Made by a program: the position numbers and the translations under genes. Positions 1 through 64,000 of a stretch of 64,000 nt of DNA are shown here, in pieces. The number at the start of each line of letters is the position of its first letter. Within the stretch, counting starts at the first letter, position 1. Source of the DNA: Spirochaetota bacterium. GTDB taxonomy: Bacteria; Spirochaetota; Spirochaetia; Treponematales; UBA12059. A model generated the notes under the pieces. It did no database searches. It saw only the letters and a list, made by a program, of their open reading frames with translations, and was not told where the DNA came from. Location of the stretch: contig JAKLDN010000008.1 in assembly GCA_022703505.1 (NCBI GenBank), positions 62,001 through 126,000 of the forward strand. Direction: 5' to 3'.

Positions 1-335
1 TGATCCTGGACATGCCGGACGACGAGATCCGTGCCCTCCTTGCGGGGGAATCCTTCGAGAAATTCGGTCCCAACACCCACACGGGGGTGGAGGACCTCCT
101 CGCGGATCTTCACGCCTGCAGGGGGCGCGGGTGGACCCGGGACAACGAGGAGGCGGAACCGGGGGTCAACTGCGTGGCCGCCCCCATCCGGGATTACCGC
201 GGCGAGGTCATCTCCTCGGTGAGCACGGCTTGGTACCTGGACAGCCGGCCCGACTTGAGCCCCGACAAGGTCGCCACCCAGGTCCTGCGGGCGGCGGAGG
301 GGATCTCCCACAGCATGGGATGGACCAAGGACTAG
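1..335 (+). CDS. IclR-family transcriptional regulator, C-terminal part (cut by window edge)
   Basis: The frame is open from the first bases of the window, so the N-terminus with the winged-helix DNA-binding domain lies outside. About 110 residues of the IclR effector-binding domain remain. The key stretch is GRGWTRDNEEAEPGVNCVAA followed by PIRDYRGEV, the usual IclR pattern (aromatic residue, acidic run, EPGV-CVAAPI-D). IclR proteins bind small metabolites and repress or activate catabolic genes. The target is not visible here. The stop codon overlaps the end of the converging acetyltransferase gene by four bases. Family identification is firm; the ligand is unknown. Confidence 0.85.
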   Translation, partial: ILDMPDDEIRALLAGESFEKFGPNTHTGVEDLLADLHACRGRGWTRDNEEAEPGVNCVAAPIRDYRGEVISSVSTAWYLDSRPDLSPDKVATQVLRAAEGISHSMGWTKD

Positions 336-1198
336 AGGTAGTCCACCCGGAAGGGCCCCGCGTCCAGGAAACCCATGGAAAGGTACAGGCTCCGGGCGGC
401 CGGGTTGCCCTCCTTCACGAACAGTCCCGCGGCCTTGCCCGCCCGGGAAATCAATCCGACCAAGTGGGACACCACGTACCGCCCCCAACCCCGGCCCCGC
501 AGTTCGGGGATCACATAGACCCCGCCTATCTGCCAGGTCCGGAATCCCCGGGCGTTGGTACGGGCCGTGGCCGCCGCCCGGCCGTCCAGTTCCGCCACCG
601 CCACGATCTCGGAGGCCAGGATTCCCTCCAGGGCGGCCCGGGAAGCCCGGGCGTCGAAGCGGTGGATCTCCGTGACGACCTCCTCCCGCTCGTAGGCGGA
701 ATGCAGGGGGAAGAGGGCCGCCGCGTCCCGGGGTCCGGCGGTTCGCACGGCCGCTCGCGGGTCCGGCGGCGGGCGGGAGGGATCCGGGGGGATCGGGTCC
801 AGGTACAGGGAGCGATAGGGTGTGGCGACCCGGGGCTCGAGCCCCAGGATGCCCTCCAGGGCTTCGACATCCGGCCCGGCTCCCAGGAAGGACGCGATCG
901 CCCCTCCCTTGAAGAACCGCCCCAGACGCTCGCCTTCCGGAATGTCCGAGGCATCCTTGAACGCGGGGAACACGGTCCCGCCCCGGGTCCAGAGCACCGC
1001 GTCCCGGAGGCCTTCGGGGGCGAAGCACCCGAACACGCCCCCCTCCAGCGGGCCCGGGATCCGCAGCCCCCCGGATCGGAGGAGCCGGCCCGTGAAGCCC
1101 GCCGCGTAGTCCTCCCGGGGGACCAGGAACTCCCGGAGCGCCGGGGCGTCCTCGGGCCCGAGGCGTCGCCATCCGGCCCCGTCGGATCCGGGGATCAT
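332..1198 (-). CDS. GNAT-family N-acetyltransferase
   Basis: Protein of 288 residues with a C-terminal GNAT fold: the segment IGGVYVIPELRGRGWGRYVV is the acetyl-CoA pyrophosphate-binding motif A (R-G-x-G-x-G/A type), followed by VKEGNPAARSLYLSMGF, the typical motif B. The N-terminal ~130 residues are less conserved. The family transfers an acetyl group from acetyl-CoA to an amine, but the substrate cannot be read from the sequence. The start was chosen because its ATG overlaps the stop of the upstream glycoside hydrolase gene (ATGA), which implies translational coupling. The open frame continues upstream as shadow and was not used. Confidence 0.85.
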   Translation of the reverse strand: MIPGSDGAGWRRLGPEDAPALREFLVPREDYAAGFTGRLLRSGGLRIPGPLEGGVFGCFAPEGLRDAVLWTRGGTVFPAFKDASDIPEGERLGRFFKGGAIASFLGAGPDVEALEGILGLEPRVATPYRSLYLDPIPPDPSRPPPDPRAAVRTAGPRDAAALFPLHSAYEREEVVTEIHRFDARASRAALEGILASEIVAVAELDGRAAATARTNARGFRTWQIGGVYVIPELRGRGWGRYVVSHLVGLISRAGKAAGLFVKEGNPAARSLYLSMGFLDAGPFRVDYL

Positions 1199-2943
1199 GG
1201 ATTCCGGGGTATGGGCAGGATCCCGCAGCCTTCCACGGCGCCGGACAGGACCGCAAACGCCGCCGCGTAGGACTCCCGGGAACCGTTGTAGACCGCCACC
1301 CCCCCGGCGATGGGACCCGCGTCCAGGGCGAACACGGGGGACAGGACGGAGACCAGGTAGACCGGGACCCCCATCCGGGAGGCGGCGCGCGCGAAGGCCG
1401 CCCCCGTGGAGTTCGCCACGCCCACCACGACGGCCCCGGCTCCCCGGGCCCGGCTCCGGAAGGATTCCAGTTCGGCGTCCAGCACCTCCGGACCGGGCTG
1501 GTAGGTGAACCGGAAGGAGTCCGCCCCGGGGTACCTCGCGGTCCCCTCGGCGAAGAAGTCGGAAAAACTGCCGGCCAGCAGGACCCGTCCCGCGCCGGGG
1601 GCCAGGGGGAGCCCGGCTCCCTCCAGGACGGTGGCGCTGCGGTAGGCCTGATCCGTGAAGAAGATCCGGGCGTCCCGGCTCTGCAGGAGCGACGCGCGTT
1701 CCGACCGGGGCGCGACCCCGGCGGGGCCCTTCGGTTTGAGGTAGGCCTGCTTGGCCCGCAGGATGCGGAGGGCGGACTGCCGGACCCGGGCTTTGAACTC
1801 CGGATCGGTCCGATACTCCCGAAGCAGGCGCATCCAAGCTTCCTCGGAGAACTCCAGGATCCGGGAGATCATGAGGATGTCATTCCCGGCCATCACGGCC
1901 CGGACGCAGATCTCCGGGAATCCGCCGGGCACGGCGGCCGCGGTCATGAACAGGTCGTCGGTCACCACCAGTCCGTCGAAGCCCATCCGGTCCCGGAGTA
2001 TCCCGGTGATGAAGTACCGGGAGAGGGAGGCGGGGGTGCGGTCTCCGGTGATCCGCGGGAAGGCCAGGTGGCCGCTCATGATCCCGGGCAGGCCCTCCGC
2101 CACGAGCATGCGGTACGGGAGGAGATCCCGTTCCCAGAGGGTCCTCTCGTCCACGGGGATGACCGGGAGGATCCCGTGGGAATCCAGTTCCGTGTCCCCG
2201 TGGCCGGGAAAGTGCTTGGCCGTGGGCAGGACCCCGGCGTCCTCCATGCCCCGCACGTAGGCGGCCGCGAGCACCGCCGCGACGGAGGGGTCCGAGGAGA
2301 AGGCTCTAGGTCCGATGATGACGCTGCGGGGCCTCAGGGCCAGGTCCACGGTGGGCGCGAAGTTCATCGTGATCCCCAGGGCGGCCAGTTCCTTGCCGAT
2401 GTAGAGCGCGGACCGGTACGCGTCCCGGGGGATGGCGGAGGCCCCGATGGCCATGTTGCCCGGGGTGACGCTGGTGGCGCCCTTCACGTGCCGGATCCAG
2501 CCGCCCTCCTGGTCCGTCGCGATGAAGGGGGGGATGCGATGATCCGTGCGGGAGGCGGCCTCCTGGATCCCCCGGACGGCGCCGGCCAGGACTTCCGTGT
2601 CCTCGGCGTTCCACCCGAAGACCTTGATGCCCCCCAGGGCGCGGCGTTCGATCCAGCGGTACAGCAGGGCGGGGGGATTCGTGCCCGGGTAGGCCATCAT
2701 AAAGATCTGGCCTAAAACCTCCTCGTCCGACAGCCCGTCCAGCAGGGCTTCCGCAGAGGCGGCATCCTCTCCGGAGGCCCAGAAATCCCGGCCCCGGTCC
2801 GGGGTCTCCCGCGGTTTCTCATCCCGGGGCAGGGAGGTCCGGTGGCCGGACATGGACTGGGCGGACAGGCTGGACAGGAAGGCCGCGGCGCCGAGGACGG
2901 CGACCGAAGAGATCAGGAGCAGGGTCCGAGCGGACGTCCGCAT
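1195..2943 (-). CDS. Glycoside hydrolase family 3 protein (NagZ-like beta-N-acetylhexosaminidase), exported
   Basis: 582 residues. The N-terminus (MRTSARTLLLISSVAVLGAA) is a signal peptide or membrane anchor. The GH3 catalytic domain follows. It carries the NagZ-type motif KHFPGHGDTELDSHG, the His/Asp general acid-base loop of bacterial beta-N-acetylglucosaminidases, and FDGLVVTDDL, whose Asp is the expected nucleophile. A C-terminal region of ~180 residues resembles the second alpha/beta domain of longer GH3 enzymes. A role in envelope or peptidoglycan sugar turnover is the likely job; the exact substrate is inferred. It lies 11 bases downstream of trxB on the same strand and is coupled to the acetyltransferase behind it. 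Confidence 0.88.
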   Translation of the reverse strand: MRTSARTLLLISSVAVLGAAAFLSSLSAQSMSGHRTSLPRDEKPRETPDRGRDFWASGEDAASAEALLDGLSDEEVLGQIFMMAYPGTNPPALLYRWIERRALGGIKVFGWNAEDTEVLAGAVRGIQEAASRTDHRIPPFIATDQEGGWIRHVKGATSVTPGNMAIGASAIPRDAYRSALYIGKELAALGITMNFAPTVDLALRPRSVIIGPRAFSSDPSVAAVLAAAYVRGMEDAGVLPTAKHFPGHGDTELDSHGILPVIPVDERTLWERDLLPYRMLVAEGLPGIMSGHLAFPRITGDRTPASLSRYFITGILRDRMGFDGLVVTDDLFMTAAAVPGGFPEICVRAVMAGNDILMISRILEFSEEAWMRLLREYRTDPEFKARVRQSALRILRAKQAYLKPKGPAGVAPRSERASLLQSRDARIFFTDQAYRSATVLEGAGLPLAPGAGRVLLAGSFSDFFAEGTARYPGADSFRFTYQPGPEVLDAELESFRSRARGAGAVVVGVANSTGAAFARAASRMGVPVYLVSVLSPVFALDAGPIAGGVAVYNGSRESYAAAFAVLSGAVEGCGILPIPRNP

Positions 2944-2954
2944 ACCCGTCCGGC

Positions 2955-3890
2955 CTACCGGTAGGCCTCGCCCCGGATTTCGTCGATGTACTGGGAGGCG
3001 CTGTGGGCGGCCACCGCACCGTCCGCCACGGCGGTGATGAGCTGGCGGAAGGGGGTGGCCCGGACGTCGCCCGCGGCGAAGAGGCCCGGGACGGAGGTCT
3101 CCATGCGGTCGTTCGTGATCAGGGAGCCCGTCTCGTCCTTCTCGGCCTCCCCCGCGAGGGAGGTCTGGGGCAGGGAACCGACGAAGACGAAGACCGCGTC
3201 CACGGGTTCCCGGTATTCCTCTCCGGTATCCGTCCGCACCAGGGTCACGGCCTCCACCTGTTTGGAGCCGTGGATCTCCTTGACCGCGTGGTGGAACCTC
3301 GTCTCGATCCGGGGGTTCGCCAGGACCCGCGCCGCCAGGGCCTTCTGGGCCCGGAAACGATCCTTCCGGTGGACCAGGATCACCCGGTCCGTAAGCTTGG
3401 AGAGGAACATCGCCTCGTCGCAGGCCGCGTCCCCGCCTCCCACGACGAGGATCCGCTTGCCCTTGAAGAAGGGACCGTCGCAGGTCGCGCAGTAGGACAC
3501 GCCCCGGCCGGAAAACTCGGTCTCACCCGGAACCTCCAGGTGCCGATGCTTGGCCCCGGTGGCCAGGATCACGGCCCAGGTCGATACGGGTCCGTCCGAG
3601 GTGTCCAGGACGAAAAGATTCCCCTCCCTGCGGAGGGCGCTGACCCCGGAGGACCGGATCTCGGCCCCGAACTGCTCCGCCTGCCGGCGCATGAGGTCCG
3701 CGAAGTCGAATCCGCTCACGGGTTCGGCGATCCCGGGGTAGTTTTCCAGGCGGTCGATCACCAGGGCTTGCCCGCCCGGAGCCATCTCCTCGAGGAGCAG
3801 GGTTTTCAGGTTGGCCCGGGCTCCGTACTGGGCGGCGCCCAAGCCCGCGCCGCCCGCTCCGATTACGATCAGATCCCACTGGGGTTCCAT
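2955..3890 (-). CDS. trxB: Thioredoxin-disulfide reductase
   Basis: 311-residue flavoprotein that uses NADPH to reduce thioredoxin. It has an N-terminal FAD-binding GAGGAGLGAA, the redox pair Cys134-Ala-Thr-Cys137 in SYCATCDG, an NADPH-binding GGGDAA loop, the 2'-phosphate-recognising HRKDRFRA, and the C-terminal FAD motif GLFAAGDVR. Length and order match bacterial TrxB. The ATG at 3890 follows a strong Shine-Dalgarno (GGAGGAG). An in-frame ATG nine codons upstream would place that Shine-Dalgarno inside the gene, so the shorter form is preferred. Confidence 0.95.
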   Translation of the reverse strand: MEPQWDLIVIGAGGAGLGAAQYGARANLKTLLLEEMAPGGQALVIDRLENYPGIAEPVSGFDFADLMRRQAEQFGAEIRSSGVSALRREGNLFVLDTSDGPVSTWAVILATGAKHRHLEVPGETEFSGRGVSYCATCDGPFFKGKRILVVGGGDAACDEAMFLSKLTDRVILVHRKDRFRAQKALAARVLANPRIETRFHHAVKEIHGSKQVEAVTLVRTDTGEEYREPVDAVFVFVGSLPQTSLAGEAEKDETGSLITNDRMETSVPGLFAAGDVRATPFRQLITAVADGAVAAHSASQYIDEIRGEAYR

Positions 3891-4043
3891 AGGCTCCTCC
3901 GAGGCGATAATATACATTTTCTAATATATATGTTTTTCACGAAAAGATCCAGAATGGGATCCGCTGTACCCGGTCGGACGGACTAAGCTTAAAAGATCAG
4001 TAACCATTCCGCTTCCCGCAGCTTTGACTATACAGGACAGGAT
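3891..4043. promoter_or_regulatory. AT-rich divergent intergenic region (trxB / transglutaminase-like gene)
   Basis: A conspicuously AT-rich patch (about 3905–3945) with several TATA-type hexamers lies just upstream of trxB in an otherwise very GC-rich window. It is the only space available for promoters of the two divergent genes. A TATACA at about 4029–4034 precedes the plus-strand gene. No single -35/-10 pair stands out, so this is a region call only. Confidence 0.4.
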
Positions 4044-5471
4044 ATGAATCGGGCAAGCGGAATGATCGCCGGGGCCCTGGCCCTGGCCCTCTGGGCGGCG
4101 GCGCCCCTGCCCGCCCAGCCGGCGGACCCGGCGCGCATGCGCCCCCGGCCGGAACTGAGGGACATCGGCGCCCTGCGGGAACCCCTGGCCGCGGAGGTCT
4201 TCCTGGAGGCCGCCCTGGCGCTCTCCGGCGGCACCCCGGAGGAGGCGGCCCGGGCCCGGGCCGCCCTGGCCGCGGCCCTGGAATCGGCGGAGGGCTCCCT
4301 GCCGGGCCCCTCGGATCCCGGAGCCCGGGCCGAAGCCCTCCTTTCCTTCCTTCACGCCCGGATCCTGAAGCGCTACGTGGAGAGCCAGACCCGGGTCGAC
4401 CGTGCCGTGCTCACGGGCGAGTACAACTGCGTCTCCTCCGCGGTGCTCTACGCCTACCTGGCCAAGAAGGCGGGCTTGAGCGTGTCCGGGGTCCGCACCC
4501 CGGACCATGCCCTCTGCGTGGTCGAGCTCCCGGGACGGCCGGTGGACGTGGAGACCACGAACCGGTACGGGTTCGATCCCGGTTCCCGCAAGGAGTTCCT
4601 GGATTCCTTCGGGCGGACCACTGGCTACGCCTACGTCCCCCCGGGCCGCAAGGATGCCCGCCGCGGCATGGGGGACCGGGAATTCCTCGGCCTTATCCTG
4701 TCCAACCGGATAGCGGAACTGGAGCTCCGGGGCAGGTGGGAGGAATCGGTCGGCCTGGCCTTCGACTACGACGCCCTGGTCGGGTCCCCGGAATCCCGGA
4801 CCTTCCTGCTGGACAGAATCTCAAACCTCACGGCCGGCCGCCACGCCCGGAACGACTGGGACGGAGCCTTCTCCGCCCTCGCGGCCGCGGCCGCTGCCCT
4901 GGGTCCGTCCCCCCGGCTGGCCGAGCTCGAAGCCGTCACGGCCCAGGCCGCCCTCTCGTGGTTCGGAAGCCGGAGTGACTGGAGCGGCGGCCTGGACTAC
5001 GCCCGGAGGCTTCCGCCCTCCGCCGTCCCGGATCCGCGGGTCCAGGGGCTGGTCCGGGCCCTGGCGGAGGGCCGCCTGCGGGACTCGGTCCGGACGGCGC
5101 CCTTCGCCGAGGCGGTGCCCGCGGTGGAGGATGCCCGGGCGGAGGGGATCCTGGACGCGCGAGGCCGGGCGGAGCTCCTCGAATACCTGTACGTCAACGA
5201 AGCCAACGCCGAGGCGAAGCGATCCGGCTGGCTGGCCGGCATAGCCGTGCTGGAGCGGGGACTGGACCGGGTGCCGGGCTCCGGGGCCCTGACATCCGCC
5301 CGCCGCGTGTTCCGATCCAACTGGACGGCGGAGGTCCACAACCGGTTCGCGGCGCACTTCAACGCCCGGCGATTCGAGGAGGCCGCCCGGGTTCTGGAGG
5401 AGGGTCTGGCCCTGGATCCCGGCAACCCGACCCTGCTCAAGGACTTCGAGACCCTGCGGGCGGCTCGATGA
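4044..5471 (+). CDS. Exported transglutaminase-like protein with C-terminal TPR-like region
   Basis: 475 residues beginning with a signal peptide (MNRASGMIAGALALALWAAA, cleavage near PLPAQPA). Residues ~95–180 look like a papain/transglutaminase fold: Cys129 in GEYNCVSSAVLYAYLAKKAG, His155 in TPDHALCVV and Asp168/Glu170 in VDVETT would form the Cys-His-Asp triad. The last ~70 residues (FNARRFEEAARVLEEGLALD) resemble a TPR repeat. The combination suggests a periplasmic cysteine peptidase or transamidase acting on a protein or peptidoglycan substrate. The start follows AGGA-type Shine-Dalgarno bases. No substrate can be assigned. Confidence 0.75.
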   Translation: MNRASGMIAGALALALWAAAPLPAQPADPARMRPRPELRDIGALREPLAAEVFLEAALALSGGTPEEAARARAALAAALESAEGSLPGPSDPGARAEALLSFLHARILKRYVESQTRVDRAVLTGEYNCVSSAVLYAYLAKKAGLSVSGVRTPDHALCVVELPGRPVDVETTNRYGFDPGSRKEFLDSFGRTTGYAYVPPGRKDARRGMGDREFLGLILSNRIAELELRGRWEESVGLAFDYDALVGSPESRTFLLDRISNLTAGRHARNDWDGAFSALAAAAAALGPSPRLAELEAVTAQAALSWFGSRSDWSGGLDYARRLPPSAVPDPRVQGLVRALAEGRLRDSVRTAPFAEAVPAVEDARAEGILDARGRAELLEYLYVNEANAEAKRSGWLAGIAVLERGLDRVPGSGALTSARRVFRSNWTAEVHNRFAAHFNARRFEEAARVLEEGLALDPGNPTLLKDFETLRAAR

Positions 5472-5537
5472 GTCCGCGCGGCCCCGGGACGGGACACCGG
5501 CAGGGAGTTGTACTGCCTCGAGGGACTCGACGACCTG

Positions 5538-7049
5538 CTAGACCGGTTTCTTGGGGAAGAGGATGTAGGTGCGGGCCCCGCCGTCGTCGACCTTCCGTTC
5601 GCTCCCCTTGATCTGGGACGCCAGGGCGGTTACGAGTTCCGTGCCCAGCCCGCTGGAGAACGAGGGATAGCAGCGCCGGTCGTGCTCGGATCCGCAGGCC
5701 GGCCGTTCCTTGGAGCCGGAGAATCCCACCCCGTCGTCGGACACCTCGAGCTCCCAGGACGTGCCCCGGTCGTGGATGCCAATGAAGACCTTTCCGGTCC
5801 TTCCCCCGGGGAAGGCGTGCTTGAAGGAATTGGAGACCAGTTCGTTGGTGATGATGCCCAGGGGTATGGCCGTGTCCAGGTCGACCCGGACGCCCGGGGC
5901 CTGGACCCGGTACTCCACCCCCTGGTACGCGGCCTCGTAGATCCCGGACAGGTATTCCGCCAGCCGCTCGAGGTAGGGTTCCATCTCGACCCCCTCCAGG
6001 TCCATGGACCGGTAGAGCTGCTCGTGGACCATGGCCATGGACTGGATCTGGGTCTGGCACTCCAGGAAAACCCCCCGGACGGAATCGTCGTTCACGGAAT
6101 TCTCCTGGAGGTTGAGGAGGCTGGACACCACCTGGAGATTGTTCTTGACCCGGTGGTGGATCTCCTTGAGCAGGATCTCCTTGGCCTCCAGGTCGCTCTC
6201 CAGCTTGCGCTGGTGCTCCTTGCGGTGCGTGATGTCCCGGATGATGCCCACGGTGCCGACCCGGAGGTTCTCGTACTCCGGGAGCTCCATGCCGGTGCTG
6301 GAGACCTCCCCGTAGGCGTTCACGGAACCCAGGAAGGGATCCGCCGATTGGAAACCGTGGACGAGGCGCACCTCCAGGTTGCGGGTCATCCGGGATCCCG
6401 ACCTCCGTTCGTCGAAGAGCTTGGGGGCTTGCTCCGGGCCCGTCACGGTCCCCGTGTACCGGTCCAGGACGAATTCCTTGCTGATGTTCGGAACGTCGTC
6501 GGGGTGCACGATCCGGCTGAAATGCTGGCCGATGAGCTTGGAAGGCTCCCAGCCCAGGCTCCGGATCGATTCGTTCAGGTAGAGGAAATTCCCGTTCCCG
6601 TCCAGCATGTACACGATGTCCGGGATAGCCTGGAGCAGGTTCAGGTACTGGCGCTCGGTGATGGAGAGGAAGGCGTTGTGCCGGGTGATGCTCTCCCGCA
6701 TGTTCCGGATCTTCCGGATCTGGGCCGGAAGGTAGCGAAGCCACTCGCCCGCGGGATCCCGGACCAGGAACACGCTGGACTCGTCCCGGACGGCGCTCTC
6801 CGCCCGGGCCGGATCCGCCCCGGGATTCACCAGGAGGACGGCGGGCAGGGGCCAGAGGGAGAGCCAGTCCGCGAAACCTCCGGCCGCGAACGAGAAATCC
6901 GTCACGATGACGTCCGCGGTCCCCGCGGCTATGCGGGCCTCGATCTCGGGCACTCCGGCGGGAAAGGAGATCTCCAGGTCGGCATCCCGGATGGCGGCGA
7001 CGGCGGCGCGCTCCGCCTCGTCCCCCGCGGCGTACAGGACCCGGATCAC
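5538..7049 (-). CDS. PAS sensor histidine kinase (HisKA_2/HWE type) with N-terminal receiver-like domain
   Basis: About 503 residues. Residues 1–110 look like a degenerate receiver domain: IRVLYAAGDE lacks the normal acidic pair, but VIVTDFSF keeps an Asp. A PAS domain follows (QAIPDIVYMLDGNGNFLYLN), then a HisKA_2 dimerisation helix with the phospho-acceptor histidine near residue 299 in KEIHHRVKNNLQVVSSLLNL, and an HATPase domain (ITNELVSNSFKHAF, VSDDGVGF). The GTG at 7049 was chosen because the frame's earlier GTG (7160) lies inside a good promoter and the receiver-like fold begins here. A TTG two codons earlier is possible. It is divergent from the double-receiver regulator and probably functions with it. 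Confidence 0.85.
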   Translation of the reverse strand: MIRVLYAAGDEAERAAVAAIRDADLEISFPAGVPEIEARIAAGTADVIVTDFSFAAGGFADWLSLWPLPAVLLVNPGADPARAESAVRDESSVFLVRDPAGEWLRYLPAQIRKIRNMRESITRHNAFLSITERQYLNLLQAIPDIVYMLDGNGNFLYLNESIRSLGWEPSKLIGQHFSRIVHPDDVPNISKEFVLDRYTGTVTGPEQAPKLFDERRSGSRMTRNLEVRLVHGFQSADPFLGSVNAYGEVSSTGMELPEYENLRVGTVGIIRDITHRKEHQRKLESDLEAKEILLKEIHHRVKNNLQVVSSLLNLQENSVNDDSVRGVFLECQTQIQSMAMVHEQLYRSMDLEGVEMEPYLERLAEYLSGIYEAAYQGVEYRVQAPGVRVDLDTAIPLGIITNELVSNSFKHAFPGGRTGKVFIGIHDRGTSWELEVSDDGVGFSGSKERPACGSEHDRRCYPSFSSGLGTELVTALASQIKGSERKVDDGGARTYILFPKKPV

Positions 7050-7149
7050 GCCCAAGTCGGCACCGTTCCGGCATCGGCACCCGGAAGCCCGAGTCCGCGC
7101 CCGAATGTCCGGGTTCCCCGCCTCGATCCGATTTCCCGCATGGGGTAAA

Positions 7150-7177
7150 ACTATAGGCACCCGGAGGGACCTGTCAA
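7150..7177 (-). promoter_or_regulatory. Sigma-70-type promoter for the PAS sensor kinase
   Basis: Read on the minus strand, a perfect TTGACA (-35, 7172–7177) is followed after 16 bases by TATAGT (-10, 7150–7155). It points towards the kinase gene. Its position rules out the GTG at 7160 as the translation start. Confidence 0.65.
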
Positions 7178-7211
7178 GGTAAGCCCGAAACGCGCCGAAC
7201 CATAGTAAAGA

Positions 7212-8489
7212 ATGAAGCGAAAGACGATCTTGATCGTGGACGAGTCGGACCTCTTCCGGGATTACGTGAAAAGCCGTCTATCCCAGTTCAACCTGGAGGT
7301 CGCGACGGCCATCAACGGGCTGGACGGGGTCACGAAGATCCGGAACCTCCTGCCCGACGCCGTCCTCCTGGATTACCACCTAACCCGGAAGTCCTGCAAG
7401 GAGGTTCTGGAGGAAAAGGCCCGGGACCAGAACGCCTCCGGCATTCCCGTCATCCTGAGCGCCCAGAAGATCGACAAGAACCGCCTGCTGGAGCTCATGT
7501 CCTTCAATATTCGGAAAGTCCTGATCAAGCCGATCAAGATCGACACCCTCTACCAGACCCTGTCCGAACTCCTGGGGATCCGGTTCGAGATAGACACGAC
7601 CCCCTGCGTGATCGAGGCGCACGTGAACGACGCCATCCTCTTCATCGAGATCGCCCAGGGGATGAACCGGGAGAAGATCGAGCTTTTGCGCTTCAAGATC
7701 GCGGAGCTCCTGGAGCTGTACGGGATCGCCCGTCCCCGGGTCCTGATCATGATCTCGGACATGGAGCTGTCCTTCGTGGACGGCCCGAACCTGGAGGCCC
7801 TCCTGGACACGGTCCTTTCGGCCTCCCGGGCCAAGAACCGCCATCTCAAGGTCCTGACCCGGTCCTCCTTCGTCCGCGCCTTCGTGCAGGGCCGGAGCGC
7901 GTACGCGGACATCGAGGTCGTGGACGACCTCAGGAAGGCCATGGACGGGCTGCTGGCGGACGGGGGAGGCGGGGATCCGGGGGCGACCCGGGGAGAGATC
8001 ATATCCGAAAGGATCCTGTCGGCGGACCGCAAGGAATCGAGCCAGGAATCCGTGGAGATGCGGTTCGAGGCGGAAGCCCGGAAACCCCTGTCCCTGGAAA
8101 CCCTGCGGGAGACGGGCAAGGGGCTGTCCGTGGCGGCGGTGGACGACGACTTCGTCATCCAGGAGCTCATCAAGACCAGCTTCGGTGCCATATCCGCCCA
8201 AGTCACCGCGTACTCCGAGGGGCGCTCCTTCCTGGAGGCCATGCGGGCCGGAGCAAGCTACGACCTCGTCTTCCTGGACATCCTGATGCCCGGGATGAAC
8301 GGGTACGAGGTCCTGGACGGCCTCCGGGAGGGGGGGATCGACGTGCCGGTCATCATCCTCTCGGCCCTGGGGCAGAAGGAGGCCGTGCTCAAGGCCTTCC
8401 AGAGGGGAGTCAAGAGCTACCTGATCAAACCCCTGAATCCCGAGCAGATCCTGCGCAAGTCCCTGGAGATCCTCAAGGCCAACTTCTAA
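7212..8489 (+). CDS. Response regulator with two receiver domains
   Basis: 425 residues. The first receiver domain (1–~120) starts KTILIVDESD and has the phospho-acceptor Asp in AVLLDYHL, with the conserved Lys in LIKPIKID. A middle region (~125–235) has an alternating hydrophobic pattern compatible with a STAS-like or inactive domain; it is not firmly identified. The second receiver (~305–425) is canonical: AAVDDDFVIQ, Asp in VFLDILMPGMNG, Lys in LIKPLNPE. There is no DNA-binding or output domain, so it probably relays phosphate or acts through protein contacts. It sits between two histidine kinases, the divergent PAS kinase and the downstream hybrid kinase. Confidence 0.88.
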   Translation: MKRKTILIVDESDLFRDYVKSRLSQFNLEVATAINGLDGVTKIRNLLPDAVLLDYHLTRKSCKEVLEEKARDQNASGIPVILSAQKIDKNRLLELMSFNIRKVLIKPIKIDTLYQTLSELLGIRFEIDTTPCVIEAHVNDAILFIEIAQGMNREKIELLRFKIAELLELYGIARPRVLIMISDMELSFVDGPNLEALLDTVLSASRAKNRHLKVLTRSSFVRAFVQGRSAYADIEVVDDLRKAMDGLLADGGGGDPGATRGEIISERILSADRKESSQESVEMRFEAEARKPLSLETLRETGKGLSVAAVDDDFVIQELIKTSFGAISAQVTAYSEGRSFLEAMRAGASYDLVFLDILMPGMNGYEVLDGLREGGIDVPVIILSALGQKEAVLKAFQRGVKSYLIKPLNPEQILRKSLEILKANF

Positions 8490-8493
8490 CAGG

Positions 8494-8527
8494 GTGTTGA
8501 AAAAGGCTATGGAGCCTTTTTCAACAC
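8494..8527. repeat. Perfect 15-bp inverted repeat (palindrome family A); possible terminator
   Basis: Arms GTGTTGAAAAAGGCT and AGCCTTTTTCAACAC surround a four-base loop, five bases after the regulator's stop codon. The same core (GGGTGTTGAAAAAGGCTAT) recurs at 11993–12011, so this is a repeated element as well as a likely transcription terminator. Confidence 0.8.
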
Positions 8528-8539
8528 TACCTTAATGTC

Positions 8540-8578
8540 GCAATTGCGCAGAGAACCGTAAGGTTCTCGAGCAATTGC
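8540..8578. repeat. Second hairpin in the intergenic palindrome cluster
   Basis: The self-palindrome GCAATTGC occurs at both ends, enclosing GAGAACC/GGTTCTC arms with a GTAA loop and a small bulge. It lies between two other perfect hairpins, giving three stem-loops in 130 bases. Confidence 0.65.
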
Positions 8579-8580
8579 AT

Positions 8581-8621
8581 AGCAGGTTGTTGAAATGCCT
8601 CGAGTATTTCAACAACCTGCT
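8581..8621. repeat. Perfect 16-bp inverted repeat before the hybrid kinase
   Basis: Arms AGCAGGTTGTTGAAAT and ATTTCAACAACCTGCT around a nine-base loop. It contains an ATG (8595) in the kinase frame and ends 5 bases before the Shine-Dalgarno of the preferred start, so it could influence expression of the kinase. TTGTTGAAA resembles family A palindromes. Confidence 0.75.
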
Positions 8622-8636
8622 AAAAGGGAGACGCCG

Positions 8637-11006
8637 ATGCGCGAACCCCGTCCGGGTGCCCCGTTCCGGGAGACATTCGAGCAATACCCCGTATCCGCAG
8701 CGCTGACGGACGGAGAGGGTCGACTGGTCTTCTGGAACCGGGCCTTCGAGGACACATTCCGCTCCCTGGCCGGGCAGGCGCCGGAAGCCCTGGAGGGATC
8801 CCTCTTCGACTGGCTGGAACTCCGGGGAAGCTTCAAGGTCTCCCACTACGTACGGGAACTCGTGGCCGGCCGGCAGGCTTCGGCCCAGCTCGAAAGCCCG
8901 GTGTCGTCCGCGGACCGGGGCAAGCTCTGGTTCCGGATCCGCCTGTCCCGGGTGGACGCTCCCGGCGGTTCCGGGGGAGTCTATATCCTGGCCGCCTTCG
9001 AGGACGACACGGAGCGAAAGCGTCGGGAGCTGCAGCTCCTGGCGGCCAAGGAGGAGGCCGAGAAGGCCACCCAGACCAAGAGCATATTCCTGGCCAACAT
9101 GAGCCACGAGATCCGAACCCCCATCCAGACCATCCTGGGGATGACGGAGCTCCTGGGGGATACGAGGCTGGACAAGGAGCAGATGGACTACGTCCGCACG
9201 GTCCGGTTCAGCGCGGACATACTCCTGGGCCTGATCAACGACATCCTGGACTTCTCCAAGATCGAGGCCGGCAAGATGGAGCTCGAGAGGACGGAATTCG
9301 ACCTCCGGTCCGTGGTCTCCCAGGCGGGGGACCTCCTGATCCTGGACGCCCACAAGAAGGGGCTGGAGGTGATCCTGGATACGGAGGAGCGGCTTCCCCG
9401 GACCCTCCGGGGGGATCCGGGCCGGTTCCGCCAGATCATCGTCAACCTCCTCAAGAACGCCATCAAGCACACCCCGTCCGGGGAGATCGTGGTTTCCCTT
9501 TCCCGAAGGGACGGCGAGAGGCGGGCCTTCCTGCGCTGCGACGTGGCCGATTCCGGCACGGGGGTCCCGGAATCCGTGCGCCCCCGGCTGTTCACGCCCT
9601 TCACCCAGGCGGTCTCCTCCCTGACCCGGGGGGGCACCGGGCTCGGCCTGGCGATCAGCCGGCATTTCTCGGAGCTCATGGGGGGCCGCATCGGCTACCT
9701 GCCGGGCAAGGACGGCGGATCTGTGTTCTGGTTCGAGGTCCCCCTCGAGCCCGGCGCGGACGACCGCCCCCTCGCCTACCCGCCCTTCGTCCCGACCCCC
9801 CGGGTGCTCTGCGTGGACGACCATCCCCGAGCCCGGGACTTCCTGCTCCGTGTCCTGGCCTCCTTCGGTATGGAGACCCGGGCGGCCGCCTCCGGGGAGG
9901 AGGCCCTGGCGATCCTCCGGGAGGCGGGCCGGACGGGGATTCCCTTCGACCTCTGCCTGGTCGACCAGGAGATGCCGGGGATGGACGGCTGGCGGCTGGC
10001 CAGCGAGATCAAGTCGGACCCCGAGCTGGACTCGGTCCGGCTCCTGCTCATGATCCCCGAGGGCGGGCGCGGGGCGGAAGCCAAGATGAAGCTCCTGCAG
10101 TGGTTCGAGGCCGACGTGTCCAAGCCCGTCAACCCCGAGGAACTCCACGAAGTCCTGGACAAGGCCCTCACCGAGGTCCCGGAACTGGAGGCCGTGGAGG
10201 ACGGAGCTCCGGCCCGGGAGGAACGGAGGGTCGGGGAAGGCCGGTCCGTGCTTTTGGCGGAGGATCACGCGGTGAACCAGGAGCTGTTCACCCTGCTGTT
10301 GGAGCGGCTGGGCTGCCGGGTGACCGTGGCCTCCGACGGCGTGGAGGCCGTGGAGCGGGGAACCGGAACATCCTTCGACGTGGTTCTCATGGATATCTTC
10401 ATGCCCCGGATGAACGGTTACGAGGCCGCCCAGACCCTGCGGGCCCAAGGGTACCGCGGCCCCATCGTGGCCGTGACAGCCAGCGCCCTGAAGGGCGAGC
10501 GGGACAAGTGCCTGGCCTCGGGCATGGACGACATCCTCACCAAACCCTTCAAGAAGGCGGACCTGGAGGCCCTCCTGGCCCGGATCCTGCCCCCCCAGCC
10601 CGACGGCTCCGCGCCCGACGACGAGGGGACCCCGGCGCCCGGAGCCGGTGCCGGAGGGACGGACGCGGAAATCCTGGATCTGGAGGAGGCGGTCGCGACC
10701 TTCCTCGGTAACCGGCCGACCGTGCTGGATCTCCTCGGTCGTTTCCTCCGCAAGGCGGAGAGCCAACTCCAAGAACTCGCCGAGGCGGAATCCGCGGAGG
10801 ACTGGCAGAAAGCCCGGGAGCTCGCCCACTCCATCAAGGGGGCGGCTTGGAACCTCAGCGCCCGGCGCCTGGGGAACGCGGCCAAGGCCGTGGAGGATGC
10901 AGGCCGGGACGGCCGGGGCGGGGACGTGAGGGCCGGACTGCCGGTCCTGCGAGAGGCCCTGGCGGAGCTGAAGGCCGCGGTGGGGTCGGTGAATGGAAGT
11001 AAATAA
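8637..11006 (+). CDS. Hybrid sensor histidine kinase (PAS–HisKA–HATPase–REC–REC–Hpt)
   Basis: 789 residues, cytoplasmic (no membrane segments). Order: PAS (1–~125); HisKA with His157 in [16 protein letters not shown]; HATPase ([31 protein letters not shown]); a first receiver ([10 protein letters not shown], Asp in [11 protein letters not shown]); a second receiver ([10 protein letters not shown], Asp in [11 protein letters not shown], Lys in LTKPFKK); and a C-terminal Hpt domain with the phosphotransfer His in [14 protein letters not shown]. It thus carries a full internal phosphorelay and needs an external final regulator, for which the upstream double-receiver protein is the natural candidate. 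The start at 8637 has a GGGAG Shine-Dalgarno six bases upstream; the ATG at 8595 lies in a hairpin and was rejected. Confidence 0.92.
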
Positions 11007-11038
11007 GTGAATACGTGAATCGTGGATAGGAAACCTTC

Positions 11039-11079
11039 TTATTCACCTATTCACCTATTCACCCATTCACCTATTCACG
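11039..11079. repeat. Short tandem repeat of a 9-mer (ATTCACCTA)
   Basis: About four and a half imperfect copies of ATTCACCTA/ATTCACCCA run between the hybrid kinase and the PHP phosphatase gene. The preceding bases (about 10989–11020) hold GTGAAT copies, the reverse complement of the core, so the two stretches could pair. It is too short and spacer-free to be CRISPR. Confidence 0.75.
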
Positions 11080-11093
11080 CCTATACTCCCCCC

Positions 11094-11936
11094 ATGCTCG
11101 CCACCTACCACGCCCACACCACGTACTGCGACGGCCGGGATACCCCGGACGCGATGGCGGACGCCGCCTTTGCCGCGGGATACCGCGTGCTCGGATTCTC
11201 GGCCCACGCCCCCGTCCCCGTCCCGTCCCCGGGCAACCTGAGCCCCGACCGGGTGGCGCCCTACGCGGCCGCGGTCCGGGCGGCGGCGGCCCGGTACAAG
11301 GGCCGCATGGAGATCCTGACCGGCCTGGAGATCGAGTGGGTTCCGGGACTCGGCATCCCCCCCGAGGACGGATACGCCGCCGTGCCCATCGACTACCGGA
11401 TAGGATCCCTTCACTTCGCCCGTCTGTCGGGGGACTCCTTCTTTTCCGTGGACGGCCCGGCGGAGTCCTTCCGGGAGGGAGTGCGGGCGGGATACGGCGG
11501 GGACGGGACCCTGCTATACCGGGACTACTACCGGGAACTGGGCGGACTCGTCCGGACCGGGGGCTTCCAGATCCTGGGGCATCTGGACATCGTGAAGATG
11601 CACAACAAGGACGGCCGCTGGTTCGACGAAGGCTCCCGGGAGTACCTTTCCGCCGCGTTCGAGGTCGCGGAGGCGCTGACGGGAACCCGCATCGCCGTGG
11701 AGGTGAACACCGGGGGTCCGGCCCGGGGCAAGACCTCCGAGCCCTACCCGAGCCTGCCCATCCTCCGGGAACTGAGGCGGCGCGGGATCCCGATCGTCAT
11801 CGGGGCGGACGCCCACACGGCCGCCCACCTGGATCCGCATTGGAGACGGATCGGGCTTGACTTGGCCCGGGAGGCGGGGTACCGGGAGCTGGCCGTGCTC
11901 GGCCGGAACGGATGGACGACGGGTCCCCTGGAATGA
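11094..11936 (+). CDS. hisJ: Histidinol-phosphatase, PHP/HisJ family
   Basis: 280-residue PHP-domain metallo-phosphoesterase. Metal ligands include the opening YHAHTTYCDGRDTPDAM motif, SAHAP near residue 42, Glu in GLEIEWVP, RIGSLHF, HLDIVK and the closing IGADAHTA. HisJ-type enzymes remove phosphate from L-histidinol phosphate in histidine synthesis, but PHP proteins of this size can act on other phosphoesters and no other his genes are nearby. The ATG at 11094 matches the usual HisJ start; the 24 upstream in-frame codons are translated tandem repeat and were excluded. Confidence 0.82.
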   Translation: MLATYHAHTTYCDGRDTPDAMADAAFAAGYRVLGFSAHAPVPVPSPGNLSPDRVAPYAAAVRAAAARYKGRMEILTGLEIEWVPGLGIPPEDGYAAVPIDYRIGSLHFARLSGDSFFSVDGPAESFREGVRAGYGGDGTLLYRDYYRELGGLVRTGGFQILGHLDIVKMHNKDGRWFDEGSREYLSAAFEVAEALTGTRIAVEVNTGGPARGKTSEPYPSLPILRELRRRGIPIVIGADAHTAAHLDPHWRRIGLDLAREAGYRELAVLGRNGWTTGPLE

Positions 11937-11941
11937 GAACC

Positions 11942-11978
11942 GGGGTGTCCAATACGTCGGTTACTTATTGGACACCCC
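11942..11978. repeat. Perfect 13-bp inverted repeat (palindrome family B); terminator-like
   Basis: Arms GGGGTGTCCAATA and TATTGGACACCCC enclose an 11-base loop containing CGTCGGTTAC. It starts five bases after the hisJ stop. The left arm plus loop recurs with one mismatch in 22 bases at 47238–47259, and a related stem-loop sits at 12055. Confidence 0.8.
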
Positions 11979-11980
11979 TT

Positions 11981-12041
11981 GCAGTTTCAAAAGGGTGTTG
12001 AAAAAGGCTATAGGCCTTTTTCAACACCCTTTTGAAACTGC
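11981..12041. repeat. Perfect 28-bp stem-loop containing the family A palindrome
   Basis: A perfect 28-bp inverted repeat with a five-base loop. The left arm runs from 11981 (GCAGTTTC…) to 12008 (…AAAAAGGC). Its inner half is the GGGTGTTGAAAAAGGC core also found at 8492–8507. It is far longer than an ordinary terminator. Confidence 0.85.
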
Positions 12042-12054
12042 AACCCTGAAACCA

Positions 12055-12089
12055 GCTGTCCAAAAAGCTAACCGAGCTATTTGAACAGC
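12055..12089. repeat. Imperfect 15-bp stem-loop (family B relative)
   Basis: Arms GCTGTCCAAAAAGCT and AGCTATTTGAACAGC pair with two mismatches around AACCG. It is the third hairpin in 150 bases and lies 26 bases from the stop of the dksA-like gene, so it may end transcription from both sides. Confidence 0.7.
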
Positions 12090-12115
12090 CCCGCGCGATG
12101 CACGCCCGGCCGCCG

Positions 12116-12472
12116 TCAGCGGTTTCGGCGTTCCTCGCTCTTCTGGCACTCTATGCAGAGCACGGCATACGGGATGGCCTCCAGCCGCTCCCGGGGTATC
12201 TTCTTGGAACATTTCACGCAGAGCCCGTACTTTCCGAGCTGGATGCGGGCCAGGGCCGAGTCGATCGCGCGAAGTCGCTTGATGTCCTGGGAACCGAGGG
12301 CTTCGATCATCTTCCGGTCGATGTCGTCGGACGCGACGTCCGCGAAATCCTTCGGATCCATCTCCTCCACGATGGCGCGGAAATCCGCGTTCGTGGCGAT
12401 CAGGTTGTCCAGGATCTCCCGCTTCTGCCGGAGGAGTGATTCCTTCATTTCCTCGACGAAGTCCACTTCCAT
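12116..12472 (-). CDS. DksA/TraR-family zinc-finger protein
   Basis: 118 residues. The C-terminus holds the four-cysteine zinc finger (YGLCVKCSKKI … YAVLCIECQ) and the preceding helices form the coiled coil expected of the DksA/TraR family, which enters the RNA polymerase secondary channel and modulates initiation, often with (p)ppGpp. The ATG at 12472 is preceded by AGGAGGGG. It is divergent from infA. A dksA-like gene beside infA is a spirochaete arrangement known from Borrelia and Treponema. Family assignment is firm; the regulon is unknown. Confidence 0.88.
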   Translation of the reverse strand: MEVDFVEEMKESLLRQKREILDNLIATNADFRAIVEEMDPKDFADVASDDIDRKMIEALGSQDIKRLRAIDSALARIQLGKYGLCVKCSKKIPRERLEAIPYAVLCIECQKSEERRNR

Positions 12473-12542
12473 GGTCCCCTCCTGGGCTATGATAAAAAAA
12501 AGCATCGGCACCATGCCGGAAAACCGCGGGAATGTCAACCCG

Positions 12543-12572
12543 TTGACATGCCCCCCGGGGAACCCATACTAT
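12543..12572 (+). promoter_or_regulatory. Sigma-70-type promoter for infA
   Basis: TTGACA (12543–12548), an 18-base spacer, then TACTAT (12567–12572), pointing at infA. The transcript start would lie near 12580, giving a leader of about 90 bases. Confidence 0.55.
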
Positions 12573-12669
12573 TATAGCCGTCCGGACCTCCCCTGCAAGC
12601 CGAGAAAGGCGGGAAAGACTCGCGTCCTTCCCGGGCCGGGTCCGGGCGAATCAGACCCCTGGAGGAACC

Positions 12670-12888
12670 GTGGCGAAGGAAGAAGCGATAGAGGTGGAGG
12701 GCAAGGTCAAGGAGTCCCTCCCGAATACGATGTTCCGGGTCGAACTGCCTACCGGGCACGTGATACTGGCTCACCTGTCCGGGAAGATGAGGAAGCACTA
12801 CATTCGGATCGTCCCCGGAGACACCGTGAAGGTCGCCCTTTCGCCCTACGACCTCAACCGCGGACGGATCATCTACCGGGAACGCTGA
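12670..12888 (+). CDS. infA: Translation initiation factor IF-1
   Basis: 72 residues, the normal length. The OB-fold sequence is highly recognisable: [19 protein letters not shown], then [14 protein letters not shown] and [15 protein letters not shown]-1 binds the ribosomal A site with IF-2 and IF-3. The start is a GTG eight-odd bases after GGAGG. The last 16 bases overlap the converging smr-like gene. Confidence 0.97.
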
Positions 12889-13379
12889 GCCCCCTTTCGC
12901 ACCAGAACCCAGACAGCCCCGCTTCCTCCCAGCCTCCGCTCGGCCGTGCCGTGCCGTCCCGCCAGGGACGAGGTTTCCAGGAAACGCAGCGCCGTCCTTT
13001 TCAGGACCGGCTCCCCCTCGGAGTGGTTTCCCTTCCCGTGGATCACCAGGACCTTGGTCAAGCCCCGGGAGGAGGCGTCCCGGAAGAACCGGGACAGGGC
13101 TTCCCAGGCCGCCTCCGAGGTAAGGCCGTGGAGGTCCAGGACGGCCTCCACCGGGAGGGCCTCGATCTCGGCCCGGCTAAGGGGTGAGGGATCCCGCCCC
13201 TCCTCCCCCTTCCGGGACGGATCCACGCCCGCGAGCATCGCCCTCTCAAGGGCCTCCCGGGCGGGATCCCGGCGGCTTTTCCCTTCCTCGACCTCCTCCG
13301 GGTCCGGCCGGCGGGGTCTGCGAAAATCGCGCCGGGATCGCCGGTCCCATTCGTCGAGGATCTTTCCGAAATCCGCCAT
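12873..13379 (-). CDS. Smr-domain protein
   Basis: 168 residues. The C-terminal half is an Smr domain: [16 protein letters not shown] and [17 protein letters not shown] are the LDLHG and HGxG-type motifs of this nuclease-like fold. The N-terminal half is basic and charged, compatible with nucleic-acid binding. Small stand-alone Smr proteins are linked to RNA or DNA cleavage and ribosome rescue in some bacteria; no specific role can be assigned. The ATG has GAGGAAGG just upstream and lies eight bases after the batD-like stop, so it is probably the last gene of the moxR/bat operon. Confidence 0.85.
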
Positions 13380-13387
13380 GTCCTTCC

Positions 13388-15136
13388 TCAGTAACGGTGT
13401 ATGTCGCCGGTACGGAACCACGCGGACCGACCGTCCGGGAACCGCAGGAGCGTCCAATCCGAGGAAACCGCCCCGACGATCCCGGCCCGTCCCTGGAAGG
13501 ACCCGCCCGGGGTCCCCGATTCCGAGGGGACGGTGAAGGAATCCGGGGACGCCGCGACCGCGTAGGAGACGCGACGTTCCAGGGCGGAAGCCCCGCAGAG
13601 GAGGAGCCAGAGGAAGGCCGCGCTAACCAGGGCTCGGCCTATCGCTCCCGGAGTCCCTCCGGCGGACCGGGCCCGCAGCCGGAACAGTCCCAGGATCGAG
13701 AGTCCCGCCGCTGCAAAAACAACCGAGAGGGCGCCGAAGATACGCGGCTGGGGCAACCGGTCCCGGATCCGGGGACCCACCCCGAAAGTCGTCTCGCAGA
13801 GTTCCAAGGTTTCCGCCAGGCCGGGCAGCCATCGGCTCCGCCGTTCCGCCGCGCCCAGGGCGGCCAGGGCGGCGGCTCCGTCCTCCTCCGCCATGAGGAG
13901 GATTCCCTTGAGATGCGAGGCTTCCGGGGCGGACGTCACCGGTAGGAGGTGCAAGGCCGCCTCTACGTCCCCGTCCCGCGCCCGGGACGCGGCCGCCGAC
14001 CAAGGGGAGCCCGAATCGGCGAAGGCGGCGATCCGGGCGTCCAGGAGGGTGCGAAGCTCCGTTCGCGGCCGGGCTTCCCGGGGAGGCGGATCCACGGAGA
14101 TCCTCAGGGGAGAAGCCCGGAGGGTCCGCAGTTCGCCCGTATCGGGATTCAGGAACGGGAAGGGCCCGGATTCCACGACATAGTCCCCCGGAACCTCGGG
14201 CGTGAACCGGAGCTCCCGGGCGGCCATCCCCTCGTAGGCCCCGGCGGCGATCCGGATCTCCGAGATCGGTACGGTCTCCGGAGGGGATATCGGTCCGCCG
14301 CCGGGCGCCCGGATCCGGATCTCCGGGGGATCCAGGATCGGAAGGTTGCCCCTGCCCCGAACCTCCGCCCGGACGGTCAGGGTCTGTCCCGCCCGGACCG
14401 GACCTGCCCCGACCCGGATCAGGCGCAGGGTGAAGTCCCCCACGGCCCGGCTGGCCGCGAGCTCCCGAGGCGCCGGCAGGGACCGGACCCGGGCGCCCTC
14501 GGAAACGCGGCCGCCCTCCCGGGATGCCGCCGGAGGCAGGAAGAGTTCCCCCTCCTCCAGGGCGATCCCCACGAAGGCCGACCCGCCGGCGGGCTCCAAA
14601 GACAGCCCCTTCGTGGCGGGCAACCCGTAGTCCCCGAGGGCCGGAGCCGAAGGCGCCCTCGGCTCCAGGCGGGCGGAAAAACTTTGCCACCGGATGACCG
14701 CCGCGGGGGCCTTCCACTCGTAGAGCGCCGGGGGCGGGGCGGCTCCGGAGGGCCGGACCTCCAGGGCCAGGGGCCCGAGCGGAAGCGGGGAGCCCGCGAC
14801 GGAGACCTCGAGCCGCGGGATCCGGAGATCTCCGGAGCGCAGGGGCCGGAAGGCATAGACCACCCTCGCCCCCGGCCGGGAACCCTCGGGGGAGTCGATC
14901 ACCGCGGACGATACGGCCAGGGAAACGAAGGCCAGGTCCCCGGAGGCCGCGGGCTCGGCCGCCCGGACCTCCCGGGCGGAGGCTCCGGGAAGCAGGACCG
15001 ACACCCGGAACTCCTCTCCCGCGGTCGGCGGCTCCGGGGCTATCGTCACGGAATACGTCACCTCCTGGGCGGCCAGGATCCGGGCTACGCCGAGGAGGAC
15101 GGCCGACAGGATCCGTCGGCGGGCCGGACCGCTCAA
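13388..15136 (-). CDS. BatD-like protein with C-terminal SH3-like segment
   Basis: 582 residues. It starts with a signal peptide (ILSAVLLGVARILAAQ), followed by several beta-rich Ig-like modules typical of BatD, for example TYSVTIAPEPPTAGEEFRV and LTVRAEVRGRGNLPILDPPE. A helical segment precedes a membrane span (IFGALSVVFAAAGLSILGLF), and the last ~50 residues (WTLLRFPDGRSAWFRTGDI) look like a bacterial SH3 module of the kind found in BatE. The start is a TTG overlapping the upstream stop (TTGA). BatD probably assembles periplasmically with the VWA proteins encoded upstream; the Bat system is linked to envelope stress tolerance but its mechanism is not known. Confidence 0.8.
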   Translation of the reverse strand: MSGPARRRILSAVLLGVARILAAQEVTYSVTIAPEPPTAGEEFRVSVLLPGASAREVRAAEPAASGDLAFVSLAVSSAVIDSPEGSRPGARVVYAFRPLRSGDLRIPRLEVSVAGSPLPLGPLALEVRPSGAAPPPALYEWKAPAAVIRWQSFSARLEPRAPSAPALGDYGLPATKGLSLEPAGGSAFVGIALEEGELFLPPAASREGGRVSEGARVRSLPAPRELAASRAVGDFTLRLIRVGAGPVRAGQTLTVRAEVRGRGNLPILDPPEIRIRAPGGGPISPPETVPISEIRIAAGAYEGMAARELRFTPEVPGDYVVESGPFPFLNPDTGELRTLRASPLRISVDPPPREARPRTELRTLLDARIAAFADSGSPWSAAASRARDGDVEAALHLLPVTSAPEASHLKGILLMAEEDGAAALAALGAAERRSRWLPGLAETLELCETTFGVGPRIRDRLPQPRIFGALSVVFAAAGLSILGLFRLRARSAGGTPGAIGRALVSAAFLWLLLCGASALERRVSYAVAASPDSFTVPSESGTPGGSFQGRAGIVGAVSSDWTLLRFPDGRSAWFRTGDIHRY

Positions 15137-16686
15137 TGGTCCAGCCCTCCGGAATCCGCGGACGGGGAGGCGGGCGGACGGAACCAGCCGGACTCGGCCC
15201 GGCCGAGCAGGGATAGCAGGGCCTCGTCCCGGCCTCCCTCCCCGATCGCCGAGGCCTGCCGCCGGGACGCCCTGGACAGGCGGGACGACGCGGCCGCGGC
15301 GCGGGCCAGTTCCAGGGCACGCTTGGTCTCGAGATCCTGGGGGACCAGTCGCAGGGCGTTCATGAACGCCTGCGCGGCCTCGTCGAACCGGGAGGCCTCG
15401 AACAGCCGGACTCCCTGGTTGTGGTAGGCCGCCGCGGCGACCTCCGAAAGCCGGGAGGACTGGGCTAGGGCGAAGAGGGGATCCGCCGCGGCGCCCTCCC
15501 CCATCCGGCTGTACGCCGTGGCCAGATCCAGGGCCACGATCCCCTCGCCGGCCTTCTCGCCCGCGGCCAGGTAGGCGGCGATCGCATCCTCGTACTGTCC
15601 CCTCCGCAGGCGGCGGTTTCCCTCCAGGACCCGGAGCCGGGGGCCGGAACATCCGGTCAGGATCGTCAGCGCGAGGAGGGCGGCGGCCGTCCGGGGTCCG
15701 CGGCGCCGGCCCGGAAGGAAAGGAAGGCCCAGGAGGGCCCGGGCGGCCGCTCCCAGCAGGGCCAGGAAGGCGGCCGTCCCGGTCCGGTCCGCGGGCCGCC
15801 GGGCAGGACGGGCTCCCGGGGATCCGGGACGGGAATCCAGGGCGTCCGAAAGGATCCTCAGGGCCCCGGGGTCCGCCAGGTCCACGTACAGTCCGTCTCC
15901 CTCCCGGACCCAGGCCCGCAGGGTATCCGCCCTCAGGGCCGTCCGGGCGGGGCTTCCGTCCGGAAGCAGGACGGGAGCCCCGGTTTCGTCCGAGACGGGG
16001 GACGGATCCACCCCTCCGCAGCCCACGGCGAACAGCCGGGCCCCCCGCTCCCGGATCTCCCGGAGGGCCGGGGCGGCGGCGGCGCCAAGGTCGTTGCCGT
16101 CGCTGAACAGGACGATCCACCGGATCCGGCCGGGGTCGGGGGAAAAACCCTCCAGGGCCGTCCGGAGTCCTTCCCCCGCGGAGGTGCCCCGGGTCGTGAG
16201 CACCGAGGGACCGGCCCATTCCAGGGCCTGGTCCAGGGCGTCCGCGCTGTCCGTCCGGGGACAGAGGAGGACCGCCCCCCCCTTGAAGGCGGTCACGGAA
16301 TACTGAACCTCCGGCCGGGCCCGTACCAGGGCCCGGGCCAGGCCCCGGGCGGCCTCCAGCCGGGAGGGAGGGAGGTCCGGGGAGAGCATCGAGTTGGAGA
16401 CGTCCAGCACTAGGGCCGCCTCGACCCCCGACGGCGCGCCGGCCGTCGGCCGGAATCCCCAGGAAGGGCCCGCCAGGGCGAAGACGGCGAACGCCCAGGC
16501 CCAGGCCCCCGCGACGGCCTTTCCGGCGCGCCTGCGTATCCAGGCCCGTCGGGACGGACCCGCTTCCGCGCCCGGAGCGAAGCGCCCCGCCAGCGCGCCT
16601 CCCCGCAGGACCGAGAGGGCCTCCAGTACGGCGTAGGGAGCCAGGAGGACGAGGCCCCACAGGGCCTCCGGCCGTAGGAAAGTCAC
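15133..16686 (-). CDS. BatB–BatC fusion: VWA domain membrane protein with C-terminal TPR region
   Basis: 517 residues. N-terminal membrane spans (ALWGLVLLAPYAVLEAL, AVAGAWAWAFAVFALAGPSW) precede a von Willebrand A domain with the MIDAS motif DVSNS and VLFSDGND. Two more hydrophobic stretches follow. The second (ALLALTILTGC) reads exactly like a lipoprotein signal with the lipobox LTGC, although it lies at about residue 345. A TPR region follows (RLRRGQYEDAIAAYLAAGEK, YHNQGVRLFEASRFDEAAQAFMNAL). BatB and BatC are usually separate. Start is GTG overlapping the batA stop (GTGA). Confidence 0.83.
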   Translation of the reverse strand: MTFLRPEALWGLVLLAPYAVLEALSVLRGGALAGRFAPGAEAGPSRRAWIRRRAGKAVAGAWAWAFAVFALAGPSWGFRPTAGAPSGVEAALVLDVSNSMLSPDLPPSRLEAARGLARALVRARPEVQYSVTAFKGGAVLLCPRTDSADALDQALEWAGPSVLTTRGTSAGEGLRTALEGFSPDPGRIRWIVLFSDGNDLGAAAAPALREIRERGARLFAVGCGGVDPSPVSDETGAPVLLPDGSPARTALRADTLRAWVREGDGLYVDLADPGALRILSDALDSRPGSPGARPARRPADRTGTAAFLALLGAAARALLGLPFLPGRRRGPRTAAALLALTILTGCSGPRLRVLEGNRRLRRGQYEDAIAAYLAAGEKAGEGIVALDLATAYSRMGEGAAADPLFALAQSSRLSEVAAAAYHNQGVRLFEASRFDEAAQAFMNALRLVPQDLETKRALELARAAAASSRLSRASRRQASAIGEGGRDEALLSLLGRAESGWFRPPASPSADSGGLDH

Positions 16687-17681
16687 GACAGCCACCCCCG
16701 GGCGGCGAGCCCGAGCAGCCAGGACAAGGCCAGGGCGACTACGGAAACCGCCAGGACCGAGGCCGCCCGGGACCTTCGGACGGTCACGGAGCGAGCCCCC
16801 TCCGCGCCGGGCATGCGCCCCGAAACCGCCCGGAAGGCGCGCTCCAGGGCGGGTCCGTCCCGGGCGGACAGGTATTCCCCTCCCGCCCGTGCCGCCAGGG
16901 TCCGCAGGGCCGACTCGTCGAATCCGCTCGCGTAGGTCCCCTCCAGCCGCTCCCCCGTCCGGGGATCCTCGTAGGCCAGGGGCACGTCGCCGCGGCTGCC
17001 GACCCCGATGATAGTCAAGCGCACCCCCAGGCGGGCCGCCAGGTCGCAGGCGTCCTCGGGGGAGATGGAACCGGCGTTGTTCTCCCCGTCGGTCACCAGG
17101 ATGACCCGGTCCGTGGTCCCCCGGGCCCGAGCCGCGTGCCGGATCGCCTGGGCCAGTCCCAGCCCCAGGGCCGTTCCGTCTCCCAGCGCCCCGGGCTTGG
17201 CCCGGGCCAGCCGTTCCCGGAGGGCGGCGTAATCCGTGGTCGGGGGACAGAGCAGGGCTGCCTCCCGACCGAAGCCCACGATCCCCACCGAATCGGCCCG
17301 GTCTTCCCGGAGGAAGAGCTCCAGGAGCGTCTTGGCCGCGGAGAGCCGGTCGGGTTCCACGTCCCGGGCGCCCATGGAGGGGGACAGGTCCAGGGCGAAC
17401 ATCACGTCGTCCCCCCGGTTCGGAAAGACCGTCCTGCGCTCCACGGATTGGGGGCCCGCTGCGGCCACCACCAGGCCCAGCCAGGCCAGGATGCCGAGGA
17501 CAAGGGCTCCCCGGGACGCGGCCTTCCGGAACCCCGAGGGACCCTCGAAGCGCCTTCCCGCGGCCTCGTCCAGGGGAAACCGGAGGCTTCCGCCCCGGCG
17601 CAGGGCCCGGGCCCGCAGGAACAGCCATCCGGGCAGGGCCAAGACCAGGAGGAAGGCCAGGGGATTATCGAAGGAGGTCAC
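16683..17681 (-). CDS. BatA-like VWA-domain membrane protein
   Basis: 332 residues. Typical BatA layout: two N-terminal membrane spans (LAFLLVLALPGWLFL, ALVLGILAWLGLVVAAAG), a VWA domain with MIDAS residues in ALDLSPSMGA, and a C-terminal span (ASVLAVSVVALALSWLLGL). The metal-binding DxSxS is intact and VILVTDGENNAG marks the second half of the site. The GTG start overlaps the preceding gene by 17 bases. It is expected to interact with the other Bat proteins under control of the MoxR ATPase. Confidence 0.87.
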   Translation of the reverse strand: MTSFDNPLAFLLVLALPGWLFLRARALRRGGSLRFPLDEAAGRRFEGPSGFRKAASRGALVLGILAWLGLVVAAAGPQSVERRTVFPNRGDDVMFALDLSPSMGARDVEPDRLSAAKTLLELFLREDRADSVGIVGFGREAALLCPPTTDYAALRERLARAKPGALGDGTALGLGLAQAIRHAARARGTTDRVILVTDGENNAGSISPEDACDLAARLGVRLTIIGVGSRGDVPLAYEDPRTGERLEGTYASGFDESALRTLAARAGGEYLSARDGPALERAFRAVSGRMPGAEGARSVTVRRSRAASVLAVSVVALALSWLLGLAARGWLS

Positions 17682-18543
17682 GGGCCGCCTCCTCCACGGA
17701 GCGAAGGATTTCCCGGGAACGCTCCAGGGCCCGGGGGATGCCCGCGCCGCGGTCCGACCGGGCGAAGCGCACGGCTTCCCCCTCCGCCAGCAGGTCCGCG
17801 GCCTCCTCGGCCGCTTCGGGGGGCAGGGCTTCCGGGGATGCCGCCCGGGCCTCCCGGGCCGTGAACGCCTGGTAGGGCAGCCGGGACCGGGCGGCCAGGT
17901 ATTCCCGGAGGGACTTGGACAGGAGAGCCCAGAGCTCCTCGGGACGGAACTCGGCGGCCGCGGACTCCAGGTAGTCCAGGGAGCGGCCGAAATCCCGGCC
18001 CGCCCGTCCATCCTTCCAGGCCCGCCGGAGCCGCCGGATCCAGGGCAACAGACCGAACGCGACGGACCAGGCCAGGATCGCCCCGGCCAGCAGGCCCCCG
18101 GACGCGCCCCAGACCAGGAGCCGGGTGCCCGGAAGCTCCAAGGGGTCCTTGTAGGCCGGGGGCGAACGGCCGAAGTCGTCCAGGGCCGAGGCGATCTCCA
18201 CCCGGATCTCGGGCAGGAGGAAATTCGCGGATGCCGGCACCGGGACCCGGGCAGGCCCGGGAACCCAGGCCACGAAGCGCGCCGTGTAGACCCAGGAGCC
18301 CGCCTTCCTGCGCACCTCCGCGGACCTAAGCTCCGTCTCCTCCGCCGTTCCGGCCCGGGGGGGAAGATCCAGGACACCCTCGGGTATCCGGGCGGTCCCG
18401 GGATCGAAGGTCACGGAGCATTCGACCAGATCCCCCACGTAGGGGCGGGCGGGGGTCACGGTCGTCCCGGAGACCTGGACCCGGGATTGGGCGCCCGCCG
18501 CCGTCAGGGAAAGGCAAAGCAGGACCGCCGCCGAGAGCCTCAT
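17665..18543 (-). CDS. Bat-operon membrane protein (DUF4381-like)
   Basis: 292 residues: signal peptide (MRLSAAVLLCLSLTAAGAQ), a periplasmic beta domain of ~120 residues beginning VQVSGTTVTPARPYVGD, one membrane span (LLAGAILAWSVAFGLLPWI) and a ~110-residue cytoplasmic helical tail. This topology and position between DUF58 and batA match the extra membrane protein seen in many MoxR/Bat operons (BB0174-like in Borrelia, from memory). Assignment rests on context and topology more than on motifs. The ATG overlaps the DUF58 stop (ATGA). Confidence 0.68.
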   Translation of the reverse strand: MRLSAAVLLCLSLTAAGAQSRVQVSGTTVTPARPYVGDLVECSVTFDPGTARIPEGVLDLPPRAGTAEETELRSAEVRRKAGSWVYTARFVAWVPGPARVPVPASANFLLPEIRVEIASALDDFGRSPPAYKDPLELPGTRLLVWGASGGLLAGAILAWSVAFGLLPWIRRLRRAWKDGRAGRDFGRSLDYLESAAAEFRPEELWALLSKSLREYLAARSRLPYQAFTAREARAASPEALPPEAAEEAADLLAEGEAVRFARSDRGAGIPRALERSREILRSVEEAARDLLR

Positions 18544-19463
18544 CGGCCCCTCCTGCGCCGTTCGAAGAAGGCCGTCAGGGCCTTCCCCGGGTCGTCCCCG
18601 GTCCCCAGCTCCAGGAAGGCGGCGCCCGAAGCCCGCAGGGCCCGGAGGCAGTCCAGACGCATTCCGCCCTGGAAGGCGGACCATGCTTCCCGCAGGCCTT
18701 TCGAGCCCGGTACCAGGAAGACGGGCCGGCCGCTCTCGGCGTCGAAGATCTCCGAGGCCGCGCCGGAACCGGGGGGGGCCGTATCCGCGGGATCCGTGAC
18801 CCGGACGGCCACCACGTCGTGCCGGGCGGCCAGCCTGCCCAGGGGCCCCGAGTACCCGGCCGGGCCGTCCGCGGCAGCCCGGAAATCGGAGAGTACGAAG
18901 ACCAGGGACCGCCGCTTGAGGACAGCCCGTGCCGCTTCCAGGGCGCCCGCCAGCCCGGCGCTTCGTCCCGCAGTCGGCCGGACCGCCGCGGGTCCGCGGG
19001 CCCCGGCTTCCCCGACGGCCAGGCGCTCGGTCAGGGACAGGGCGGGACGCCGGCCCGCCCGGGGGGGGACGAAACCCACCCCGCGGGTGTCGAAAAAGAG
19101 GGCGCCTACGAAGGTGCCGTTCAAGGCCGCCGCATAGGCCAGCAGGGACGCCGCGATCCCCGCGGCCTCTCGCCGGGTCCGATCCGTGCCGTAGGACATG
19201 GACTGGCTCTCGTCCAGTACCAGGAGCACCGTCAGGTTGCGGTCCTCCCGGTAGGTCCGCACGAAGGCCCGCCCGAACCGGGCCGTGGCCCGTCCGTCGA
19301 TCTGCCGGGCGTCGTCCTCGGCGTCGTAGTCCCGGAGGGCGTCGAACTCGATCCCCCGGCCCCGGAACACGGACCGGAAACCGCCTGAAAGGAGGGCCCG
19401 GGAAAGCACCGGGGCCGTGAAGAGGAGCCTGCGCAGGGTCCGCCGGGCCGCTTCCTCGGGCAT
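18540..19463 (-). CDS. DUF58-family protein (VWA-like, MoxR partner)
   Basis: 307 residues. The diagnostic DUF58 stretch is FRGRGIEFDALRDYDAEDD followed by ARQIDGRATAR, and the VWA-like part includes VLLVLDESQSMSYG and VFVLSDFRA. DUF58 proteins are encoded beside MoxR ATPases and are thought to be their targets or adaptors. The ATG directly abuts the moxR stop codon (TAGATG), so translation is probably coupled. Confidence 0.88.
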   Translation of the reverse strand: MPEEAARRTLRRLLFTAPVLSRALLSGGFRSVFRGRGIEFDALRDYDAEDDARQIDGRATARFGRAFVRTYREDRNLTVLLVLDESQSMSYGTDRTRREAAGIAASLLAYAAALNGTFVGALFFDTRGVGFVPPRAGRRPALSLTERLAVGEAGARGPAAVRPTAGRSAGLAGALEAARAVLKRRSLVFVLSDFRAAADGPAGYSGPLGRLAARHDVVAVRVTDPADTAPPGSGAASEIFDAESGRPVFLVPGSKGLREAWSAFQGGMRLDCLRALRASGAAFLELGTGDDPGKALTAFFERRRRGR

Positions 19464-20465
19464 CTAGGGTACCGGGACGATCGACAGGAGTCGGCGGATT
19501 ACGACGTCCGAGGTGATCCCCTCCGCCTCGGCCTCGTAGGAGGGGATGATCCGGTGACGGAGGACCGGCAGGGCCGCCGCCTTGACGTCCTCGGGCAGGG
19601 CGAAATCCCGGCCCGCGAAGAGGGCGCCCACCCGGGCGCAGCGGTAGAGGTAGATGGACGCTCGAGGGGAGGCCCCGTATTCCATGTAGCGACGGAGTTC
19701 TCGGAGGGCCTGGGGTGCCCCGTCGTCCCCCGTGGGGCGGGAGGCGCGGACCAGCCGGACGGCGTAGTCCAGGATGTCCGGCTCCACCCGCACGGACCGG
19801 GCGGCGGACCGGAGGAACTCGATGTCCTCGACGGACAGGAGGGGCTTGTGGGCTGCGGACATTCCGTCCGCGACCCGGCGGACGATCTCGAGTTCCTCCT
19901 CCATATCCGGATAGTCCGCCAGGACCTTGAGGAGGAAGCGGTCGACCTGGGCCTCGGGAAGGCGGAAGGTACCCTCCTGCTCGATGGGATTCTGGGTGGC
20001 CAGGACGAAGAAGGGCTTGGGCAGGGGGATGCTGCGGTCTCCGATGGTCACCTGCCTCTCCTCCATGGCTTCCAGGAGGGCGGACTGGACCTTGGCGGGG
20101 GCGCGGTTCACTTCGTCCGCCAGGAGGACGTTCGTGAAGACCGGCCCCTCCCGGGGCACGAAGCGTCCCGTGGGGGCGTCGTAGAAGAGGCTGCCCGTGA
20201 TGTCCCCGGGCAGGAGGTCCGGGGTGAACTGCACCCGCCGGAAGGTCAGGCCCGCCAGCTCCGCGAAGGTCTTGACCGCCAGGGTCTTGGCCAGGCCGGG
20301 GACGCCCTCCAAAAGGACGTGGCCGTCCGCGACCACAGCGGTCAGGATCCCGTCCACCAGTTCCGACTTGCCCACCAGGCGCCGGGCCATGCCTTCCCGG
20401 GCACGGGCGAGGAGCCCCTGGGCGCGGGATGCCGCGTCCCGGGTCTCCGATGCGTCGAGGTTCAT
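19464..20465 (-). CDS. MoxR-family AAA+ ATPase
   Basis: 333 residues. Walker A is GVPGLAKT, Walker B region VLLADEVNRAP, sensor/arginine region FVLATQNPIEQEGTFRLPEAQ and VDRFLL. This is the canonical MoxR signature. It acts as an AAA+ chaperone that remodels VWA-domain partners. ATG at 20465 follows AGGAGG. First gene of a seven-gene transcription unit (moxR, DUF58, DUF4381-like, batA, batB/C, batD, smr-like) with overlapping or abutting ends at most junctions. Confidence 0.93.
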   Translation of the reverse strand: MNLDASETRDAASRAQGLLARAREGMARRLVGKSELVDGILTAVVADGHVLLEGVPGLAKTLAVKTFAELAGLTFRRVQFTPDLLPGDITGSLFYDAPTGRFVPREGPVFTNVLLADEVNRAPAKVQSALLEAMEERQVTIGDRSIPLPKPFFVLATQNPIEQEGTFRLPEAQVDRFLLKVLADYPDMEEELEIVRRVADGMSAAHKPLLSVEDIEFLRSAARSVRVEPDILDYAVRLVRASRPTGDDGAPQALRELRRYMEYGASPRASIYLYRCARVGALFAGRDFALPEDVKAAALPVLRHRIIPSYEAEAEGITSDVVIRRLLSIVPVP

Positions 20466-20485
20466 GGAGCCTCCTAAGTGTTCCC

Positions 20486-20514
20486 ATCCTAGCCGCTGGG
20501 GGCCTCTACGGCAA
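20486..20514 (-). promoter_or_regulatory. Candidate promoter of the moxR/bat operon
   Basis: On the minus strand TTGCCG (20509–20514), a 17-base spacer and TAGGAT (20486–20491) lie 20 bases upstream of the moxR start. The match is moderate. Confidence 0.4.
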
Positions 20515-20553
20515 GGGAGTCCGGACTGGCGCCGGCCGGGCCTTTCCGTTACC

Positions 20554-21441
20554 ATGGAAGACATGAACTCCGAACCAAGCGGAACTCGGGCGGCCCGGGC
20601 GGCCGCCGTCCTTGCCATCCTGGCCTTCACCGGGATGGTGGCCGTCAACGGCCTGGCCTCCTCCCTTCCCCTGAACGGCGTGAGTACGGGACAGCTCTCC
20701 GACGAGCTGCCCAACCTCTTCGTGCCCGCGGGAATCACCTTCTCGATCTGGGGCCTGATCTACCTCCTGCTGGCGGGCTATGTCGCGGCAGCCGCCCGGG
20801 AAACCTTCCGGTCCGCGGAGGGTGTCCGAAGGGCGTGGACCGGCCGGGACGGGGCCCTGTTCATCCTGAACGCGGCCGCGAACACCGCCTGGATCCTGGC
20901 GTGGCACTGGAGGCTCGTCGGTACCTCCCTGGTGATCATGCTGGTCATCCTCGGGACCCTCGTCTACTTGGAGCGGGACACGGAGCGTAAGCTCCTGCCC
21001 GGAGGCGTCCTTGCGCCGGGCCCCGGGACGGAGTCCGGATCGATCCGCCTGCGGCGCTTCCTCCTGACCGCCCCCCTCCGGGTCTACCTCGGATGGATCT
21101 GCGTGGCCCTCATCGCCAACGCCACGGCCCTCCTGGTCAAGACCGGGTGGGGCGGCTTCGGGCTGGACCCGAGGGTCTGGACCGTGGGGGTCATCCTGGC
21201 CGGCCTGGCCGTGGCCCTGGGCTTCACGATCTGGAAACGCCAGGTCGCTGCTCCCCTGGTCGTGGTCTGGGCCTATGCGGGCATCGTCCTCAAGCGGCTC
21301 CAGACGGATCCGGCCTACTCGGCCCCGGTCTGGATAGCCGCGGCCCTGGCGGCCCTGGTCATCCTGGCTTCCATGGTGCGGGTCCGGGTCGCCTGCCCCC
21401 TGTTCGGGCGAAAGACAGCCGGGAAATCCTTGAAGAAATGA
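20554..21441 (+). CDS. Polytopic membrane protein, TspO/tryptophan-rich-sensory-like
   Basis: 295 residues with about seven hydrophobic segments. Two stretches are characteristic: FVPAGITFSIWGLIYLLLAG and LRVYLGWICVALIANATALL, as in proteins often annotated as tryptophan-rich sensory or TspO/MBR-related. True TspO binds porphyrins and lipids; function here is unknown. The start is uncertain: ATG 20554 and ATG 20563 are in frame and neither has a strong Shine-Dalgarno. It is divergent from moxR. Confidence 0.65.
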   Translation: MEDMNSEPSGTRAARAAAVLAILAFTGMVAVNGLASSLPLNGVSTGQLSDELPNLFVPAGITFSIWGLIYLLLAGYVAAAARETFRSAEGVRRAWTGRDGALFILNAAANTAWILAWHWRLVGTSLVIMLVILGTLVYLERDTERKLLPGGVLAPGPGTESGSIRLRRFLLTAPLRVYLGWICVALIANATALLVKTGWGGFGLDPRVWTVGVILAGLAVALGFTIWKRQVAAPLVVVWAYAGIVLKRLQTDPAYSAPVWIAAALAALVILASMVRVRVACPLFGRKTAGKSLKK

Positions 21442-21461
21442 AGCGATCTCAATACAAACAA

Positions 21462-21628
21462 AACCACAGAGACACAGAGAGCGACCGGCCGGCAGCGCCG
21501 GCCGGTCGGCGCCGAAGCAAGCTTCGGCGATCCCAACTCCGGCAACATCGACGAAGATCGAAGGTCTTCGTCGCCGCGAGGCTGACGTACGTCAGCCTCG
21601 CGCTCTGTGACTCTGTGTCTCCGTGGTT
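21462..21628. repeat. Composite inverted-repeat element with four nested hairpins
   Basis: Fills most of the 352-base gap between two genes. Outer arms are AACCACAGAGACACAGAGAG and its imperfect reverse complement ending CTGTGTCTCCGTGGTT. Inside are a GC hairpin (21483–21507, 11-bp arms), GCCGAAGC/GCTTCGGC (21511–21528), CGACGAAGA/TCTTCGTCG (21549–21573) and a perfect 26-bp palindrome (21576–21601). No coding potential. It looks like a non-autonomous (MITE- or REP-like) element. The rest of the gap (21629–21793) shows nothing definite beyond space for a promoter. Confidence 0.8.
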
Positions 21629-21793
21629 CAATCTCCGGGTGATCCTTCGCCTCCATGTCTTCGGTCCCGCAGGGGGATCGGCGCAGCTTAAGAACCTTTC
21701 CCGATTTTCCCTCCTTGCGCGGCCGGGGATCCTGAGGTATCGTTATACCGCGCCGTGGATACGGCCTATCCTGTACATCCCGAGGGGCCGACC

Positions 21794-23050
21794 ATGCCCG
21801 CCGCCGTAAACAAGACGTATTCGCCCGGCAATCCCCGCTGGTTCAACCGCCTCCTCCACTGGACCTACGGGGTCTACCTGCGCCTTACGTACCGGATCCG
21901 GATCGTCAACGCCGATATCTTCCAGACCCTCCGGCCGCCCTACGTGATCGTTCCGAACCACGTATGCATGGTGGATCCCTTCATGGTCGGCTCCAACGTC
22001 CCGGTCCCGGTCCACTGGATCGCCAGCGACGGGAACATGCGCACCCGGATCATGCGGGCCCTCCTGCGCCTGGTGGGCACCATCCCCAAGTCCAAGCACA
22101 TCCCGGACCTGCAGACCATCAACGGCATCGTGGAGGTCGTCCGTAAGCGCAAGGGGGTGGTGGGCATCTTCCCGGAGGGGACGGCCAGCTTCGACGGCCA
22201 CACCCAGGCACTGGTTCCCGCCACGGGCAAGCTCCTCAAGCTCCTCAAGGTGCCGGTGGTAACCCCGGTGCTGAAGGGGGCCTTCTATTCCCTGCCCCGA
22301 TGGAGCTGGACCCGGCGCCGGGGCGCCCTGGAGATCGAGTTCAAGGTGGCCTTGACCACGGAGGACATCAAGCGGCTGTCCCCGGACGAGATCCTGTCCC
22401 GGGTGGAAGCCTCCCTGGAGCACGACGAGGCGGAGTGGCTGGCCGCCCGGGGGGTCCCCTTCTCGGGCCGGAGGAAACGGGCGGAACACCTGGAGACCGT
22501 CCTGTTCCAGTGTCCCTCCTGCGGGGAGGTGGGACGGATGCGGAGCTCCGAGGACCGCTTCCTCTGCGAGTCCTGCGGACAGGCCAGCCGCCTGGACCGG
22601 TACTACCGGTTCCGGCCGGCGGAGGGCAGGCCGCCGCGGTTCTCGACCATACGGGAATGGAGCCTGTGGCAGGAGGAAGCCTTTCGAGATTACCTGAAGG
22701 AGAGGGTGTCCAAGGACGACGGCAAGCCGATCTTCTCGGATCCCGGGGTCCTCGTGCTCAAGGGGTGGAGGCTCTCCCCCCTGCGGCGGATCCGGATCGG
22801 CACCCTCTCGATGTACCGGGACCGGATCGAGCTTGCGCCTCTTACGGGCAGGCCCCTCGCCTTCCCCCTTGCGGAGGTGGAAGGCGAGGGCGTCCTCAAG
22901 CGCAACCTGCTGGAGTTCTACCGGGGCCGGTCCGTGTACCAGGTCCGGTTCCCCACCCGCAGGTCCTCCGCCCGGCAGTGGATGATGGCGATCTCGATCC
23001 TACGGGTGCCAGATCTTTCCGGCCTGGGCCAGGGTTCTGCGGCGGGCTAG
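21794..23050 (+). CDS. PlsC-like 1-acyl-glycerol-3-phosphate acyltransferase with zinc-ribbon
   Basis: 418 residues. The acyltransferase core (to ~210) has the catalytic NHVCMVD (H-x4-D motif) and the substrate-binding FPEGTASFDG. A C4 zinc-ribbon (CPSCGEVGRM … CESCGQ) follows at ~240–270, then a ~150-residue domain of unknown type. The core would acylate lysophosphatidate or a similar acceptor at the membrane; the zinc-ribbon tail is unusual for PlsC. ATG 21794 has GAGGGG upstream; a GTG 13 codons earlier is less likely. The 3' end overlaps the converging gltS-like gene by 51 bases. Confidence 0.82.
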   Translation: MPAAVNKTYSPGNPRWFNRLLHWTYGVYLRLTYRIRIVNADIFQTLRPPYVIVPNHVCMVDPFMVGSNVPVPVHWIASDGNMRTRIMRALLRLVGTIPKSKHIPDLQTINGIVEVVRKRKGVVGIFPEGTASFDGHTQALVPATGKLLKLLKVPVVTPVLKGAFYSLPRWSWTRRRGALEIEFKVALTTEDIKRLSPDEILSRVEASLEHDEAEWLAARGVPFSGRRKRAEHLETVLFQCPSCGEVGRMRSSEDRFLCESCGQASRLDRYYRFRPAEGRPPRFSTIREWSLWQEEAFRDYLKERVSKDDGKPIFSDPGVLVLKGWRLSPLRRIRIGTLSMYRDRIELAPLTGRPLAFPLAEVEGEGVLKRNLLEFYRGRSVYQVRFPTRRSSARQWMMAISILRVPDLSGLGQGSAAG

Positions 23051-24412
23051 GAAGACGTACATCCCCAGGGTGACCGCCAGGTAGATTCCGCTCAGAATGA
23101 CCATGATCCAGAAGGGCATCATGTCCCCGGTCTGGCCGGCCTTGGCGGGAAGGTTGATGGCAAGGATGAAGGGGATGGCCAGGAGGAAGGTGAGCCCCGC
23201 GGAGACCATGTAGTCCGAGGTGACCGGGGTCCGGAACTCCGGATCCAGGACCCGGAGGAGGGCGAGACCCGTGGACAGGGTGCCCGTGGAACAGCCGTAG
23301 ATCATCATCATACGCTCGAACCGGTAATCCTTGAACATCCGGGAGGCCATCCAGGGCACCGTGATCGTGGTGAGGATCCCGCAGACCGTGGACAGGAGGA
23401 GGATCTCCATCCAGTACTGTCCCACGAAGACCAGGGAAATGGCCGCGATGGCTCCCGCCACCATGTAATCCACCGCGAAGCCGGACATGCGGGACAGGGT
23501 GGAGTCGTCCAGCACGTGGGTCACCTTGAGCCTGATCATCAGGAACCGGACCAGCTGGGCGGTGAGGGCGGAGAAGATGAAGTTGATGCCCCAGAGGTTC
23601 ACGGCCAGCTCACGGCCCGCGTTCCCCGCGAGCGAGAGTCCCCAGGTCAGGACCTTGAAGAGCAGGAAGGACAGGAAGTAGGTTCCCGCCACCATACCCG
23701 CGTGGAAGCTGAAGGAATCCACCGCCTCCGAGTCCGTGGTGAGCCGCGCCCCCACGGGCCGCTCCCGGTCCTTCGGGACGATGCCGGTCATCATCCCCTT
23801 ATCCTGGAAGGCCTGGAGGGCCTCCTTGTGGAGCCAGCCCTTCTTGACCCCGTAGTTGATGAGCCAGACCCCGGCGAAGCAGGCCCAGAGGTACCCCAGG
23901 GCGGCGAAGGTGAGGCCCAGGGATCCCGCCCCCTCGAATCCCATAGGTTCCCAGCCCTTTCCGATGGCGAAGGCCTGTCCCGGCCCCAGGGCGAATCCCA
24001 GGGGCAGGAAGAGGCCGATGGCGGGGTTCAACTTCGGGGATACGGTCACGATCAGGAGGTACGCCAACAGGAGGCCCGTCAGGGCCTGGATCGCGTACTG
24101 GGACAAGATGCCCGTCGTGGTGCCCACGACTCCGCCGGACTTCTTGTGGATCTGGGGGGGGGCCGCGCGGAGGGTCATCGCGACGAAGGAGATGTTCAGC
24201 AGGTGGTAGACCAGCTCCCCGAGGCGGTTCGTCGCGTGCCCCAGGCCCGGGAAGACGTAGTTGTACAGGGGCAACAGCAGGAACCCCGCGGTCAGGGCGT
24301 TCGGGATCATGAAACGCTGGAAAAACTTCACCCGGGACCGGATGAGGGTTGCGGCCAGGAGAGCCATGGAAATGGCACCCGCGTCGATGACGATCTTCCA
24401 AGAAAAATTCAT
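23000..24412 (-). CDS. Sodium/glutamate symporter family protein (GltS-like)
   Basis: 470 residues with about 11–12 membrane segments. The order of hydrophobic helices and loops such as LPLGFALGPGQAFAIGKGWE and FGLSLAGN-type re-entrant regions fit the GltS (ESS) family, which imports glutamate with Na+. Substrate may differ, since it is the last gene of an operon with a hydrolase, CoA-transferase and amidase and may import their substrate. ATG has GGGAGG just upstream. Confidence 0.82.
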   Translation of the reverse strand: MNFSWKIVIDAGAISMALLAATLIRSRVKFFQRFMIPNALTAGFLLLPLYNYVFPGLGHATNRLGELVYHLLNISFVAMTLRAAPPQIHKKSGGVVGTTTGILSQYAIQALTGLLLAYLLIVTVSPKLNPAIGLFLPLGFALGPGQAFAIGKGWEPMGFEGAGSLGLTFAALGYLWACFAGVWLINYGVKKGWLHKEALQAFQDKGMMTGIVPKDRERPVGARLTTDSEAVDSFSFHAGMVAGTYFLSFLLFKVLTWGLSLAGNAGRELAVNLWGINFIFSALTAQLVRFLMIRLKVTHVLDDSTLSRMSGFAVDYMVAGAIAAISLVFVGQYWMEILLLSTVCGILTTITVPWMASRMFKDYRFERMMMIYGCSTGTLSTGLALLRVLDPEFRTPVTSDYMVSAGLTFLLAIPFILAINLPAKAGQTGDMMPFWIMVILSGIYLAVTLGMYVFLARRRTLAQAGKIWHP

Positions 24413-24457
24413 GCTTCCTCCCTTAATCTAAGCCGTCCGTTCTCGGGGGTTCGCTCT

Positions 24458-25765
24458 TCAGCTATCGGAATTTAGGTATGGTTCCAATTCTATCCCGAAT
24501 CGGAGCAGGTCCTCGTCCCGGCCGAAGGGGGCCGCGATCTGAAGACCCGCGGGCAAGCCGTTCAGGAAGGTTCCCGCGGGGAGGGACAGGGTCGGCAGCC
24601 CCGCGTGGGTCCAGGGCAGGTTCAGGGCGGGGCTGCCCGTGGACCCAAGGCCTTCCGGCGCGGGCCCGGGGGCGGAGGGCGAGATCCACAGGTCCGCGCC
24701 CGCTGCGGCCAAGTCCTCTTCCAGCACCCGCCGGAGGGCCGTCCGCCCTTCCCGGTCCGCGGCAAGCTCGGTATCCGAGACCTTCCGCCCCTCCAGGATC
24801 AGGTCCCGGGTGGCGGGGGCGTACAGGGCCTCGTACTTCGGGAAGAGCCGGGCATGGGTGCGGTCCATCTCGGCCGCGGCGATGCGGCGGTGCCGGGCGT
24901 TGATCTCCCCGATGTCCCGGAGGGCCGGAAGGCGTAGGACCTTCCAGCCCGCCCCGGCCAGGTCCGCGACGGTGCGCTCGAAGCGTTCCCGGGCCTCGAG
25001 GCCGGCCTGATCGAGGTAGGGTCCCTCGGGCACCGCCAGGACGGGCCTGGATGCCGAAGCCGGAAGCCCTTTCCATCCGCCGCAGACAGCGGCGGCGCCG
25101 AGAGCCAGGGCCCGGGCGTCCGGCGCTAAAAGGCCGATGTGGTCCACCGAGGGCGAGAAGGGAAAGACCCCGGCGGCGCTGACCCGGCCGTAGGAGGGCT
25201 TCCAGCCCGCGACCCCGCAGTACGCGGCGGGACGGGAGATGGAGCCGATGGTCTGGGTGCCCAGGGCCAGGTGGAAGAATCCCGCCGCGGCGCCCGCGGC
25301 GCTCCCGGAGCTGGACCCCCCGGGGGTGCGCCCGAGGTCCCGGGGGTTCCGGGTCGGGCCGGGGGCGAAAAAGGCGAACTCGGTGGTGACGGTCTTGCCC
25401 AGGACCAGGGCGCCCGCGGCCTTGAGGGCTTTGAGGGCCTCGGACTCCGGCCCCCCGAGCTCATCGGGAGGAAGCCGGGAGCCCGCCCGGGTCTCGAAAC
25501 CCTCGGCGTTGAAGATGTCCTTGACCCCCACCAGGAGGCCGTACAGGGGGGGCCGCTCCGAGGGGTCCGGATATCGGGCGGCCAGGGCCCGCGCCTCGGC
25601 CAGAAGCCGTTCCCGGCGGCCCGGTTCCGGCAGGAGGGCCCGGACCTCGGGTTCCGACCGGTCGATCCGGTCGCAGACCTCCCGGATCCGGTCCGCGGGG
25701 TCCCGGGCGCCCGAGCGGAAGGCCCGGGCGTCCCCCTCGGCGTCCAGGGGCCGGAAGAGGTTCAA
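24458..25765 (-). CDS. Amidase signature family enzyme
   Basis: 435 residues with the complete Ser-cisSer-Lys triad of amidase-signature enzymes: Lys82 (GVKDIFN), Ser151 in TPGGSSSGSAA and nucleophile Ser175 in QTIGSISRPA; the spacings (69 and 24) equal those of malonamidase E2. It hydrolyses an amide (or carries out transamidation). Not GatA, because gatB/C are absent. Start is a TTG overlapping the CoA-transferase stop (TTGA), implying coupled expression. Confidence 0.88.
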   Translation of the reverse strand: MNLFRPLDAEGDARAFRSGARDPADRIREVCDRIDRSEPEVRALLPEPGRRERLLAEARALAARYPDPSERPPLYGLLVGVKDIFNAEGFETRAGSRLPPDELGGPESEALKALKAAGALVLGKTVTTEFAFFAPGPTRNPRDLGRTPGGSSSGSAAGAAAGFFHLALGTQTIGSISRPAAYCGVAGWKPSYGRVSAAGVFPFSPSVDHIGLLAPDARALALGAAAVCGGWKGLPASASRPVLAVPEGPYLDQAGLEARERFERTVADLAGAGWKVLRLPALRDIGEINARHRRIAAAEMDRTHARLFPKYEALYAPATRDLILEGRKVSDTELAADREGRTALRRVLEEDLAAAGADLWISPSAPGPAPEGLGSTGSPALNLPWTHAGLPTLSLPAGTFLNGLPAGLQIAAPFGRDEDLLRFGIELEPYLNSDS

Positions 25766-26955
25766 CCCAGGGCCCCCGACTCGCGCAGCTTCCTGATCTG
25801 GGCAGGGGATAGCCCGAGCAGGCCCGAAAGGACCTCCTCGGTGTCCTGGCCGATCCCGGACGCGGGGGGCCGGGTCGGGGATTCCGGAAGGTTCTCCATC
25901 TTGATGGGGTTGCCCGGGATCGTCACGGTGCCGACCTCCGGATCCTCCACGGTCACGAGCATGTTGCGGGCCCGGAGCTGGGGATCCTGCATCACCTTGT
26001 CCACGGAATTGACCGGGGCGCTCGGCACCCCGGCCCCCTCAAGGAGGTCGATCCACTCCTGGGCCTTGCGCCGCGCGAAGACCCTCTCGAGCTCGGGGAT
26101 GAGGTCGGCGATGTGTTTGGTCCGGTCCCCGTTCGTGGCGAACCGGGGGTCCGCCAGAAGGTCCGCCCGGTCCAGGGTTTCGCAAAAGGTCTTCCAGAGG
26201 GAATCGTTGCCCACGGCCACCACGAACCAGGCGTCCGAGGCCCGGAAGGCCTGGAAGGGGGTGATGGTCGGGTGCCGGGTACCCAGGGGGGAAGGGGCCT
26301 TTCCCTCCACCTGGTACCGGACCAGGGCGTTCTCCAGTATGGCCAGCTGGCAGTCCAGCATGGCCACGTCCACCTTCTGGCCCTTCCCGGTCTTTTCCCG
26401 CTGGTACAGAGCCGCCAGGATCCCGGAGGAGCCGAAGACGGCCGCCGTGATGTCCCCCATGGACATCCCGATCCGGGTGGGCGGGGAGTTGGGCCAGCCG
26501 GTGATGCTCATGACCCCGCCCCGGGCCTGGACCAGGATGTCGTAGGCGGGTTTGCGGGAGTCCGGGCCGGAATGGCCGAATCCGGAGACGGCGGCGTAGA
26601 TCAGCCGGGGGTTCTCCTTTTTCAGCACCTCCCAGCCGAGGCCCAGCTTTTCCATGGTTCCCGGGCGGAAATTTTCCACGAGGATGTCCGACTTCCGGGC
26701 CAGTTTGAGGAGGAGGTCCTTGCCCTCGTCCTTCTTCAGGTCCAGGGCGACGCTCTTCTTCCCCCGGTTCACGGTGAGATAGTACAGGCTCTTTCCGTTC
26801 TTGAAGGGGCCGAAGCCCCGGGAGTCGTCCCCGATCCCGGGAACCTCCACCTTGACGACCTCGGCCCCCAGGTCGGCCAGCATCATCGTGCAGAAGGGAC
26901 CCGCGAGCACGCGGGTCAGGTCGAGGACGCGCACGCCCTCCAGCGGTCCGGGCAT
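25762..26955 (-). CDS. CaiB/BaiF-family (class III) CoA-transferase
   Basis: 397 residues. N-terminal PLEGVRVLDLTRVLAGPFCT and ENFRPGTMEKLGLG are family hallmarks. The catalytic Asp should be Asp168 in GMSMGDITAA, matching Asp169 of formyl-CoA transferase. Enzymes of this class move CoA between carboxylic acids through a ternary complex. The substrate is unknown; the neighbouring cyclase-family hydrolase and amidase suggest activation of a carboxylic acid released from an amide or lactam. Confidence 0.9.
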   Translation of the reverse strand: MPGPLEGVRVLDLTRVLAGPFCTMMLADLGAEVVKVEVPGIGDDSRGFGPFKNGKSLYYLTVNRGKKSVALDLKKDEGKDLLLKLARKSDILVENFRPGTMEKLGLGWEVLKKENPRLIYAAVSGFGHSGPDSRKPAYDILVQARGGVMSITGWPNSPPTRIGMSMGDITAAVFGSSGILAALYQREKTGKGQKVDVAMLDCQLAILENALVRYQVEGKAPSPLGTRHPTITPFQAFRASDAWFVVAVGNDSLWKTFCETLDRADLLADPRFATNGDRTKHIADLIPELERVFARRKAQEWIDLLEGAGVPSAPVNSVDKVMQDPQLRARNMLVTVEDPEVGTVTIPGNPIKMENLPESPTRPPASGIGQDTEEVLSGLLGLSPAQIRKLRESGALG

Positions 26956-27030
26956 AGTGCCTCCTTGCGGAATGTCTCGGGCGCCGGGCGCCCCGGGTCC
27001 GAAGGCCGCGGGGCGGACCGGAGCGCCGCG

Positions 27031-27903
27031 TCAACGCTTGCGGGCTTCCTCGTGGAGCCAAGCGGCCTTGGCCCCGGCGATGTCGCCGAAGCGGGTCAGC
27101 TCACACTTGGCCTTCTTGGCCATCAGTTTCTCGTACCGGTCGTCCTCCACCATGGCCACGATACGGGAAATGCTGGACTCCCCGTCCACGAAGCGCCAGG
27201 GGAAGCAGCCGATGGTGCAGCGCTGGTTCAGCAGGAGGTCGATGTCCCCGCCCACGCACTCCGCGTGGATGACGTGCTCGCTGAACATCTCGATGTGCAT
27301 GAGCTGGTACTTGTCGTCCGAGAAGACCTGGTCCAGGCCCTTGCCGTACTTCTGCTTGAAGTGCTTGTCGCACTCCGCGGCCTGCTTGGGCATCCAGTCC
27401 CGGATCTTCGTGTTCATGGGGTGGTCCGCGCTGCCGCAGTCCACGCCGATCCAGCGGAGCTTCTTGCGCTTGGCCCACTCCGCGAACTCCCGGTCCGGTC
27501 CGGGATGCTTGATCATATAGCGAATCTCGTCCCCCGTGGGCTGGTCCCAGCCGTAGTGGTGGAAGCCCGTGTGGATGATCAGGATGTCCCCCTCCTTGAC
27601 CTCCACCCGCTCCTCCACCTGCTTGGAGGTGTAGACGTCGTAGTCCTGGGCGCAGTCCGAGAGGTCCACGACCGCCCCCTCGTGCACGAGGAAGTCCATG
27701 GAGAGGCTGGCGATGTCCTTGCCGGGGGTGTAGAAGTGGATCTCCCCGTCCAGGTGGGTACCGATGTGGTTGGAGTGGGTGACCAGCTGGCCGTTGGCCC
27801 CGTTGGGCGCCAGGCGCTTGAAGTACTTGACCTCGAGGGGCTCGTAGGTGGGCCACGGCGGGGTGCCGATGCCCAGGGGAATGGTCAGGTCGATCATCTT
27901 CAT
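27031..27903 (-). CDS. Cyclase-family hydrolase (kynurenine formamidase-like)
   Basis: 290 residues. The metal-binding HxGTHxD motif is present in SNHIGTHLDGEIHF, and further ligands are expected in the C-terminal half (HIEMFSEHVIH). Members of this metal-dependent family hydrolyse formylkynurenine, isatin, or carry out related ring openings. First gene of a four-gene minus-strand operon. ATG preceded by CAGGAGG. Longer than typical kynurenine formamidases (~210), so the substrate is probably different. Confidence 0.85.
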   Translation of the reverse strand: MKMIDLTIPLGIGTPPWPTYEPLEVKYFKRLAPNGANGQLVTHSNHIGTHLDGEIHFYTPGKDIASLSMDFLVHEGAVVDLSDCAQDYDVYTSKQVEERVEVKEGDILIIHTGFHHYGWDQPTGDEIRYMIKHPGPDREFAEWAKRKKLRWIGVDCGSADHPMNTKIRDWMPKQAAECDKHFKQKYGKGLDQVFSDDKYQLMHIEMFSEHVIHAECVGGDIDLLLNQRCTIGCFPWRFVDGESSISRIVAMVEDDRYEKLMAKKAKCELTRFGDIAGAKAAWLHEEARKR

Positions 27904-28074
27904 GGAAAACCTCCTGGAAGGGTCCTGCGGGGGACCGCGGCTCGCTTCCCCCTATAATCCGACAAAAAGCGCCCGCGCGCAACCCGGGCGGACAGGGGAT
28001 TTTCTCACCGATCCGGGGGATAGGCAAGGGGATCTTGACACTTTCGATCCGAATGTCCAACGACGGGGCGGTTC

Positions 28075-28103
28075 TTGCGTCGGAAGGGAGCTCAATATAT
28101 GCT
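28075..28103 (+). promoter_or_regulatory. Candidate promoter for the MFS transporter
   Basis: TTGCGT (28075–28080), 17-base spacer, TATGCT (28098–28103), about 30 bases upstream of the MFS start. A stronger -35 TTGACA at 28035–28040 has no good -10. Confidence 0.4.
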
Positions 28104-28131
28104 CCCTTAACTTCGTCCCAAGGAGCGCCGT

Positions 28132-29358
28132 ATGGACCGTAAGCCCGTCGAGCTCACCCGGAAGGCCGCCGTAGCCCTGATCGTCCTGTTCGGGATCGTC
28201 AGCCTCTTCGCGGACATGAACTACGAGGGGGGCCGGAGCGTGGTGGGCCAGTACCTCAAGCTGTTGGGCACCAGCGCCTTCGCCCTGGGGCTGTCCGCGG
28301 GGCTCGGGGAGTTCGTGGGCTACGCCCTGCGCCTGGTGTCCGGGAGCATCGCGGACCGGACCCGGAAATACTGGACCCTCATCATCCTGGGCTACGTGGT
28401 CCAGCTCTGCTCCCTGCCCATGCTGGCCTTCGTGCGGGGCTGGGAACTGGCGGTGGTCTTCCTCTTCCTGGAGCGGGTGGGAAAGGCGATCCGCAAGCCC
28501 GCCCACGACGCGGTGGTGTCCTTCGCGGCCAAGCAAACCGGCAGCGGTTTCGGATTCGGGCTCCACGAGGCCATGGACCAGATCGGGGCCTTCCTGGGAC
28601 CCGCCCTCTTCTCGGCCCTCCTCTTCCTGGGCCCCGACGCCAAGACCCTGGCGGGATACCGGACGGGCCTCCTGCTCCTCTTCATCCCGGCGGCTCTGGC
28701 GGTAGGTTTCACGGTCTACAACCGCTTCCTCTTCCCCCATCCGGAACGGTTCGAGCTCAAGAAGAGCGCCGTGGAGGTCGGGACTTCCGGCTACTCCCGG
28801 AGCTACTGGATCATCGTCCTGGCCGCGGGCCTCCTGGCCATGGGAATAACCGACTTCCCCCTGATCGGCCTGCACCTGAAACGCGGCGCCGGCTTCCCCG
28901 AGGAGGCCATTCCCCTGCTCTACGCCGGGGCCATGGCCGTGGACGCCGCGGCGGCCCTGGTGTTCGGGCGGTGGTACGACAAGGCGGGGCTCAAGGTCCT
29001 GGCGGTCCTCTTCGCCGCGGAGCTCTTCACCGCCCCCCTGGTCTTCCTGGGAGGCCCGGCGGCCATCCTGGTCGGCATGGCCCTCTGGGGCATCAGCGTG
29101 GGAACCCAGGAGTCCATACTCAAGGCCGCCATCGGGGACCGGGTCCCCGAGGACCGGAGGGCCCGGGCCTTCGGGCTTTTCAACACCCTCTTCGGACTGG
29201 CCTGGTTCGCGGGGAGCGCGGTGATCGGCCTGCTCTACGACCGCTTCGGGGCGGTTCCCTTGGTCGCCTTCTCCGTGGCCGTGCAGGGAGCCGCCCTGGT
29301 CGTATTCCTGGGGCTGGTACGGGGTCCCGGCAGGGAGGCACGGCCGAAAACCGAATGA
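28132..29358 (+). CDS. MFS transporter
   Basis: 408 residues, about 12 membrane helices, with the MFS motif A-like loop GSIADRTRKYW between helices 2 and 3 and a matching GRWYDKAGLK in the second half. Substrate unknown. The gene has an AGGAG Shine-Dalgarno and sits alone between the divergent catabolic operon and a converging kinase gene. Confidence 0.85.
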   Translation: MDRKPVELTRKAAVALIVLFGIVSLFADMNYEGGRSVVGQYLKLLGTSAFALGLSAGLGEFVGYALRLVSGSIADRTRKYWTLIILGYVVQLCSLPMLAFVRGWELAVVFLFLERVGKAIRKPAHDAVVSFAAKQTGSGFGFGLHEAMDQIGAFLGPALFSALLFLGPDAKTLAGYRTGLLLLFIPAALAVGFTVYNRFLFPHPERFELKKSAVEVGTSGYSRSYWIIVLAAGLLAMGITDFPLIGLHLKRGAGFPEEAIPLLYAGAMAVDAAAALVFGRWYDKAGLKVLAVLFAAELFTAPLVFLGGPAAILVGMALWGISVGTQESILKAAIGDRVPEDRRARAFGLFNTLFGLAWFAGSAVIGLLYDRFGAVPLVAFSVAVQGAALVVFLGLVRGPGREARPKTE

Positions 29359-29388
29359 CCTCCCGAAACCTTGCGCGGTCCCGCTCCC

Positions 29389-31491
29389 CTAGTTCGCCGG
29401 GAACTCCAGGACAAAGCGGGTACCTCGGTCCCGTTCCAGTCTCAGGGTTCCTCCGAGCTGTCCGGAAAGGATGCCGCAGAGCTGAAGCCCGAAGCCCGCG
29501 GGGGTGTCGAGATTGAAGGACTCCGGCAGACCCGGGCCGTCGTCCCCGTAGGTGATCCGCACGACCGGGCCGTCCCGGAGGGCCGTCAGGGTGATCCGAC
29601 CCTCCGGTCGTCCCTGGAAGGCGTACTTCATCGAATTCGTGACCAGCTCGTTCAGGATGATGCCCAGGGGAGTGAGGGTGCGGACGGGAAGGGGGATGTC
29701 CTCGATCCGCAGGTCCGCCCGTACCTCCGCGTCTAGTCGGAACAAGTCCCGTACCTGGTCCACGATGCCGGGCAGGAAGGACTTGAGGCTCATCTCCCGG
29801 AAGTTCTCGGACCGGTACAGACGGTCGTAGAGCCGGGACATGGCCTGGACCCGGACGGCCGCGTCCCCCAGGACGCCCCGGGCGGCCGGATCCGCCTGAC
29901 GCCCCGCCTGCAGGGAAAGAAGGCTGTGGACGAGTCCCAGGTTGTTCTTGACTCGGTGGTGGGTCTCCCGGAGGAGGAGATCCTTTTCCTGAAGGAGGCT
30001 GCGGACCGCCTCCTCCGCCCGCTTGCGCTCCGTGATGTCCAGGGCGGCGAAGGTCACCCCCCGGGACAGGTCTCCGGGATACAGGGGGGCGGAGGCCAGG
30101 AAGACATCCAGGGTCCGCCCGTCCTTGTGCCGCCAGACCGTCTCCGCGGTCCCGTATCCCCGTTCCTCCATCTGCCGGTACTTTTCCCGGCCGATCCGCT
30201 CGTACTCCGCCGGGTCCGCGTAGAACAGGGCGATGCTCCGGCCCTCGAGCTCCTCGCGGGAATACCCGGTCATCTCGCAGAGCTTGTCGTTCACCTCGCG
30301 GATCTCCCGATCCGGTCCCTGCACGACCCCGATCCCGGTGGGCACGGCCTTCAGGATGCTGGCCAGGCGGCCCTCCACCGCCTTCTGCTCCGTCTTGTCC
30401 CGGCCCAGGATAAGGGCCGCGGGACGGCCGTCGTACTCGATGGGTAGGGAGGCGGATTCCGTCGTGACCCTTGTCCCATCCTTTCGAAGTACGATTAACT
30501 CCCTTGGATCATTGGATTCGCCCAAAGCTATGCGGGCCATCCTAAGTTTTACGGCTTCCCGGCTCTCCACATCTATGGAGTCGAACTGCAAGGTGCCGAC
30601 CAGGTTCTCCGGACTTTCGTAGCCCAGCAGGCGCGCTCCGTAAGGATTCGCGAACACATAACGGCCGTCCTGCACTACGAGAATGGAAGCCGGCACGGAT
30701 CGGAGTAGCAGGTCGAACCGGGACCGGCTGCGCTCGAGTTCCTCCCGGATCCGTCTATCCTCCGTGATGTCCTGAATATGGGTGACGAAATGCAGGGGCT
30801 TGCCGGCGGAATCCCGTAAAAGGACGACGCTCAGATCCGCCCAGATCTCCCGGCCGTCCTTGTGGACGTACCGCTTCTTAAACCGCGTCCGGTCGGATTC
30901 CCCGTTCCGCAGGGCCGTCATCCGGGCACGACTGGTCTCCACGTCGTCCGGATGGGTCAGGGCGGCGAAGTCCAGGGACGCCAGTTCCTCCCGAGTGTAC
31001 CCGAGCATGGAGCAGAATTCCTGGTTCACCCGCAGGAGCTTCCCGTCCGGGGACGTGAGGACCATGCCGACCGCCACGCTCTCGAAGGCGGTCCGGAACT
31101 TGGCCTCGCTCTCCCAGAGGCGGAAGGCCATGCGGATGGAAGCCCCCAGGACCGTGTCCCCGGAGTTCTTGACGATGTAGCCGTAGGAGGTGATGTCCTC
31201 GGTCTTCTCCACGACCTCGGGCTCCGTGTGGGCGGAGTGGAACACCAGGGGGAGGTCCCGGATGCGAAGGATGCGCCGGGCAGCCTCGGCGCCGTCAATC
31301 CCGGGACCCAGGTCGATGTCCATGAGCACCAGGTCGATACCCGGATCGGTATCGACGGCCTCGACGGCCCGTTCACCGGTCGGGGCCGTCCGGACGGTGA
31401 ACCCGAACCTCTGCAGGGTCCGGGACGTCGCCGCCGAGATGAGGGCCTCGTCCTCGACCAGGAGTATCATCTTGCCCGCACCTTTTTTCAT
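29389..31491 (-). CDS. REC–multi-PAS sensor histidine kinase (HisKA_2 type)
   Basis: 700 residues. N-terminal receiver (ILLVEDEALIS, Asp in LVLMDIDLGPGIDG), then three PAS domains at about 125–245, 255–370 and 375–490 (ending DITEDRR, DKTEQKA, DITERKR), then HisKA_2 with the phospho-His in RETHHRVKNNLGLVHSLLSL and an HATPase (ILNELVTNSMKYAF, GDDGPGLPES). Receiver-first kinases of this type usually act downstream of another kinase. No membrane segments. It has its own promoter upstream and no partner gene next to it. Confidence 0.9.
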   Translation of the reverse strand: MKKGAGKMILLVEDEALISAATSRTLQRFGFTVRTAPTGERAVEAVDTDPGIDLVLMDIDLGPGIDGAEAARRILRIRDLPLVFHSAHTEPEVVEKTEDITSYGYIVKNSGDTVLGASIRMAFRLWESEAKFRTAFESVAVGMVLTSPDGKLLRVNQEFCSMLGYTREELASLDFAALTHPDDVETSRARMTALRNGESDRTRFKKRYVHKDGREIWADLSVVLLRDSAGKPLHFVTHIQDITEDRRIREELERSRSRFDLLLRSVPASILVVQDGRYVFANPYGARLLGYESPENLVGTLQFDSIDVESREAVKLRMARIALGESNDPRELIVLRKDGTRVTTESASLPIEYDGRPAALILGRDKTEQKAVEGRLASILKAVPTGIGVVQGPDREIREVNDKLCEMTGYSREELEGRSIALFYADPAEYERIGREKYRQMEERGYGTAETVWRHKDGRTLDVFLASAPLYPGDLSRGVTFAALDITERKRAEEAVRSLLQEKDLLLRETHHRVKNNLGLVHSLLSLQAGRQADPAARGVLGDAAVRVQAMSRLYDRLYRSENFREMSLKSFLPGIVDQVRDLFRLDAEVRADLRIEDIPLPVRTLTPLGIILNELVTNSMKYAFQGRPEGRITLTALRDGPVVRITYGDDGPGLPESFNLDTPAGFGLQLCGILSGQLGGTLRLERDRGTRFVLEFPAN

Positions 31492-31562
31492 GCCGGCCCC
31501 CGGTGCCGGGACGTCCCGGACCCTCTCGGACCGGGACGTTCGGCCATTTTTCTTGCGGTTGA

Positions 31563-31591
31563 ACTATAACGGGTCTAAGCCCGTTCCGCAA
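31563..31591 (-). promoter_or_regulatory. Promoter with a palindrome in its spacer, for the multi-PAS kinase
   Basis: On the minus strand TTGCGG (31586–31591) and TATAGT (31563–31568) are 17 bases apart. The spacer is almost filled by an inverted repeat, AACGGG/CCCGTT (31568–31585), which could be an operator. Confidence 0.5.
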
Positions 31592-31604
31592 ACCTTCCGC
31601 GGTG

Positions 31605-31700
31605 CTACCTCCCGTACTTCTCCGCAAACGCCAAAACGGCGTCCCGGAAACAGTTTTCCGGGGGCTTTGCGTCGTCCTTGACGAACCGGAGCGAAGCTCC
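31605..31700 (-). pseudogene. Remnant copy of the 3' end of the YlbE-like (DUF1116) gene
   Basis: In one minus-strand frame it reads …KPPENCFRDAVLAFAEKYGR-stop, nearly the same as the real C-terminus …KPPANCFTDAVLAFAEKYGN of the DUF1116 gene that ends at 31747. The DNA is also clearly similar over about 60 bases. No start codon or upstream gene body is present. The two copies are separated by about 85 bases containing a CCGGAGC/GCTCCGG hairpin (31686–31702) that may be the terminator. It is best explained as a decayed tandem duplication or leftover of a second copy. Confidence 0.7.
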
Positions 31701-31746
31701 GGCGTATTCCAGGCTCGCATCCCTGCTCGCCGAACCTCCCGCGTTT

Positions 31747-33183
31747 TTAGTTCCCGTATTTCTCCGCGAAGGCTAAGACAGCGTCCGTGAAACAGTTCGC
31801 GGGAGGTTTGACCAAGCCGGCGCCGACCATGCCGATCCCGGGTTCCCTGTGGGCGATGCCCGTGTTGATGGCCGGGAGGATCCCCGTCTCCACCACCTTG
31901 CACACGTCGATCCCCGTGGGGGTGCCCCGGAAGTCCAGGGCCGGGATCCGGTAGGCGTCGTTCTCCCCCACGGTGATCTCGTACATCCGACGGGTCACGT
32001 TGAGGGCGTCCTCCGGGGTCCCGCCCACGAACTTGACGATCGCCGGGGCCGCGGCCATGGCAAAGCCCCCGATCCCGGAGGTCTCCGTGATCACCGAGTC
32101 CCCGACGTCCCGGGCCGCGTCCGCCGCCGAGAAGCCCGGGAGGTACAGGCCCTCCACGACGCTCGCCGGGCCCGTGAACCAACGCTCCCCGAGGCCGGAG
32201 ACCCGGATGCCGAACTCCGTGCCGTTCCGGGCCATGGTGGCGATGACCGAGGAGGCCTCGATCCCCAGGGCCGCGTCCACGGTGCACTTGGCCGACGGCA
32301 TGGTCAGGTTCAGGAAGAAGTGGTCGTTCCCGTTCAGGAAGGAGAAGACCTTGGAAATGTCCTCCTTGGGCTCGTCCAGGAGGGCCAGGTGGGGGGCGAG
32401 CTCCCGGATCACCAGGCTCGTGCCCGCGCGGTTGCGGTTGTGACCCTCGTCCCCCATCTGGAGGACCTGGGCGATCAGGCTCTTCATGTCGATCGGGCCC
32501 CGCAGGGCCAGGGCCTTGGCCAGGACGGGGGCCAGGCGCTCGGCCATCCAGCGCAGGCGATCTAGGACCTCCCGGGAATAGGCTCCGTACCGGAGGACCT
32601 TCCCGAGCCCCTCGTTCAGGGTGCAGTAGGCCCTGTTGCCGAAGGCCTGGTTCTCCACGATCCACACGGGCATGCTCGCGGTCATGACCCCCGCCATGGG
32701 TCCCACCGCGGAATGGTGGTGGCAGGGCTCGAAGCGGACCTTCCCGGATGCCGCCAGGGTCTGGGCCTCCTCGGGGGTCGAGGCCAGTCCCTCGTACAGA
32801 AGGCCCCCGATCACGGCGCCCCGCAGCGGGCCGGCCATGTCCTTCCAGGCCACCGGGGGGCCCGCGTGGAGGATCAGGTCCCGGGCCATGCCCGGGACGG
32901 TGTCCAGGGCCGTGCCGATACCGACCAGGGTCGGCTTGCCCGCCAGGATCCGGGACAGGGCTTCGGCGTTGGCCTCGGCCACCCGGGGATTCCGGGCGAT
33001 CGCGTCCAGGGCTTCGATCACGTCCTTCCGGCCTCCCGCGGGGGGCTTCCAGTCCACCTGGACCGTCGGCACCCCGCGGCCGGCCAGGGTCTCGGCGAAG
33101 CCTTCCAGGCCCAGGTTGACGACCGCCAGGTCCCCGGAGAAGAGCCCCAGGACGGGTTTTACGTTCATCGGTTCGGCGCTCAT
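31747..33183 (-). CDS. DUF1116 / YlbE-like protein (probable oxamate carbamoyltransferase subunit)
   Basis: 478 residues of the DUF1116 family (E. coli YlbE). Conserved-looking segments include EPCHHHSAVGPMAGVMTASM, GDEGHNRNRAGTSL and GRGTEFG-type loops. E. coli FdrA, YlbE and YlbF have been proposed (AllF, AllG, AllH) to form an oxamate carbamoyltransferase at the end of allantoin breakdown; all three homologues are adjacent here. The ATG overlaps the fdrA stop (ATGA); a second ATG five codons later is possible. Function is by homology and context. Confidence 0.85.
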   Translation of the reverse strand: MSAEPMNVKPVLGLFSGDLAVVNLGLEGFAETLAGRGVPTVQVDWKPPAGGRKDVIEALDAIARNPRVAEANAEALSRILAGKPTLVGIGTALDTVPGMARDLILHAGPPVAWKDMAGPLRGAVIGGLLYEGLASTPEEAQTLAASGKVRFEPCHHHSAVGPMAGVMTASMPVWIVENQAFGNRAYCTLNEGLGKVLRYGAYSREVLDRLRWMAERLAPVLAKALALRGPIDMKSLIAQVLQMGDEGHNRNRAGTSLVIRELAPHLALLDEPKEDISKVFSFLNGNDHFFLNLTMPSAKCTVDAALGIEASSVIATMARNGTEFGIRVSGLGERWFTGPASVVEGLYLPGFSAADAARDVGDSVITETSGIGGFAMAAAPAIVKFVGGTPEDALNVTRRMYEITVGENDAYRIPALDFRGTPTGIDVCKVVETGILPAINTGIAHREPGIGMVGAGLVKPPANCFTDAVLAFAEKYGN

Positions 33184-34763
33184 CGGGCGGCCCCCTTCTG
33201 GAGTATTCGGGCGGCCAGGCGCGCGGCCTGGCGGTTGGAGGGCATGACCACGGCCCCCGCGGCTTCGAGCTTCCGCTTCTGGTCCTCCAGGCCCTGGAAG
33301 TCCGAGGGGGTCCCGGTGACGGAGGCCACGACGGACAGGCGTCCTCCCCGGGCTGCGGCCTTGGCCCGGGCGGCTTCCAGGCGGGGCGCCAGGGCGCCCG
33401 CGGGGTCCGGGTGGGAGCCGTACCCCAGGACCAGGTCCAGCAGGAGCACGGCCACCGAGGGATCCTCGGCTTCCTTGTCCAGGCGGTCCGTCCGGGTGGA
33501 GGGGTCGATCATGGGATGGGGACGACCGACGGTGAAGACGTCGTCCCCCAGGTCCACGATGGTGTGTCCCGTGGAGACCTGGGGATCCGGGGGTACCAGG
33601 GCGGGATCGGTCTGGTTGTTCGACCAGACCGGCCCCAGGAGGGGCTGGAGGAGGAAGAGGGCCTCGTCGGCCAGGGTTCCGCCGGTGTAGAGGCCCCGGA
33701 GGTGCCTCTGGGCCGGGGCGAAGCCCGAGGCCTCCCGCTCGACGATCCGCTCGATCTCGGCCTCCGATAGGTCCCACTCGACGGGGCGATGGGGTTCGCC
33801 CCGGGCCAGGGCCGCCGCCCGTCGGGCGCAGTCCTCCAGGTCCGAGGCGAGGTGGACGTTGGCGGCCGGCTTGCCGAGGACCGCGGGGTCCTTGAGTCCC
33901 AGGAGGTGGACGACGCAGGGTTTCCCCGACCGGCTCAGGGCCTCCATCACGGCCAAGGCCGTATCGGGAGCCGGCGGCTTGCTGATCACGACGATGACCG
34001 AGGTGGCGGGGTCCGCGGCCAGGGCCGCGACGGCCAGGAGCATGGTACGGCCGCCCACGGCGGCGTTCTTCAGGTCCCGCCCGCCCGTGCCGACGGCCTG
34101 GGAGATCCCCGCCCCGTACCGGTCCACCAGGCAGGTCACCTCCTGGAGCCCCGTCCCGGAGGCGGCCGCCACGCCCACGGTCCCCCGGCGGACCACGTTC
34201 GCGAAGCACAGGGGCTGGCCGTTCACGATCGCGGTCCCGCAGTCGGGCCCCATGACCAGGAGGCCCTTGGCCGAGGCGTGTCGCTTCAGGGCGATCTCCT
34301 CTTCCAGGGGCACGTTGTCCGAAAAGAGCATCACGTGGAGTCCCCGGTCCAGGGCCTTGCGGGCCTCCCGGGCTGCGTAGGCCCCGGGAAGGGAGATCAC
34401 GGCGAGGTTGGCGCCCGGAAGCCTCCCCAGGGCCGCGTCCAGGCTTCCCGAGCGCGCCAATCCCGTTCCGCCCGAAGCCGCGGCCGCGGACTTCTTGCGG
34501 TCCACCAGCTCCAGGGCCCGGGCCGCGGCCGCCTCGGCCTTGGCGGCGTCCCCGGCCTCCACGGCTACCACGAGGTCGTTCGGCCCGGCCCCGTCCAGGT
34601 CCGGACCCGAGAACCCCATGTCCGACAGGAGTTCCCGGTTCATGTCCGTACCCATGGCGACCACGGCATCGAGCACCCCGCCCGAAGCCTTGAGCTCCTG
34701 GGTGGCGAGCATCAGGAACACCGAGTCGTGGTAGCTGTCCTTGCGGACCCTGAGAAGTTTCAT
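33180..34763 (-). CDS. fdrA: FdrA-family protein (acyl-CoA synthetase-like; probable oxamate carbamoyltransferase subunit)
   Basis: 527 residues. It is built like the succinyl-CoA-synthetase alpha/beta fold: Rossmann-type N-terminus, MGPDCGTAIVNGQPLCFANV (the equivalent of the CoA-ligase phosphohistidine region), GVAAASGTGLQEVT, and a C-terminal GLYTGGTLADEALFLLQPLL segment diagnostic of FdrA. It is translated with the YlbF-like protein upstream and the YlbE-like protein downstream through ATGA overlaps at both ends. No carbamate kinase gene is seen in the window, which the pathway would need to make ATP from carbamoyl phosphate. Confidence 0.9.
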   Translation of the reverse strand: MKLLRVRKDSYHDSVFLMLATQELKASGGVLDAVVAMGTDMNRELLSDMGFSGPDLDGAGPNDLVVAVEAGDAAKAEAAAARALELVDRKKSAAAASGGTGLARSGSLDAALGRLPGANLAVISLPGAYAAREARKALDRGLHVMLFSDNVPLEEEIALKRHASAKGLLVMGPDCGTAIVNGQPLCFANVVRRGTVGVAAASGTGLQEVTCLVDRYGAGISQAVGTGGRDLKNAAVGGRTMLLAVAALAADPATSVIVVISKPPAPDTALAVMEALSRSGKPCVVHLLGLKDPAVLGKPAANVHLASDLEDCARRAAALARGEPHRPVEWDLSEAEIERIVEREASGFAPAQRHLRGLYTGGTLADEALFLLQPLLGPVWSNNQTDPALVPPDPQVSTGHTIVDLGDDVFTVGRPHPMIDPSTRTDRLDKEAEDPSVAVLLLDLVLGYGSHPDPAGALAPRLEAARAKAAARGGRLSVVASVTGTPSDFQGLEDQKRKLEAAGAVVMPSNRQAARLAARILQKGAAR

Positions 34764-35626
34764 CCTCCAACTCCTTCCATCAATCCCAACATCGCATCCC
34801 GCCCGGAGCTCGCCCCGTGGGAGAAGGCGGCCCGGGCGGCCGAGGCGAGTATGTCTTCGCGTCTCCCTCGGGCGTCCGGACCGTCCCGATCGCCCTCCCG
34901 GGCCGGGCCGGCGCCTCCGGATACCGCGGCCGCCAGGGCCGACGCCAGCCGGACCAGGTAGGCCGGGAACAGGCCCCGCGCCGCCCCGGCCAGGAGGGTC
35001 CGGCCGGGGACCGTGGTCCTCGACCCGTCGATCCCGGCAAATCTGAGAAGGACCGATTCGCCCTCCCCCCTAAGGATCCCGCCCAGGCACCACCCCGCCA
35101 GGAAATCGTCCCCCGCCGGGGTGGTGCCGGGGCCGAAGCCCGCTAGGTTGCAGGGAAAACCCGGCTCCTTCCGGAGCTCCGCGAACCGACGTCCGAAGGG
35201 TCCTTCCCCGTGTAGGCCCTCGGTATACCCGTCCGTCGCGAGGGCGGCCCGCATCAGCTCCGCCGCGGCGGAGGGGGCGGACGGACCGGCCTCCCGGAAG
35301 GCGGCCACGGCGTCGGCCAGCTCCGGCCGGGGATCCCAGGACTCCAGCGGTCCGGTCCGGAGAGTTCCCCCGGGGGCCGCCAGGAACGGGTCCGCCTCCC
35401 CCGAGAATACGACCGGCCGCCCCGGAACGACAAGCCCGGCCAAGGCGTCGAACGCCTCGGGGCCGGGCCAGATGCCCCGGGGTTCCATGTCCTCCCGGGA
35501 CCTGAGGATCGTCACCCAGAGTCCGTCGGGGTGCGCCAGGGCGATCGCCCCCCGGAACACCCCCTCGGCCCGGGCTTCCCAGGCTTCGCGGGGCACCAGG
35601 GGCCCCGCGAGGGCCCGGGGATTCAT
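34760..35626 (-). CDS. DUF2877 / YlbF-like protein (probable oxamate carbamoyltransferase subunit)
   Basis: 288 residues of the DUF2877 family (E. coli YlbF/AllH). The diagnostic loop is NLAGFGPGTTPAGDDFLAGW. It starts four bases after the permease stop and overlaps fdrA by four bases. Its role in the proposed three-protein carbamoyltransferase is inferred from E. coli. Confidence 0.84.
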   Translation of the reverse strand: MNPRALAGPLVPREAWEARAEGVFRGAIALAHPDGLWVTILRSREDMEPRGIWPGPEAFDALAGLVVPGRPVVFSGEADPFLAAPGGTLRTGPLESWDPRPELADAVAAFREAGPSAPSAAAELMRAALATDGYTEGLHGEGPFGRRFAELRKEPGFPCNLAGFGPGTTPAGDDFLAGWCLGGILRGEGESVLLRFAGIDGSRTTVPGRTLLAGAARGLFPAYLVRLASALAAAVSGGAGPAREGDRDGPDARGRREDILASAARAAFSHGASSGRDAMLGLMEGVGG

Positions 35627-35630
35627 CGTA

Positions 35631-36884
35631 TCAGTCGCACTCCGCCGAGGTGATGTCCTTCGGCCGGAGGATCAGGTTGAGGACGATGCCGAAGATCGCC
35701 GCCAGGCCCAGGCCGGAGAGCTTCAGGGCGCCGAGTTCGAAGGTGGCGCCGCCGAGGCCCAGGACCAGCATGGCCGCGGTGATGATGAGGAGCTTGGCGT
35801 TCCCCAGGTTGACCCGGGCGTCCACCATGTTCTTGACCCCGATGGAGGAGATCATGCCGAACAGGAGGATGGAGATCCCGCCGATGACCGGGCCGGGGAT
35901 GGTGCCGATGATGGCGGTGAACTTCGGGATCATGGCCAGGATGATGGCGCAGACCGCGGCGATCCGCATGATGATGGGATTGTAGGCGCCCGTCAGGGCC
36001 ACGGCTCCGGTGTTCTCGGAATAGGTCGTGTTGGCCGGTCCACCGATCATCGCGGCCAGGGAGGTCGCGAGTCCGTCGCCGAGCAGGGTCCGGCTGATCC
36101 CCGGATCCTTGATAAAGTCCTTGCCCACCACGTTGCCGATGGCCAGGATGTCCCCGAAGTGCTCCACCATCGTGACGATGGCTATGGGCAGCATGATGCT
36201 GATCCCCTCGGCGGAGAACTTGGGCAGGGTGAACTTGGGAATGCCGATCCAGTCCGCCTTGGCCACCGCGGAGAAGTCAACGATGCCCAGGATGATGGAC
36301 AGGACGTACCCCGCGACCAGGGCGATGAGGACCGGGAGGTTCGAGGCGAACTTCATGCCGAACTTGGGCAGGTAGATCTTCACGAAGATCCCCACCGCGA
36401 AGGTGAAGAGGGCCACGGCCCAGCAACCGTTCACGCCGATGGCGTCGACGATGGGCTTGGAGAAGTCGCCCCGGGCGTTCTGGATGGCCACCGGCGCCAG
36501 GATGAGGCCGATCAGGATGATCATGGGGCCCGTGACGTGGGGCGGCAGGATCTTGTGGATCGTGTCGTAGGGCACGAACTTGAAGATGATGGCCACCACG
36601 ACGTACAGGAGGCCCGCGATGACGATGCCGCCCAGGGCGTAGGGAAGGCCCTGGCTCTTGCCCACGGCCAGGAGGCCGGGGATGAAGGCGAAGGAACTGC
36701 CCAGGAAAACCGGTACCTTGAACCCGGTCAGTACGTGGAAGAGCAGGGTTCCCAGCCCCGCGGCGAACAGGGTGACTCCGATGTCCAGGCCGGTGATGAT
36801 GGGCACCAGCACGGTGGCCCCGAACATCACGAAGGTGTGCTGGATGCCCAGCACGGTGTTCTTTACGGTCAGGCTTTTTTCCAC
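35631..36884 (-). CDS. NCS2-family nucleobase permease (uracil/xanthine type)
   Basis: 417 residues, about 14 membrane helices as in UraA. The strongest signature is [20 protein letters not shown], the helix-10 region of uracil permeases, with [19 protein letters not shown] just before it. Sequence features favour the uracil-type subgroup, but the location between xanthine-dehydrogenase-like genes and allantoin-pathway homologues suggests a purine such as xanthine or urate. Start GTG after AAGGAG. Confidence 0.88.
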
Positions 36885-36916
36885 GGAACGCTCCTTGTTT
36901 CGATCGCTCTTTCCGC

Positions 36917-36977
36917 TCGGCCCAACGGCCGATCCCGCTCCGGCCTTCCGGCCGAACCTATTTCGGCCTACGGCCGA
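36917..36977. repeat. Three consecutive small GGCC hairpins
   Basis: TCGGCC-CAAC-GGCCGA (36917–36932), CGGCC-TTCC-GGCCG (36941–36954) and TCGGCC-TAC-GGCCGA (36963–36977) lie in the 172-base gap between the molybdenum hydroxylase and the permease. They may attenuate or terminate transcription from the upstream genes or protect mRNA ends. Confidence 0.55.
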
Positions 36978-37056
36978 TCCATATCCCCACCCGGCAGGCG
37001 CGCGCCGGGAGATCCACCGGTCGAATCAGACACATGCAAGCTCGCGAACGAGGTCC

Positions 37057-39501
37057 CTAGCCGTCCTTTTTCCGGTTCCGGAGTTCCGGGGCGGAACGGC
37101 AGGAGCCCAGGGGGCTCTTGGTGATCCAGTTGTCGATGGGAGTCTTGTCCCGCAGGGCCCTCCAGACGTCCTCGAAGCGCAGGGGCATATGGACGATCTC
37201 GGCCCCCGTGGCCTCCTGGATGGCGTTGCCCAGGGCCGCGGCCACGGAAATCATGGAGTGCTCCCCCACCCCCCGGGCCCCGTAGGGACCGTCGATCTGG
37301 GGGGTCTCCACCACGGCGCTCTCGATGACCGCGGGGATATCCTTGGCCGTCGGGATCTTGTTGTCCGTGAAGGAGGGGTTGAGGAGGATCCCCTTCTCGT
37401 CGTAGATGTAGCCCTCGCAGACCGCGGTGCCCAGGCCCTGGACCATGCCCCCGATGGACTGGCCCCGGACGATCTGGGGGTTGATGGCCTTGCCCACGTC
37501 GAAGACCGAGGCGATCTTGAGGACCTCGTACTCCCCGGTCTCCGGGTCGACCTCGGCCACGATCCCGTGGGCGCCGTAGGTCCAGTCCAGGGCGGGATTC
37601 CCCTGTCCGGTCGCCTTGTCCAGGTTGGAGAGCCCTTGGGCCACGTAGCGGCCCACCCCGATGATCGGCCCCCCGATGCCGTTCCCGTTGGGATAGGCGT
37701 AGCCCACGGCGATCCGGGCGAAGTCCACGGACTCCGCGGGGTTGTGGCGCAGGTAGATCCGTTTTCCATCGTGGGCCAGGTCCCGGACGTTGGCCCTAAG
37801 GACCTGGGCGGCGACCTCGTAGGCGTTCTTAAGGAGGTCTTCGGCGGCCAGGATGGCGGCATTCCCGGAAAGCAGGAGGCCCTTGGAGGCTACGGTCTGC
37901 CAGTCGTAGGGGTCCTTGTCCGTGTCGCACTCGAAGGAGACCTTCACCTTCTCCAGGGGGAAGCCCAGACGCTCCGCCACGATCTGCCGGATGGAGGTGT
38001 AGGTCCCCTGGCCGTAGTCGGTCAGGGCCAGGTTGACCGTGACGCTCCCGTCCTCGTTCATCTTGATGATCACGGCGGTGGCCGTGAAGGAGGGCATGGC
38101 GGGGGCCTTGTGCAGGGCCGCGACGCCCTTGCCGATCCTCCGGCCCGTCTTCCGCTCCCTCTCCTTCTCTTCCGCGGTCAGGGAGCCGTAGCCGATGGCC
38201 TTCGCGGCGGCGTCCATGCACTTGACCACGTCCCCGGTGTGGTCCGTGATCCTCTCCCCCGTCAGGGTGATCGACCCCGGCCGGAGGGCGTTCCGCCGGC
38301 GGAACTCAAGGGGATCCATGCCGATGGCCTTGGCCACCAGCTCCATGTGCCGTTCCAGGCCCCAGTGGAACTCCACGTGCCCGAAACCCCGGTAGGCGGT
38401 GCCGAAGGGCTTGTTCGTGTAGATGGTGTAGGCGTCGATGGAGGCGTTGGGGATCTCGTAGGGTCCCGCGGCGGAGTAGCCCGAGGCACGGGTCACGTTG
38501 ACCGCGTAGTCCGCGTAGGCCCCGGAGTCCCAGTACATGGTCATCTCCTGGGCTCGGATCTTCCCGTCCGCCCCCACCCCGGTCTTGATGCGGTAGGTCA
38601 GGGCGCTCCGGCAGGGCAGGAGGCTGAACTCCTCCTCCCGGGTGGCCTGGAACTTGACCGCCCGGCCTCCCGCGGCCCGGGAAAGGACCGCGGCCAGGGG
38701 CTCGACCCCGATGCCGGCCTTGCCCCCGAAGCCTCCCCCGACGTAGGGGATGTGGACCCGGACGTTGTTGTGGGGGAGCTTGAAGGCGTGGCAGAAGAGG
38801 TTCCGCACCGTGAAGGGGCTCTGGGCGCTGGTCCAGATCTCCACCTGGTCCCCCCGGGCCCACTTGGCGATGGCCACGTGGGTCTCCATGGGGACGTGCT
38901 GGACCGAGGGGCAGGAGTACTCCCGCTCCACGACCCACTCGCTCTCCGCGAAGCCCTTCTCCGTGTCGCCCTTGCGCAACCGGGTGTGGTTGGCGATGTT
39001 CGTGCCGGGCTTCGGGGTGAAGACCGCGGCGATGTGGTCGTAGCTCCCGAGGTCCGGGTGCACCCGGGGGGCGTCGGGTTTGAGGGCCTCCATGTGGTGC
39101 AGCACCGGCGGCAGCGGCTCGTACTCCACGGCGATCGCGTCCGCGGCGCGGCGGGCCTGGGCGTAGGTCTCCGCGGCGACGGCGGCGACGGCCTCGCCGT
39201 AGTGGCGGACCTCGCCCTTGGCCAGGATGTACTTGTCCACCACGTAGAGCCCCAGTCGGTAGTCCAGCTCCGCCCCGGTCACCACGGCCCGGACCCCGGG
39301 CAGGGCGAGGGCCTTGGAGGTGTCGATGCGCTTGATCCGGGCCCGGGCGTGGGGACTGCGCTTGACCGCCGCGTAGAGCATCCCCGGCACCGTCATGTCG
39401 CTGACGTACAGGGCCTCCCCGGTCAGTTTTTCCGTGGCGTCGATGCGGCCGGAATCCTTTCCGACGTAGGCCAGATCCTCGGGGCGGACTTGGTCAAACA
39501 T
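37057..39501 (-). CDS. Xanthine dehydrogenase-family molybdenum-binding subunit
   Basis: 814 residues, the normal length for a large subunit. Molybdopterin-binding features include GGGFGGKAG, the FQATREEEF and [10 protein letters not shown] loops, and the catalytic Glu747 in [10 protein letters not shown]. It catalyses hydroxylation of a purine or other aza-aromatic with water as oxygen source. The ATG overlaps the 2Fe-2S gene by eight bases. Genes for the three subunits are in the order FAD, 2Fe-2S, Mo. Xanthine is the best guess given the linked NCS2 permease; nicotinate- or hypoxanthine-type enzymes are not excluded. Confidence 0.9.
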
Positions 39502-39976
39502 GGTCGAGCCTCCCCTTCGGGCCCTGGCCGGTGACGTCCAGGACGGCCTCCACGATCTGCTCGTACCCGGTGCAGCGGCAGAAGTTGCCCTCGATGGCCT
39601 CCTTGATCTCCTCCACCGTGGGCTTAGGTACTGCCTTGAGCAGTTCCTTGACGGAGAGGATCATCCCGGGAGTGCAGAATCCGCACTGGACCGCGTGGTT
39701 CCGGTCGAAGGCCTTCTGGATCTCCGACAGGCCCGCGGGCCCCGCCTCGCCCTCGATGGTCTCGATCGCGGCTCCGTCGGCCTCCACGGCCAGGACGCAG
39801 CAGGAGTTCACGGTGCGGCCGTTCAGGAAGACCGTGCAGGCCCCGCACTCCCCCATGCCGCAGCCTTCCTTGGTGCCCGTAAGTCCCAGGTCCTCCCTAA
39901 GGAAGTGGAGGAGGGTCTTGTTCTCCGGGGCGTCCCGGGTGTAGGAGACGCCGTTCACGGTCAGGGTGATGGTCAT
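39494..39976 (-). CDS. Xanthine dehydrogenase-family 2Fe-2S subunit
   Basis: 160 residues. The N-terminal plant-type cluster ligands are Cys39, Cys44, Cys47 and Cys59 ([17 protein letters not shown]), and the C-terminal cluster uses Cys98, Cys101, Cys133 and Cys135 ([17 protein letters not shown]). It moves electrons from the molybdenum site to the FAD subunit. ATG overlaps the FAD-subunit stop (ATGA). Confidence 0.95.
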
Positions 39977-40791
39977 CGGGAAACCTCCGGGAGCAGGCGG
40001 CGGATGTAGGCGCCGACCATGTAGCGGCGGTATTCGGCGGTGCAGCGCACGTCGTCGATGGGCTTGATGGCCTTCTGGACCAGGGCGTCGACCGCTTCCG
40101 CGTCCAGGCCCCTCCCGATCCCGGAGACCAGGACCGGGGTGGGCGCCGCGGAGCTCACGGCCACCCGGAGGCCCTCCGGCGAGGAGGCCAGCATGACCCC
40201 CACGATCCCGAGGTCGTGGCCCTTCACGCGCTTGAGCTTGGCGTACCGGCCCTTGCGGTCGGCGGAAGAGGCGGGCACCCGGATCTCCGCCAGGAACTCC
40301 CCGGGTTTCATGACCGTGGCCTTGGGGCCCGTGAAGAATTCCCGGAAGCTAACCGTGCGCTCCCCCGAAGTCGAGGTCAGGACCGCCACGGCGTCCAGGC
40401 ACAGAAGGGGCAGGGCCATGTCCGAGCAGGGGGAGGCGTTCACCACGTTCCCCGCCACGGTGGCCCGGTTCCGGACCTGGTGGGACGCCAACTCGTGGGC
40501 CGCCTCGGCCAGGAGGGGGAATTTCTCCCGGATCGTCCGGTCCCGGAGGACGGCGCTGATGGTGACGCCGTGACCCATGCGGAGCCCCTCGGCGGGGGAA
40601 AAAACCAATCGATCCGCGTCGGGCAGGCGCTTGCAGTCCACCACGAAGGCGGGCTTGGCGATGCCCATCCGTATATTCGGCAGGAGGTCGGTCCCGCCGG
40701 CGAGTACCTTGGCCGAAGTCCCGTGCTCGGCCATCAGGGCGAGCAGCTCGGACAGGGACCTGGGAGCCCGGTATTGAAACTCGTGCACCAT
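39973..40791 (-). CDS. Xanthine dehydrogenase-family FAD-binding subunit
   Basis: 272 residues. FAD-binding motifs AGGTDLLPNIR (near residue 30) and ATVAGNVVNASPCSD (near residue 110) are those of the medium subunit of molybdenum hydroxylases. First gene of the locus, behind a clear promoter with palindromic sites. The ATG at 40791 fits the family's start; the open frame upstream is shadow. Confidence 0.92.
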   Translation of the reverse strand: MVHEFQYRAPRSLSELLALMAEHGTSAKVLAGGTDLLPNIRMGIAKPAFVVDCKRLPDADRLVFSPAEGLRMGHGVTISAVLRDRTIREKFPLLAEAAHELASHQVRNRATVAGNVVNASPCSDMALPLLCLDAVAVLTSTSGERTVSFREFFTGPKATVMKPGEFLAEIRVPASSADRKGRYAKLKRVKGHDLGIVGVMLASSPEGLRVAVSSAAPTPVLVSGIGRGLDAEAVDALVQKAIKPIDDVRCTAEYRRYMVGAYIRRLLPEVSR

Positions 40792-40839
40792 CGGGAAGGG
40801 TCCTTTCCGCGGGAATGCCCGATCCCGCGCGTGCCGTCG

Positions 40840-40879
40840 ATTTTGACATCGACCCATCGGTCTGTCAAGAATTTCTTGA
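40840..40879 (-). promoter_or_regulatory. Promoter and palindromic operator candidates of the xdh–permease–oxamate locus
   Basis: On the minus strand a perfect TTGACA (40863–40868) and CAAAAT (40840–40845) are 17 bases apart. Two palindromes cover the site: an imperfect one with TTGACA…TGTCAA ends at 40843–40868, and a perfect TCAAGAA-T-TTCTTGA at 40865–40879 just upstream of the -35. Such spacing is typical of dimeric repressor or activator binding sites. Confidence 0.6.
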
Positions 40880-40892
40880 GCGCGGCTATCGT

Positions 40893-42395
40893 CTACACGG
40901 TGAGGTTTAGGGTGGCGACCGTCTCGTCCTCCTTCTCGTTCCGGATCACCGAGGTCGAAAAGTCCATACCCTCCGCGGCGCACTTCTCCCTCAGCAGGGT
41001 GTGGTAGATGAGGCCCAGCCCTCCGCCCTCCTCGTCCGCCTTGAGGATCTGCTCCAGGGTGTTTTCCTTGACCGTCCGGGGACGCCGCCCCAGGTTTTCC
41101 AGGCGGGACCCGTAGCCTATGAGGCCCCGGTTCCGGACGGTAAGCCGGATGGCCGCGGGGTCCGAGGGGTCCAGGACCATACCGGTGAAGTCCATCCGCA
41201 GCAGCATGAGCTCGTTGCGCTGGACGGCCCGTTCCCGGAGGCGGTCCCGGAAGGCCTCCTCGGCCAGCATCCGCTCCAGCTCCTCCGGATGGCTGCGAAC
41301 GAAGAGCTCCCGCTCGGCCAGGTTCGTGAGGAAGGATTTTTCCGCCAGCTGGATGAATTCCGCCAGCATCAGGCACAGGTGCTCCGCGATCTCCAGGCGC
41401 CGGGCGTAGGAATAGACCACGTCCGCGGCGGTCCCCACCAGGTCCGCGCCCCCCAGGGCCAGGAGCAGGGCGGTCTCGTCGTCCACCTCGTCCAGGAGGC
41501 TGGAGACCCGGGCCAGGGTGTCCTCGTCGCAGGTTCCCTCCGGGGAGCCGGAGCGGGTGCGGGCCGCGCATTCCTCCTCGATAGAGGTGCGCAGGTTCGC
41601 GGCCCAGACGGCCCGGCGGCGCAGGGCGGAGGCCATGGCGGCCCGGTCGCCGACCAGCCCGATGAAGGCGGGGTCCGAGGCGATCCGGGCCGCCTCGGGG
41701 GTGCGCCGCAGGCGGCGCTTGAGCTCCGGCCGGAACCGTTTGAGCAGGATGCCCGAAAGGATGGTCCGGGTCAGGTCCAGCAGGGCGTGGCGGGCGGACA
41801 CGAACTCGGGTCGGCTGATCTCGATGGTGGTGATGAGGCCGTGGACCACCAACTTGCGCAGGAGGTCCAGCTTGCAGACCTTCCAGTCGAAGCCCACGGC
41901 CCGATCCCCGGCAAAGGTCCGGAGGTCCCGGACGGGGATGCGAAGCTGGGAGCAGTACCTCTGCCCGGCCTCGTTCAATACGTACTTCCCCGGAAGGTCC
42001 AGGGGTTTTTCCACGATCCTGCGGGCCGCCTTGGCCGGCGCGGCGGGTTTGGAAAGGGCGGCCAGGGATTCTTCCTGGCTATGGTCCAGGTCGAGATAGG
42101 TGGCGATGCCCATGTACTCGAAGACGGCGCGGACGTTGCCCGCCATGTTGCAGAACCGGATCCGCTTGGATTCGGAAAGCTGCTGGGACAGGCTCAAAAA
42201 GAGCCCGAGCCCGGAGCTGTCCACCAGGGGGACCTTCTCCAGGTCCAGGACGACCTTGGAAAGCCCCGTGCCCTGGATCCGGGCCAGGATCTCGTCCCGG
42301 AGGATATCCGCGCCCGCCATTTCGACCGCCCCCGCCACGTGCAGGACGGCTACGTCTCCGACTACCTCGATCGAGCACCGGGCTCCCGTATCCAT
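40893..42395 (-). CDS. STAS-domain protein with a large uncharacterised C-terminal region
   Basis: 500 residues. Residues 1–~105 form a STAS domain (anti-sigma-antagonist fold); the potential phospho-Ser site is in VPLVDSSGLGLFLSLSQQL. The remaining ~390 residues are mostly helical; the end (GGGLGLIYHTLLREKC … ETVATLNLTV) resembles the last part of an HATPase-c domain, which would suggest an internal antagonist–kinase pair, but other ATPase motifs are not clear. Function unknown. It is divergent from the fatty-acid-kinase gene. Confidence 0.65.
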   Translation of the reverse strand: MDTGARCSIEVVGDVAVLHVAGAVEMAGADILRDEILARIQGTGLSKVVLDLEKVPLVDSSGLGLFLSLSQQLSESKRIRFCNMAGNVRAVFEYMGIATYLDLDHSQEESLAALSKPAAPAKAARRIVEKPLDLPGKYVLNEAGQRYCSQLRIPVRDLRTFAGDRAVGFDWKVCKLDLLRKLVVHGLITTIEISRPEFVSARHALLDLTRTILSGILLKRFRPELKRRLRRTPEAARIASDPAFIGLVGDRAAMASALRRRAVWAANLRTSIEEECAARTRSGSPEGTCDEDTLARVSSLLDEVDDETALLLALGGADLVGTAADVVYSYARRLEIAEHLCLMLAEFIQLAEKSFLTNLAERELFVRSHPEELERMLAEEAFRDRLRERAVQRNELMLLRMDFTGMVLDPSDPAAIRLTVRNRGLIGYGSRLENLGRRPRTVKENTLEQILKADEEGGGLGLIYHTLLREKCAAEGMDFSTSVIRNEKEDETVATLNLTV

Positions 42396-42447
42396 GCTAC
42401 ATGATGATGCACAGCCCCGACGCTACGTCAAGACGATTCGGAATCCC

Positions 42448-42476
42448 TTGATTCATCGAGTTTTACATGGTACCTT
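42448..42476 (+). promoter_or_regulatory. Candidate promoter of the fakAB–plsY operon
   Basis: TTGATT (42448–42453), 17-base spacer, TACCTT (42471–42476). If used, transcription would begin almost at the start codon (42486), where no Shine-Dalgarno is visible, so the mRNA may be leaderless. Weak match. Confidence 0.3.
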
Positions 42477-42485
42477 GAAAGTGTC

Positions 42486-44327
42486 ATGCAAATCACCTAC
42501 ATGAACGGAAAGCGGCTCAAGCGGGCCCTCCTGGCCGGAGCCCTGCGCCTGGGCGAGAACGTCCCCCACCTCAACCGCATCAACGTCTTCCCGGTCCCGG
42601 ACGGGGATACGGGGACCAACATGGCCGGCACCGTCCAGGCCATGGCCTCGGCCCTCCACGCCTCCCCGGCGATTTCCCTGGGCGAGACCGCCCGGACCGC
42701 CGCGGATTCGGCCCTGATGGGCGCCAAGGGCAACTCCGGGGCCATCCTGGCCCAGTTCTTCCAGGGCCTCGCGGAAGAGCTGGAGCGGAAGGTCCGGGTA
42801 AGCACCCGGGACTTCGCGGACGCGGTGGGCAAGGCCGTGGCCCGTACCTACGGAGCCCTGTCCAAACCCCGGGAAGGCACCCTCCTCACGGTCCTCAAGG
42901 ATTGGGGGCACGCGGTGCACCGGGTCGCCGAGCGGACCGACGACTTCCTGGAACTCCTCAAGACCACCCTGCACGACGCCCGGGCCTCCCTGGAACGGAC
43001 CCGGGATATGCTACCGGAACTGAAGAAGGCCGGGGTCGTGGACGCCGGCGCCCTGGGCTGGGTCCACATCCTGGAGGGCATCGTCCACTACATCACCCAC
43101 GGCAGGCTCCGGGAATTCCGGGACAGCCCCCCGGAAGGATTCTCCGAGACCTACGAAGAATCCCACGTCGAGTCCCCGCTGGCGGACAGCGAGCCCTCGG
43201 CCTTCCGGTTCTGCACCGAGTGCCTCCTGGAGGGTTCGGCCCTGGACCTCGAGGCGGTCCGTCGCGGCCTCGAGGGCCTGGGGGATTCGATCGTCGTGGC
43301 CGGATCCGCCCGGAAGGCCAAGGTCCACCTCCACACCGATACCCCCGCCCGGGCCTTCCGGGTCCTGGAGGGATTCGCCACGGTTACGGGCCAGAAGGCG
43401 GACGACATGGAGCTCCAGCGCCGCCTGGCGGCCGATCCGCCCCGCTGCGCCGTGTTCGTGGACTCCGCCTGCGACCTCCCCGAGGAGGAGCGCCTTGCCC
43501 TGCGGGTGGAGCGGGTTCCCCTGACCATCGTGATGGACGGGGTGAACTACCTGGACCGGGACGGCCTTTCCTCCGAGGATTTCTACGCCCGCCAGCGCAC
43601 GCCCGGAATCGCCCTGTCCACCAGCCAGCCCTCGGACGCGGCCTTCCGCCGCAAGGCGGACACCGTGCTGGCCTCCGCACGGGAGGCGGTCTACCTGGGA
43701 CTGTCGGGCCCCTTGTCCGGCACTCTGGAGGCGGGGCGGCGCACGGCTGCCGCGCGGCCGGATTCCGGCCGGATCCGGGTGGTCGACTCCCGGTCCATCT
43801 CCGTGGGCTACGCCCTCCTGGCCCGGAAGGCCGGCGAGGCGGCCGCCGCGGGCGCCTCCGCCGAGGAGATCGGGACCCTCGTCGAGTCCCTGAAGCCCCG
43901 GCTCCGGCTCCTCGTGGCCGTCCCGGACCTCTCGGGCCTGATCCGGTCCGGACGACTCCACGGGATGAAGGGTCTGGCGGCCCGGGCTTTCGGGCTCCGG
44001 CCGGTCATCACGGTGAACGAGGAAGGCCGCGCGGATTCCGCGGGCATGTACGTGGGCGCGGCGAACGGCCGCGCCGCCCTGGTCCGGATGCTCCGCAAGG
44101 CGGTCTCCGGTGCCGGAGCGCCGGAAACGGGATCCGCTCCCCTGGAAATCCTGGTGGGCCACGCGGACAGCCGCGCCGAGGCGGAGGCCCTGGTACGGGA
44201 TCTGGGCGCGGCCTTCGAGCTCTCCCGGGAACCCGACATCGTGGAGGTATCCCCGGCCCTGGCCCTCCACGCGGGCCCCGGGGCCCTGGCCCTGGCCGCC
44301 CTGCTCCCAGTGGGAAGAGTCCGGTGA
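42486..44327 (+). CDS. Fused DAK2 (FakA-like) kinase and DegV (FakB-like) fatty-acid-binding protein
   Basis: 613 residues. Residues 1–~200 are a DhaL/DAK2 kinase domain with the Mg-ATP-binding NVFPVPDGDTGTNM and GAKGNSGAILAQFF. Residues ~230–310 match the FakA middle domain (FRFCTECLLEGS, AKVHLHTDTPARA). From ~312 a DegV/EDD domain follows (AVFVDSACDLPEE, STSQPSD, and GLSGPLSGTLEAG), which binds fatty acid in FakB. In Firmicutes FakA phosphorylates FakB-bound fatty acid to acyl-phosphate. Here both are one polypeptide and the usual FakA C-terminal domain is replaced by DegV. It is directly coupled to plsY. The start matches FakA N-termini (ITYMNGKRLKRAL). Confidence 0.88.
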   Translation: MQITYMNGKRLKRALLAGALRLGENVPHLNRINVFPVPDGDTGTNMAGTVQAMASALHASPAISLGETARTAADSALMGAKGNSGAILAQFFQGLAEELERKVRVSTRDFADAVGKAVARTYGALSKPREGTLLTVLKDWGHAVHRVAERTDDFLELLKTTLHDARASLERTRDMLPELKKAGVVDAGALGWVHILEGIVHYITHGRLREFRDSPPEGFSETYEESHVESPLADSEPSAFRFCTECLLEGSALDLEAVRRGLEGLGDSIVVAGSARKAKVHLHTDTPARAFRVLEGFATVTGQKADDMELQRRLAADPPRCAVFVDSACDLPEEERLALRVERVPLTIVMDGVNYLDRDGLSSEDFYARQRTPGIALSTSQPSDAAFRRKADTVLASAREAVYLGLSGPLSGTLEAGRRTAAARPDSGRIRVVDSRSISVGYALLARKAGEAAAAGASAEEIGTLVESLKPRLRLLVAVPDLSGLIRSGRLHGMKGLAARAFGLRPVITVNEEGRADSAGMYVGAANGRAALVRMLRKAVSGAGAPETGSAPLEILVGHADSRAEAEALVRDLGAAFELSREPDIVEVSPALALHAGPGALALAALLPVGRVR

Positions 44328-44983
44328 TCGGTCCCGCCGCGGCCCTGGTCCTCTCCTACCTCCTGGGCTCCTTCCCGACCAGCATCGTGGTCGGGAAGGT
44401 GTTCTTCCGCCGGGACATCCGGGCGGAGGGCTCGGGCAACGCCGGCGGCACGAACACCTTCCGGGTCTTCGGGTGGAAGGCCGGTGTCCTGGTGGTCCTG
44501 GTCGACGTGGGCAAGGGAGTCGCGGCGGCCCTCCTGGCCTCCCGCCTGGCCGCGGGCACCCCCCTGCCCGAGGACGCCGTCCGCCTGGCCTGCGGTACCG
44601 CGGCCACGGTCGGCCACGTGTGGACGGTCTTCGCGGGCTTCCGAGGCGGAAAGGGAGTGGCCACCGCGGCGGGCACCCTGGCCGCCGTCGCTCCCCTGCC
44701 CTTTCTGGCGGCCCTGGCCGCCTTCGCCCTGGGGATCCTGTCCACGGGTATAGTGTCCGTGGGCTCCCTGGCCGCGGCCGTGACCTTTCCCGCGGCGGCC
44801 CTGGCCATTCGAGCGGCCGGGTTCCCGGTCTCGAACGTCCTTCTGGGCTTCTCCTTCCTGCTGGCGCCCCTGATCATCTGGACACACCGGAAGAATATAG
44901 GACGGCTGCTCCGGGGCGAGGAGAACCGCTTCGAGAAACTGCGCGTCCTGCCCAGGCTATTCAGAAAACAAGACTTAAAATAA
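44324..44983 (+). CDS. plsY: Acyl-phosphate:glycerol-3-phosphate acyltransferase PlsY
   Basis: 219 residues with about five to six membrane helices. PlsY motifs: SYLLGSFPTSIVVGK, RAEGSGNAGGTNTFRVFG, KGVAAALL and GFRGGKGVATAAG. It transfers the acyl group from acyl-phosphate to glycerol-3-phosphate, the first step of phospholipid synthesis. Start GTG overlaps the kinase stop (GTGA), so the acyl-phosphate made by the fused kinase could be used directly. Confidence 0.95.
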   Translation: MIGPAAALVLSYLLGSFPTSIVVGKVFFRRDIRAEGSGNAGGTNTFRVFGWKAGVLVVLVDVGKGVAAALLASRLAAGTPLPEDAVRLACGTAATVGHVWTVFAGFRGGKGVATAAGTLAAVAPLPFLAALAAFALGILSTGIVSVGSLAAAVTFPAAALAIRAAGFPVSNVLLGFSFLLAPLIIWTHRKNIGRLLRGEENRFEKLRVLPRLFRKQDLK

Positions 44984-44985
44984 TA

Positions 44986-45121
44986 GATCCAACAAGATCT
45001 ACAAGATCAATTAAGATGAACAAGATGAATCCAATTTAGGGAAAAGTGTTCTAGGTTGGATAGGACTATCGAACTTTCCCATCTTGTGTATCTTTACTTT
45101 TCTTGTTCATCTTGTTGGATC
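44986..45121. repeat. Inverted-repeat element in the plsY–NlpC gap
   Basis: A perfect 13-bp terminal inverted repeat (GATCCAACAAGAT … ATCTTGTTGGATC) bounds 136 bases of low-complexity ACAAGAT/ATCTTGT sequence; the pairing extends imperfectly inward. AT-rich relative to the neighbours, non-coding, and similar in style to the composite repeat at 21462. It fills nearly all of the gap between convergent genes. Confidence 0.7.
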
Positions 45122-45141
45122 GATTAAAAGTAGCCCCGCCC

Positions 45142-46032
45142 TCATTTCCCCTTGACCGCGAACGTCCTCTCCAGGAGTTGGGTGTTCCAGGTGTCCTTGA
45201 CAATAAGCTTGTACTGCCCGGGCTCGGCGAAGAGATAGGCCGGGAGCTCCAGGTGGCCCCCCGCGGGGATGCGGGCCGTTTCCCGGTGGATTTCCTGGGA
45301 TTCCCGGAACTGCGGATCGGCCTTGTAGAATATCACGACGAAGGCTCCGTCCTTCCCGGTCCCGTTCGTCAGGGTGAAGGAGATCCGGGTCCCCGCGGCC
45401 GCGGGGATGGGATCCGCGTAGGAAGCCCTCTCCCGGGGGATGGTGAAGCCGATGTCGGCGACGGGGGGTTCCTCCCGGGACGGGGCCGCCGGGGCCGCGG
45501 CCGGAGCGGCGGCAGCTGGTGCGGACGCGGCTGCGGGCGGCCGGACCAGGGCACCGGCCGAGCCGGGGGAACCCAGGAAGGACCGGGCCGCGATGAGCCG
45601 GGGCGGGAAATAGGAATCCGAAGCCGGAGATACGATCACCCCCGTGCGGGGGCCCTGGGAGACCGCATGGATGACCGAGCCCTCCCCCAGGTAGATGGCC
45701 ACATGGCTGGGATATCCTCCCACGGTGTCATAGACCAGGACATCCCCGGGCCGGGCCTTGCGGGGATCCACCGGAATCCCCGCCGCGAAGATCCCCCGGG
45801 AGGACCGGGGGAGCTCGATCCCCGCGGCCTGCCGGTATACATACCGGACGAAGCCGGAGCAGTCGAAGGCAGCCGGGGACTCGGCTCCGTACATGTAAGG
45901 GACCCCGCGGAAGCGGGACGCGGCCTCCAGGATCCGTCTCCGGACCTCATCCTCCGATACCTGGCCGAAGGATCCGGCCGCGACCGCGAAGAGGAGGATC
46001 CCGATGCCCAGGTTCGCCCGGCCGGCTTTCAA
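45142..46032 (-). CDS. Exported NlpC/P60-family endopeptidase
   Basis: 296 residues. Signal peptide (LGIGILLFAVAAGSFGQ) then an NlpC/P60 domain with catalytic Cys58 (AAFDCSGFVRYVY), His110 (YPSHVAIYLGEG) and His122 (VIHAVSQ). These enzymes cut stem peptides of peptidoglycan. An Ala/Pro-rich linker (~165–190) joins a ~110-residue beta-type C-terminal domain. The start is a TTG overlapping the upstream DHOD-like stop (TTGA). Confidence 0.9.
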   Translation of the reverse strand: MKAGRANLGIGILLFAVAAGSFGQVSEDEVRRRILEAASRFRGVPYMYGAESPAAFDCSGFVRYVYRQAAGIELPRSSRGIFAAGIPVDPRKARPGDVLVYDTVGGYPSHVAIYLGEGSVIHAVSQGPRTGVIVSPASDSYFPPRLIAARSFLGSPGSAGALVRPPAAASAPAAAAPAAAPAAPSREEPPVADIGFTIPRERASYADPIPAAAGTRISFTLTNGTGKDGAFVVIFYKADPQFRESQEIHRETARIPAGGHLELPAYLFAEPGQYKLIVKDTWNTQLLERTFAVKGK

Positions 46033-47009
46033 TAAATTCCCGTAAGCGCCTTGATGTACTGGAGCCGCTCGTAGTCCGCGGGGCTCCGGCTGGTGAAGCG
46101 CGAAAGCTTGCCCCGGATGTCATCCAGGCCGGCGGCCTTCCTCTGGTCCAGCCAGGTTTCCATCCCCGTCAGGATCTCGCGGATGACCCCGTATCCCTTC
46201 TGGTAGACCACCGAGCAGACCTGCACGGCCCGGGCACCGGCCAGGATGACCTTGAGCGCGGACGCGTAGTCGTGCACCCCCGTGCCCGCGGCCAGGTCGC
46301 AGGGGACCCGCCCGAAGAGCAGGGAGATCCACCGGAGGCTCTCGTGGTAGTCCTCGGGCTTGCTGTGCACCGGTCCCGCCATGAGGCCCAGGGTGGAAAG
46401 GTCTATATCCATGCGGAAGAATCGGTTGAACAGGACCAGCCCGCCAGCCCCCGCGGAGCTGAGCCGGGAGGCCAGGTTCAGGAGGTTCGTGTACTGGGAA
46501 CCGAGCTTGACGGACACCGGCAGGCCCGACGCGGCCCGGGCGGTCCGGACGATCTGGACTACCCGGTCCTCCAGGCTGGAGGCCGTCTCGTCCGGGGAGG
46601 TGGACAGGAAGGCGATGTTGAGCTCCAGGGCGTCCGCCCCGGACTTGCCGACCTGCTCCGCGAACTCGGTCCACCAGGGTCCGCCTATGCAGTTGACGCT
46701 GGCGATCACGGGGATGTCCGCCGCGGCCTTGGCCTCCCGGATCAGCTTGAGGTACTCCCCGGAACCCGCATGCATGCCCATCTCCGCCAGGTAGGCGTCC
46801 GCCTCGGGATGGGATTCACCCGCGGAACCTCCCACGGACTGGATGTCCGCCCGGAGCTGCTCCTCGAACAGGCTCTTCAGGACCACGGCCCCCGCGCCCG
46901 CGTCCGCGGCTTTCTTCACGCCCGTCGGAGTCGCCGTCAGGCTGGATGCCGCCACCACGACAGGATTCTTCAGGGTAAGCCCGAGGTACTTGGTCTTCAT
47001 GTCGGCCAT
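46029..47009 (-). CDS. Dihydroorotate dehydrogenase-like protein
   Basis: 326 residues, TIM-barrel flavoprotein of the DHOD-like group. NPVVVAASSLTATPTGVKKA and VLFNRFFRMDIDLSTL are typical, but the classic SCPN active-site loop is replaced by ELNIAFLSTSPDE, so true dihydroorotate dehydrogenase activity is doubtful. Homologues often lie by oxidoreductase genes. AAGGAG precedes the ATG. It is coupled to the NlpC/P60 gene, an odd partner. Confidence 0.82.
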   Translation of the reverse strand: MADMKTKYLGLTLKNPVVVAASSLTATPTGVKKAADAGAGAVVLKSLFEEQLRADIQSVGGSAGESHPEADAYLAEMGMHAGSGEYLKLIREAKAAADIPVIASVNCIGGPWWTEFAEQVGKSGADALELNIAFLSTSPDETASSLEDRVVQIVRTARAASGLPVSVKLGSQYTNLLNLASRLSSAGAGGLVLFNRFFRMDIDLSTLGLMAGPVHSKPEDYHESLRWISLLFGRVPCDLAAGTGVHDYASALKVILAGARAVQVCSVVYQKGYGVIREILTGMETWLDQRKAAGLDDIRGKLSRFTSRSPADYERLQYIKALTGIY

Positions 47010-47108
47010 GTTCGCTCCTTGTTCCGTGTCTCTCGCCTCTGCTCGTCCCGCATCCGGCCTCGAATACCGGAAAAACCGGGCCGGAGGGTCCGCAGTTCGT
47101 AATATATC

Positions 47109-47176
47109 AAGCGGGTCCCGATGAAATTCAAACGCCCCTCCTCAGGGCATCCGTCCATCCGAACCGGGACCCGCTT
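47109..47176 (-). promoter_or_regulatory. Structured leader element upstream of the DHOD-like gene
   Basis: In the leader a perfect 12-bp stem (AAGCGGGTCCCG/CGGGACCCGCTT) closes a 44-base interior that contains a second stem (ATGCCC/GGGCGT, with a seven-base loop). The arrangement could be a regulatory RNA or attenuator. No known riboswitch class was recognised. Confidence 0.4.
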
Positions 47177-47190
47177 CCAGGATCAAGAAA

Positions 47191-47220
47191 ATAATATATG
47201 CATCCTTTCGTAAAATACAA
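47191..47220 (-). promoter_or_regulatory. Candidate promoter of the DHOD-like gene
   Basis: On the minus strand TTGTAT (47215–47220), 18-base spacer, TATTAT (47191–47196). This gives a leader of about 175 bases that includes the structured element at 47109. Confidence 0.5.
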
Positions 47221-47225
47221 GCTCG

Positions 47226-47240
47226 CCCTGGGGCCCAGGG
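47226..47240 (-). terminator. Possible terminator hairpin after nudC
   Basis: CCCTGG-GGC-CCAGGG stem-loop 15 bases beyond the nudC stop, followed on the minus strand by GCTTGTATTTT. Short but GC-rich. Confidence 0.4.
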
Positions 47241-47271
47241 TGTCCGATACGTCGGTTACTTTTTGAACAGC
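47238..47271. repeat. Family B palindrome copy overlapping the nudC stop codon
   Basis: The first 22 bases match 11943–11964 with one mismatch (core CGTCGGTTAC); the other arm (TTTTTGAACAGC) resembles the 12055 element. The nudC stop and last codons (encoding LFKK-stop) lie inside the repeat. Confidence 0.65.
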
Positions 47272-48071
47272 TCCGCGTCGATGATACGGCGGGAGAGGCT
47301 TCCCGGGAGGGGAAGGGGCGGATGGTCGTCCGGCCCGTACCAGCCCGCCTCTGCGATCTCGATCCCGTCGGGGGCAAGCTCGCCGGATTCCCACTCCGCC
47401 TCGAAGCCGACCATCAGGGAATCCGGAAAGGGCCAGGGCTGGGATCCCAGGTACCGGACGTTCCGGACCCGGATGCCCACCTCCTCCGCGACCTCCCGGA
47501 CCACGCAGTCCTCGAAGCTCTCGCCGGGCTCCACGAACCCCGCCAGGACACTGAAGATCCCGGTCTTGAAGGCGGCGTTCCGGGCCAGGAGGATGCGGCC
47601 GTCCCGGTGGACCCGGGCCAGGACCGCCGGCGAAAGGCGCGGGTAGGTCACCGAACCGCAGGAGGGACAGAGCCGGGCGGTCTCGTCCGGCTTGTCCCCC
47701 TGGGCCGAGCCGCAGCGCCCGCAGAACCGGGAGCCGGCCCTCCAGTTGGCCAAGGCCAGGGCCCGGCAGGCCGGCAGGACCCCGTCCCAGGCAAGGCTCC
47801 CCAGCACCGAACGGAAGGGTACCCAGGACAGGCCCTCCGGAGCTTCGGCCTCCGGGGCCAGGGAGAGGACCGTGGGTACGGGACCTTCCTTCGCGGGATC
47901 GGCGGGGCCCGGGATCCGCAGGGGAAAGACGTCCAGGAGCCAGGGATCCTTGCCGGGCTTCCGGTCCGGAAAGGGATGGGAGTCCAGGGGCTCCGCGCGG
48001 CCGTCGGGACGGCAGAGAAGTTCCTGCCCGCGGAAGGCGAAGTAAGCCGGCTTCGGCTGGGTGTCCTGCAT
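47256..48071 (-). CDS. nudC: NAD(H) pyrophosphatase NudC (also RNA NAD-decapping type)
   Basis: 271 residues. Four-cysteine zinc ribbon (FCGRCG … LCPSCG), a perfect Nudix box (GFVEPGESFEDCVVREVAEE + VGI) and the NudC-specific SQPWPFPDS immediately after it. The enzyme splits NADH into NMNH and AMP and in other bacteria removes NAD caps from RNA. The N-terminal half is the usual poorly conserved domain. Its last codons lie in a palindromic repeat. Confidence 0.94.
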   Translation of the reverse strand: MQDTQPKPAYFAFRGQELLCRPDGRAEPLDSHPFPDRKPGKDPWLLDVFPLRIPGPADPAKEGPVPTVLSLAPEAEAPEGLSWVPFRSVLGSLAWDGVLPACRALALANWRAGSRFCGRCGSAQGDKPDETARLCPSCGSVTYPRLSPAVLARVHRDGRILLARNAAFKTGIFSVLAGFVEPGESFEDCVVREVAEEVGIRVRNVRYLGSQPWPFPDSLMVGFEAEWESGELAPDGIEIAEAGWYGPDDHPPLPLPGSLSRRIIDAELFKK

Positions 48072-48146
48072 GGTGTTCCTCGAGGCCAGGATATACGAAG
48101 AGGCCGTCCCGGGGCTACGCCTTCCGGGGGCTTCCGCCCTGGAATT

Positions 48147-49304
48147 TCAGTTCTTCCTTGGGATTGGACTCCGGATCCGCCTCGCGGCAAACCGCAGGAC
48201 CGCGTACATTCCCGCAGCTCCGAGGGCGGAGGCCGCCGCGGCCGGCTCCGGGACGGAAAGGCCCAGGAAAGTCCGGGCGGCCGGGACGAGGAAGCCCGCG
48301 GCGGCCGGGACCAAGGCCGCGAGGAAAACGCCTAGCCGGACGGCGATCCTCCGCGCGCGGGCTCGGGGATTCCCGGACTCCGGGGGCGACCGGAGCCTTC
48401 CCGGGGGTTCCCCGGCCTGGACCAGGCAGAGGGCCAGGAAGACCAGGCTCCGGGCCCGGTCTGCCGCCCGGGGCGCTACCCCGGCGTATCCCAGGCCCAG
48501 GCGATAGACCGCCAGGAGGAGGAGGGCAAGCAGGAGCCACGGGACCAGGATATCCGGGATGATCCGGGAAGGACGTTCCCCTTCGGTCGGCGCCGTAGGC
48601 CCTGCGTCCCCGCGGACGAAGGCCAGGGACAGTGTCGGCAGGACCGTTCCGACGGCGTTGGCCCACAGCAGCTGGGCGGTCGAGAGCGGGGGAAGCCAGC
48701 CCGCCAGCACGGAGCCGGCCACGGCCAGGCTCATCCCCGCGCAGCAGGTGAACTGGAAGGCCTCGACCCGGGAGAACCCATCCCGACCGGTCCGGCTCCG
48801 AAGGAAGGCGGCCGCCGCGGGCAGTCCCAGGGGCAGCAGCAGAACCGTGCAGGTCAGGGCCGACTGGATCGAGTCCAGGAAGGCGGACCGGATCGGAAAG
48901 CCCCCACGAAGGAGGTCCGAGGCGAGGAAGACCGCCTGGAAGGACACGAAGGCGATTCCGGCAGGCAGGAACGGCCGGAACGAGGAGACCCCGGGGACCG
49001 GGCGGCCCGAGCCCGCGGCCGGGCGGCCCGAGCCCTTGGCCGGGCCGGACGTCGGGGCGCCGGACGAATCGGCGACCGGTGCCTGCCGGGCGGCTCCGCG
49101 GGACCACGCCTCCCCGGCCAGGGACAGAGCCCAGGCCGCGGCCGCCGTCAGGGCCGCCCCGGGCTCGCCCAGGAAGGCGTAGGCAAGGACGGCCGCGGGA
49201 AGGAGGGCGCGGACCGAGGCGGCTGCCCCGGCTCCCCCGCCCGCCGTGAAGGCGCGCGCTGCGGCGGGGTTCGTTCCGCGGCTCCGGGAGCTTCGAGTCG
49301 GCAT
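48147..49304 (-). CDS. Membrane protein resembling a P-type cation ATPase core without cytoplasmic domains
   Basis: 385 residues, about ten membrane helices. By eye they align with the helices of Ca-type P2 ATPases: LLPAAVLAYAFLGEPGAALT (M1–M2), LLRGGFPIRSAFLDSI and LLLPLGLPAAAAF (M3–M4, the PEGLP loop), FSRVEAFQFTCCAGMSLAV (M5), STAQLLWANAVGTVLPTLSL (M6, normally LLW-NLVTD-LPA), and RSLVFLALCLVQ to the end (M7–M10). The actuator domain is replaced by a ~45-residue Gly/Ser/Pro linker and the phosphorylation/nucleotide domains (~330 residues with DKTGT) by about eight residues. Several ion ligands are also lost. It cannot hydrolyse ATP and may be a regulator or scaffold. Lies seven bases after the TPR lipoprotein gene. 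Confidence 0.6.
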   Translation of the reverse strand: MPTRSSRSRGTNPAAARAFTAGGGAGAAASVRALLPAAVLAYAFLGEPGAALTAAAAWALSLAGEAWSRGAARQAPVADSSGAPTSGPAKGSGRPAAGSGRPVPGVSSFRPFLPAGIAFVSFQAVFLASDLLRGGFPIRSAFLDSIQSALTCTVLLLPLGLPAAAAFLRSRTGRDGFSRVEAFQFTCCAGMSLAVAGSVLAGWLPPLSTAQLLWANAVGTVLPTLSLAFVRGDAGPTAPTEGERPSRIIPDILVPWLLLALLLLAVYRLGLGYAGVAPRAADRARSLVFLALCLVQAGEPPGRLRSPPESGNPRARARRIAVRLGVFLAALVPAAAGFLVPAARTFLGLSVPEPAAAASALGAAGMYAVLRFAARRIRSPIPRKN

Positions 49305-49311
49305 GCGCGCC

Positions 49312-50277
49312 TTATTCCGACAGCCCCGCCGCCTTGAGGAGCTCCGCCGGCTTGGCGCGCTCCGCCTCCGGAAGGGCCGCCAGCAGGGCCGCCGCGGCCT
49401 TGGAATCCGAGAACTTGGCGTCTAGCGCCTTCCGCAGCGCCTCCATACCGGCCTCCCGATCCCCGGCCACCACCAGCCGAATTCGGGCCAGCCGGAACCA
49501 GGCTTCCCCGTCCGCCGGGTCCGCCTGGGCCAGGGCCGCCCAGTCCTCCTGGGCCCGGGCGAATAGCTCCCGGGCTTCCCGAAGCTCCGCGCGGGCGCGC
49601 AGGACTTCCCGGTCCCCGGGCTTCCGGGACAGGTAGGCCGAGAGCAGGGTCAGGGCGTCCTCCTCGGCAGAAGCCGCGGCCGCGGCCGTGGAAGTGATCG
49701 CGGGCGCGGACTCCTCCCCCGGGGCGGGGGATTCCCCGGAGCCCCGGGTCCCGGAGACGCGGCGGGCCTCCAGCAGGGCCAGCCGACGGAGGACTCCGTC
49801 GTCGGCGGGGTTGACGGCATACAACTCCCGCAGGATCACCAAGGCCTCCCCGTCCCGGCCCGCCCGTTCCAGGAGCAGGGCCAGGTTCCGGAGGGTGCCC
49901 GCGTCCCGGGGGTTCAGCTCCGCCGCCCGCCGGTACGCGGCCAGGGCGGCCTCGTCGTCCCCGGACTTGTTAAGCACATAGGCCCTGAAAGCGATGAGGC
50001 GCACGTTGTCGGGGTCGTCGGAGCGCAGCCGCTCCAGGACCTCCAGGGCCCGGGGATAGGCGCCCGCCTCCGCCAGGGCCCGGGCCAGGTTGTAGGAGGC
50101 CGCGACCAGGCTCCGGTCGTAGGCCAGGGCCCTCTCGTAGGCGGCCCCGGCCTTGTCCCACTTCTCCATGGCCAGCCAAGCGTTCCCGATCTCGTAGTAT
50201 TCCAGGGCGATCCGGGGCGCCTGGGCGGTGGCGCAGGAGGAAAGGAGGGCGGCCAAAGCCGCGGCCGCGGCGAGCAC
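49312..50277 (-). CDS. TPR-repeat lipoprotein
   Basis: 321 residues. Lipobox LLSSC near residue 15 after a very hydrophobic stretch, then about six TPR units, e.g. YYEIGNAWLAMEKWDKAGAA, ASYNLARALAEAGAYPRALE and AYRRAAELNPRDAGTLRNLA, with a low-complexity Ala/Ser/Glu linker at ~175–205. It probably anchors a periplasmic protein complex. The GTG start leaves almost no positively charged n-region; the frame stays open upstream with [12 protein letters not shown], a perfect n-region, but without an ATG/GTG/TTG, so a non-standard start (ATA overlapping the upp stop) is conceivable. Confidence 0.8.
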   Translation of the reverse strand: MLAAAAALAALLSSCATAQAPRIALEYYEIGNAWLAMEKWDKAGAAYERALAYDRSLVAASYNLARALAEAGAYPRALEVLERLRSDDPDNVRLIAFRAYVLNKSGDDEAALAAYRRAAELNPRDAGTLRNLALLLERAGRDGEALVILRELYAVNPADDGVLRRLALLEARRVSGTRGSGESPAPGEESAPAITSTAAAAASAEEDALTLLSAYLSRKPGDREVLRARAELREARELFARAQEDWAALAQADPADGEAWFRLARIRLVVAGDREAGMEALRKALDAKFSDSKAAAALLAALPEAERAKPAELLKAAGLSE

Positions 50278-50309
50278 GGCGCGTACGGCCGCCCGGGCCC
50301 CGCCCTTCC

Positions 50310-51374
50310 CTATCGCCGTAGCACCATCTCCTCGATCGTCCGGATCTGGGAGCGGTAGAGGTTCGCGATGTTCGAGCCGTAATCCGCGATCAGCTGGAGC
50401 ATATCCCGGGGCCGCTCGTGCTCGTCCACCCCGTTCACCCGGTCCCCCGCGTCCCCCAGGCCGGGCATGATGTAGGCCATCTCGTTCAGGACCGGGTCCA
50501 TCCAGAGGGTGTAGACCGTGGCCTCGGGGATGGCCCGCACGACCCTCAGGGCGCCCTTCAGGGCGGAGATCACGTTGAAGACCTTGATGCTCCGGGGCTT
50601 CACCCCTAGGTCCAGGAGGTACTTCACGACCGTCACCAGGCTCCCCCCCGTGGCGTTCATGGGGTCCGCGAACAACAGGTCCTTACCGTCCATGTCCTCG
50701 GTGCGGAAATAGGAGCGGTCCAGGTCCAGGACGTACTCCATGTTGTTCTCCACCTTGGTGTCGTCCCGGCTGATCTTGAACAGGGCGAAGGGGGTCACGT
50801 ATCCGGAGGAGGAGTATTCCTGGATCTCCTTGGACAGGATCATGGAGGGCAGGAGGGCCCCTCTCAGCATGACGCACATCACGGTGTTTTCGATCCGGTC
50901 GTCGATATTCGGGATCTTGTGGACCGCGTAGTTCTGGACCGGAACCGTGACCGGCGTGGACACGATCAGGTGGTTCTTGTTCTCGCTCCGGGCGCCGCCG
51001 AAGGCGAGGTTGAACAAGAGCTCGTAGGCCCGCTGGATGTAGTAGACGAACTCGAAGCGCTGGGTCCGGGCGTCCCGGAGTTTGGCGATCAGCCGGCTGG
51101 CCTCCCCGTGGTTCTCCGAGGGGGTCACGAAGGAATAGACCTGGGCCCGGGGTTCAGCCTTGCAGAGTTCCTGCATCGCCCCGCCCATCCGGTTGTAGAG
51201 GTCGATGAGGACCTTCTCCTCCCGCCGGCGCTCGTCCGCGCCCTTGGCGTGGGAGAGGATGTTGAAGCTCACCATGGCCTGCCGGTAGAGGACGTCCAGC
51301 TGGCCCAGGAATTTCTGGTCCCCCTCGGTCAGGTAACCGTCCAGGTCCTGGGCCTTGAGGATGACGCGGTTCAT
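50310..51374 (-). CDS. Uracil phosphoribosyltransferase with N-terminal extension
   Basis: 354 residues. The C-terminal ~210 residues are UPRTase: PRPP loop [34 protein letters not shown] and the uracil-binding [16 protein letters not shown]. UPRTase makes UMP from uracil and PRPP. The ~135-residue N-terminal helical extension ([20 protein letters not shown]…) is absent from ordinary UPRTases of ~210 residues and is not recognised. Start overlaps the pduL-like stop (ATGA). Confidence 0.85.
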
Positions 51375-51949
51375 AGGACCACTTCGCCTTGGGCTCCGTT
51401 CCCGATCCCCACGGCGTTGCCCTCGTCGAAGTCCAGGTGGCACTCCAGGGCGTAGGCGGCGTTCACCCGGCACACCACGTTGTCGAAGGTGGCCCCCCGG
51501 TCCCCGCCGGCGTGGAGCTTGACGATTTGCTTGTCCTTGACCCCGAAACGCTCGGCGCTGGCCGGATCGAAGTGGATGTGCCGCTTGGCGATGATGAGTC
51601 CCTGGGTCTTCCTCACGGAGCCCGCCGGTCCGACGATCTCGAAGGCGGCGCTCCCGTCCAGCTGGCCGGACTCCCGGCAGGGCAGCTCCCGGAGACCCAG
51701 GCGGAAGGCGTCGCTGGCCATGACCTCGCACTGGGTTTCCTTGCGTTCGGGCCCCAGGATGCGGACACCCTCGAAGGAACCCTTGGGTCCCTTGATGGTC
51801 ACCGTTTCCTCGCAGGCGAACTGCCCGGGCTGTAGGAGGTCCTTCATCTTGGTCAGCTGGTGGCCCTTGCCGAAGAGGATTTCGACGTCCTCCCGGCACA
51901 TGTGGACGTGGCGGTTGGACAGGTTGATGAGCACCTTGTTCTCGGGCAT
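51371..51949 (-). CDS. PduL-type phosphate acyltransferase (phosphotransacylase)
   Basis: 192 residues. PduL zinc-ligand histidines lie in [18 protein letters not shown] and [30 protein letters not shown] and [10 protein letters not shown] are also family-typical. The enzyme interconverts acyl-CoA (acetyl or propanoyl) and acyl-phosphate, often replacing Pta in acetate formation. No microcompartment genes are nearby. ATG after GGAGG; coupled to the UPRTase gene. Confidence 0.92.
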
Positions 51950-52060
51950 GGGAGTCCTCCTGGAACGCGGCCCCGGCCTCGGCCGCGGCGTACGTTGATG
52001 ATTGTAGTGTCGTTCCAGAGTAAACGCGAACGGATCGGAGGTCAAGCCGATTCGGGGCGC

Positions 52061-52594
52061 CTACCGCTCCCGGAGCTCCCTGCCCAGGAGCTCCGCGACG
52101 GCCCCCGCCTGGTTCCGGACCGCTTCCGCCCGTCGGGGCGGGTCCGCCCGCACGGCCAGGTCCCGCCGTCCGTCCAGGACGAGGCCCCAGGCTGCCCAGC
52201 CCCTGCCCCCCTTGCCCACCAGCCGAGGATACAGGGAGCGGAGGTCGTCCGCCCGGGACGCGAAATCCTCCGCGGTGGGGCGGTCCACGGTCTCCACGAA
52301 CACGGCCTCGACCTCCTCCCAGTCCAGGTCGAAGGACCGGGGAAAGGGCAGGATCCCGAAGCGCCTCCGAATGATCCGCCGCGCGGAATCCAGGATCCAG
52401 CTGTCCTCGGAGAGGGCGGCCAGCAGGCACACCGCGGTCCCGGCCAGCCAGAAGGGGTCGCCGGATCCCAGGGAGCCCAGGGCGAAGGCCGCCGCGAAGG
52501 CGGCCTGGGCCGCACGGACCAGGGGGTGCACGGCCAGGTCGACGCGGCCCGGGGCCTTCGGGCGCAGGACCAGGGGAGGCGAGAAGGGGCTCAC
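52061..52594 (-). CDS. Small membrane protein of unknown function
   Basis: 177 residues with two adjacent membrane segments (~28–65, [16 protein letters not shown] and [16 protein letters not shown]) followed by a soluble ~100-residue C-terminus. No family recognised. The GTG start overlaps the chemoreceptor stop (GTGA), so it is co-expressed with it and could be an anchor or partner of that soluble receptor (inference only). Confidence 0.6.
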
Positions 52595-54219
52595 GGCCGT
52601 TCCCGCCCGGCAAGCTCCTCGGCCGCCCGGGATGTTCCGAGGACGGCGAGTCCTTTGTCGAAGGCGTCCCGGAGGGCTTCGTCCCCCCGGGACAGGAGGT
52701 AGACCACCGAGAGTTCGTGGCCCGTCTCGAAACAGGCCTTTACGGTCCCGGAAAAATAATTCTCCGACAGGTAGGCGCCCACCAGGCGCTCGGTGATCGC
52801 GCAGTCCGCCCGCTCCCAGATGACCGCAGCGAAGGCTTCCAGGTCGTTCGCGGTGGTCACGACCTCGCAGCCTGTCCCCCGCAGGCAGTCCACCACGTAG
52901 GAGCCCTCCTGGGCCGCCACCCGCCGGCCCGAGAGGTCCGGAAGGCCCCGGAACGAGGCTGTCCGGGATGTGTGGGCGAAGACCGCGGGCCGGAAAACCC
53001 CGAAGGGCCGGGTCGGGATCACCGGCTTGTCCGCCAGGCCCTGGTTGGGCCAACCCACGTTGGCGACCACCCGGACCTTGCCGGCCAGGAGGTCCGACAG
53101 GGCCTCGAAGAACTGGCCGGGGTGGAACTCCGGAACCAGGCCCGCCGCCTCCAGGGCCCTTCGGGCCGTGTCGATCGCCTTGCCCGCGGACTGGCCGCCC
53201 TGGATGTGGACCCACGGCGGATAGCTTACGTCGTGGGCTATCGGGATCGTCTCGCCGCAGGCCCGGGAGCCGAAGAGGTCGGCGAAGGAAGTGGCCATGT
53301 GGTTGATCTCGGTCTTGACCGCGCCCGCGGCGGACTGCACGGCCTCGGAAGAGGCTTTCTGCCGTTCCAGGTTCCCCCGAACCAGGGCGGAGTTGTCGTT
53401 CAGGAGGCGGGCCGCCTCGGACAGGGCCGTCATGGATCGGGCGATGCGTCCGGAGCTCTCCTTCTGCCCCTCCAGGGCCCCTCGGATCGAGCGCATGTTG
53501 GAGGCAGCCCCGGCGACCGCGGAGGCCCCGGAGCCCAACTCGTCCCGGGCGTGGGCCATGCGGCGGGACAGCTCGGCCTTGCCCTGGGCCATGGCGGCAA
53601 GACCCTCGTCCGCGGAGCCCATGCCCGCCCGGAGGCCCTTGAGCAGGCCCGCTGCGGTGTCCGTCAGGGCCCGGCTCTTGGCCGCCAGGGCCTTGACCTC
53701 CGTGGCCACCACCTTGAAGCCTCGGCCGTGGACTCCCGCCCGGGCGGCCTCGATCGCGGCGTTCAGGGCCAGGAGGTTGGTCAGCTCCGCGATCTCCTCG
53801 ATGGACTGGAGGGCCTCCTCGATGCGGTCCGCGCTCTCGGCGACCCGGCGGAACATAGATATGAAGAGCTCGAACCGGGAATCCATATCCGCCAGGGCCT
53901 TGGTCCCGTCCTCCACGGCTCCCCGGGCGCTGCCCACCGAGGACTCCGCGGCCTCCAGCCGGGCATCCGCCTCCCCCGCCGCCCCGGAGATGCCGGAGAT
54001 CCCGCCGTTCAGGGACTCCAGGTCCGCCTCGATCGCCCGTAGGGAATCCAGGTTCTTGGAGTTCGCGGCCAGGCTCTCCTCGAAAAAGTCCGTGGTGAGG
54101 TCCGACTCGATGGACAGGGACCAGACGTGGTCCGCCAGCACCCGGTACCGGGAGCGGAGTTCCTTGAGGAGCGCGGCCGCCTGGGCCTCTAGGGGCTGCC
54201 CTCTGGATTCCTGGGACAT
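52591..54219 (-). CDS. Soluble methyl-accepting chemotaxis protein with C-terminal solute-binding (SBP_bac_3) domain
   Basis: 542 residues with no membrane segment or signal peptide. Residues ~50–330 are helical and contain the MCP hairpin signature [20 protein letters not shown] followed by [19 protein letters not shown]. From ~338 a family 3 solute-binding fold begins ([20 protein letters not shown]) and runs to the end ([34 protein letters not shown]). Sensor domains normally precede the signalling hairpin and SBPs are periplasmic; here the order is reversed and both parts should be cytoplasmic, so it may sense an internal amino acid-like ligand. ATG after GGAGG. Confidence 0.82.
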
Positions 54220-54368
54220 GCCGATACCTCCGCGGGTATGGGGGACAGAGCTCGTGGATTCCGGACTGCGGCGCAATCCGGAACCGCCTACGATTATTCC
54301 ATGGTTTTGCGGTATAGGCTAGGGCTGAATTGACATCCTGGCGGTATTCGTCAAGCTCGAGGTCCGCC

Positions 54369-55019
54369 CTAAACGGAGCCGAAACGTCCGTCCGACAGGA
54401 GGGACGCCAAGTCGTAGAGGCTGGCGATCCGGAGACTGTCGTAGTCCGGATGCCGGTTCCGGTCGTCCAGGAGGACCCCGTTGCCCCCGCACTCCAGGTA
54501 GCCCCGGACGTACCGGGGGAGGTCGTCCACCAGCAGGGTTTCCGACGGCTTGACCCCCAATGAGGAGCAGACCCGGAGGCCCGCGGCCGGATGCGGCTTG
54601 CCCTTGAAATGGTTGAAGCGGATGTCGAAGACCGCCTGGAAGACGTCCGGGAAGCCGAGCCGCCCGAGGACCCGGTCCGCGTGCTCCCGGGTGGAATTCG
54701 TGAACACGACCTTGGGATACGGCAGGGAACGCAGGAAGTCCCCCAAGGAGGGGTCCGGGTCGATGCACTCCTCTTCGCCCTCGGGATGGACGGCGGCCAG
54801 GTAATCCTCGGGATCGTCGAACCCGTACTCGGCCATGAGCCACTCCAGGGTGGTTCCGTGCCGGGGCATATCGGCCCGTCTACGGTCCAGGGCTTCCTCC
54901 ACGGAGAGGTTCAGGAACCGGGCGGTATACTCGTTCATGCGCCCCACGATCTGGGACTCCATGGGGTTGGAGGAGGGATACAGGGTGTTGTCGAGATCGA
55001 AGAGCAGACACCGTATCAT
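54369..55019 (-). CDS. HAD-family hydrolase, pyrimidine 5'-nucleotidase-like
   Basis: 216 residues. HAD motif I DLDNTLYP (Asp8 nucleophile, Asp10), motif II VFTNSTREHA, Lys in FKGKPHP and motif IV LLVDDLPRYVRGY. The DLDNTLYP form with a small cap is typical of the yeast Sdt1/Phm8-like pyrimidine 5'-nucleotidase subgroup. No clear Shine-Dalgarno before the ATG. It is upstream of the chemoreceptor gene on the same strand with a 149-base gap. Confidence 0.84.
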   Translation of the reverse strand: MIRCLLFDLDNTLYPSSNPMESQIVGRMNEYTARFLNLSVEEALDRRRADMPRHGTTLEWLMAEYGFDDPEDYLAAVHPEGEEECIDPDPSLGDFLRSLPYPKVVFTNSTREHADRVLGRLGFPDVFQAVFDIRFNHFKGKPHPAAGLRVCSSLGVKPSETLLVDDLPRYVRGYLECGGNGVLLDDRNRHPDYDSLRIASLYDLASLLSDGRFGSV

Positions 55020-55114
55020 AGGAAGGATTCATACCATGCAACCGGGCGCGTGAACAACCCAAGCTTGACCCGACGCCGGTTTCGGGGGATGATGGGCCGC
55101 CAGGGAGGACCGGG

Positions 55115-56242
55115 ATGCAGCGCATACTTTATCTGTACCTGAACACCGGCGGCGGCCACATCTCCGGCGCCCGGGCCCTCAAGGCGGGGATGGAGAACCT
55201 CTTTCCCGGCCGGGCCGAGGGCCATCTCCTGCACGGCTACCCGCCCCGGCTGGTCCTGGACCGCCTGGTGATGGAGCAGGGCTATTCCCTGGCGATCAAC
55301 CACTTCATGCCCGGCTACCTTTTGGTCTACAAGCTCGCGGAGCTCCGTCCCCTCATCACCCTGTCCCAGGAGACCACGGCCCAGGCCTGCGCGGGCTATA
55401 TCGCCTCCCACATCCGAAGGCTGGGGATCACCAAGGTCGTCTGCCTGCACTTCATCCTGGAGAAGGCCGCCCGGGACGCGATCCGGCAGGTGGACCCCGC
55501 CATGCCCCTGGTCACGGTGGTCATGGACCCCTTCTCGGTCCCCCCCATCTGGTTCGGAGTGAAGGACCAGGAGTTCTGCGTCTTCTCCGAGCGGGCCCGC
55601 AGGTCCGCCCTGGACGAGGGCGTCGCTCCGGAGCGGGTCCGGGTCTTCCCCCTGATGCTCCGGAAGGAGTTCGAGCGTCCCCGGCCCCCGGGGGAGATCC
55701 CGGAGCTGAAGAGGCGGTACGGCTTCGACCCCGACCGCCCCCTCCTGCTCCTGGCCGGGGGCGGGGACGGGCTGCCCCGCTCGGACCGTATCGTCCGGGA
55801 GGCCCTGAAGGACGGATTCGAGGGGCAGATCGCCGTGGTCTGCGGCAAGAACATGCTCCTGCGGCGCCGGCTCCGGGACCTGCGCTCCCGGCTGGGCGCT
55901 CGGGACCTAAAAATCTACGGCTTCGTGGACTTCATGGCGGACCTCATGGCCATGGCGGACTGCGTGGTCACCAAGGCGGGGCCCGCGACGGTCATGGAGA
56001 CCCTGGCCCTCCGCAAGCCCCTGATCCTCTCCTGCTACGTCCGGAACCAGGAAAAAGGCAACGTGCAGTTCGTCACCTCGAACAAGGTGGGATGGTACCT
56101 GACGGAGCCCTCCGACATCGTGGGCAAGACCCGGGAGATCTTCGGCAAGCCTGAACTACGCAGGGAGTTGGAGGGGCGGATCGCGGGGCTCGGGATCCGG
56201 AACGGCCTTTCCGACCTGGCCCGGCACATCTTCGAGCTGTGA
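55115..56242 (+). CDS. MGDG-synthase/MurG-like glycosyltransferase (GT28)
   Basis: 375 residues. N-terminal LYLNTGGGHISGARALKAGM is the glycine-rich acceptor-side motif of MGDG synthases and MurG; the C-terminal half carries LLAGGGDGLPRSDR and the sugar-nucleotide site VTKAGPATVMETLALRKPLI. It likely adds a hexose to diacylglycerol to make membrane glycolipid, as known in spirochaetes; MurG itself is less likely. GGGAGG Shine-Dalgarno. Confidence 0.85.
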   Translation: MQRILYLYLNTGGGHISGARALKAGMENLFPGRAEGHLLHGYPPRLVLDRLVMEQGYSLAINHFMPGYLLVYKLAELRPLITLSQETTAQACAGYIASHIRRLGITKVVCLHFILEKAARDAIRQVDPAMPLVTVVMDPFSVPPIWFGVKDQEFCVFSERARRSALDEGVAPERVRVFPLMLRKEFERPRPPGEIPELKRRYGFDPDRPLLLLAGGGDGLPRSDRIVREALKDGFEGQIAVVCGKNMLLRRRLRDLRSRLGARDLKIYGFVDFMADLMAMADCVVTKAGPATVMETLALRKPLILSCYVRNQEKGNVQFVTSNKVGWYLTEPSDIVGKTREIFGKPELRRELEGRIAGLGIRNGLSDLARHIFEL

Positions 56243-56323
56243 TCGGACTTCCCCTTTGAACGAAGAATCGTTATGTTGGAATCGTCCGAATTCCATAGAA
56301 ATCCTCATACACCGGAGCAATCT

Positions 56324-56827
56324 ATGAACCGATCGAAATTCTGTATCCCGGCCCTCTTCATCCTGGCCCTAGCCTCCGCGCCCGCCTTCGGGGCCCCGGA
56401 GAAGAAGCTGGACGTGGACCTGTCTCCCTCCAACTGGGCCCTGGGGATTTTCCTGGGGGAGCCCACGGGCATCACCGTCCAGCTCGACGTGGGGGCGACC
56501 CAGGCCCTGGAGGTCAAGGCCGCCTGGAACTTCGTGGCCGCCGGCCAGAACGAGGGGGGCAACGTCACCCTCCAGGGGAACTACGTCCTCTGGTTCCCGG
56601 GGCTCCTGGTCTTCGACGGCCACGACATCCCCCCCTTCGCGGGAATCGGCGTCGAAGCCCGGTTCGGGACCGACTTCCTCCTGGGGCTCCATATCCCCTT
56701 CGGAGTGCGGTACCGGTTCCGGGAAGTCCCGATCGAGCTGGCCCTGGAGCTGGGGGCGGGCATGTCCCTGATCCCCTCGACGAGCTTCATGGGGTCCGGA
56801 GGTCTGGCCATCCGCTGGATGCTGTAG
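56324..56827 (+). CDS. Small exported outer-membrane-type beta-barrel protein
   Basis: 167 residues. Signal peptide (MNRSKFCIPALFILALASAP, cleavage after AFGA) then alternating amphipathic strands ending in an aromatic/hydrophobic residue (AIRWML), as in 8-stranded outer-membrane barrels. The start at 56324 has GGAG upstream; the longer frame from 56273 would bury the signal peptide. Function unknown. Upstream of a rhomboid gene with a 15-base gap. Confidence 0.7.
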   Translation: MNRSKFCIPALFILALASAPAFGAPEKKLDVDLSPSNWALGIFLGEPTGITVQLDVGATQALEVKAAWNFVAAGQNEGGNVTLQGNYVLWFPGLLVFDGHDIPPFAGIGVEARFGTDFLLGLHIPFGVRYRFREVPIELALELGAGMSLIPSTSFMGSGGLAIRWML

Positions 56828-56842
56828 GGGCGGGTCCGGGCG

Positions 56843-57625
56843 ATGATTCCCGTAGGGGACGACAACTCCCGCAACCGCCGGACACCGGTCGTGACACGGC
56901 TCCTCCTGGCCTTGAACATAGCGGCCTTCATCCTGCTCCAGCAGTGCGGGACCGACCCGAACATCCCCCGGTCCCTGGGAGCCGTGCCCCAGGAATTGAT
57001 CCAGGGCCGGGACATCCGGACCGCGGACCAGGTGATCCGTTCCCCGACGACGGGCCGGTCCTATCGGGTGCCGGGCCTGCTGGAAACCCCGGTCTGGATC
57101 TACCTTACGGTGCTGACCGCCATGTTCCTGCACGGGAGCACGGGACACATCCTGGGCAACCTGCTGTACCTGGGGATCTTCGGGGACAACGTCGAGAACC
57201 GGATGGGACCGATGAGGTTCCTGCTCTTTTACCTGATCATGGGGGCCGCCGCGACGGCGGCCCAGGTCCTGGCCTCGATGGTCACCGGACAAGGCCTCCT
57301 GACCCCCATGATCGGGGCTTCCGGCGCGATCTCCGGGGTCATGGGGGCGTACCTGGTCCTCTTTCCCCGCAACAGGGTCTACATCCTTACCTTCGGCTTC
57401 TACCCCATGCCCGTGAGCGCCTGGTTCGCCCTGGGTATCTGGTTCCTCATGCAGCTGGTCAGCGCCTCCGCCGCGGGTCCCGCGGGCAGCGGAGTCGCCT
57501 ACGCCGCGCACATCGGCGGCTTCGCGGCCGGGTGGCTGTGGGCCCGGATCTTCGAGGCCGGGGACTCCCGCCGCAGAGGACGGGGCGGCCGGGACGGGGA
57601 CATAACCTGGAGGATCGTGGACTAG
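56843..57625 (+). CDS. Rhomboid-family intramembrane serine protease
   Basis: 260 residues, about six to seven membrane helices. Catalytic Ser160 in MIGASGAISGVMG and His223 in AAHIGGFAAG; the helix-2 motif LHGSTGHILGNLLYLGIFG is also intact. Cleaves transmembrane substrates. An additional loop (~35–80) between helices 1 and 2 is longer than in GlpG-type cores. Probably co-transcribed with the small barrel gene upstream. Confidence 0.92.
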   Translation: MIPVGDDNSRNRRTPVVTRLLLALNIAAFILLQQCGTDPNIPRSLGAVPQELIQGRDIRTADQVIRSPTTGRSYRVPGLLETPVWIYLTVLTAMFLHGSTGHILGNLLYLGIFGDNVENRMGPMRFLLFYLIMGAAATAAQVLASMVTGQGLLTPMIGASGAISGVMGAYLVLFPRNRVYILTFGFYPMPVSAWFALGIWFLMQLVSASAAGPAGSGVAYAAHIGGFAAGWLWARIFEAGDSRRRGRGGRDGDITWRIVD

Positions 57626-57800
57626 GGGGGACGTGCTTCCCTCGCGAAGGATAAACGGCTATACTGCCCGCCGGCTAAACATGGTTCGGTCAAGGGTCTT
57701 GGGGCGGCGCCGACGGGCGGCCCTGGACGCCGGATCGGCGGCGCATCCGCCGGGACCGAAAAGCGAGCGTGGGCGCACAGGCGCGAAGCGGCGAAACGGT

Positions 57801-59606
57801 ATGGCACAGGACAAAAAAACCTCGGGCAGGAGGAATCCTGTCCGGTTCTTCACGTATCTTTCCCCATATTGGAACCTTTTCGTCGCGGGATTCGCGGCCA
57901 TGCTGGCGGTCACGGCCGCCCGTCTCGCCGGTCCGCTCATCCTGCGAGAACTCGTGGACAAGGCCATTCCTGCACGGGATACCGGCCTCATGCTGCGCTA
58001 CGCCCTAGCCTACATGGGCATCATCGTGGTCATGGGCGCGCTCACCTACTTCCAGACCATGCTCATCGTGCGCCTGGGACTCAAGGTGGTGACCCGGATC
58101 AAGGACGAACTCTTTTCGCATCTCCTGACCCTGCCCGTGTCCTACTTCGACAAGCATCCGGTGGGCGAGCTGATGGCCCGGGTGGAGAACGACACGGAAA
58201 AGGTGAAGCAGCTCTTCAGCGAGACCGTCATCTTCCTGGCCACCAACGTGCTCTACTTCCTGGGGATGTTCGCCGTGTTCTTCCGCATGGACGCACGGGT
58301 GGCTTCCTTCATCCTCCTGCCCGTGCCCCTCTTCCTGGCCGCCTTCCTCTTCCTGTTCGGCCGCCTGCGCCCCCTCTACGAGAAGGCCCGAAAAAAGTAC
58401 GCCGAGATCACCGCGGTGGCGACGGAGTTCGTCCAGGGAATCGAGATCCTCCGGGCCTTCAACCGCACGGGGTATGCCGCGGAGAGGCTCGACGCCGCCA
58501 GCAAGGAGAAGCGGGATGTGGAGATCCGGGCCGGCCTCTTCGAGTACGGATTCACGGGAGGGATGGGGTTCCTGGCGGGGCCCGTGTTCGTCGTCCTCAT
58601 CATCCGGCTCGTGGCCCCGAACATCTTCCGGGGAGCCCTCACCGTGGGGACGCTGCTCGTGTTCATCGAGTACGGGATGCGGCTCTTCGAGCCCCTCCTG
58701 GCCATCGGCGAGAACATCCGCGGCATCCAGCAGGCCCGGGTCGCCCTGGGCCGCATCTTCGGGATCCTCGACCTCGAACCCGAGGAGTCCCCGGACGCGG
58801 GGGGCGATCCGCCGAGCTTCCGGAAGTCCATCACCTTCGACCGGGTGAGCTTCGAGTACAAGGAGGGCGAGCCGGTCCTCGACTCGGTGTCGTTCACCGT
58901 GGAGAAGGGACAGACCGTGGCCCTGGTAGGCGCCTCCGGCTCGGGCAAGACCACCACGGTGAGCCTCCTGTGCCGCTTCTACCCCTACTCCCGGGGACGG
59001 ATCCTCGTGGACGGCCGGCCCCTCGAATCCCTGGACCTCCGGGCCTGGAGGCGGATGATCGGCCTCGTGCTCCAGGACATCTACCTCTTCCCGGGCACGG
59101 TCCTGGAAAACGTGCGGGTGTACGACGACACGGTGACAGAGCTCGACGTGTTCGGCGCCTTGAAGACCGTGCACGCCGCGGAATTCGTCCGCCGCCTGCC
59201 GAACGAGCTCCGCACGGAACTGCACGAACGGGGCGCCAACCTTTCCATGGGGGAAAAACAGCTCCTGTCCTTCGCCCGTGCCGTGGCCTTCGACGCCGAG
59301 ATCGTCATCATGGACGAGGCCACGGCCAGCGTGGACGTGGCGACCGAGCGGAGGATCCAGGAGAGCATGGCCGAGCTCCTGGCGGGCCGTACGGCCATCA
59401 TCGTGGCCCACCGGCTTTCGTCCATCCTCAAGGCCGACAAGATCCTCTTCTTCAAGGACGGCCGCATCGTGGCCCAGGGCCGGCACGAGGAGCTCCTGGC
59501 CAGCCTGCCCGACTACGGGGACCTGGTGCGCCTGCAGTTCCCCGACCTCGAAGGCGGAGGCCGCGGCGCGGAGAAACGGATCGCGGCGGTGGAGACTTCG
59601 GCATGA
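57801..59606 (+). CDS. ABC exporter half-transporter (catalytically competent Walker B, degenerate signature)
   Basis: 601 residues: six-helix exporter membrane domain (~20–320) and an ATPase domain with Walker A GASGSGKTTT, Q-loop LVLQDIYLFPG, signature NLSMGEKQLLSFARA (instead of LSGGQ), Walker B IVIMDEATASVD with catalytic Glu, and switch His AHRLSS. With its partner it should form a heterodimer exporting lipid or drug-like substrates. Start at 57801 matches the family; in-frame codons from 57633 encode a basic non-conserved stretch. A -10-like TATACT lies at 57660–57665. Confidence 0.9.
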   Translation: MAQDKKTSGRRNPVRFFTYLSPYWNLFVAGFAAMLAVTAARLAGPLILRELVDKAIPARDTGLMLRYALAYMGIIVVMGALTYFQTMLIVRLGLKVVTRIKDELFSHLLTLPVSYFDKHPVGELMARVENDTEKVKQLFSETVIFLATNVLYFLGMFAVFFRMDARVASFILLPVPLFLAAFLFLFGRLRPLYEKARKKYAEITAVATEFVQGIEILRAFNRTGYAAERLDAASKEKRDVEIRAGLFEYGFTGGMGFLAGPVFVVLIIRLVAPNIFRGALTVGTLLVFIEYGMRLFEPLLAIGENIRGIQQARVALGRIFGILDLEPEESPDAGGDPPSFRKSITFDRVSFEYKEGEPVLDSVSFTVEKGQTVALVGASGSGKTTTVSLLCRFYPYSRGRILVDGRPLESLDLRAWRRMIGLVLQDIYLFPGTVLENVRVYDDTVTELDVFGALKTVHAAEFVRRLPNELRTELHERGANLSMGEKQLLSFARAVAFDAEIVIMDEATASVDVATERRIQESMAELLAGRTAIIVAHRLSSILKADKILFFKDGRIVAQGRHEELLASLPDYGDLVRLQFPDLEGGGRGAEKRIAAVETSA

Positions 59607-61369
59607 GCGCCCGCGGGACCGTCGACCACGTGGCCTGGATCCGTGCCGTGTGGAGCGAGCACAAGGGCCTGGTGGCCCTCCTCTTCTTCCTGACCCTATT
59701 GTCCAGTGCCGTGGCCGTGCTCTACCCCTACTTGTCCAAGCTGCTCCTGGACACCATCCAGGGCCTGCTCGCCTCGCCCGGCCTTGGGAATCCCATGGAC
59801 GAGGTCGACCGCCTCCTCCTCGTGTTCCTGGCCGTGGGGCTTGCGGGACTGGTGGCCTCGATGTTCCCCGGCATCCGGGGCATGACCAACTCCGTGTTCG
59901 AGCACGTCATCCGAAGCAAGTACTTCCGGAAGGTCCTGGCCAAGGATTACGGGTTCTTCGCCAAGTTCTCCACGGGGGACGTGGTAACCCGGCTCACCGA
60001 CGACCTCTACGACTTCCCCAAGCTGTCGTGGTTCCTCTGCTCCGGAATCTTCCGGGCGGTGGAGTCGATCAGCAAGGTGGCCTTCTGCCTGGCCGCCATG
60101 GTCCTCTTGAATCCCAAACTCACCTTATACTCCCTCGTCCCCCTGCCCCTGATGATCGCGATCTTCTACGTCACCCAGGACCGCATCTACGACACCTTCC
60201 AGAAGAACCAGGAGGCCATCAGCGCGGTGAACGCCCGGCTGGAGATGAGCTTCTCCGGGGTGCGCATCATCAAGGCCTACGCCTGCGAGGACAAGTACCG
60301 CCGTTTCTTCCGGAACGTCCTGGAGCAGCGCTTCGGCACCGAGCTAGCGGTGGCCAAGCTCGAGGTCGTCCTGCACCTCATCTACCAGTACATCGACTAC
60401 GTAGCCCAGGTGGGCATCGTGTTCGCCGGCGGCCTCATGGCGGTGCGAGGAGAGATCAGCATCGGCACCTTCTACGCCTTCTACACCTACCTGACCCTGC
60501 TGATCTTCCCCATCCTGGACATTCCCCAGCTCTTCGTATCCGGCAAGCGCGCCTTCGTCAACATCGACCGGCTGGAGGAGATCGCCCGCCATCCCGAGCC
60601 CGCTGCTCCGGGGAAACCGCGTGCGGTCGACCGGCTCGAGCGCGTGGAATTGTACGGCGTGTCCTTCCGTTATGGGGACAGAGCTGAGAACTCTCTTACG
60701 GACATCTGCTTCTCTATCGGCCGAGGGGAGCGGATCGGCGTCATCGGGCCCGTGGGGAGCGGGAAATCCACCCTGGTCAAGTGTCTCCTCGGACTCCTGC
60801 CACCAAGTTCCGGAGAGATCCGGGTGAACGGTGAGGACCTCCGGGAACTCGACCTTGTCTCCTATCGCGCCCGGGTGGGCTATGTCCCCCAGGAGGCCTT
60901 ACTGTTCTCCGGATCCCTGCGAGAGAACGTCGATTTCGGCGGCGAGTCGCTTTCGGACGAGATGTTCCGGACCTCCGTGGAAGCGGCCCAGATGGCCGAA
61001 GAGATCGCCTCCTTCACCGACGGAGAGCGCACCGTGGTGGGCCAGCGCGGCGTGAGTCTGTCGGGGGGGCAGAAACAACGCATGGCTATCGCCCGAGCCG
61101 TGGCCCGGAGGCCCGAGCTCATGCTCTTCGACGACATCACCGCCAGCCTGGACGCGGCCAACGAGGAACGCCTCATGCGCCGACTCGATGAGCTTTCCGG
61201 GGACTTGTCCTTCGTCATCGTCTCCCACCGCCTGTCTACCCTGCAGTACGTGGACAAGGTCCTGTTCTTGGACCAGGGCCGGGCCCTCGGATTCGGCCGG
61301 CATGAAGAGCTGCTGCAAAATCGCCGGTACCGGGCCTTCATCGAGGAGCACCTGGGAAAGTCAGAGTAA
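59603..61369 (+). CDS. ABC exporter half-transporter (canonical signature, Walker B Glu replaced by Asp)
   Basis: 588 residues. Exporter membrane domain, then ATPase domain with Walker A GPVGSGKST, Q-loop YVPQEALLFSG, canonical VSLSGGQKQRMAIARAVA, Walker B LMLFDDITASLD in which the catalytic Glu is Asp, and SHRLST. The defects are complementary to those of the preceding subunit, so the heterodimer would have one consensus and one degenerate ATP site. ATG overlaps the previous stop (ATGA). Confidence 0.92.
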   Translation: MSARGTVDHVAWIRAVWSEHKGLVALLFFLTLLSSAVAVLYPYLSKLLLDTIQGLLASPGLGNPMDEVDRLLLVFLAVGLAGLVASMFPGIRGMTNSVFEHVIRSKYFRKVLAKDYGFFAKFSTGDVVTRLTDDLYDFPKLSWFLCSGIFRAVESISKVAFCLAAMVLLNPKLTLYSLVPLPLMIAIFYVTQDRIYDTFQKNQEAISAVNARLEMSFSGVRIIKAYACEDKYRRFFRNVLEQRFGTELAVAKLEVVLHLIYQYIDYVAQVGIVFAGGLMAVRGEISIGTFYAFYTYLTLLIFPILDIPQLFVSGKRAFVNIDRLEEIARHPEPAAPGKPRAVDRLERVELYGVSFRYGDRAENSLTDICFSIGRGERIGVIGPVGSGKSTLVKCLLGLLPPSSGEIRVNGEDLRELDLVSYRARVGYVPQEALLFSGSLRENVDFGGESLSDEMFRTSVEAAQMAEEIASFTDGERTVVGQRGVSLSGGQKQRMAIARAVARRPELMLFDDITASLDAANEERLMRRLDELSGDLSFVIVSHRLSTLQYVDKVLFLDQGRALGFGRHEELLQNRRYRAFIEEHLGKSE

Positions 61370-61417
61370 GTATTTTTCTTAGGGACAGAGCTCGAAGCAA
61401 GCAAATCGGGAAACCGG

Positions 61418-61431
61418 CCGCGTATACGCGG
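61418..61431. repeat. Perfect 14-bp palindrome immediately before the RAYT start codon
   Basis: CCGCGTATACGCGG ends one base before the transposase ATG. It could be an autoregulatory or recognition site. A GGGACAGAGCTCG motif 30 bases upstream (61382–61394) recurs at 54242–54254. Confidence 0.5.
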
Positions 61432-61432
61432 T

Positions 61433-61984
61433 ATGCGCAAGCCAAGAGAATTGAAAACCGGCGCCCTCTACCACGTGACGGCCCGGGCCAATCGGCAGGA
61501 GATGATTCTCGACAGCCGAGGGATGAAGGAACTTTTCATGAAAACCCTCTCGAGGGCCAAGAAAAAGTACAGATTCCGGGTCGAGAATTTCTGCGTCATG
61601 GGAAACCATTTCCATCTCATAATCCGCCCGGAGGCGGGAGAATCTCTTTCCAGGATCCTGCAATGGATACTGAGCGTTTTCGCGATGGCGTATAACAGGA
61701 TCCATGGGCTCTGGGGTCATGTGTGGGGATCCCGATTCTTCTCCCGGATCCTGGCCGGCCTGCGGGAATACCTGGCCGTCTTCGACTACATCGATCAAAA
61801 TCCTCTGGCAGTTCATCGGGTGCGGGATCCGCGGGAATGGATGTACGGCGGTCTTTGGGAGCACCGGCACGGATACCGTACGGTGGCGGATCGTCCGGAA
61901 CCGTATGTCGAGATGATGGTTCCGGATCACGGGTTGGTCCGACTGGAACGGGTAACTCCGCGGAGGCACGCCCATTTTTCTTGA
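61433..61984 (+). CDS. REP-associated tyrosine transposase (RAYT, Y1/HUH family)
   Basis: 183 residues. HUH metal-binding motif His59-Phe-His61 in VMGNHFHLIIRPEAG and catalytic Tyr119 in VFDYIDQNPLA. N-terminal TGALYHVTARANRQE is the RAYT opening. These are usually single-copy, domesticated relatives of IS200/IS605 TnpA that process palindromic REP repeats. Ordinary IS ends were not seen. Palindromic repeats of two families occur elsewhere in the window. Confidence 0.9.
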   Translation: MRKPRELKTGALYHVTARANRQEMILDSRGMKELFMKTLSRAKKKYRFRVENFCVMGNHFHLIIRPEAGESLSRILQWILSVFAMAYNRIHGLWGHVWGSRFFSRILAGLREYLAVFDYIDQNPLAVHRVRDPREWMYGGLWEHRHGYRTVADRPEPYVEMMVPDHGLVRLERVTPRRHAHFS

Positions 61985-62137
61985 CCCAAGCCGGTCTCTC
62001 CGCTAATCTGCCATTTCCACTATACGGGTGGTATGGAACGCCATGAATCAGGGGAAGGCTCGGCCGGGGAAATGATTTTCCCCCGAAATAAGTCGAATTC
62101 TCGTGTAACCTGCAAACCATATTGAAGGATACTTTAC

Positions 62138-63286
62138 ATGGAACGATTGCAGACACTGCTCGACACCCTCGTATCCCATCAACCTATCAAACAAGCCATT
62201 ATGGCCGTGGAGAGCGGCGACGGCTCCTTCCGCTGGTCCGGCGCGGCAGGAAAATCGGTTGACGGATTGCCGCTCGATCCCGAAGCCCCCTTCTTCATCG
62301 CCAGCATCGACAAGCTCTACAATGCCGCCGTCGTGCTGATGCTGGCCGAGCGGGGCAAACTCAGATTGGACGATCCGATCTCCGACTATCTGCCCGTCGA
62401 TCTGACGCGGGGATTGCACACTCTGAATGGAATCGATTATTCCGGATCACTCACCATCCGGCACCTGCTGTCACACTCCTCCGGGCTGGCTGATTGGCTG
62501 GAAGATACGCCGAAAAACGGTAAAAACCTGATCGAGCACGTGCTGGAACGAGACGACCGTTCGATGAGCACTGCCGAGATCGCGGACCTGGTGCGCGGGT
62601 TGAGCCCGCATTTCCCTCCCCAGGATCCGTCCGCTCGACGCGTCAAGATACGCTATTCGGATACTAACTTCATCTTGATCATCGCCCTCCTCGAGACGAT
62701 GTGCGGACAACCCCTCCATCGTATTCACGAGGACCTGCTCTACGCGCCGCTCGGGCTTCGCCATACCTATTTCCCCGGAACTACCCTGCCGCTTGAAACG
62801 ACATCCGCGCCGGTTCCCCTTCGTGCCGAAGGACGTATCATCGAAATTCCCCGGCTGATGACGGCCTTCCGCGGAATCTATAGTACTGCGGGCGATACGA
62901 TCTCATTCCTGCGCCATCTAGCCTGCGGCGAGGTCTTCCAAAACCCCAAAACTTTCGCCCTTATGCAATCCCGCTGGAACCGCTTCGGTTTCCCGATGGA
63001 TCGGGCCGCCCTGCGCTCCCCCGGCTGGCCGATCGAGTATGGTCTGGGGCTGATGCGTTTCCAGCTGCCACGGGCCTTCACCTCGCTGAAGCGCCTCCCG
63101 GCGGTCATCGGCCATACCGGCTCGACCGGCTGCTGGCTTTTCTGGTGCCCCGAAATGGATTTGTATTTTTCCGGCAGCGTCGACGAGGCGGGTGCCGGGG
63201 CCGTACCGTATCGGATCATTCCGCAAATATTGCAGATTTTGGCGACGGGCGAAGGAGGTCCGATACATGGAATACGCAAAGTTTAG
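62138..63286 (+). CDS. Serine hydrolase, beta-lactamase/class C-like family
   Basis: 382 residues. SxxK motif Ser56-Ile-Asp-Lys59 (FFIASIDKLYNAA), second motif Tyr173 in RYSDTNFIL and an HTGSTG near residue 330 as KTG equivalent. No signal peptide, so it is likely a cytoplasmic esterase or peptidase and not a secreted beta-lactamase. Codon use is visibly less GC-rich than the genes before 61.4 kb, suggesting recent acquisition. GAAGGA precedes the ATG. Confidence 0.88.
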   Translation: MERLQTLLDTLVSHQPIKQAIMAVESGDGSFRWSGAAGKSVDGLPLDPEAPFFIASIDKLYNAAVVLMLAERGKLRLDDPISDYLPVDLTRGLHTLNGIDYSGSLTIRHLLSHSSGLADWLEDTPKNGKNLIEHVLERDDRSMSTAEIADLVRGLSPHFPPQDPSARRVKIRYSDTNFILIIALLETMCGQPLHRIHEDLLYAPLGLRHTYFPGTTLPLETTSAPVPLRAEGRIIEIPRLMTAFRGIYSTAGDTISFLRHLACGEVFQNPKTFALMQSRWNRFGFPMDRAALRSPGWPIEYGLGLMRFQLPRAFTSLKRLPAVIGHTGSTGCWLFWCPEMDLYFSGSVDEAGAGAVPYRIIPQILQILATGEGGPIHGIRKV

Positions 63287-63728
63287 CCTGCTGTTCATGC
63301 TGGTTCACACGGGTGCGTATTTTATTGCCGGTATGCTTGCCTATCGCGTCAGTCGCGACCTTTACATGGGCGAGAATCGCCTGCTCGATTTCGTGAAAGA
63401 CATGTCCGACCAGGGCGAAAATGCCAGCGTGGCGAAATTGACCCTTCCGCTTCAACTCGTGCGCGGGCTGGTTCTTTCGATCGTACTGTACCCCATCATC
63501 GGATTCCTCGGAGAGTTGTCGTATTTGCATCGTTTTCTTTTCCTCACCGGCCTGATGTTCGTTTACACTGACTTTGCCAGCGCAATCCCCTTTCCCCATA
63601 ATCTTGAAGGACTGATCTATTTGAAAGCTCGGTACTTCAAGAAATTCGCGTTTTGGAAACTGCAATTTGAGATGATCGTCTTCAGCCTGATCTTCGGGCT
63701 GGCCTCGGGTTGGATTCTATTCCAATGA
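63267..63728 (+). CDS. Small polytopic membrane protein, unknown family
   Basis: 153 residues, about four membrane helices (LLFMLVHTGAYFIAGMLAY, LVLSIVLYPIIGFLG, FLFLTGLMFVYTDFA, MIVFSLIFGLASGWILF). Start ATG 63267 has GAAGGAGG and overlaps the hydrolase gene by 20 bases, so it belongs to the same unit. No recognised motif. Confidence 0.72.
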   Translation: MEYAKFSLLFMLVHTGAYFIAGMLAYRVSRDLYMGENRLLDFVKDMSDQGENASVAKLTLPLQLVRGLVLSIVLYPIIGFLGELSYLHRFLFLTGLMFVYTDFASAIPFPHNLEGLIYLKARYFKKFAFWKLQFEMIVFSLIFGLASGWILFQ

Positions 63729-63776
63729 GACCGCACGAACAGGAAAACACGTACATCGACGGATGGGAGAAATACC

Positions 63777-64000
63777 ATGCAGAGATCGCTCACATGGATC
63801 GTTCCGCTAGTAGCCGTACTGGCCCTTGCCGCTTCTGCGACCGGCCTTTTCCTGCCCGGCGGGGATGGCCCCTATAAATTTACAACCCTGCGCGGACAAG
63901 AAGTCGAGATGTTCGGGCGCGGATTGTACCGATACGACACACTCCTGGTCGGCGCTGCCCTGCGCGGCACCGACGCCGTCACTCTGCTCATCGGCTTGCC
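63777..64000 (+). CDS. Membrane protein, N-terminal part (cut by window edge)
   Basis: 74 residues before the window ends, too short and open-ended to be obvious. It begins MQRSLTWIVPLVAVLALAAS, a membrane segment or signal, and continues with FTTLRGQEVEMFGRGLYRYD then ALRGTDAVTLLIGLP, the start of a second hydrophobic segment. GGGAG-type Shine-Dalgarno upstream. Third gene of the lower-GC segment; function unknown. Confidence 0.65.
   Translation, partial: MQRSLTWIVPLVAVLALAASATGLFLPGGDGPYKFTTLRGQEVEMFGRGLYRYDTLLVGAALRGTDAVTLLIGL

Follow-up and report, generated by a model that had tools for sequence, protein, structure and literature searches.

A ten-helix membrane protein from a spirochaetal genus, probably the membrane domain of a P2-type ATPase without its catalytic domains

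A small membrane protein gene next to a TPR lipoprotein gene

The window (the whole 64,000-nucleotide stretch of DNA that was analysed) carries on its minus strand an open reading frame for 385 amino acids with an ATG start (Table 1). A preliminary description, made from the letters alone, had read the product as the membrane core of a P2 ATPase that has lost all of its catalytic domains, and we call it the headless protein. The motifs on which that reading relied are in place: AFLGEPGAA at the M1-M2 turn, PLGLPA in M4 and LLWANAVGT, followed by LP, in M6. The SN-GE motif is missing, as had been claimed, and TCCAGM stands where it would be. Sequence and alignment likewise bear out that a Gly/Ser/Pro linker takes the place of the actuator (A) domain and about eight residues that of the P and N domains, with the reading frame intact. 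The M2-M3 linker has about 38 residues, is modelled with a pLDDT below 50 across most of its length and is 34% identical between the two orthologues described below.

The gene order is UPRT-TPR-[headless]-NudC-DHOD. The headless gene starts 7 bp after the stop codon of a TPR lipoprotein gene and is followed by a NudC-type NADH pyrophosphatase gene. A UPRTase, a PduL-type phosphate propanoyltransferase, a dihydroorotate-dehydrogenase-like protein and an NlpC/P60 protein are also encoded nearby; there are no ion-transport genes among the neighbours of the headless gene.

Table 1. Position, strand and basis of assignment of the features discussed, in window coordinates (residue numbers refer to the 385-residue protein)
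Feature	Position	Strand	Basis
Headless P2-type ATPase membrane-core gene, 385 aa	48147..49304	-	ORF; Pfam PF00689; orthologue in G002; omega 0.40
M1-M2 hairpin, residues 28-74, conserved extracytoplasmic LGEP turn	49083..49223	-	Model helices; HHalign vs ATPase M1-M2
Gly/Ser/Pro linker M2-M3, about residues 74-111, replaces actuator domain	48972..49082	-	Alignment with ATPases; model
M3-M4 hairpin, residues 112-171	48792..48971	-	HHalign vs ATPase M3-M4; M4 broken at 156-160 in model
PLGLP, residues 158-162, M4 unwinding motif	48819..48833	-	Alignment with ATPases
M4-M5 junction, about 8 residues (169-176, RSRTGRDG), replaces P and N domains	48777..48800	-	Alignment
M5-M10, residues 174-378; TCCAGM for NxGE, LLWANAVGT for LLWxNLVTD	48171..48785	-	PF00689; HHalign; ligand table
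TPR lipoprotein gene, candidate partner, lipobox-like LLSSC	49312..50277	-	Pfam TPR; order kept in G002
NudC-type NADH pyrophosphatase gene	47256-48071		
UPRTase gene	50310-51356	-	
Methyl-accepting chemotaxis protein gene	52591-54276	-	
DAK2/FakA-like and DegV fusion gene	42486-44327	+	

The protein is related to the membrane domain of P2-type ATPases

The sole Pfam family matched by the headless protein is Cation_ATPase_C (PF00689), which aligns with residues 206-372 over profile positions 3-170 of 175 at an E-value of 6.2e-6. The score is 26.5 bits in hmmscan (cut-off 27.3) and 28.1 bits, above the cut-off, in a whole-genome search; the orthologue alone also matches the family (E 3.4e-4). 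A second comparison comes from HHalign, in which the profile of the headless pair was aligned with 31 spirochaetal P2 ATPases. M5-M10 gave an E-value of 4.1e-13 and a score of 85.4, compared with 11.2 for the reversed sequence and a mean of 14.7 (maximum 26.9; 0 of 150 as good) for local shuffles that preserve the hydropathy pattern.

The N-terminal half, taken entire, scores nearly the same when reversed, and its homology rests on separate tests of the two hairpins together with a swapped-hairpin control. Against its own ATPase hairpin, M1-M2 scores 17.9 (shuffles 9.4, s.d. 1.8; 0/150 as good; E 0.002) and M3-M4 scores 22.4 (shuffles 10.5, s.d. 2.1; 1/150 as good; E 0.0006), while the swapped pairings fall to background. 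M1-M4 are collinear with the ATPases in the alignment, with homology weaker than that of M5-M10.

Structure prediction gives a P-type fold. From the two orthologues alone AlphaFold2 reached a pLDDT of 39.5, with the helix count as the only usable output; with 19 full-length ATPases as extra rows it returned ten helices, with M4 broken at PLGLP (pLDDT 71.7, pTM 0.74). The latter model matches SERCA2b (7w7w; Z 28.9, 3.2 Å, 312 residues) and LMCA1 (9evc; Z 28.6), the comparison that the preliminary description had proposed. Since the ATPase rows bias the model towards the P-type fold, these matches show compatibility and are not independent of the homology claim. Lys and Arg make up 25 of 136 inside and 3 of 46 outside residues in one orthologue, and 18 of 168 and 3 of 46 in the other: positive residues lie on the cytoplasmic side in both, in keeping with the topology of the pumps.

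Could the likeness be due to chance, either because the ORF is spurious and reflects GC-rich DNA or because the protein is a ten-helix protein without kinship to the pumps? The hmmscan score just under the gathering cut-off, the 21 bits that a sugar-symporter-like protein reaches with PF00689 and the reliance of the good model on an alignment containing ATPases would fit such a view. Against it stand the profile E-value of 4e-13, the failure of all 150 shuffles, the background score of the reversed sequence and the conserved frame of the orthologue. Furthermore, in 294 genomes of the order and 393 of the phylum the pair profile matched frames resembling P-type ATPases, nearly all full length and a few short, and none was recognised in another membrane family; these matches were judged collectively, not all individually. 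We consider a chance likeness very improbable.

Pfam, HHalign, the structure model and the headless relative all agree with the central claim of the preliminary description, and the headless protein is very probably a ten-helix membrane domain descended from a P2-type (Ca2+-ATPase-like) pump. A tree places the headless pair on a branch 3.84 long and supports no sister group for it, which leaves the pair without an assigned parental pump lineage. The description had also proposed an in-frame double deletion as the origin. The in-frame core without A, P and N domains is what we see; for the deletion event itself the site offers no full-length parent and no intermediate.

Catalytic motifs and most ion ligands are gone

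None of DKTGT, TGES and GDGxND occurs in the 385-aa sequence, and the actuator domain (PF00122) has no Pfam match in it. The positions of the SERCA ligands E309, N768, E771, T799 and D800 are occupied by L159, C188, M191, G219 and T220, identically in both orthologues, and one ligand position is retained, N796 (N216 here). The E309, N768 and N796 positions are invariant in 19 aligned ATPases. That the same five replacements are found in both headless proteins favours a single ancestral headless protein over two separate losses. C152, C187, C188 and M191 are also common to both orthologues; C187 is frequent in ordinary pumps, and C152, C188 and M191 are new.

Judged by its sequence, the protein cannot be phosphorylated or bind ATP, and hence would not carry out ATP-driven pumping; from the missing domains and the loss of the acidic Ca2+ ligands we infer that Ca2+ pumping is excluded. 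It falls short of the defining features of a P-type ATPase and is better named a non-enzymatic descendant of that family.

Stand-alone P-domain-like proteins are described in archaea, and this counts in favour of a split ATPase in which the headless protein is the membrane half and a separate gene supplies the catalytic head. In the genome no stand-alone actuator domain scores above the cut-off, the matches that do being three full-length ATPases. The M4-M5 junction of about 8 residues, the lost ligands and the lack of conservation in loop M6-M7, the P-domain contact in pumps, are further points against a separate head, which is scarcely to be expected here.

The headless gene is found in two of three species of the genus

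The genus is represented by three genomes in the set. A second species (G002) encodes a headless orthologue of 417 residues, 45-49% identical, in the same gene order, and here the gap to the TPR stop codon is 5 bp. This is the one homologue that the search proposed in the preliminary description, for headless proteins beside a TPR lipoprotein gene, brought to light. The window's copy is hence not a lone decayed allele, the sole close relative being headless as well. In the third species (G001) the neighbours are the same, TPR and NudC lie side by side, and there is no headless copy at this site or elsewhere in the genome. Because the neighbouring genes place G001 closer to the window's genome, the simplest history is a gain on the genus stem followed by a loss in G001.

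Beyond the orthologue, no headless gene was found in the 294 order genomes, the 393 phylum genomes, the contig scan, viral contigs or plasmids. In the other family genomes the TPR gene is present and the headless gene was not detected; no diverged membrane gene was recognised after TPR in other family members, several of which have an exported protein of another kind next.

Several other candidates were examined. Two short ATPases are ordinary ATPases with a frame break (G092, and G585, the latter judged by sequence), one runs off a contig end (G536) and one lies near a contig end (G596). A weak PF00689 match of 21 bits in a relative (G020:C30, L140:5393-6805) is a sugar-symporter-like membrane protein, an example of the chance matches to membrane proteins that this profile yields near that score, and G008:C33, which lies at the end of a contig, is a short membrane protein of an unrelated kind. 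In a relative's contig (L003, about 1000-1250 and 2090-2380), N runs lie inside flagellin-like and Ca2+-ATPase genes; they interrupt ordinary genes, whose products can then pass for truncated proteins.

Selection acts on the frame, and outer loops are better conserved than inner ones

For the orthologue pair we obtained an omega of 0.40 (bootstrap 95% 0.31-0.50; 378 codons), a rough value as synonymous sites are near saturation (pS 0.60). The five other frames give 1.03, 1.79, 1.06, 0.51 and 1.69, the 0.51 coming from an antisense frame. Neither copy has a frame break, despite the near-saturated synonymous sites. To judge from these codon comparisons, the headless gene is maintained by selection, which supports a function.

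Compared with its neighbours, the gene is fast-evolving (omega 0.37 vs 0.19, 0.17, 0.03 and 0.08). This, and its absence from one of the three species, would suit a functionless in-frame relic that is being lost. With an omega well separated from most wrong frames (at least 1.0), both copies unbroken and conservation structured by loop and helix, we regard a relic as rather unlikely. The new function advanced in the preliminary description, which had listed a regulator, a scaffold and a passive channel as possible roles, gains from selection on the frame.

Extracytoplasmic loops are identical at 29 of 47 positions (62%) and cytoplasmic ones at 30 of 114 (26%; Fisher p 5.5e-5), in a single orthologue comparison with segment boundaries chosen by the analyst from the model; the conserved outer loops are short and adjoin helices, which in part raises their identity. 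We used 43 ATPase pairs of similar membrane identity as a reference. Loops M3-M4 and M7-M8 are better kept in the headless pair (0.67 vs 0.20 and 0.58 vs 0.16), loops M6-M7 and M8-M9 less well (0.29 vs 0.52 and 0.20 vs 0.47). The constraint is inverted relative to ordinary ATPases, in which M6-M7 and M8-M9, both cytoplasmic, are strongly conserved, and the freed cytoplasmic loops fit the absence of the head that such loops serve in pumps. The best-kept helices are M4, M5, M6, M7 and M8 (0.62-0.87 identity). The kept outside loops, together with M4, M5, M7 and M8, suggest that the protein works at the periplasmic face, in the former ion cavity or at both.

A possible role in docking a periplasmic partner

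One reading, to which we give a probability of roughly 0.6, is that the headless protein is an ATPase membrane domain freed of its ATP engine and selected for work other than pumping at its periplasmic face. Tentatively, our best guess is that it may act there as a membrane receptor or scaffold, probably for the product of the TPR lipoprotein gene 7 bp upstream. The protein would form a rigid ten-helix platform in the inner membrane, its conserved face, made of loops M1-M2, M3-M4, M5-M6 and M7-M8 with M4, M5, M7 and M8, being periplasmic. This platform would dock a periplasmic partner, most likely the TPR lipoprotein from the directly preceding gene, and would serve as membrane anchor or receptor for the lipoprotein and its cargo; the two genes are probably translated together.

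Periplasmic docking, the identity of the partner and the purpose of the protein are what we infer; docking is the most economical reading, given the tight coupling to the TPR gene in both species and the conserved periplasmic loops, and the same two observations strengthen the scaffold role suggested in the preliminary description. A TPR relative occurs in 23 of 23 family genomes, nearly all of them without the headless gene, so that the lipoprotein does not depend on a headless partner. Two further points count against docking: in G001 the neighbouring genes are retained although the headless gene is absent, and the conserved M4, M5 and M8 of the old ion pathway would suit a conduit equally well.

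Such a conduit is the main rival. A passive facilitator, through whose neutral Cys/Met/Gly/Thr cavity an uncharged solute, lipid or soft metal would pass without ATP, is possible but doubtful. M4, M5, M7 and M8 are, along with M6, among the best-kept helices, the M4 break at PLGLP is retained in the model, C152, C187, C188 and M191 are identical in both orthologues, and TMEM94 provides a precedent with a lipid beside its M4 PILPLL motif (PMC12134183). Yet a conduit with its gate on the cytoplasmic side would hardly be expected to have unconstrained cytoplasmic loops, the neighbouring genes suggest no substrate, and a permanently open path would do harm if nothing gated it.

In a further reading the protein is a regulator or decoy and pairs in the membrane with another of the cell's P-type ATPases. 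In favour of this, the headless protein and the pumps have a common fold, and all three species of the genus encode a P-type ATPase of about 840 aa that includes an actuator domain. But across these species pump and headless gene do not follow each other's distribution, G002 having no detectable full-length Cation_ATPase_C pump and the species without the headless gene having one (with draft genomes limiting what an absence can mean). With the headless gene beside no pump gene and the conserved loops periplasmic, regulation of the cell's own P2 pump, another of the earlier suggestions, is weakened, and we hold a regulator to be unlikely.

Relation to known proteins

With LMCA1 (lmo0841-type Ca2+-ATPases) and SERCA, both P2A, the headless protein has in common the ten-helix order, the proline break in M4, the LLWxN motif of M6 and the membrane fold. 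It differs from them in lacking the A, P and N domains, the phosphorylation Asp and five ligands, and in its unconstrained cytoplasmic loops. Truncated SERCA1 (S1T), a human splice form linked to Ca2+ leak, is a P2A membrane part without working catalytic domains. S1T is a splice truncation with the first helices only, and its gene encodes the complete pump as well; the headless protein is instead the ten-helix core minus two cytoplasmic parts.

In the open-licence literature we found no description of a membrane-domain-only P-type ATPase, a P-type pseudoenzyme or a headless ten-helix core. The nearest described case that we found appears to be human TMEM94 (ERMA), with a ten-helix P-type membrane domain, a broken M4 (PILPLL) and no reported ATPase activity (PMC12134183). 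TMEM94 retains counterparts of the A, P and N domains (PMC12134183), whereas the headless protein has none. Its status as a pump is disputed, a later paper arguing that it is an ER Mg2+ ATPase (PMC13322241).

Few membrane machines have been studied as thoroughly as P-type ATPases, and discussion of their membrane core is normally confined to its part as the half that is driven. A conserved core-only protein in nature would mean that the ten-helix core can exist and be selected without its engine; if so, the core is a module that is stable and reusable by itself. The headless protein would join TMEM94 as a non-pumping reuse of the P-type fold, a more extreme one as the cytoplasmic part is entirely gone, and would offer a small natural test system for the folding, leak, lipid binding and partner docking of a lone ten-helix bundle.

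Other genes of the window

Three further genes have unusual features. The UPRTase has an N-terminal extension of roughly 80 residues and is 96-97% identical across the genus, far above its neighbours. A methyl-accepting chemotaxis protein has its signalling domain first, an unusual order for a chemoreceptor; its C-terminal stretch matches SBP_bac_3 just below the cut-off, and it has no obvious membrane helix. Finally, a DAK2/FakA-like middle domain is fused with a DegV domain in one gene, which unites the two partners of a fatty-acid-kinase-like system in a single polypeptide.

Follow-up and report, generated by a model that had tools for sequence, protein, structure and literature searches.

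A membrane-free chemoreceptor of spirochetes with a C-terminal flytrap sensor that probably reads a chemical inside the cell

Overview

In the window (the whole stretch of spirochete DNA that was analysed, 64,000 nucleotides long), one gene encodes a member of the methyl-accepting chemotaxis protein (MCP) family whose signalling hairpin is followed, and not preceded, by a family-3 solute-binding domain of the Venus-flytrap type. This architecture is conserved over 47 sequences, the hairpin tip and the pocket segments contain invariant residues, and no membrane segment is seen by hydropathy. It is quite likely that the protein, P0001, is a soluble chemoreceptor that gauges the intracellular level of a small molecule. 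As far as we are aware, ligands have been established for few cytosolic chemoreceptors. A compact and well-predicted soluble domain, with an invariant pocket that recurs from one relative to the next, is thus a good target for ligand screening, and the identity of the ligand would reveal the internal signal that steers these spirochetes. Receptors that are free of the membrane are also suited to structural work linking the sensor with the kinase tip.

The gene and its domains

The features of the receptor gene, all of which lie on the minus strand, are as follows.

52591..54219, minus strand: soluble chemoreceptor gene (P0001), 542 aa; ORF translation and Pfam
54227..54231, minus strand: ribosome-binding site GGAGG, 7 bases 5' of the P0001 ATG; direct reading of the sequence
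53272..54192, minus strand: antiparallel MCP signalling hairpin, residues 10-316; Pfam MCPsignal and AlphaFold secondary structure
53650..53829, minus strand: kinase/CheW-contact tip, residues 131-190; invariant columns in the 16- and 47-sequence alignments
52645..53250, minus strand: family-3 solute-binding (Venus-flytrap) domain, residues 324-525, cytosolic by position; Pfam, phmmer, AlphaFold and structure comparison

The frame is complete, with its start ATG at 54219 and its stop codon at 52591-52593, and the frame, strand and coordinates given in an earlier note on this DNA are correct. Pfam matches MCPsignal at residues 119-267 (E 6.4e-26) and SBP_bac_3 at residues 327-533 (E 2.2e-5), the latter with 24.7 bits, just below the Pfam cut-off of 26.4. 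When PDB chains were searched with phmmer, residues ~61-305 matched MCP hairpin structures, while residues 323-531 matched the flytrap sensor 3h7m (8.4e-16) as the best by sequence. P0001 carries the MCPsignal domain and the conserved tip that define the MCP family, and two long antiparallel helices (43-160 and 166-316) are present in its model with moderate confidence. Hairpin columns 101-300 contain zero indels among 16 aligned relatives.

Between P0001 and its nearest relative, the congener L026, dN/dS is 0.20 in the hairpin and 0.11 in the flytrap, which indicates purifying selection on both. The values are 0.13 and 0.13 against L027, and 0.38 and 0.42 against L030; the flytrap is not always the slower-evolving half. 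A scan with a strict consensus found the methylation motif in 4 of 16 members and not in P0001. CheR-mediated adaptation of P0001 is, therefore, doubtful, and adaptation may be weak or may proceed via another route. TlpD is likewise said to be without canonical methylation sites (PMC12871147).

Membrane segments and cellular location

Membrane segments were assessed solely by Kyte-Doolittle hydropathy. The highest mean over 19 residues in P0001 is 1.01, which indicates neither a signal peptide nor a membrane helix. The earlier note had placed the hairpin first and the solute-binding domain last, with no membrane segment, and both the Pfam order and this hydropathy maximum bear it out. It had also named an upstream start that adds transmembrane helices as a finding that would overturn its reading. 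Such a frame-extended start was ruled out by the hydropathy of the 33 in-frame codons 5' of the ATG, which add no hydrophobic stretch. Only one relative of 47 (L140) has such a stretch (mean 1.84) in frame ahead of its likely start. In another, L031, a stretch of 1.85 at residue 485 lies within the flytrap domain.

A classical transmembrane receptor has two membrane helices around an N-terminal sensor, whereas the sensor of P0001 is C-terminal. A true periplasmic binding protein has an export signal and a transport partner; P0001 has no hydrophobic leader, its signalling hairpin comes ahead of the flytrap, and its adjoining genes were not seen to be kept outside the genus. Since the flytrap follows the cytosolic signalling hairpin without a membrane crossing, it should be in the cytosol. 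The proposal in the earlier note that a ligand-binding domain is placed in the cytoplasm is thus supported by the domain order and the lack of a membrane segment. As the flytrap forms the tail of a membrane-free receptor, the sensor probably reads an intracellular chemical.

Distribution among the Spirochaetota

After the removal of exact duplicates and of sequences contained in one another between collections (L166 of genome G515 among them), 48 distinct loci were counted, that of the window included, and all of them belong to Spirochaetota. Hairpin and flytrap share one frame in 47 of the 48. The remaining locus, L071, starts at a contig end after the hairpin and is, for that reason, left out of the 47-row alignment. 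The tip pattern missed three further rows (L134, L159 and L163), the sequences of which show a diverged tip. An origin by sequencing or assembly fusion is ruled out, as the fusion recurs in 47 of 48 distinct loci.

The genome samples (39, 392 and 394 genomes, and family f1) overlap, and their counts are not additive. In family f1, to which the window's genome belongs, full-length relatives occur in 10 of 23 genomes (the window's own counted) with 44-83% identity to P0001, and a profile search repeats this count. Beyond these ten, the search of 39 genomes yielded, in G005, a piece of the hairpin at the end of a contig. In a sample of 392 phylum genomes, nine reach 224.9 bits or more, after which the score drops to 66.7 bits for the next match; the border of the family is sharp. 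In the class sample, the receptor is present in 42 of 394 genomes, about a tenth, and in 26 of 132 genera. These genome searches were confined to Spirochaetota by construction. Outside the phylum, one wide scan of the genome_contigs collection was made with two exact peptide patterns, which looser relatives elsewhere could escape. It returned 123 stretches, 17 of which encode a relative, all in spirochete-named records.

Both MCPsignal and SBP_bac_3 are matched in all 16 members of alignment A3 (Pfam, E <= 0.01), and likewise in L078, L079 and L080. The distance from the hairpin tip to GWPN is 223-235 residues in the 17 distinct rows that have both. In a tree of 20 rows, 10 rows from f1 genomes form one clade with L060 (support 100/99), which is consistent with mostly vertical descent; the deeper branches are without resolution, and L066 is a very long branch.

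Two controls were considered. In the three other SBP_bac_3 proteins of the window's genome, all histidine kinases, the sensor comes first and the domain starts at residues 48-58 of the frame, unlike in P0001. In each of 21 generic solute-binding loci (L081-L101), the two longest listed frames, where these reach 250 codons or more, lack the EAARAG tip motif. A plasmid search with the flytrap half returned 8 records, the best place having 31.4% identity, and none of these is annotated as an MCP.

Structure of the sensor domain

An AlphaFold model of full-length P0001, built with 10 aligned sequences, consists of helices at 10-38, 43-160 and 166-316 and an alpha/beta domain from residue 324. Its overall confidence is modest (pLDDT 66.5, pTM 0.38), and the arrangement at the hairpin base is, therefore, not trustworthy. 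Modelled by itself with 17 aligned sequences, the sensor half is predicted confidently (pLDDT 88.4, pTM 0.81). For this half, the top Foldseek hits are 3h7m, an ancestral arginine-binding protein and further flytraps for amino acids, including the GluR0 core. By VIA-align, the best match is a glutamine-binding protein (Z 24.2 over 208 residues, 2.3 A), followed by 3h7m (Z 23.5), and the top Z values tie within 1. The best structural matches of the sensor half are thus glutamine- and arginine-binding flytraps. The two-lobed fold of family 3 is evident, and the profile match of P0001, slightly short of the cut-off, is accompanied by higher SBP_bac_3 scores in relatives (52.1 bits in L079, 34.0 in L080 and 33.8 in L078).

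Conservation and the predicted binding pocket

Three motifs of the flytrap, also on the minus strand, make up the predicted pocket.

53212..53235, minus strand: pocket motif 1, H-D-x-x-Y-P-P-W, residues 329-336; H329, D330, Y333, P334, P335 and W336 invariant in 47/47
53044..53061, minus strand: pocket motif 2, N-x-G-W-P-N, residues 387-392; N387, G389, W390, P391 and N392 invariant in 47/47
52780..52791, minus strand: pocket motif 3, residues 477-480, with Glu/Asp where family-3 proteins have the amino-group-binding acid (Asp in the AncQR alignment)

The alignment of 16 sequences contains 49 invariant columns: the tip has 19 of them, the flytrap 29, and residues 1-130 a single one, the start Met. 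With 47 sequences, 29 invariant columns are left, of which 13 belong to the tip and the other 16 to the flytrap. The latter comprise the invariant residues of motifs 1 and 2 together with G346, F409, Q437, S440 and N458. T476, V480 and G481 are identical in 46 of the 47 rows, with one gap or difference, and position 477 is E in 35 rows, D in 11 and a gap in one. Over the 47 rows, mean column identity reaches 0.72 for the tip and 0.525 (~0.53) for the flytrap, compared with 0.35 for the two hairpin arms. Sensor domains have been described as rapidly evolving (PMC9973260), and against that description a flytrap as fixed as this one is unusual. The predicted pocket and the tip are conserved to about the same degree, which suggests one conserved cytosolic ligand.

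The nature of this ligand was approached by profile alignment with AncQR, an arginine/glutamine-binding protein. HDxxYPPW aligns with TEATFPPF of AncQR, and QxGS with QLGS, the next four residues of which are missing in the receptor family. Motif 2 sits where canonical family-3 proteins have the carboxylate-binding loop and its arginine: N-x-GWPN and the residues that follow it align with the TITEER loop, and the Arg of that loop falls on a variable position. The acid at 477 aligns with the Asp of VVTD. In the lysine/arginine/ornithine-binding protein, R77 holds the carboxylate, D161 holds the amino group and D11 contacts the basic side chain. We take the TITEER Arg and the VVTD Asp to be the corresponding carboxylate (R77) and amino-group (D161) contacts; mutants of the R77, D161 and D11 residues occur among the structure-comparison entries. 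P0001, thus, does not have the canonical amino-acid pocket of family 3 with its carboxylate-binding Arg, and GWPN stands in the loop's stead.

As the canonical arginine is gone and the amino-group acid is retained as Glu/Asp, a standard amino acid is an improbable ligand. It seems that the contact to an amino group or cation was kept while the contact to a carboxylate was lost. The loss of the Arg is accompanied by two fixed acids (D330 and E/D477) and by fixed aromatic residues (Y333, W336 and W390), and for this reason the pocket may bind a metabolite that carries an amine or a positive charge, for instance a diamine or polyamine; this is a hint and not a proof. An enzyme of the cyclohexadienyl dehydratase type (5jos, AncCDT) was considered and tentatively set aside, since its catalytic glutamate would align with a near-invariant valine.

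The loss of the arginine could also be read in another manner, as such a loss may occur in a solute-binding fold that has ceased to bind a ligand. The flytrap would then be a structural cap that stabilises the base of the dimer, or a module that docks a partner protein, and its conservation would come from folding or docking. The poor prediction of the hairpin base and linker leaves some room for such a role. The invariant residues are, however, not scattered across the domain and align with the cleft segments of AncQR, while for a docking module one would sooner expect conservation of an exposed patch. A domain that binds no ligand is, therefore, considered improbable.

Proposed mechanism

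We infer the dimerisation, the array membership, the cytosolic ligand and the direction of signalling. P0001 would dimerise via the MCP hairpin, the tip of which would dock CheW and CheA within the chemoreceptor array. At the base of the hairpin, opposite to the tip, the C-terminal helix would lead through a linker of ~7 residues into the two-lobed flytrap. Binding of the ligand would close the flytrap and shift the C-terminal helix, and the activity of CheA at the tip would change as a result. It has been reported for two species that soluble receptors build two-layer arrays, with the sensor domains presumed to be in the middle layer (PMC3964821). A flytrap placed C-terminally at the base of the hairpin would suit the middle of such an array.

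The genome of the window has 24 MCPsignal matches (two being pieces of one frame), nine matches to the CheW domain, two of CheA type and four to CheR. With two CheA-type and nine CheW-domain matches, more than one pathway is possible, and the receptor gene is located outside any che cluster. P0001 could, thus, be an MCP-like sensor of another CheA pathway, one that governs gene expression, a second messenger or surface behaviour in place of chemotaxis. Against this, the tip has the residues usual in array receptors, and chemotaxis receptor genes are commonly unlinked to che genes. The chance of such a pathway is accordingly held to be small.

If P0001 is indeed a chemotaxis receptor for an internal ligand, a wider reading can be advanced, one that we regard as speculative and more probably wrong than right. 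The Spirochaetia would share an ancient receptor of the internal state, in which a family-3 flytrap moved to the cytosol, lost its arginine and had its HDxxYPPW/GWPN pocket re-tooled. It would respond to a single conserved metabolite, probably a cationic one such as a diamine or polyamine, and swimming would follow an internal pool as against outside concentrations. Were this true, the fixed pocket, with a conservation close to that of the tip, would mark it as a rare receptor whose ligand stayed unchanged across a class.

The downstream gene and the neighbourhood

The gene that follows the receptor is the second one on which the earlier note had dwelt.

52061..52594, minus strand: small membrane protein gene, 177 aa, overlapping the receptor stop as GTGA

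Its product has no Pfam or NCBIfam match. Relatives of it are present in 24 of 39 related genomes, and it is thus a conserved protein. The earlier note had suggested that this two-helix protein may tether the receptor to the membrane. The GTGA overlap suggests translational coupling, and the pair is kept across the three genomes of the genus (G000, G001 and G002), the only ones in which the two genes adjoin; five other f1 genomes with copies of both (G006, G010, G012, G013 and G020) have them on different contigs or 57 kb apart, and within f1 the membrane protein is present in 8 of 10 genomes with a complete receptor versus 10 of 12 without one (G005, with its fragment at a contig end, set aside), so the two do not travel together and a receptor held at the membrane in this way is very unlikely. 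A tether as a general feature is rejected, and the gene is probably not a part of the receptor system.

No gene neighbour is common to most members beyond the genus, while a few sets of two or three loci have one in common; for L078-L080, the neighbourhood covers only ~1.5 kb on each side of the match. Consequently, the neighbourhood gives no hint of the ligand. The next frame downstream of the membrane protein gene, at 51371-52045 of the window, resembles by eye what we take to be a PduL-type phosphotransacylase.

Comparison with known systems

The plan of a soluble receptor with a C-terminal sensor is known. At least 17 types of sensor domain C-terminal to the MCP hairpin have been counted in Pfam, CZB being the commonest by far, and 23.3% of receptors are given as cytosolic (PMC7390727). 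C-terminal ligand-binding domains are also described in archaeal class V receptors (PMC9680633). All of these share the domain order of P0001. SBP_bac_3 may be one of the 17 or more types; Pfam-based lists may, on the other hand, miss P0001 because its SBP_bac_3 score is under the cut-off. The earlier note had spoken of a reversed architecture. The order itself is as it stated, whereas the order is not the unusual part, as C-terminal sensors are known in a minority of soluble receptors (PMC7390727), with TlpD as the example of solved structure; the type of sensor is.

TlpD resembles P0001 in being membrane-free, with the hairpin before the sensor and a C-terminal sensor at the hairpin base, and differs in that its sensor is a four-helix CZB bundle that binds zinc and not a two-lobed flytrap (PMC12871147). 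In keeping with this difference, no CZB domain, which a TlpD-type receptor would have, was detected in P0001 by Pfam or NCBIfam at E <= 1. CheWS of Treponema denticola is another spirochete protein that senses an intracellular compound, S-adenosylmethionine (SAM), while anchored in the array; unlike P0001, it is a CheW-type protein with a CheR-like domain and no receptor (PMC10653840).

The flytrap sensors of histidine kinases (3h7m and BvgS VFT2), which, in sequence as well as in structure, rank with the closest solved relatives, have the same fold and are likewise fused sensors rather than parts of a transporter. They are extracytoplasmic, lie ahead of the output domain and are anchored in the membrane. 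In the open-access papers searched, supplements aside, no description of a cytosolic MCP with a C-terminal solute-binding domain was found, and the many known soluble proteins of this kind that would have spoken against the earlier note have, so far, not come to light there. While the plan is known, the type of sensor, the receptor family and the fixed pocket look new.

Other chemotaxis genes of the genome

Further chemotaxis genes were observed in this genome. L019 (1042-2022, plus strand), a second MCP that lacks a membrane segment, is a frame of 327 codons with no recognisable sensor domain. The locus L010 (G000:C10, 1021-2724, minus strand) matches MCPsignal at 250-407 and, after it, sCache_2 at 431-568 at the C-terminal end. 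Its sensor follows the hairpin, as in P0001, and its hydrophobic segments are confined to the N-terminal region. Cache domains are normally extracytoplasmic. Lastly, at G000:C7:186651-189360 (L115, L119, L126 and L127), a CheA-type gene is followed by a 499-aa frame with CheW and CheR matches, which resembles CheWS as described for Treponema denticola (PMC10653840).
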